Source: Anaerolineae bacterium
GTDB taxonomy: Bacteria > Chloroflexota > Anaerolineae > UBA1429
Direction of reading: 5' to 3'
DNA: 15,722 nucleotides
Assembly: GCA_016928125.1 (NCBI GenBank)
Contig: JAFGLK010000273.1
Coordinates: 1-15,722 of the forward strand
Part shown: piece after piece, positions 1 to 15,722 of the stretch
Position numbering within the stretch: the first letter of the stretch is position 1
Layout of the letters: every line of letters starts with the position of its first letter
Translations under genes and position numbers: made by a program
The notes under the pieces: model-generated
What the model was told of the DNA's origin: nothing
What the model saw: only the letters and a program-made list of their open reading frames with translations
Database searches by the model: none

Positions 1-183
1 GCCGATGCCGCGGTGCTTGCGACCAAGGTCGATGGCGTCCTTCTGGTGGTGAGCGCTGGCGAGACCAAGCGAGAGAGCGCACAGCAAGCCATCGAGCGGC
101 TGAGAAAGGTCAATGCTCATATTCTCGGCGCCGTGCTGAGCAACGCTCCGTCCGATTTCGGACTGCGAACCTACTATGGGTAG
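1..183 (+). CDS. BY-type tyrosine kinase / polysaccharide export ATPase, C-terminal fragment
   Basis: Sixty residues in frame from base 1, ending at TAG 181-183; the 5' part lies outside the window. The visible segment (start DAAVLATKVDGVLLVV, then SAGETKRESAQQAIERL and AHILGAVLSNAP) matches the end of the CpsD/CapB/Wzc cytoplasmic kinase fold, where a strand ending in VVSAG is followed by a helix and the ILGAVLN-type strand. Known role of the family: autophosphorylating tyrosine kinase that controls capsule or exopolysaccharide polymerisation and export with a Wzz-like membrane partner. Walker A and B motifs are not visible, so activity cannot be judged. The tail carries only two adjacent tyrosines (RTYYG) rather than the long Tyr cluster common in this family. 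It is probably the last gene of an exopolysaccharide cluster to the left. Other MinD/ParA-like ATPases are less likely because of the SNAP-type end. Confidence 0.8.
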   Translation, partial: ADAAVLATKVDGVLLVVSAGETKRESAQQAIERLRKVNAHILGAVLSNAPSDFGLRTYYG

Positions 184-259
184 ACGCTTGACCAGCTGAT
201 GCTGTGCCACCCGTCGAGCCACGGCGCTGGGCCCGATGACGGGATCGAGCGAGCCTCTC

Positions 260-268
260 TGTGGACAA
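260..268 (-). promoter_or_regulatory. DnaA box (TTGTCCACA on minus strand)
   Basis: TGTGGACAA on the + strand. It differs from the TTATCCACA consensus at one position (third base). Same orientation as the two boxes that follow. Confidence 0.7.
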
Positions 269-291
269 CTACACCTGAGGGCCTCAAAATC

Positions 292-300
292 TGTGGATAA
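292..300 (-). promoter_or_regulatory. DnaA box, perfect consensus
   Basis: TGTGGATAA on the + strand, the exact complement of TTATCCACA. Confidence 0.8.
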
Positions 301-313
301 GCGGGAACGCGCT

Positions 314-322
314 TGTGGATAA
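314..322 (-). promoter_or_regulatory. DnaA box, perfect consensus
   Basis: Second exact TGTGGATAA, 22 bp downstream of the previous box and in the same orientation, so both sites should lie on nearly the same helical face. Confidence 0.8.
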
Positions 323-364
323 CGCCGTGCCTTACTGCTCCTTCGGAAGGCTCTCTTTCTCGAT

Positions 365-414
365 GACCACAACCCATGGTGGCATGCTTCGGACCACAAC
401 AACCTGTTGTGGTC
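365..414. repeat. Three GTTGTGGTC copies, two forming a perfect hairpin
   Basis: GACCACAAC occurs at 365-373 and 392-400, and its complement GTTGTGGTC at 406-414. The last two sit inside a perfect 10-bp inverted repeat, GACCACAACA (392-401) and TGTTGTGGTC (405-414), with a 3-base spacer. The bases after it (GCTTTGTTATG) are not a clean T-run, so a terminator is possible but not convincing. A protein-binding site within the origin-like region fits as well. Confidence 0.55.
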
Positions 415-435
415 GCTTTGTTATGTTGAGTCGAC

Positions 436-468
436 TTATCCATTACTATCCAGAGAGATATCCAGAGA
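436..468 (+). repeat. Phased TATCCA half-boxes
   Basis: TATCCA starts at 437, 447 and 459, at 10- and 12-bp intervals. The last two belong to a 10-bp direct repeat, TATCCAGAGA (447-456 and 459-468). The first is part of TTATCCATT (436-444), which matches the DnaA box at 7 of 9 bases. TATCCA is the core of the DnaA box, so these may be low-affinity DnaA sites facing the strong cluster. Confidence 0.5.
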
Positions 469-541
469 CCGTGTGTACAAGACACCACTAGATATAGACC
501 CTGCCGCCAGATGCCTTGGATGGCTTGTGCTTCCGCGGTGA

Positions 542-611
542 GAATCCACTTTTCCACCGGCCCTACTATGACTACTATCTTATATAACAGATAGAATAAC
601 CTATATCTATT
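542..611 (+). promoter_or_regulatory. Candidate DNA unwinding element: two boxes, GC cluster, DnaA-trio, AT tract
   Basis: GAATCCACT (542-550, 6 of 9 to the DnaA box) and TTTTCCACC (550-558, 7 of 9) are followed by a GC-rich cluster at 557-563. CTACTATGACTACTATC (563-579) then gives CTA triplets at 563, 566, 572 and 575, interrupted by one TGA. On the complementary strand these read 3'-GAT-5', the DnaA-trio consensus. The tract 581-611 has 25 A/T of 31. A small inverted repeat, CTATCT (575-580) and AGATAG (589-594), overlaps it. The order and orientation match the Bacillus subtilis unwinding region as I recall it. Confidence 0.65.
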
Positions 612-639
612 CACGTAGTATACTGAGACAGCGGAAAAC

Positions 640-1704
640 ATGCCCAAATATCTCGTGACGCTTCTGTGTGTGGGATTGGCATTGTTCTGTAGTGGCTGTC
701 TTGCCCCTGAGCCATTGATCGTCATACAGACAGCCGCTGTCAATTGCCCTTCGCCTGCCACGTCGCCGACTCGTGCGATTACACCGTCGCCTACGGCGAC
801 GCATGTGGCAGCGCGACCTCTGGATACGCCAACCCCCACTCCTCAACTTTCGGCAATATCGATCTACTTCGCCCCAGATCGCAGCGCTGAAGAGCAGGCC
901 GGATCGCGTCTCTATGACCAGATGGTCGAGAGCCTGGCTGAATATGCCGATCTTGAGATGCGCGCCGTCATCCCAACTAGCGAAAGGGATACCATGGATG
1001 CGCTCTGTGCAGGGGAAGCAGACGTTGCCTGGATGTCTGTGCCGGCCTATCTTCTGGCCAAGGAGCGCTGCGATGTCTCGGCACGCTACCGTGGGGTCCG
1101 CTTTGCGTGGGCGGCTACGCGCGGTCAGATCGTGGTGCAGAGCGCAGATGTGCGCACGGCGCGAGGCCTGGCTCCCATCGCGTCGTTGGCCGATCTCAAT
1201 GGCGCCAGCATGGGCTACACAGAGCCCGATTCGACCACAGGATATCTCTTTCCCAAGGCTGTGCTCCTCAGCGCGGGGGTCGAGCCCGGAGAAGAGATCT
1301 TTCTGGCAGGCGATGCCCAGGCCGTGCTGGCCGTCTACAACGGCGAGGTCGATGCGGCGGCCGGTTTCTGGGCGCCGCCACGCGCCGATGGCACGATCGG
1401 CGATGCCAGGGCTGCCATCTTGGGTGCGTATCCTGACGTCGTTCAGCGCGTCGAAATCCTGTACCTTACAGCCAGCATCCCCTCAGATCCACTCGTGTTT
1501 CGCGGTAACCTGTCTGAAGAGGTGTCAAAGAGATTGTCCTTGGCCTTTGACACTCTGGCGCGCAGCGAAGAGGGCCGTTCGCTTCTCTTCCAGTTGTATG
1601 GGCTCACGGGCCTCCTTCCGACCAACGATGGTGACTATGATGCTGTGCGCGAGATGCGCTCTTTGCTGGATATCGATCTGGGCAGGTTGCTGGCCGAATC
1701 GTAG
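640..1704 (+). CDS. PhnD-like phosphate/phosphonate-type solute-binding lipoprotein
   Basis: 354 residues, ATG start. Residues 1-20 form a lipoprotein-type signal: hydrophobic core LVTLLCVGLALF, then C-S-G-C with Cys20 as the likely lipidated residue (position -3 is Cys rather than the usual Leu). A Thr/Pro/Ser-rich linker runs to about residue 70. From about 72 a periplasmic-binding fold of the PhnD/phosphonate-binding type begins (start ISIYFAPDRS); its landmarks include GEADVAWMS, SADLNGA-type ASLADLNGASMGY, DSTTGYLFPKA and VYNGEVDAAAGF. Family members bind phosphate, phosphite or alkylphosphonates for an ABC importer. No permease or ATPase gene adjoins, so this is an orphan that could serve a distant transporter or act as a sensor. 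It lies just right of the AT-rich origin-like tract. The upstream Shine-Dalgarno sequence is weak (GCGGA). Ligand cannot be assigned from sequence. Confidence 0.85.
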   Translation: MPKYLVTLLCVGLALFCSGCLAPEPLIVIQTAAVNCPSPATSPTRAITPSPTATHVAARPLDTPTPTPQLSAISIYFAPDRSAEEQAGSRLYDQMVESLAEYADLEMRAVIPTSERDTMDALCAGEADVAWMSVPAYLLAKERCDVSARYRGVRFAWAATRGQIVVQSADVRTARGLAPIASLADLNGASMGYTEPDSTTGYLFPKAVLLSAGVEPGEEIFLAGDAQAVLAVYNGEVDAAAGFWAPPRADGTIGDARAAILGAYPDVVQRVEILYLTASIPSDPLVFRGNLSEEVSKRLSLAFDTLARSEEGRSLLFQLYGLTGLLPTNDGDYDAVREMRSLLDIDLGRLLAES

Positions 1705-1781
1705 ACCCATGCCAGAGGCGCGGGTGCCGTCTTGCCGGCCCGGAGATGCGCGCAGATCTCGGCTGGTGCCAGCGATGGCTG

Positions 1782-1810
1782 TTGTCTGCCTGAGTTGGGC
1801 GTGCTACAAT
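1782..1810 (+). promoter_or_regulatory. Sigma-70-type promoter for the PCMT gene
   Basis: TTGTCT (1782-1787), 17-bp spacer, TACAAT (1805-1810) with an extended -10 (TGC before the hexamer). The predicted start near 1817 favours the ATG at 1848 over the in-frame ATG at 1809, which lies inside the -10 element. Confidence 0.6.
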
Positions 1811-1847
1811 GGTGGTGGACCGTTCATGGGGCATGGGGATCTGCTGC

Positions 1848-2639
1848 ATGGCTACAAAGGAGCGTTGCGCCAGCCGAATCTGGCTTCCGTTCATATTGGG
1901 GCTGTTTCTCGTCGCTGGTCTGTCGTGTGGTCAGCGCTCGGATGAGATCACATCCCAGAAATCCGCCCCAAAGGTAACGGCTGCCCCTGTTGACGCGCCT
2001 ACCGCGGATCCGCTTGCAGGGAGCAGGCAGGAGATGGTCAGGTCTCAGATCGAGGGGCGTGGTGTTACGGATCGGGACGTGCTCCGGGCCATGGAGAAAG
2101 TGCCAAGACATGAGTTCGTCCCCGATGACTATCTCGGCCAGGCTTACGAAGATCATCCTTTGCCGATAGGCTATGGGCAAACGATCTCACAGCCCTACAT
2201 GGTGGCCGCCATGACCGAGTTGCTCAAGCTGGCGTCTAGCTCTCGGGTCCTCGAAATTGGCACGGGCTCCGGCTACCAGGCGGCGATCCTGGGCGAGTTA
2301 GCCGGTGAGGTCTATACAATCGAGATCATCCCCGAACTCTGTGAACAAGCGAAGGAGCGCTTGGCGCGCTTGGGCTACACGCAGATTCAGGTCAAGTGCG
2401 CCGATGGTTATTATGGTTGGGAGGGGCACGCCCCGTATGATGCGATCATTGTGACGTGTGCGCCCGACCACATTCCACAGCCTTTGGTATCGCAGCTCGC
2501 GGATGGTGGACGCATGGTCATTCCTGTGGGGCCGCCTGGGGCCTATCAGGTGCTCTGGTTGGTGGAGCGCCGTGGCCAGGAGACCAAGACAGAGCGCATC
2601 ATGGGTGTGGCTTTTGTGCCCCTCACAGGCGGTCACTAG
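1848..2639 (+). CDS. pcm: Protein-L-isoaspartate O-methyltransferase with N-terminal export/anchor segment
   Basis: 263 residues from ATG 1848, preceded by TGGGGAT; in-frame ATGs at 1809 and 1833 are possible but the first overlaps the promoter. The enzyme transfers a methyl group from S-adenosylmethionine to isoaspartyl residues to start their repair. Seen: hydrophobic segment about 11-26 ending at Cys27 (LVAGLSCG), an Ala/Pro linker to about residue 55, then the complete PCMT domain. The substrate loop lies at about 102-116 (DHPLPIGYGQTISQP, with the family's conserved Ser), the SAM-binding motif at about 134-144 (VLEIGTGSGYQ), and the later strand DAIIVTCAP with GGRMVIPVG. The usual enzyme is about 210 residues and cytosolic; here roughly 55 extra residues suggest a membrane-anchored or lipidated form. 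The lipobox is not classical (Gly at -3). The last 17 bases overlap the convergent membrane-protein gene. Confidence 0.9.
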   Translation: MATKERCASRIWLPFILGLFLVAGLSCGQRSDEITSQKSAPKVTAAPVDAPTADPLAGSRQEMVRSQIEGRGVTDRDVLRAMEKVPRHEFVPDDYLGQAYEDHPLPIGYGQTISQPYMVAAMTELLKLASSSRVLEIGTGSGYQAAILGELAGEVYTIEIIPELCEQAKERLARLGYTQIQVKCADGYYGWEGHAPYDAIIVTCAPDHIPQPLVSQLADGGRMVIPVGPPGAYQVLWLVERRGQETKTERIMGVAFVPLTGGH

Positions 2640-5037
2640 GGCGCCACATACCTCTGCCAGGCAGCCAGCACATGCCCAGCGCGATGAGATAGCAGCACGC
2701 GGCCAGGGCCAGCACAAAGCGGTAGCCTCTTGACAGGGCAAGCACGGTCGCCAGAATCGAGCTGATCACCGACGCGCTGCCATTGACGGCCCAGATCCAT
2801 GGCACCAGGTTCCCCTCTGCATCTGCCATCCTCGCCAGCCCTCCAGCGAATGGGATGCCCATCACGAATCCGATAGGCGCCAGGCAGAGCAGCGCCAGCG
2901 GCACGCGTGCGGCCAATGGCCAGGCGATGGTGCGTGCGAACAGCCCCTGCAGGAAAAAGGGATAGCCCAAGGCCAGGACAACGAGCAAGAGTAACACGTA
3001 GCGCAGAGAGACCCGCCGCGAGTGGATGCTGCCTAACCCGGAGGAGATCAGCAGGCCCGCAAGCACCACGATAAACGAGTAGGCGGGCTGGCCCAGATAC
3101 AAGATACAGTGCTGCATGAGGGGCATCTCGATCAGCATGAAGGCGAGTCCGAGCGCAAAAAAGTAGCCCGCGATACGCCCTGTGTGTCGAGCAGACGATC
3201 TGTCGCGTGAGGCCACCACCATCGGGATGCTCATGAGGATCAGGCTGGCCAAGATCGCAAAGAGGAGTAGCAGAAGCACCAGCAAAAAGCCACTGCCGCC
3301 AAAGGGCTGCCAGCTCTTGCCTAGTTGCGCCATGATCTGGGGAATCTGTCGGGGGCGGAAATGATGTCCGAAGAAGGGGCGGTTATCAGAGGGAGGCGAG
3401 ATATCATAGAGGCTATCTTCGAAGGCTTGGGCACGTCTCTCTGGGTCTACGAGCTGATCTAGCGCGTCAAAGTAGAGGGGAGCAGGCAGCTTGTTGTGTT
3501 GATTGGCCTCAGCCCTGGGCATGCTCGGGTAGAACACCAGATCATATCCCATCTGCGCACAAAAAGACCTGAGTCTGTCCACGGCCCTTTCGGAGAACGC
3601 CGTCGGACTGGCGATCAGCGTGAGGGTCGACCAAGAGCGGTAGGCCAGCAGGTGGCGCCCCGGCTCGTAGATGCCCGTCCGCTCTAGCGCGGCAATCGTC
3701 AAAGCTGCGGCACGCACCGATTCACTGGGAGGATCCTGCAGCCAGCGGGTGATGACCAGGATGCCCTCGCGCTCAAGGTGTTGTAGGGCAATTGTCAACG
3801 ATTCCACGGTGTAGAGATAGTTCTCCGCCAAGCTGTAGGTGCCGACCGCCAGCGGATGAAAGCTCTCACTCAACGAGAATTGGATGATATCGAACGCCTC
3901 CGCTGAGCGCGCAAGAGCTGTCCGTCCACTCTCCACCTGGATCGTCACCCGCGAGTCTTGGTAAAGGTCGCCGGTAAAGGGGCCGTACAGATCTCGGACG
4001 ATGTGTACGACCAGGTCATTGTCCTCAACCACCTGAACCTCTCTAGCCCCCGCCCTGAGCGCGACTGCCACATCCAGGCCGGCGCGGGGCTGGATGATCA
4101 AGGTCTTGGCTTGGGGCACAATCTGATAGGCGAATGCCGAGGGCAGATAGTCTAGAAAAGCTGTATCGGCGTCGTTCAGGCGGCGAGACAAGGGGCTCAG
4201 GTTGTCCCCGTCGATCGTCAGGCCATGCTGAGGGGGCAGTCTGCCGGCATAGTTGAGGCTCAGGCCGGGCGCGGAATGGATCTGCACGCTTTCGACCACA
4301 TCGACGCGCGAAAAGGTATTCCAGCCTTGATAGGCGTGTTGCGCCCCCGCCGACTGCAGTGCGTAGCTCAGCGCCTTGTGTGGGGAGAGCCGCAGACGCC
4401 ACCATGCCGGCGGAAACATACTCATATAGACTCCCATGATCGCCAGCAAGCCTGACGCGATGTATGGAGCAGGTCTGTGCCGCGAAGGCATGTGAAACAG
4501 CATGCCCATGGCTCCCAAGGCGCCCATCGCGCCGGCCAACGCGATCGTCCCTTCGCCGCCCAAGCTCGGCAAGGTGCTAGCGAGCGAGAGGCCGCCCAGC
4601 CCCGATCCGATCAAGTTGGCGGCATACACGCGGTGGCTCTCACGGCCAGAGGCCGTCAACCAGTAGGCCAGCAGGTAGCCAGCCAGAGCGAATGGCACCA
4701 CGAGGCCGATATAGTAGATGGCCAGGTAGAGGATCTGACGACGCGACCACATGAGTTGATACGAATCAAAGGGGATGGTATTGATGAGCGAGTAGGCTCC
4801 CCAGATGCTCAGAGGAAAGGCGAGGGCCACCCAGGGCCAGCGGCGCGCAGAGATTTGCGGCCGCAGCGACAGCCAGGTCCCGCTGGCGGCGTAGCCGAGC
4901 AGCGCGACGCTGACGCTCAAGAAGGCCAGGTGGTACCATTCGATGAGGGCAAATACGCGGGTCAGTGCGAGCTCGAACATGAGGGTGGCGCCGGAGATCA
5001 GCACGATGCCCGCATAGAAGGAACCCTTGCGTGCCAC
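2623..5037 (-). CDS. Polytopic membrane protein with spermidine-synthase-like domain
   Basis: 804 residues. The start is GTG (5035-5037), with GAGGGGG a few bases upstream; the nearest upstream ATG is out of frame. Three parts are visible. Residues about 8-210 hold several TM helices (ISGATLMFELALTRVFAL motif, YAANLIGSGLGGL). About 240-500 is a soluble Rossmann-like region related to spermidine synthases (KTLIIQPRAGLDVAVALRAG, VQVVEDNDLVV, FDIIQFSLSES, SLAENYLYTVESL). About 583-790 is a second TM block (FMLIEMPLMQ, ISSGLGS, PFAGGL, WAVNGSASV). The classic Gly-rich GGGxG and the catalytic Asp pair of true spermidine synthases are absent: the position of the usual D-x-x-D reads FDIIQFS. It is therefore unlikely to make spermidine; substrate unknown. 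Such multi-TM relatives are often annotated 'spermidine synthase'. It overlaps the pcm end by 17 bp. Confidence 0.85.
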   Translation of the reverse strand: MARKGSFYAGIVLISGATLMFELALTRVFALIEWYHLAFLSVSVALLGYAASGTWLSLRPQISARRWPWVALAFPLSIWGAYSLINTIPFDSYQLMWSRRQILYLAIYYIGLVVPFALAGYLLAYWLTASGRESHRVYAANLIGSGLGGLSLASTLPSLGGEGTIALAGAMGALGAMGMLFHMPSRHRPAPYIASGLLAIMGVYMSMFPPAWWRLRLSPHKALSYALQSAGAQHAYQGWNTFSRVDVVESVQIHSAPGLSLNYAGRLPPQHGLTIDGDNLSPLSRRLNDADTAFLDYLPSAFAYQIVPQAKTLIIQPRAGLDVAVALRAGAREVQVVEDNDLVVHIVRDLYGPFTGDLYQDSRVTIQVESGRTALARSAEAFDIIQFSLSESFHPLAVGTYSLAENYLYTVESLTIALQHLEREGILVITRWLQDPPSESVRAAALTIAALERTGIYEPGRHLLAYRSWSTLTLIASPTAFSERAVDRLRSFCAQMGYDLVFYPSMPRAEANQHNKLPAPLYFDALDQLVDPERRAQAFEDSLYDISPPSDNRPFFGHHFRPRQIPQIMAQLGKSWQPFGGSGFLLVLLLLLFAILASLILMSIPMVVASRDRSSARHTGRIAGYFFALGLAFMLIEMPLMQHCILYLGQPAYSFIVVLAGLLISSGLGSIHSRRVSLRYVLLLLVVLALGYPFFLQGLFARTIAWPLAARVPLALLCLAPIGFVMGIPFAGGLARMADAEGNLVPWIWAVNGSASVISSILATVLALSRGYRFVLALAACCYLIALGMCWLPGRGMWRPSDRL

Positions 5038-5065
5038 CCTTCACCCCCTCTCATGTCTGGCGAAG

Positions 5066-5094
5066 AGCTTATCAGAGGACTGGGATAGCGTCAA
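5066..5094 (-). promoter_or_regulatory. Possible promoter for the 804-residue membrane protein
   Basis: On the minus strand, TTGACG (5094-5089, 5 of 6 to the -35 consensus) and, after 17 bp, TAAGCT (5071-5066, only 3 of 6). A GATAAG 15 bp from the -35 is an alternative -10. It lies about 30 bp upstream of the GTG start. Confidence 0.4.
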
Positions 5095-5208
5095 CGCCGG
5101 CCCAGGAAGACGCTGGCGCGGTCTGGATGCCCCCGCGGGAGGCGACAATCAGGCATCTGCCGCAACGAGGGAGGACGAGGCTCCGGCGAGGGCTGCCAAA
5201 GATGCAAA

Positions 5209-5233
5209 GAGCGCCCTGCCTCGCAGGGCGCTC
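5209..5233 (-). terminator. Rho-independent terminator of the sugar transferase gene
   Basis: Perfect 11-bp stem, GAGCGCCCTGC (5209-5219) and GCAGGGCGCTC (5223-5233), with a 3-base loop. On the minus strand it is followed by TTTGCATCTTT. It starts 26 bp after the stop codon of the sugar transferase gene. Confidence 0.75.
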
Positions 5234-5259
5234 GACATGACCGTAAGCTGTGGACGACG

Positions 5260-5997
5260 CTACCAGGCGCCGCGTCGGGAGAGGATCGTGGGAATCGTGC
5301 GCAGCAAGATGGTGATGTCCAACCCCAGGGAACGCTTGTGCGCGTACTCGACGTCAAGGTCGACCATCTCTTCGAACGAGAGTGCAGTGCGCCCACTCAC
5401 CTGCCACAGGCCTGTGAGGCCAGCCTGAGGGATCAGTCGTTGGCGATGCCGCAGGTCGTATTGCTCGACTTCGTAGGGCAATGCGGGTCGAGGCCCCACC
5501 ATCGTCATATCGCCTGCAAGGACGTTCAAGAGCTGGGGCAATTCGTCGAGGCTGGTGCGCCGTAGAAAACGACCCACACGCGTGATCCGCGGGTCGTTCT
5601 TCATCTTGAAGACCGGCTTGTGGGCGCTGCCATTGTTTGCCCCCGTATGGCCATTCATGTATTGGGTCACGTATCTGCGGTGGATCTCATGATCGCAGTT
5701 GACATACATGGAGCGAAACTTGAAAAAGTCGAAGACGTTTCGTTCCGGATGCGCGCTATCAGGATCTTGCTTGCCGCACACGCGCTTCTGCCGGAAGACC
5801 ACGGGCCCCGGAGAGTCCAGCTTGATCGCGATTGCGATGAGAAGAAACAGGGGCAGGCTCAAAAGCAATGCGATGCTGGCCAACGCCACATCCATGAGGC
5901 GTTTCATGCCCAGGTACCATGCCAGGGTTGTGGCCGGCCGCCCTACGCTTGACTGTCCTGCTAGATAACGTGATAGCTCGCCGATACCCAAGCTCAT
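5260..5997 (-). CDS. Undecaprenyl-phosphate sugar-1-phosphate transferase (short, PglC/WcaJ C-terminal type)
   Basis: 245 residues, ATG at 5997, with AAAGAGGAG ending two bases before it. The enzyme transfers a sugar-1-phosphate from a nucleotide sugar to undecaprenyl phosphate, the first membrane step of exopolysaccharide or O-antigen synthesis. Seen: KRLMDV at 32-37 leading into one hydrophobic membrane segment (about 38-60), FRQKRV (68-73), KFRSM (93-97), [19 protein letters not shown] (137-155) with the Asp151-Glu152 catalytic dyad, [10 protein letters not shown] (162-171), [11 protein letters not shown] (193-203) and the C-terminal [15 protein letters not shown] segment. The multi-helix N-terminal domain of WbaP/WcaJ proteins is absent, so this is the minimal form plus about 30 extra N-terminal residues. 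It stands alone between other genes, with its own terminator. It may work with the polysaccharide kinase whose end is at the left edge. Sugar specificity cannot be read. Confidence 0.9.
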
Positions 5998-6214
5998 TGC
6001 TCCTCTTTGGGCGCTCGGGGTTCGTGTCCGGAACCTCAGACGACTACTGCCTCACATCGAGCGCGCACCCATAGGATGGCGCAACGCAGGCTGTTGGCTT
6101 GCTTGTAGTGTAGGGGCACTATATGAAGCCAAGATGAATAGAAGCTCAGCCATTATGAATATTTATACATCTTGGACATGGGCGATCGATCTCGGCGAGG
6201 ACGGCTCTGCCTGC

Positions 6215-9049
6215 CTATCTAGGCCGATTGCTCGGGTCGAGCCAGCGCCGGGCAGAATTGGGGAGCGAGGAAAGTGGCCCCTGACGCGCGGTACAGGGCG
6301 GCAAGGACCGCAGGATCGTGGCGCCATAGGACCTGGTCAGAATGCGCTTGTCCAGTAGCACGATGATGCCATAGTCATCTCGGCTGCGAATCAAGCGCCC
6401 AAAGCCCTGCCTAAAGCGCAAGATGGCTTCGGGGAGATGGTATTGGTTGAATGCATCCTCGAACGTCTCGGCCCTGGCCGCGAGAATCGGGTCGGTGGGC
6501 ACGGCAAAGGGAAGCCTCACGATGACCAGGCAGCTCAACGCCTGCCCCACGATGTCGACTCCTTCCCAGAAGCTGCGCGTGCCCAGCAGAACCGCCTTTG
6601 GGGTTGTGCGAAAGCTTTCCAGAATCTGCCGACGCGATCCGTCGATCCCCTGGCCAAAGAGGACGATCCCCTCGGCCTCAAGGGCGCGCTGGATGGCGTG
6701 GTAGGTGGCGTGAAGTTGGCTGTTGGACGTAAAGAGCACCAACATGCGCCCCTCTGTGGCTTTGCACAGATCGACGAGCGCCGCTTCGACTTGCTTCTGG
6801 TAGTAGGGCTGATTGGGCTCTGGGATATCCTTGGGCACATAGAGCAGGACGGCCGATTTCAGGTCAAAGGGAGAATCGAGCGCCAGCTCAACAGGGTCCT
6901 CGAGCCCCAATCGCTCGCTGATATAGTCAAAACTGCCCGCAGTACGCAGGGTGGCCGATGTCAAGATGGCCGTATCGACTTGACTGAAGAGCCGCTCTTG
7001 AAGGGTGGGGCCGATGTGCAGCGGCGCGCTATGCAGCGACAGCTCTCGGGTGCGCGGAGAGAGTGAGAACCAGTAGATCCCGTTCTCTTGGGGCTCAAAG
7101 AGGATGCTATCCAGACCCATCCAGATCTCAGTGCCGCGTTGTAGATAGGTGCGCACCTCTTGGGCGAGCTCGTTGCGCGCCTCATCGTCTTCCCCGCTGA
7201 TTGCTTCGATCCGCCCCAAGAGCCTTTCCAGCCCGTCCAGTATCTCCTTGAGGGGAGCCGACAAGCTTTCCCAGGCGATCTCGACGTTGCTCCACTCGGG
7301 CTGGGTGCGGAGTCCAGAGGTCAGACGCACTTGCTGATCATAGGTCTGGCCCTTCGCCAGGTCCAACTTGCCCATGCCGTCAAGAAAATGCTCGAACGTG
7401 TTGAACAGCTCATAGAGCCGCCTTTCAGCGATCTCGATCTGCTCAAGCAGCCCGTCGATGAGGGACGTGACCACATCGCGAACTGCGGGGCTCGCCTCGC
7501 GCTCAACGAAAAGCCCGGGCACACTGGCCAGCAGGCCGCCTGGCATATTGTTGCGCTCATGGCCCAGGCCGTTCAGAAAGGCATAGATCTCTTGTCGTCC
7601 AGCCTCAAACCCAAACTGATTGGTCGCCTGCTCCTCCAGATGGTGCGCCTCGTCGATGATCACATGCCGGTATTCGGGCAGTATACGGTTGTCGAGCACG
7701 AGATCCGACAGCAAGAGGGCGTGATTGATGATCACGATGTGAGCTCGCTCGGCCCGCGCGCGGGCCCGATAGAAGAAACACTGTCCAGACTGCCTGAAGG
7801 GACACAGCTCTCCCATGCACGTCTCAGAGGATGCCCCGAATTGGCTCCAGATGGCGTTCTCCTCGTTGATCAGCAGCAGCTCTGCCCGGTCGCCGGTCTG
7901 TGTCTGCGGCAGCCAGGCAAGGATCTTGGCCATGACGCGGGCTTCCTCTATCGAGAGCGGCCCCGCCCGGCGCTTTTGATTGAGGCTCCGTAGACAGATG
8001 TAGTTGCTCCGCCCCTTGAGCAGCGCGACCTGAAAATCGAGGGGCAAAATGCGCTTCAGATCGGGAATGTCCTTGGTGTAGAGTTGATCCTGCAGGTTGA
8101 TCGTGTTCGAGGAGACAATCACCCGACGTCCGTTCCGGACGGCAAAAAGGATGGCCGGCAAGAGATAGGCGAGCGACTTGCCTGTGCCGGTGCCCGCCTC
8201 GACCAGCAGATGCGTAGGATAGTTGAAGGAATCTCCCACCGCCTGGAGCATTTCGATCTGTTGGGTGCGGTATTCGTAGCCTGCGAAGGAGCGCTCAAAA
8301 GGGCCACCTGGCGAGAGGAAGGCGCTGAGTTCCTCCAGGTCGAGGGGTTCGATCTCTTCGGTTGGCTTGAGTGGTGACCACTGCGGCTCAGGCTGTATAT
8401 GTGCCAGCGACATACGCCCCGTCTCGCGTTGCGCCAGCGCCGAGCCGCCATCGCGCTGATCTCGCTCTGAGAGGATGTCTCGGAAGACTTGCAGGAGGGG
8501 CCATTGGGCGTCGTTTGCCAGGCGGCTCATCTCCTCGAGCGCGGCGCGATCCCAGCTGGAGGCGCCCTGGACGAGCGTCAAGAAGAGATCCCTCGTGGTC
8601 ATGGCATCGGCCAGGGCGCGATGGCTCTGGGCCACGTCGATGCCTCGATCCTCGGCCAGGGAGGCCAAAGTGTAACGCTCAGCCTCGGGTAGGAGGATGG
8701 TGGCGAGCTCAAAAGTATCGACCGTCATGTTCTGCAGGCTGAGGCCCTGGCGCGCGAGAAATGCAAGATCGTTGAGCACGTTGTGGCCCACCAGCGGATA
8801 GTGTTTCACAAAGGAGAGGATCTTGCCCCTCAGACTGCTGAAAGGAGGCGCAGCATCGATCTCGGCCTGGCTGATCCCAACCATCTGCTCGATCTTGAGG
8901 GGGATTCTGCGATCTGAATGGACCAGGCTGGTAAACGTCTCGAGCACCTCGTCACCACGAAACCTGACGAGGCCGATCTCGATGATCTCATCGCGATCGA
9001 CGTCCAGGCCCGTCAGCTCCAGATCCAGAGAAACATAGATGCGGGGCAT
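6215..9049 (-). CDS. dinG: DnaQ-DinG fusion: 3'-5' exonuclease domain plus Fe-S superfamily 2 helicase
   Basis: 944 residues, ATG at 9049 with a strong GGGAGGAGG Shine-Dalgarno. Residues 1-160 are a DEDDh exonuclease: Asp9 and Glu11 (DLELTG), Asp94 (GHNVLND), His143 and Asp148 (HRALAD). About 245-930 is an XPD/DinG-type helicase: Walker A at 283-292 (VEAGTGTGKS), DEAH box 466-469, and four cysteines at 352, 411, 416 and 424 placed to hold a 4Fe-4S cluster between motifs I and II. GTRSFWEGVDIVG and RQGFGRLIRS (about 880-889) are late helicase motifs. DinG proteins unwind 5'-3' and resolve R-loops, D-loops and G-quadruplexes; the exonuclease could trim 3' ends. All key residues appear intact. 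It is a monocistronic gene with its own promoter. Role in this organism is inferred from the family. Confidence 0.93.
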   Translation of the reverse strand: MPRIYVSLDLELTGLDVDRDEIIEIGLVRFRGDEVLETFTSLVHSDRRIPLKIEQMVGISQAEIDAAPPFSSLRGKILSFVKHYPLVGHNVLNDLAFLARQGLSLQNMTVDTFELATILLPEAERYTLASLAEDRGIDVAQSHRALADAMTTRDLFLTLVQGASSWDRAALEEMSRLANDAQWPLLQVFRDILSERDQRDGGSALAQRETGRMSLAHIQPEPQWSPLKPTEEIEPLDLEELSAFLSPGGPFERSFAGYEYRTQQIEMLQAVGDSFNYPTHLLVEAGTGTGKSLAYLLPAILFAVRNGRRVIVSSNTINLQDQLYTKDIPDLKRILPLDFQVALLKGRSNYICLRSLNQKRRAGPLSIEEARVMAKILAWLPQTQTGDRAELLLINEENAIWSQFGASSETCMGELCPFRQSGQCFFYRARARAERAHIVIINHALLLSDLVLDNRILPEYRHVIIDEAHHLEEQATNQFGFEAGRQEIYAFLNGLGHERNNMPGGLLASVPGLFVEREASPAVRDVVTSLIDGLLEQIEIAERRLYELFNTFEHFLDGMGKLDLAKGQTYDQQVRLTSGLRTQPEWSNVEIAWESLSAPLKEILDGLERLLGRIEAISGEDDEARNELAQEVRTYLQRGTEIWMGLDSILFEPQENGIYWFSLSPRTRELSLHSAPLHIGPTLQERLFSQVDTAILTSATLRTAGSFDYISERLGLEDPVELALDSPFDLKSAVLLYVPKDIPEPNQPYYQKQVEAALVDLCKATEGRMLVLFTSNSQLHATYHAIQRALEAEGIVLFGQGIDGSRRQILESFRTTPKAVLLGTRSFWEGVDIVGQALSCLVIVRLPFAVPTDPILAARAETFEDAFNQYHLPEAILRFRQGFGRLIRSRDDYGIIVLLDKRILTRSYGATILRSLPPCTARQGPLSSLPNSARRWLDPSNRPR

Positions 9050-9075
9050 GATCCTCCTCCCTCAGCGCTCATGTC

Positions 9076-9104
9076 ATTATACCTACAAAGAGGAGTGGCC
9101 CCAA
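9076..9104 (-). promoter_or_regulatory. Promoter for the DnaQ-DinG gene
   Basis: Minus strand: perfect TATAAT (9081-9076) 17 bp downstream of TTGGGG (9104-9099, 3 of 6). The expected start near 9069 leaves a leader of about 20 bases with the Shine-Dalgarno sequence. I see no LexA-type box. Confidence 0.6.
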
Positions 9105-9796
9105 AGGAGGGCGGGGATGGTCTGGCATCGCGAAGACGCGCGCCCAAGCATAAAGACTGAGCGAGTCAGCATTTAATATACTATCATGATAAACTTAATC
9201 ATAAATACGCTCTCGAGCGCTGACGCCCAATCTGTGCCCGCGACGTGATGCGAAGGCAGGTATGCATGGGGGCCCGGCAGGCATTCGATTCGAGAGTGGG
9301 ATGTATGCCGGGATGGTGGGATACAGGCCCAGGGCAGGGGGGATTTCGTCCCGCCTCGCGGGCTGGCCCAGCAATGGGTAGGAGCCGCCCTCTCAGCCTC
9401 TCCCAGGGACCTGCCACTCTAGCGCGTGCTCCTCGACCAGCGCCAGCAGTTCCCTATGCGGACCATTCTCTACTGTCAAGGCGCCCGATGCGCCAGGGGC
9501 GGGCTGGGCATTCACAGAGCGGGCAGTTTATGTGATGAAGGCATTGATACGCGAGATCCACGCTGGCGAGCGCACCTTCGTTCGCACGTCAACTCCTCGA
9601 CCGTGCCGGGGCGGGACGTGGGATGAATCGCTAGGCGGAGGTGTTCGGGACGGGGGCCAAGGCCTGGACATGGCTCCCTTGTTTCGTTCCGTACCATCAG
9701 CATATCGACCCGGCACCATTTTTCCAAAACGGCAGCTTTCCCCCTGATCTGAGGGAACAGGTGGCACACTTGCTCAACAATAAAGCAGGCCGAGAT
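9105..9796. other. Gene-poor stretch, nothing recognised
   Basis: About 690 bases between the divergent dinG and fmdB promoters. Short open frames occur on both strands but none has a recognisable motif or a convincing ribosome site. An AT-rich island at 9171-9208 (TTTAATATACTATCATGAT and following bases) contains a TATACT that could be a -10, with GTCAGC (9165-9170) and GCTGAC further right as weak inverted flanks. The remainder is GC-rich with only small hairpins. I checked for the conserved cores of tmRNA, RNase P RNA and SRP RNA and for tRNA T-arms and did not find them. An unannotated small RNA or gene remnant cannot be excluded. Confidence 0.5.
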
Positions 9797-9825
9797 TTGC
9801 GGAGACTCGCCAGTTGGCCTATAAT
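9797..9825 (+). promoter_or_regulatory. Promoter for the fmdB-like gene
   Basis: TTGCGG (9797-9802, 3 of 6), 17-bp spacer, perfect TATAAT (9820-9825). The expected start near 9832 gives a leader of about 75 bases before the ATG at 9908. Confidence 0.6.
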
Positions 9826-9907
9826 TCGAGCTTGGTGGCCGCGAACCCGAGACCCTATGGCCCCGTTAGAGCCTTTGATCGCATCCGCTTGGGAGGTACG
9901 AACTGCT

Positions 9908-10192
9908 ATGCCGACATACGAGTACGAATGCGACGAATGTGGCATCAGGTTCGATCGTTTCCAGCATTTCTCAGACGACCCCCTCAGAGCCTGCCCGGAA
10001 TGTGGGGGGCCTGTCCATCGTGTGATTCATCCGGTGGGCATCGTCTTCAAAGGCAAAGGGTTCTATGTGACGGACAACAAGAGCAACACCGCCTCGCTCA
10101 CGCCCAAGTCTGCGGCCAAATCGGATGAATCCCAATCCACCGAGAAGGTATCAGAGAAGACGGAGCCCAAGGCCTCCACCAAAGAAGACTGA
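9908..10192 (+). CDS. FmdB-family zinc ribbon protein
   Basis: 94 residues from ATG 9908, with GGGAGG (9891-9896) upstream. The frame stays open further upstream to 9641 but that part has no family similarity and precedes the promoter. Residues 1-50 form the FmdB/CxxC_CxxC_SSSS putative regulatory domain: MPTYEYEC start, zinc ligands Cys8, Cys11, Cys29 and Cys32 (CDEC and CPEC), then GPVHRVIHPVGIVFKGKGFYVTD, a segment typical of the family. The tail from about 55 is Ser/Lys/Glu-rich and probably disordered. The first member was described near formamidase genes of Methylophilus as a putative regulator; the molecular function of most homologues is unknown. It ends 21 bases before a strong terminator. 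Confidence 0.9.
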   Translation: MPTYEYECDECGIRFDRFQHFSDDPLRACPECGGPVHRVIHPVGIVFKGKGFYVTDNKSNTASLTPKSAAKSDESQSTEKVSEKTEPKASTKED

Positions 10193-10212
10193 TTCTTGGG
10201 CAACAAAAACTG

Positions 10213-10244
10213 AGCGGTGCCATGCAGGATCTCATGGCACCGCT
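10213..10244. terminator. Bidirectional intrinsic terminator
   Basis: Perfect 12-bp stem, AGCGGTGCCATG (10213-10224) and CATGGCACCGCT (10233-10244), with an 8-base loop. It is followed by TTTTC on the + strand and by TTTTTG (after CAG) on the minus strand, so it can end both fmdB and the converging 99-residue gene. Confidence 0.85.
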
Positions 10245-10296
10245 TTTCATGCGTGCGCGTCGTCTCCCTGGCCATGTGCACTTCAGAGAGACTCTC

Positions 10297-10596
10297 TCAG
10301 AGCTGAAATCCCCCCGTCGCCTTGACGACCTTGTGCTCAAAATCGACGGCTATGCCCGCGAGTTTCTCCTGCAGGGCTCTCCAAGCATCGCTGGCCAGCG
10401 CCTTCTCCATCGCCTCCAGATCATCTGTGACGCCACCCGCCAAGGCCTGAGGGCCCTGGCCCCAGACCGCATACCACGCATCGGTCGGCTGCAGACCCAT
10501 TTCCAGTAGGGCCTTGGCAAAGTCGCGCGTGAGAAACTCGAGATACTCGTTCTCTTTGCCTTCGCGGACATTCCAGGTCAGGATGAGCTTGATCAT
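10297..10596 (-). CDS. Small protein, probably a dimeric alpha/beta-barrel (ABM-like) domain
   Basis: 99 residues from ATG 10596, with AAAGGGG about nine bases upstream. The frame runs open to 10971 but the upstream part is the antisense of dtd and lies before the promoter, so the short start is chosen. The sequence opens with a beta strand MIKLILTWNV, then a helix (REGKENEYLEFLTRDFAKALLEMG), a strand with DAWYAVWG, a helix (DDLEAMEKALASDAWRALQEKL) and a final strand DFEHKVVKATGGFQL. This order, with length near 100, resembles the ferredoxin-like dimeric barrel of NIPSNAP, EthD or antibiotic-biosynthesis monooxygenase proteins. I do not recognise a specific family and no catalytic residues can be named. 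It is divergent from dtd. Confidence 0.7.
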   Translation of the reverse strand: MIKLILTWNVREGKENEYLEFLTRDFAKALLEMGLQPTDAWYAVWGQGPQALAGGVTDDLEAMEKALASDAWRALQEKLAGIAVDFEHKVVKATGGFQL

Positions 10597-10624
10597 CGTC
10601 ACGGCCCCTTTCGGTATTGAGTAT

Positions 10625-10653
10625 ACTATAGCCGAGCGGCCACACGATGACAA
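10625..10653 (-). promoter_or_regulatory. Strong promoter for the 99-residue gene
   Basis: Minus strand: TTGTCA (10653-10648, 5 of 6), exact 17-bp spacer, TATAGT (10630-10625, 5 of 6). A palindromic AGTATACT (10620-10627) overlaps the -10. Confidence 0.65.
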
Positions 10654-10732
10654 ATGGGCGCCTGTGCTGCCGTGCCGACACATTGTCGCCGAGTGCATAG
10701 ACCAAGCGATCGGAACATCAGGAGGGTAAGGG

Positions 10733-11203
10733 ATGCGAGCGCTTTTGCAGCGGGTGACGCAGGCATCGGTGAAGGTCGACGGAGAAATGGTGGGGCAGAT
10801 CGCAGGGGGACTGGTGATTCTCCTAGGCATCAAGGCGGGCGACACAGAAGCCGACGCCGGGTGGCTAGCCCAAAAGATCGCCAATCTGCGCATCTTTGAG
10901 GATGCGGACGGCCGTTTTAACCTATCCCTCCTGGATATGGCCGGCGAGGCCCTGGTGATCTCGCAATTCACCCTTTACGGCAATGCGCGACGTGGTCGCC
11001 GTCCCAGCTTCAGCGAGGCAGCGCCTCCCGAGATCGCCGAGCCCCTCGTCGATCGGTTTGGGGTGCTATTGTCTGAGCAAGGGATCAACAAAGTGCGGTT
11101 CGGACGATTCGGAGCTCACATGCTGGTCGAGATCCACAATGATGGCCCCTTCACGCTGATGCTCGACACCGAGGTATCCCGCCGGGGCAACCTCAAAGCA
11201 TGA
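10733..11203 (+). CDS. dtd: D-aminoacyl-tRNA deacylase
   Basis: 156 residues, ATG 10733, with GGAGGG eight bases upstream. The enzyme hydrolyses D-aminoacyl-tRNA (D-Tyr and others) and Gly-tRNA(Ala), keeping D-amino acids out of proteins; it acts in the cytosol as a homodimer. Seen: N-terminal MRALLQRVTQASVKVDG, the first active-site motif SQFTLYGN at 77-84, KGRRPSF-type RRGRRPSFSEAA, and the second motif NDGPFTLMLD at 136-145, whose Gly138-Pro139 is the cis-Pro chirality filter. Length is normal for the family. The gene diverges from the 99-residue gene and converges on the amidase gene, 41 bases away; I see no T-run terminator between them. Confidence 0.96.
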   Translation: MRALLQRVTQASVKVDGEMVGQIAGGLVILLGIKAGDTEADAGWLAQKIANLRIFEDADGRFNLSLLDMAGEALVISQFTLYGNARRGRRPSFSEAAPPEIAEPLVDRFGVLLSEQGINKVRFGRFGAHMLVEIHNDGPFTLMLDTEVSRRGNLKA

Positions 11204-11244
11204 CATCCCGGCCGAGCGATGCGCACGCCACAGCCCGCGCATAC

Positions 11245-12375
11245 TCAAGGGCTTGATCCTTCGGCCAGGTAGGCCGCGATCGCATCTGCATAGGCGACGG
11301 CCACCAGATCCTGCACAGCGGGATCACAGATCAGGCGCGCCTCGCGCGCATGAGTGATAAAGACCGTCTCGCTGAGCACGCCCGGCATTTGCGAGGCGCG
11401 TGCGATTCGGGCGCTTTCCGGCCCCAGTAAGACCAAATGGCTGCCCGGCTCACCGGGTGTCATCAGCGCCAGATCATCCTCCACATCGCGCGCCATCATG
11501 ACGTGGCCCAGATTCCGAAAGGTCTCCACCAGGTGCTCCTGCACCAACTCGGCCAAGCGCAGGCTAGCCTCTGAGAAGGGCCGATCCTTGCAGTAGAACG
11601 TGACGCTGCCGCCGATATCGGGAGCGAGCGACCCATCCTCCCAGTAGAACGCGTTTTGATGGATCGAGAGCAAAAGATCTGCCTCAGCGGCATTCACCAG
11701 GTCCACGCGAGCTTGCAGCTCATCCAGATACTCAACGGTGCCATTGCCGTTTACGTCCTCACCCTCTTCGTTCAGCATATAGTCGCCATCTCGCGTGAGC
11801 ACCACTTGGTAGCCTCTGGCCACCAGCTTCTCGCGCAGGTTGAGGGCCAGCGCCAGGTTGATCTCCTTCTCTGAGAAGTCAATCTCCCCGCTGGCGTTGT
11901 AGTGGGGCGCGCCCACATCAAGCCCCCCGTGTCCAGGGTCAATGGCGATCACGGGCACTGGGTTGTGCCGCGACCTCGAGGGAGCGGGCGTAGGCCTAAG
12001 CGTCGCGGTCGGGAAAGGGGTATCTGTGCTGGCCTGGGTCGACGTGGCCGTAGGTGTCCCCGAGGGGGTAGCTGCGAGGGTTGGGGTGGAGCTACTGGCG
12101 ATTGGGGAATTGGCGTGGCTGGAAGCCGGCGTTCCCTGGGCAATGGGTACGGATGGCGTGGTGGTCGGCTGATTGCGCGTGAATGAGGAGGCCGTCGCCG
12201 CCTGAGTCGTCGGCGTATGGACGGGCGACGCGGGCTCGGAGGGTCGCACTGTGGCTGGCAGGCCAGTGGGTGTTATGGACGGGGCCGAGCTACAACCCAA
12301 CAAGACGACGCAAAGACCAGACAGGAAGCCTTGTGCCAGACGCATTGGCGTCGCTCGGCTGCCAGTCACAGGCAT
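11245..12375 (-). CDS. N-acetylmuramoyl-L-alanine amidase (Amidase_3), lipoprotein type
   Basis: 376 residues. It cleaves the bond between N-acetylmuramic acid and L-alanine in peptidoglycan. Residues 11-28 are a lipoprotein signal (CVVLLGC, Cys28 likely lipidated). A Ser/Thr/Pro-rich linker of about 110 residues (29-138) should span the envelope, and the catalytic domain runs from 140 to 370. Zinc ligands: His149 (DPGHGG), Glu169 (FSEKEINLA) and His239 (SIHQNAF); catalytic Glu336 (LSETVFITH). Between them, DVNGNGTVEYLDEL (207-220) reads as an EF-hand or dockerin-like calcium loop. The ATG at 12375 abuts GGCAGGGG; ATG 12345 would give a shorter, more typical signal but lacks a Shine-Dalgarno sequence, so the start is uncertain. 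It is the last gene of the operon, 18 bases after the glycosyltransferase stop. Confidence 0.9.
   Translation of the reverse strand: MPVTGSRATPMRLAQGFLSGLCVVLLGCSSAPSITPTGLPATVRPSEPASPVHTPTTQAATASSFTRNQPTTTPSVPIAQGTPASSHANSPIASSSTPTLAATPSGTPTATSTQASTDTPFPTATLRPTPAPSRSRHNPVPVIAIDPGHGGLDVGAPHYNASGEIDFSEKEINLALALNLREKLVARGYQVVLTRDGDYMLNEEGEDVNGNGTVEYLDELQARVDLVNAAEADLLLSIHQNAFYWEDGSLAPDIGGSVTFYCKDRPFSEASLRLAELVQEHLVETFRNLGHVMMARDVEDDLALMTPGEPGSHLVLLGPESARIARASQMPGVLSETVFITHAREARLICDPAVQDLVAVAYADAIAAYLAEGSSP
11722..11757 (-). other. EF-hand/dockerin-like calcium loop encoded within the amidase
   Basis: Codons 207-218 spell D-V-N-G-N-G-T-V-E-Y-L-D, with acidic or amide residues at loop positions 1, 3, 5, 9 and 12, Gly at 6 and a hydrophobic residue at 8, as in calcium loops. 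Confidence 0.6.
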
Positions 12376-12393
12376 CCCCTGCCGGGGGCCAAG

Positions 12394-13911
12394 CTATTCC
12401 CCATTCCGCAGAACGGATACTGTCGGCTGAGTCTCACGACGATGGGTCTGCGCCCAGGTGTAGACCTCGACGTAGCGGGCAGCCGATTCGGCCCAGGAGA
12501 AATCCCGGGCCATGCCGCGTCTCTGCAATGCGCGCCAATGCTCCACGTGGCGGTAGGCTTCGAGGGCCCGGACGATTGCCGTATACAGAGCCATGGCGTC
12601 GTACGCCTGGAAGGTAAAGCCCGTGCCTTGTTGCAGACTGGGCTCATAGGGCTCTACGGTGTCCGCTAGGCCACCTACCGCCCTGACGATGGGCACGCTC
12701 CCATAGCGCATGGCCGCCATCTGTCCCAGACCGCAGGGCTCAAGCAAAGAGGGCATGAGCACCAGATCGGAGCCAGCGTAGATTTGGTGCTCGATGGCGT
12801 CGTTGAAGGTCAGGTGGAGGGCCATACGGCCAGGAAAGCGCTGGACATACTCGCTGAGTAATTCATGATATTCGGGGTCCCCGACGCCCATGATCACGAG
12901 CTGGAAATCAAGATTAGCCATCAGCGGATCGAGGATAGCTGTAAGCAGGTCCAGGCCCTTGGAAGCAGTCAGACGCGAGATCATGCCAATCAGGGGCACG
13001 TCGGCTCGAACCTCAAAGCCACACATGCGCTGCAAGGCCTCTTTGTTCTCTGCGCGGCGATCCAGCGACTGGGGATCATAGGTCTTGTGAATGCTCGGAT
13101 CGCTGGACGGATCATACACCGTCGTGTCGATGCCACTGAGTATCCCAAAAAGCTGCTCGCTTCGATCTCGCAGCAGTGGGTCGAGCCGCTGCCCAGACTC
13201 GGGCGTCTGGATCTCGCATGCATACGACTCGCTGACCGTTGTGATCGCGTCAGCATAGAACAGGCCCCGCCCGAGTAAATCAACCAACTCGCCCAGGTCA
13301 GAGATCGCAGGGTGGAACAGAAAGCCTTGCTCCGCAATACCGGCGACCTGAAGCACGCGATAGCCAAAGACCCCCTCGTGAGACAGACGATGCACGGTGA
13401 ATACGGAAGCCGTTTGCTTGTAGATAGGATCATCGCGATACACCGTAGCCAGCCAGTTGGGTACGAGGCCAGTCTGCCAGTCGTGGCAATGGATGATATC
13501 AGGATGCCAGTCCGTCTCGGGGCGTTTGAGCAACTCGAGCACCGCGCGAGAGTAAAAGATGAACGCGTCCGCGTCATCGGCATAGGCGGACAGGGTGCGG
13601 GCGCCGAAATAGCGCACGTTGTCTATCAGATAGACTGGGACGCCCGACGCCGTCTGGGTCTCGTAGACCGTGGCTAGATCCTGGCGCTGGTCCATAGGCA
13701 CCGGATAGGGCGAAATACGCTGTTCGAGATCGAATCGGAGAGCATCGATATGCCTGTAGCGCGGCATGGCGACGCGCACATCATGGCCCAAGGCATGCAG
13801 CGCCTGCACCAGGGACCCCACGACCACGGCGACCTCCCCCGTTCTGGCGAATGGGGTCATCTCGGCCGTCATGATCAGGATGCGCAAGGGAGAGGTTGCA
13901 GGTGTTGACAT
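12394..13911 (-). CDS. GT5-family glycogen/starch synthase-like glycosyltransferase
   Basis: 505 residues from ATG 13911; an in-frame TTG at 13917 is an alternative, with GGAAGG in front of both. GT5 enzymes add glucose from ADP-glucose to alpha-1,4-glucan. Seen: N-terminal Rossmann start LRILIMTAEMTPF, HDWQTGLVPNWL, SVFTVHRLSHEGVFGY (family His kept), ISRLTASKGLDLL (Arg and Lys donor-site residues kept), EPCGLGQMAAMRYGSVPIV with the catalytic Glu and conserved Cys, and GGLADTV. The N-terminal KTGGLADV motif for ADP-glucose and glucan binding is altered to RTGEVAVV: the second Gly is Glu and the Asp is Val. It may be a paralogue with a changed substrate or acceptor. No glgB, glgC or glgP is nearby. 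It sits in the operon after the two-TM protein and before the amidase. Confidence 0.85.
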   Translation of the reverse strand: MSTPATSPLRILIMTAEMTPFARTGEVAVVVGSLVQALHALGHDVRVAMPRYRHIDALRFDLEQRISPYPVPMDQRQDLATVYETQTASGVPVYLIDNVRYFGARTLSAYADDADAFIFYSRAVLELLKRPETDWHPDIIHCHDWQTGLVPNWLATVYRDDPIYKQTASVFTVHRLSHEGVFGYRVLQVAGIAEQGFLFHPAISDLGELVDLLGRGLFYADAITTVSESYACEIQTPESGQRLDPLLRDRSEQLFGILSGIDTTVYDPSSDPSIHKTYDPQSLDRRAENKEALQRMCGFEVRADVPLIGMISRLTASKGLDLLTAILDPLMANLDFQLVIMGVGDPEYHELLSEYVQRFPGRMALHLTFNDAIEHQIYAGSDLVLMPSLLEPCGLGQMAAMRYGSVPIVRAVGGLADTVEPYEPSLQQGTGFTFQAYDAMALYTAIVRALEAYRHVEHWRALQRRGMARDFSWAESAARYVEVYTWAQTHRRETQPTVSVLRNGE

Positions 13912-13946
13912 GGACAAACTGCCTTCCAGATTGCTTCAGGATCGTG

Positions 13947-14141
13947 CTACTCCCAACTGATGATCCACGCGCAGGCCCCAGCCAATGCGACGCAGGCTCC
14001 CGCCAAGCCCACGAACTGCCCGGCGGTGAGATCCTGGCCGCGCGCGGCCCACACAAAGAGGATGACCATGCCGATAGATAGAAAGATCCAGTTGCTCAGC
14101 CGAGGATGCTGCTGGACAAAGGCCTTGAACCGTTCGATCAT
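13947..14141 (-). CDS. Small two-TM membrane protein of unknown function
   Basis: 64 residues from ATG 14141. Its start overlaps the coaE stop in an ATGA arrangement (14138-14141), so translation is probably coupled. A charged N-terminus (MIERFKAFVQQHPR) is followed by a hydrophobic helix (about 17-33), a short loop RGQDLT, and a second helix (about 40-60) rich in Ala and Gly. No known motif is visible. The Arg before helix 1 and the loop Arg suggest a hairpin with both ends in the cytoplasm. The open frame, overlap and hydrophobic pattern make it a real gene rather than a chance frame. Confidence 0.7.
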   Translation of the reverse strand: MIERFKAFVQQHPRLSNWIFLSIGMVILFVWAARGQDLTAGQFVGLAGACVALAGACAWIISWE

Positions 14142-14791
14142 GGTGCCATATCCTTTGACAACGCAGCCCAGCGGGTGTCGGAGCAGACGGGCGTCACGCC
14201 CGGGATGGCGTTCCAGCCTCGCACAACTTGGAGCCAGGTCTCGCGCAGAGAGCCCGCGTTATCGATGATCCGATCGGCATACGGAAGCTTGGCCTCCGCC
14301 GGTGGCTGAGCCTCGATACGCTGCTCGGCCTGTGACCGCGTCAGACCTCGCGTCTCCATCAGGCGCGCAGTCTGTTGCGCGCGCTGGCAAGTGACCACCC
14401 AAACCTCATCACAATCGGCCTGCAGGTTGGCTTCGAGCAGCTTGATCGCCTCGATCACGCACACCGCAGCCTCGGAGGCATCGAGAAGCTGGTGCGTGAT
14501 CTCAACCACGGCTGGATGGACGATCTGCTCCAGATGGCGCAGTGCCGCAGGATCCGCAAAGACGATCGTCCCTAGCTTGGCCCGGTCGATTTCGCCGTGG
14601 GCTCCTACCACGTCAAGGCCAAAGCGCGCAACGATGCGCCGAAAGACTGCGGTTCCACGGCGCATCGCGTCGTGGGCCAGGCTATCGGCGTCGAAGACAT
14701 CCGCGCCCAGGCTGGCCAGCATGGCTGCCACCGTGCTCTTGCCCGTGGCGATGTTCCCCGTGAGTCCAATGACATAGCATTCAGTCTGCAT
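14138..14791 (-). CDS. coaE: Dephospho-CoA kinase
   Basis: 217 residues from ATG 14791, with GGAAGAG just upstream inside the preceding gene. The open frame extends to 14860, but the extra 23 residues have no family similarity and precede the P-loop start. It phosphorylates the 3'-hydroxyl of dephospho-CoA with ATP, the last step of CoA synthesis. Seen: MQTECYVIGLTGNIATGKS with the Walker A loop at 9-19 (a variant of the common GLTGGIGSGKS), DADSLAHDAM, the RRIVARFG and LGTIVFADPAALRHLEQIVHP segments, CVIEAIKLLEA in the place of the usual DVPLLFE, a lid with TRSQAEQRIEAQ, and the C-terminal ADRIIDNAGS. Length is normal. The start overlaps the ABC-F stop by 11 bases and its stop overlaps the next start, so it is co-translated. 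Confidence 0.93.
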   Translation of the reverse strand: MQTECYVIGLTGNIATGKSTVAAMLASLGADVFDADSLAHDAMRRGTAVFRRIVARFGLDVVGAHGEIDRAKLGTIVFADPAALRHLEQIVHPAVVEITHQLLDASEAAVCVIEAIKLLEANLQADCDEVWVVTCQRAQQTARLMETRGLTRSQAEQRIEAQPPAEAKLPYADRIIDNAGSLRETWLQVVRGWNAIPGVTPVCSDTRWAALSKDMAP

Positions 14792-15722
14792 TCTCTTCCA
14801 CGCTGGCCAGGCGCTCCCACTCGCGCAGGTGTTGGGCAAGCAGAGACTCGAGTTCGCCATACTTGACGCCGAGCGTATGCAGACGCGCCATATCCTGGGC
14901 AGAGCTGGCCCGCTCGATCATGTCTGAGGTGACGGTGAGCTCTCGCTCAACACGCTCGATCTCCTCTTCCAGGCTCTCCATCTGTTCAACACGGCGCCTT
15001 ACCGCGAGTTGCTCCCGACGCTGGCGGCGCCTGCGCTCTTCATCATCGGCTATGTTGGAGATCTCTTCACGCTGAGAGAGGTTTCGCTCGCGCTGATGCG
15101 CGACATAGTCTGAGTAGCCGCCCTCCAGAGTAAACAGACGACCTTCCTCGATCCAAAACACATGCGTGGCCAATGCGTCGATCAGGTAGCGGTCGTGGGA
15201 GACAAAGAGAATTGTGCCCCGAAAGCTCATCAGCACATCCTGCAGAATCTCCTGTGAGGCGATGTCCAGATGAGTCGTCGGCTCATCAAGGATCAGAACG
15301 TTGGGCTGCTCAATGGACAGCACAGCCAGAGCCACCCGGGCCAACTCGCCGCCGGACAGAGCCGAGGTGACCTTGAACACATCATCGCCGGAGAAGAGAA
15401 ACTGTCCCAGCAGGTCCCGGGCTTCCTGCAGCGTATAATCGCTTGCATCCAGAATCTGATCGAGTACCCTTTTTTTCGGATCGAGCCAATCCTGCTTCTG
15501 CGGAAGGTAACCGATGCGCACGCTGGCCCCAATGCGCACCCGCCCAGCCAGCGGCTCAATCTGGCCCAGCAGCGTGCGTAGAAAGGTCGTTTTGCCCGAC
15601 CCGTTGGCGCCCAGGAGAGCCACGCGATCGCCGCGCTGGATGAGGAACTGGCCCGTGTCAAACAGAGGGAAGGTTTCATCAGATGATCGGCCCCCTTCGA
15701 TTGCAGCGGGAGGGGTGCGGTA
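14781..15722 (-). CDS. ABC-F family ATPase, C-terminal half (5' end outside window)
   Basis: The frame is open to the last base, giving 313 residues plus the stop. ABC-F proteins are soluble twin-ATPase translation factors that bind the ribosomal E site (EttA, Uup, and drug-resistance types). Visible: the end of the inter-domain linker, then the second ATPase domain with Walker A (LLGANGSGKTTF), Q-loop (YLPQKQ), signature LSGGELARVALA, Walker B with family mark LILDEPTTHLDI, and H-loop SHDR. A charged coiled coil follows (ERNLSQREEI to about EELTVTS-type helices) with Arg/Glu-rich repeats, as in the C-terminal domain of Uup-like members. All catalytic motifs of this half are intact. Which subfamily it belongs to needs the missing linker. 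It is the first visible gene of the right-hand operon. Confidence 0.93.
   Translation of the reverse strand, partial: YRTPPAAIEGGRSSDETFPLFDTGQFLIQRGDRVALLGANGSGKTTFLRTLLGQIEPLAGRVRIGASVRIGYLPQKQDWLDPKKRVLDQILDASDYTLQEARDLLGQFLFSGDDVFKVTSALSGGELARVALAVLSIEQPNVLILDEPTTHLDIASQEILQDVLMSFRGTILFVSHDRYLIDALATHVFWIEEGRLFTLEGGYSDYVAHQRERNLSQREEISNIADDEERRRRQRREQLAVRRRVEQMESLEEEIERVERELTVTSDMIERASSAQDMARLHTLGVKYGELESLLAQHLREWERLASVEENAD

Follow-up and report, generated by a model that had tools for sequence, protein, structure and literature searches.

The closest described counterpart of the region reported here is the incC part of Bacillus subtilis oriC, in which a co-oriented pair of DnaA boxes (DnaA-box 6/7) is followed by a GGCC spacer, DnaA-trios with the consensus 3'-GAT-5' and an AT-rich tract, with further boxes upstream. 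The complementary T in the middle of the trio is highly conserved in B. subtilis and H. pylori (PMC8235120), and looping to the unwinding site has been proposed for B. subtilis (PMC6669920). The BUS program of Pelliciari 2021 requires an uninterrupted run of three or more 3'-NAN-5' trios that lies no further than 16 bp from a box (PMC8287927). In 2023, it was reported that the central A of B. subtilis trios can be replaced by C with a similar rate in vitro and with a better performance in vivo than G or T. The explanation given was the amino group, common to A and C, that contacts DnaA Asn187, and in the same work it was suggested that the sequences read by other DnaA proteins might be diverse (PMC10721633).

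A bacterial oriC located away from dnaA is already known (PMC10225481), and in Ktedonobacteria dnaA and dnaN are found together with parA and parB (PMC13289182). In the abstract openings examined from the literature on Anaerolineae and Chloroflexi origins, no origin such as the present one is described, nor is it in the available text of PMC5109545 and PMC13289182. Here, we analysed a whole contig of 15,722 bp from an Anaerolineae bacterium (the window), in which positions 255-625 very probably form the DnaA-dependent chromosomal oriC. Being an origin is in itself ordinary; what is new is the locus, within the literature examined, and a natural variant of the DnaA-trio that is centred on A or C.

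Anatomy of the origin-like region

A box scan of the whole window revealed only three DnaA boxes with zero or one mismatch, two exact copies of TTATCCACA and one TTGTCCACA, which are all on the minus strand and separated by 32 and then 22 bp (Table 1). In first-order Markov sequences of equal length, 0.037 exact boxes are expected on average and two were seen in none of 1000 simulations. An earlier note on this DNA had pointed to these three boxes and had judged two exact 9-mers 22 bp apart to be very unlikely by chance, which agrees with the scan and with the simulations. The elements that it had described further to the right were also found again: opposite-facing TATCCA cores (437-442, 447-452 and 459-464), a weak box pair, a GC cluster and an AT-rich tract. 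The relatives have exact boxes at the positions of these degenerate cores. In 40-bp segments over 561-620, the GC content drops to 25-30% versus 60% for the whole window.

Table 1. Positions and strands of the DnaA boxes, unwinding elements and flanking genes in the window
Feature	Position	Strand	Basis
CpsD/eps-type polysaccharide tyrosine autokinase, gene 3' end, left neighbour	1..183	+	homology to L001
DnaA box, one mismatch, TTGTCCACA	260..268	-	box scan
DnaA box, exact, TTATCCACA	292..300	-	box scan; recurs in relatives with the 314..322 box, 22 bp apart
DnaA box, exact, TTATCCACA	314..322	-	box scan; class-wide pair pattern
Weak DnaA box, TTATCCATT, two mismatches, facing the unwinding site	436..444	+	box scan; alignment of relatives
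Weak DnaA box, CTATCCAGA, two mismatches	446..454	+	exact boxes at the same offset (-104) in G013 and G014
Weak DnaA box, ATATCCAGA, two mismatches	458..466	+	exact boxes at -93 and -91 in G001 and G003
Weak DnaA box, TTGTACACA, two mismatches	472..480	-	exact box at -78/-79 in G005, G012 and G014
Co-oriented weak box pair at the unwinding site, GAATCCACT (542-550) and TTTTCCACC (550-558)	542..558	+	sequence; -8/0 pair recurs in the order
GC-rich spacer GGCC	559..562	+	sequence; same letters for B. subtilis in the available text of PMC8235120
DnaA-trio tract, bottom strand 3'-GAT GAT ACT GAT GAT-5', C at the centre of the third trio	563..577	-	sequence; alignment with relatives
AT-rich tract, putative unwinding element	578..625	.	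low GC
PhnD-like lipoprotein gene (PF12974), right neighbour	640..1704	+	domain match; relatives
Protein-L-isoaspartate methyltransferase (PCMT), recurrent right neighbour	1845..2639	+	domain match; relatives
DinG-family helicase/exonuclease, recurrent right neighbour	6215..9049	-	domain match; relatives

Directly after the spacer, the top strand reads CTA CTA TGA CTA CTA. The in-phase CTA triplets of the earlier note are present, and its trio formula 3'-[G/A]A[T/A]-5' breaks down at the third triplet, TGA, which gives 3'-ACT-5' on the bottom strand. As a consequence of this C, the longest strict 3'-NAN-5' run amounts to two trios, fewer than the three consecutive ones of the published BUS rule, while an amine base (A or C) occupies the centre of all five. 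The boxes lie within the limits of the same rule: TTTTCCACC has two mismatches (limit two), its partner GAATCCACT has three as counted by eye (limit four), and 4 bp (limit 16) separate the former from position 563 (PMC8287927). The tract should work like a BUS although it falls outside the published rule.

The region resembles B. subtilis incC in the order of its parts, the co-oriented box pair, the GGCC spacer, the trio consensus, the AT tract and the presence of further boxes upstream. Unlike in B. subtilis, its strong upstream boxes face away from the trios and show a recurrent spacing of 20-22 bp, its trio centres alternate between A and C where the middle A of B. subtilis is described as conserved, and the origin of this order is not beside dnaA. 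An arrangement in which the strong boxes point away from the trios, the weak boxes are central and a box pair adjoins the trios fits the looping of a DnaA chain, and from it we infer that DnaA binds, loops, opens the DNA and initiates replication at 255-625. DnaA may load first on the strong boxes (260-322), whose orientation is away from the opening site, and its chain would then reach across the weak opposite-facing boxes (436-480) to the box pair (542-558). From there, DnaA would cross the GGCC spacer to the bottom strand and capture its bases trio by trio (563-577), which would open the AT-rich tract (578-625) for helicase loading.

A perfect 10-bp inverted repeat, GACCACAACA-ACC-TGTTGTGGTC, is found in the middle of the region at 392-414, with a further GACCACAAC copy at 365-373. 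This palindrome (GACCACAACAACCTGTTGTGGTC) was weighed as a regulator site and set aside, being absent from the 11 relatives examined. Scans of the window with Rfam at gathering thresholds and with ARAGORN for tRNA genes gave no match.

Conservation of the locus and separation from dnaA

The PhnD protein of the window has its closest named relatives in Chloroflexota. In an alignment scan of genome contigs with this protein, the closest of 38 loci was L001 (44% identical), which belongs to a Chloroflexota MAG, G001. The 15 genomes of the order of G001, the nearest order, served as comparison set; the same class includes G252 with the Anaerolineales chromosome CP070811.1 and is for this reason taken to be Anaerolineae. 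The gene order of L001 is that of the window (kinase, origin-like gap, PhnD, PCMT, 804-aa membrane protein, sugar transferase, DinG), and its gap holds a box cluster and the same unwinding motif. The kinase fragment of the window is 59% identical over 58 aa to L001 3285-3950; the latter scores above the cut-off of NCBIfam TIGR01007 (polysaccharide biosynthesis tyrosine autokinase), an enzyme type that includes CpsD. A TIGR01007 homolog on the left and PF12974 on the right bear out the two flanks, a polysaccharide kinase and a PhnD lipoprotein gene, that had been proposed in the earlier note. Further genes of the window encode CoaE, D-Tyr-tRNA deacylase and a starch/glycogen synthase. The 804-aa protein (2623-5037, minus strand) gave no Pfam or NCBIfam match; its counterparts in G001 and G009, about 53% identical, are embedded in the same series of genes.

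A 23-base pattern derived from the sites of the window and L001 matched 11 places in 10 of the 15 order genomes, and the reversed pattern 7 places in 5 of the 15. Ten of the 11 places are at the conserved locus, and the eleventh (L064, a second place in G001) is without a box. Two genomes without a pattern match, G002 and G010, were reached through DinG and have the cluster at the same locus. Altogether, the motif is at this locus in 12 of the 15 genomes, the remaining three (G006, G007 and G009) being unreadable there, and each readable genome has one box-bearing site of this kind. Boxes and trios missing from close relatives had been named in the earlier note as an observation that would refute an origin, and the comparison showed the opposite, with the motif kept in all 12 readable genomes; in G004 the site is cut by the contig end, so that the upstream cluster falls outside the readable part. 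The combination of box pair, spacer, trio register and AT tract is shared as one block within the order. An alignment was made of 12 sites, those of the window and of the 11 readable genomes other than G004. In it, the two boxes of the upstream pair are 22 bp apart in ten and 21 bp apart in G015 and G010, and in G013 the second box has two mismatches.

The left neighbour is the kinase gene in the window and in 10 of the 12 genomes, the contigs of G004 and G010 starting in or after the site. To the right, PCMT and/or DinG are present in 10 of 12; the contig of G012 stops too early, and 9.5 kb of G015 contain neither. Among readable sites, PhnD is the immediate neighbour only in the window and in G001, its place being taken elsewhere, where a neighbour was assigned, by PCMT or DinG. 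A PF12974 gene near the site is also present in G001, G351 and G218. In the last two, which are outside the order, the protein is encoded about 2-5 kb from the site (L176 17133-18152 in G351, L180 13772-14893 in G218). A Lamin Tail Domain protein flanks the site in G351, G218 and G123. As far as the available text of PMC10225481 goes, the kinase, PCMT and DinG flanks are not named for other oriC sites distant from dnaA.

At the level of the class, TGTGGATAA-N11-13-TGTGGAWAA, in which the spacing of the box pair is 20-22 bp, occurs in 183 of 396 genomes versus 1 of 396 for the reversed control (counted by eye), not every place being an established origin. The box-spacer-trio pattern is found in 106 of 396 genomes versus about 23 of 396 for its control (counted by eye). 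Among the matches listed from those 106 genomes, 25 of 30 places have at least three boxes with zero or one mismatch in up to 3 kb. Dense arrays were observed at L100 (G261) and L102 (G225), where 24 of 26 and 21 of 23 boxes with zero or one mismatch in 3 kb are exact and many steps are of ~21 bp.

The dnaA gene was found in all 15 order genomes (16 places), and on a different contig from the site in 12 of the 12 readable ones. At 15 of these 16 loci, at most one box with zero or one mismatch is present in up to 3.2 kb. The exception, L079 (G015:C90), is one of the two dnaA of G015; it has four boxes and may be a contamination of the MAG. Seven genomes of the class with large contigs were compared. 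The distance between site and dnaA match is at most about 0.65 kb in G252 (site at C1:3255971) and G067 (site at C1:66390), and 0.60-0.93 Mb on one contig in G123, G351, G045 and G218 (0.62 Mb in G351 with the contig taken as a circle, 0.93 Mb in G218); in G327 the two are on different contigs. Because one class shows both adjacency to dnaA and, in other genomes, a gap of 0.6-0.9 Mb, the two have separated or rejoined during the evolution of the class.

GC skew and alternative explanations

Skew was measured on four chromosomes of the class in twenty 20-kb samples each (40 for G045) with 5000 permutations. In G351, none of the 5000 permutations gave a skew split as large as that at the site, and p was 0.30 at dnaA; in G218, p was 0.0006 at the site (about 4997 of 5000 permutations smaller) and 0.59 at dnaA. 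The coding-strand GC3 skew, which removes gene orientation, was -0.041 (leading) versus -0.126 (lagging) in G351 and -0.051 versus -0.154 in G218 with the site as origin, and -0.076 versus -0.094 and -0.098 versus -0.102, respectively, with dnaA as origin. The interpolated cumulative minima deviate from the sites by about 10 kb, and the points with the best score by about 65 and 16 kb; because sampling had included the sites themselves, positions are truly resolved only to about 0.2 Mb. The two other chromosomes gave no support, with p 0.11 at the G045 site (0.886 Mb; best points at 0.38 Mb by skew and 3.68 Mb by GC3) and p 0.78 at the G252 site (3.256 Mb; best points at 0 and 4.16 Mb). Sampled skew favours this kind of site, away from dnaA, in two of four relatives' chromosomes. 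The earlier note had counted the poor co-orientation of genes with replication as a point against an origin. This point carries little weight, since only 140 of 266 sampled ORFs in G351 and 136 of 265 in G218 are on the leading strand despite the support from skew.

In the order itself, local skew is negative over the left 5 kb in all eight genomes whose left flank extends over 4 kb or more, and positive over the right 3-5 kb in those eight, in G010 and in the window. It was dropped as a proof of an origin because it follows gene orientation when GC3 is split by gene strand: in the arms, plus-strand ORFs have -0.090 on the left and -0.089 on the right, and minus-strand ORFs +0.050 and +0.084, and the left-right shift by strand is only small, with the expected sign. 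In G009, the 56-kb arm, which should be positive, gives -0.080. In these arms, coding strands are rich in C at third codon positions, and local GC skew consequently mimics a replication signal where genes converge on an origin.

Box clusters may also bind DnaA without initiation, as in DnaA titration, for which datA is an example, or in a DnaA-controlled promoter, here that of PhnD. Such a role would suit a region that is also upstream of PhnD and in which two boxes are exact while those on the unwinding side are weak, and the evidence for an origin is of sequence only. However, titration needs no trio tract, whereas here the trio register is conserved jointly with the box pair, the spacer and the AT tract. 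Moreover, whole-chromosome skew in G351 and G218 puts the origin at such a site, no rival box cluster exists at 15 of the 16 dnaA loci of the order, and PhnD is rarely the next gene. Titration or regulation instead of initiation is improbable in the light of these observations. The origin of a second replicon (chromid or plasmid) is less probable still. The contig is short and without replicon context, and origins of DnaA-dependent secondary replicons can look similar, but the genes around the site have housekeeping roles (PCMT, DinG, CoaE, D-Tyr-tRNA deacylase, starch/glycogen synthase), the locus is found again across the order, and the sites of G351, G218 and G045 are on contigs of 3.97-4.69 Mb that correspond to nearly the whole assembly. 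The earlier note had left the choice between the chromosome and a second replicon; the former is retained, and conserved housekeeping neighbours together with a single site per readable genome make the latter unlikely.

A chance cluster of boxes next to coding-like CTAC/GAC triplets would be favoured by the matches of reversed controls (7 places in 5 of 15 genomes for the order pattern, about 23 and about 60 of 396 genomes for the class patterns, the last two by eye). Against this, boxes and trios recur together at one locus in 12 genomes, where 10 of the 11 pattern places are found, and this conservation refutes chance, to which we give next to no credit. The chromosomal oriC proposed in the earlier note is supported by the box cluster, its conservation in 12 of 15 genomes, the location of dnaA elsewhere and the skew in two of four relatives. 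The group is represented here by draft genomes only, and the site supplies it with an origin, a locus and simple markers on both sides (polysaccharide kinase, PCMT and DinG). Origin coordinates of this kind let read-depth estimates of growth rate and start coordinates be corrected.

Adenine and cytosine at trio centres

In 13 order members with five trios each, the trio centres are 45 A and 20 C of 65, and never G or T; the G008 tract is centred on A and the G010 tract mostly on C. In the search pattern, the positions set in advance were C-T-A in trio 1 and the A in trios 2 and 3; the centres of trios 2 and 3 could vary, and trios 4 and 5 were constrained by a single Y only. For G002 and G010, the register was assigned manually. 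Over trios 2-5, whose centres were free, the counts are 33 A and 19 C of 52. The top-strand A is invariant or nearly so at each third position of the tract in the 12-site alignment. In the class, a relaxed pattern with free centres in trios 2-5 matched 103 of 396 genomes versus about 60 of 396 for the reversed control (counted by eye). As this pattern is noisy alone, only places with an independent box pair within 500 bp were counted. Among the matches listed, these 24 places have 67 A, 28 C and 1 T at 96 centres. Pooled over 37 origins, whose class part is among the matches listed, A or C is found at 147 of 148 centres of trios 2-5, with C in 47, and these counts are not independent since the genomes are related. 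By comparison, the 79 remaining relaxed-pattern strings (the six copies of G100 taken once, the order's own sites excluded), a mix of origins and chance, have A or C in 246 of 316 centres, and 12 strings chosen by eye as chance-like have it in 15 of 48, a choice that may be circular. Coding DNA can mimic an A/C bias through Tyr and Asp codons (TAC, GAC); the window and order sites are intergenic.

The A/C centres of these 37 origins fit the amine-contact result of 2023 (PMC10721633), and no natural C-centred trio is named in the examined texts from the literature on DnaA-trios with cytosine. On balance, Anaerolineae origins probably represent natural evidence for an amine rule, with a trio code 3'-[G/A][A/C]T-5' whose centre is hardly ever G or T. 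If so, origin finders that demand both NAN trios and a neighbouring dnaA would miss or mis-score such origins, perhaps in other phyla too. The 37 origins would bring evolutionary evidence on the idea that DnaA reads beyond a central A (PMC10721633), and as natural substrates they make the amine-contact model directly testable.

A and C may both be accepted at the trio centre since each carries the amino group contacted by DnaA Asn187. The DnaA of one order genome, G003 (L077), was aligned with chain 8btg. We take this chain to be the B. subtilis BUS structure, and the residues named in the 2023 paper fall at its numbers. In this numbering, the trio-contacting residues N187, I193, R202 and E228 are kept and position 190 is Val in place of Ile. 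By eye, the DnaA proteins of G009 and G010 also keep the Asn.
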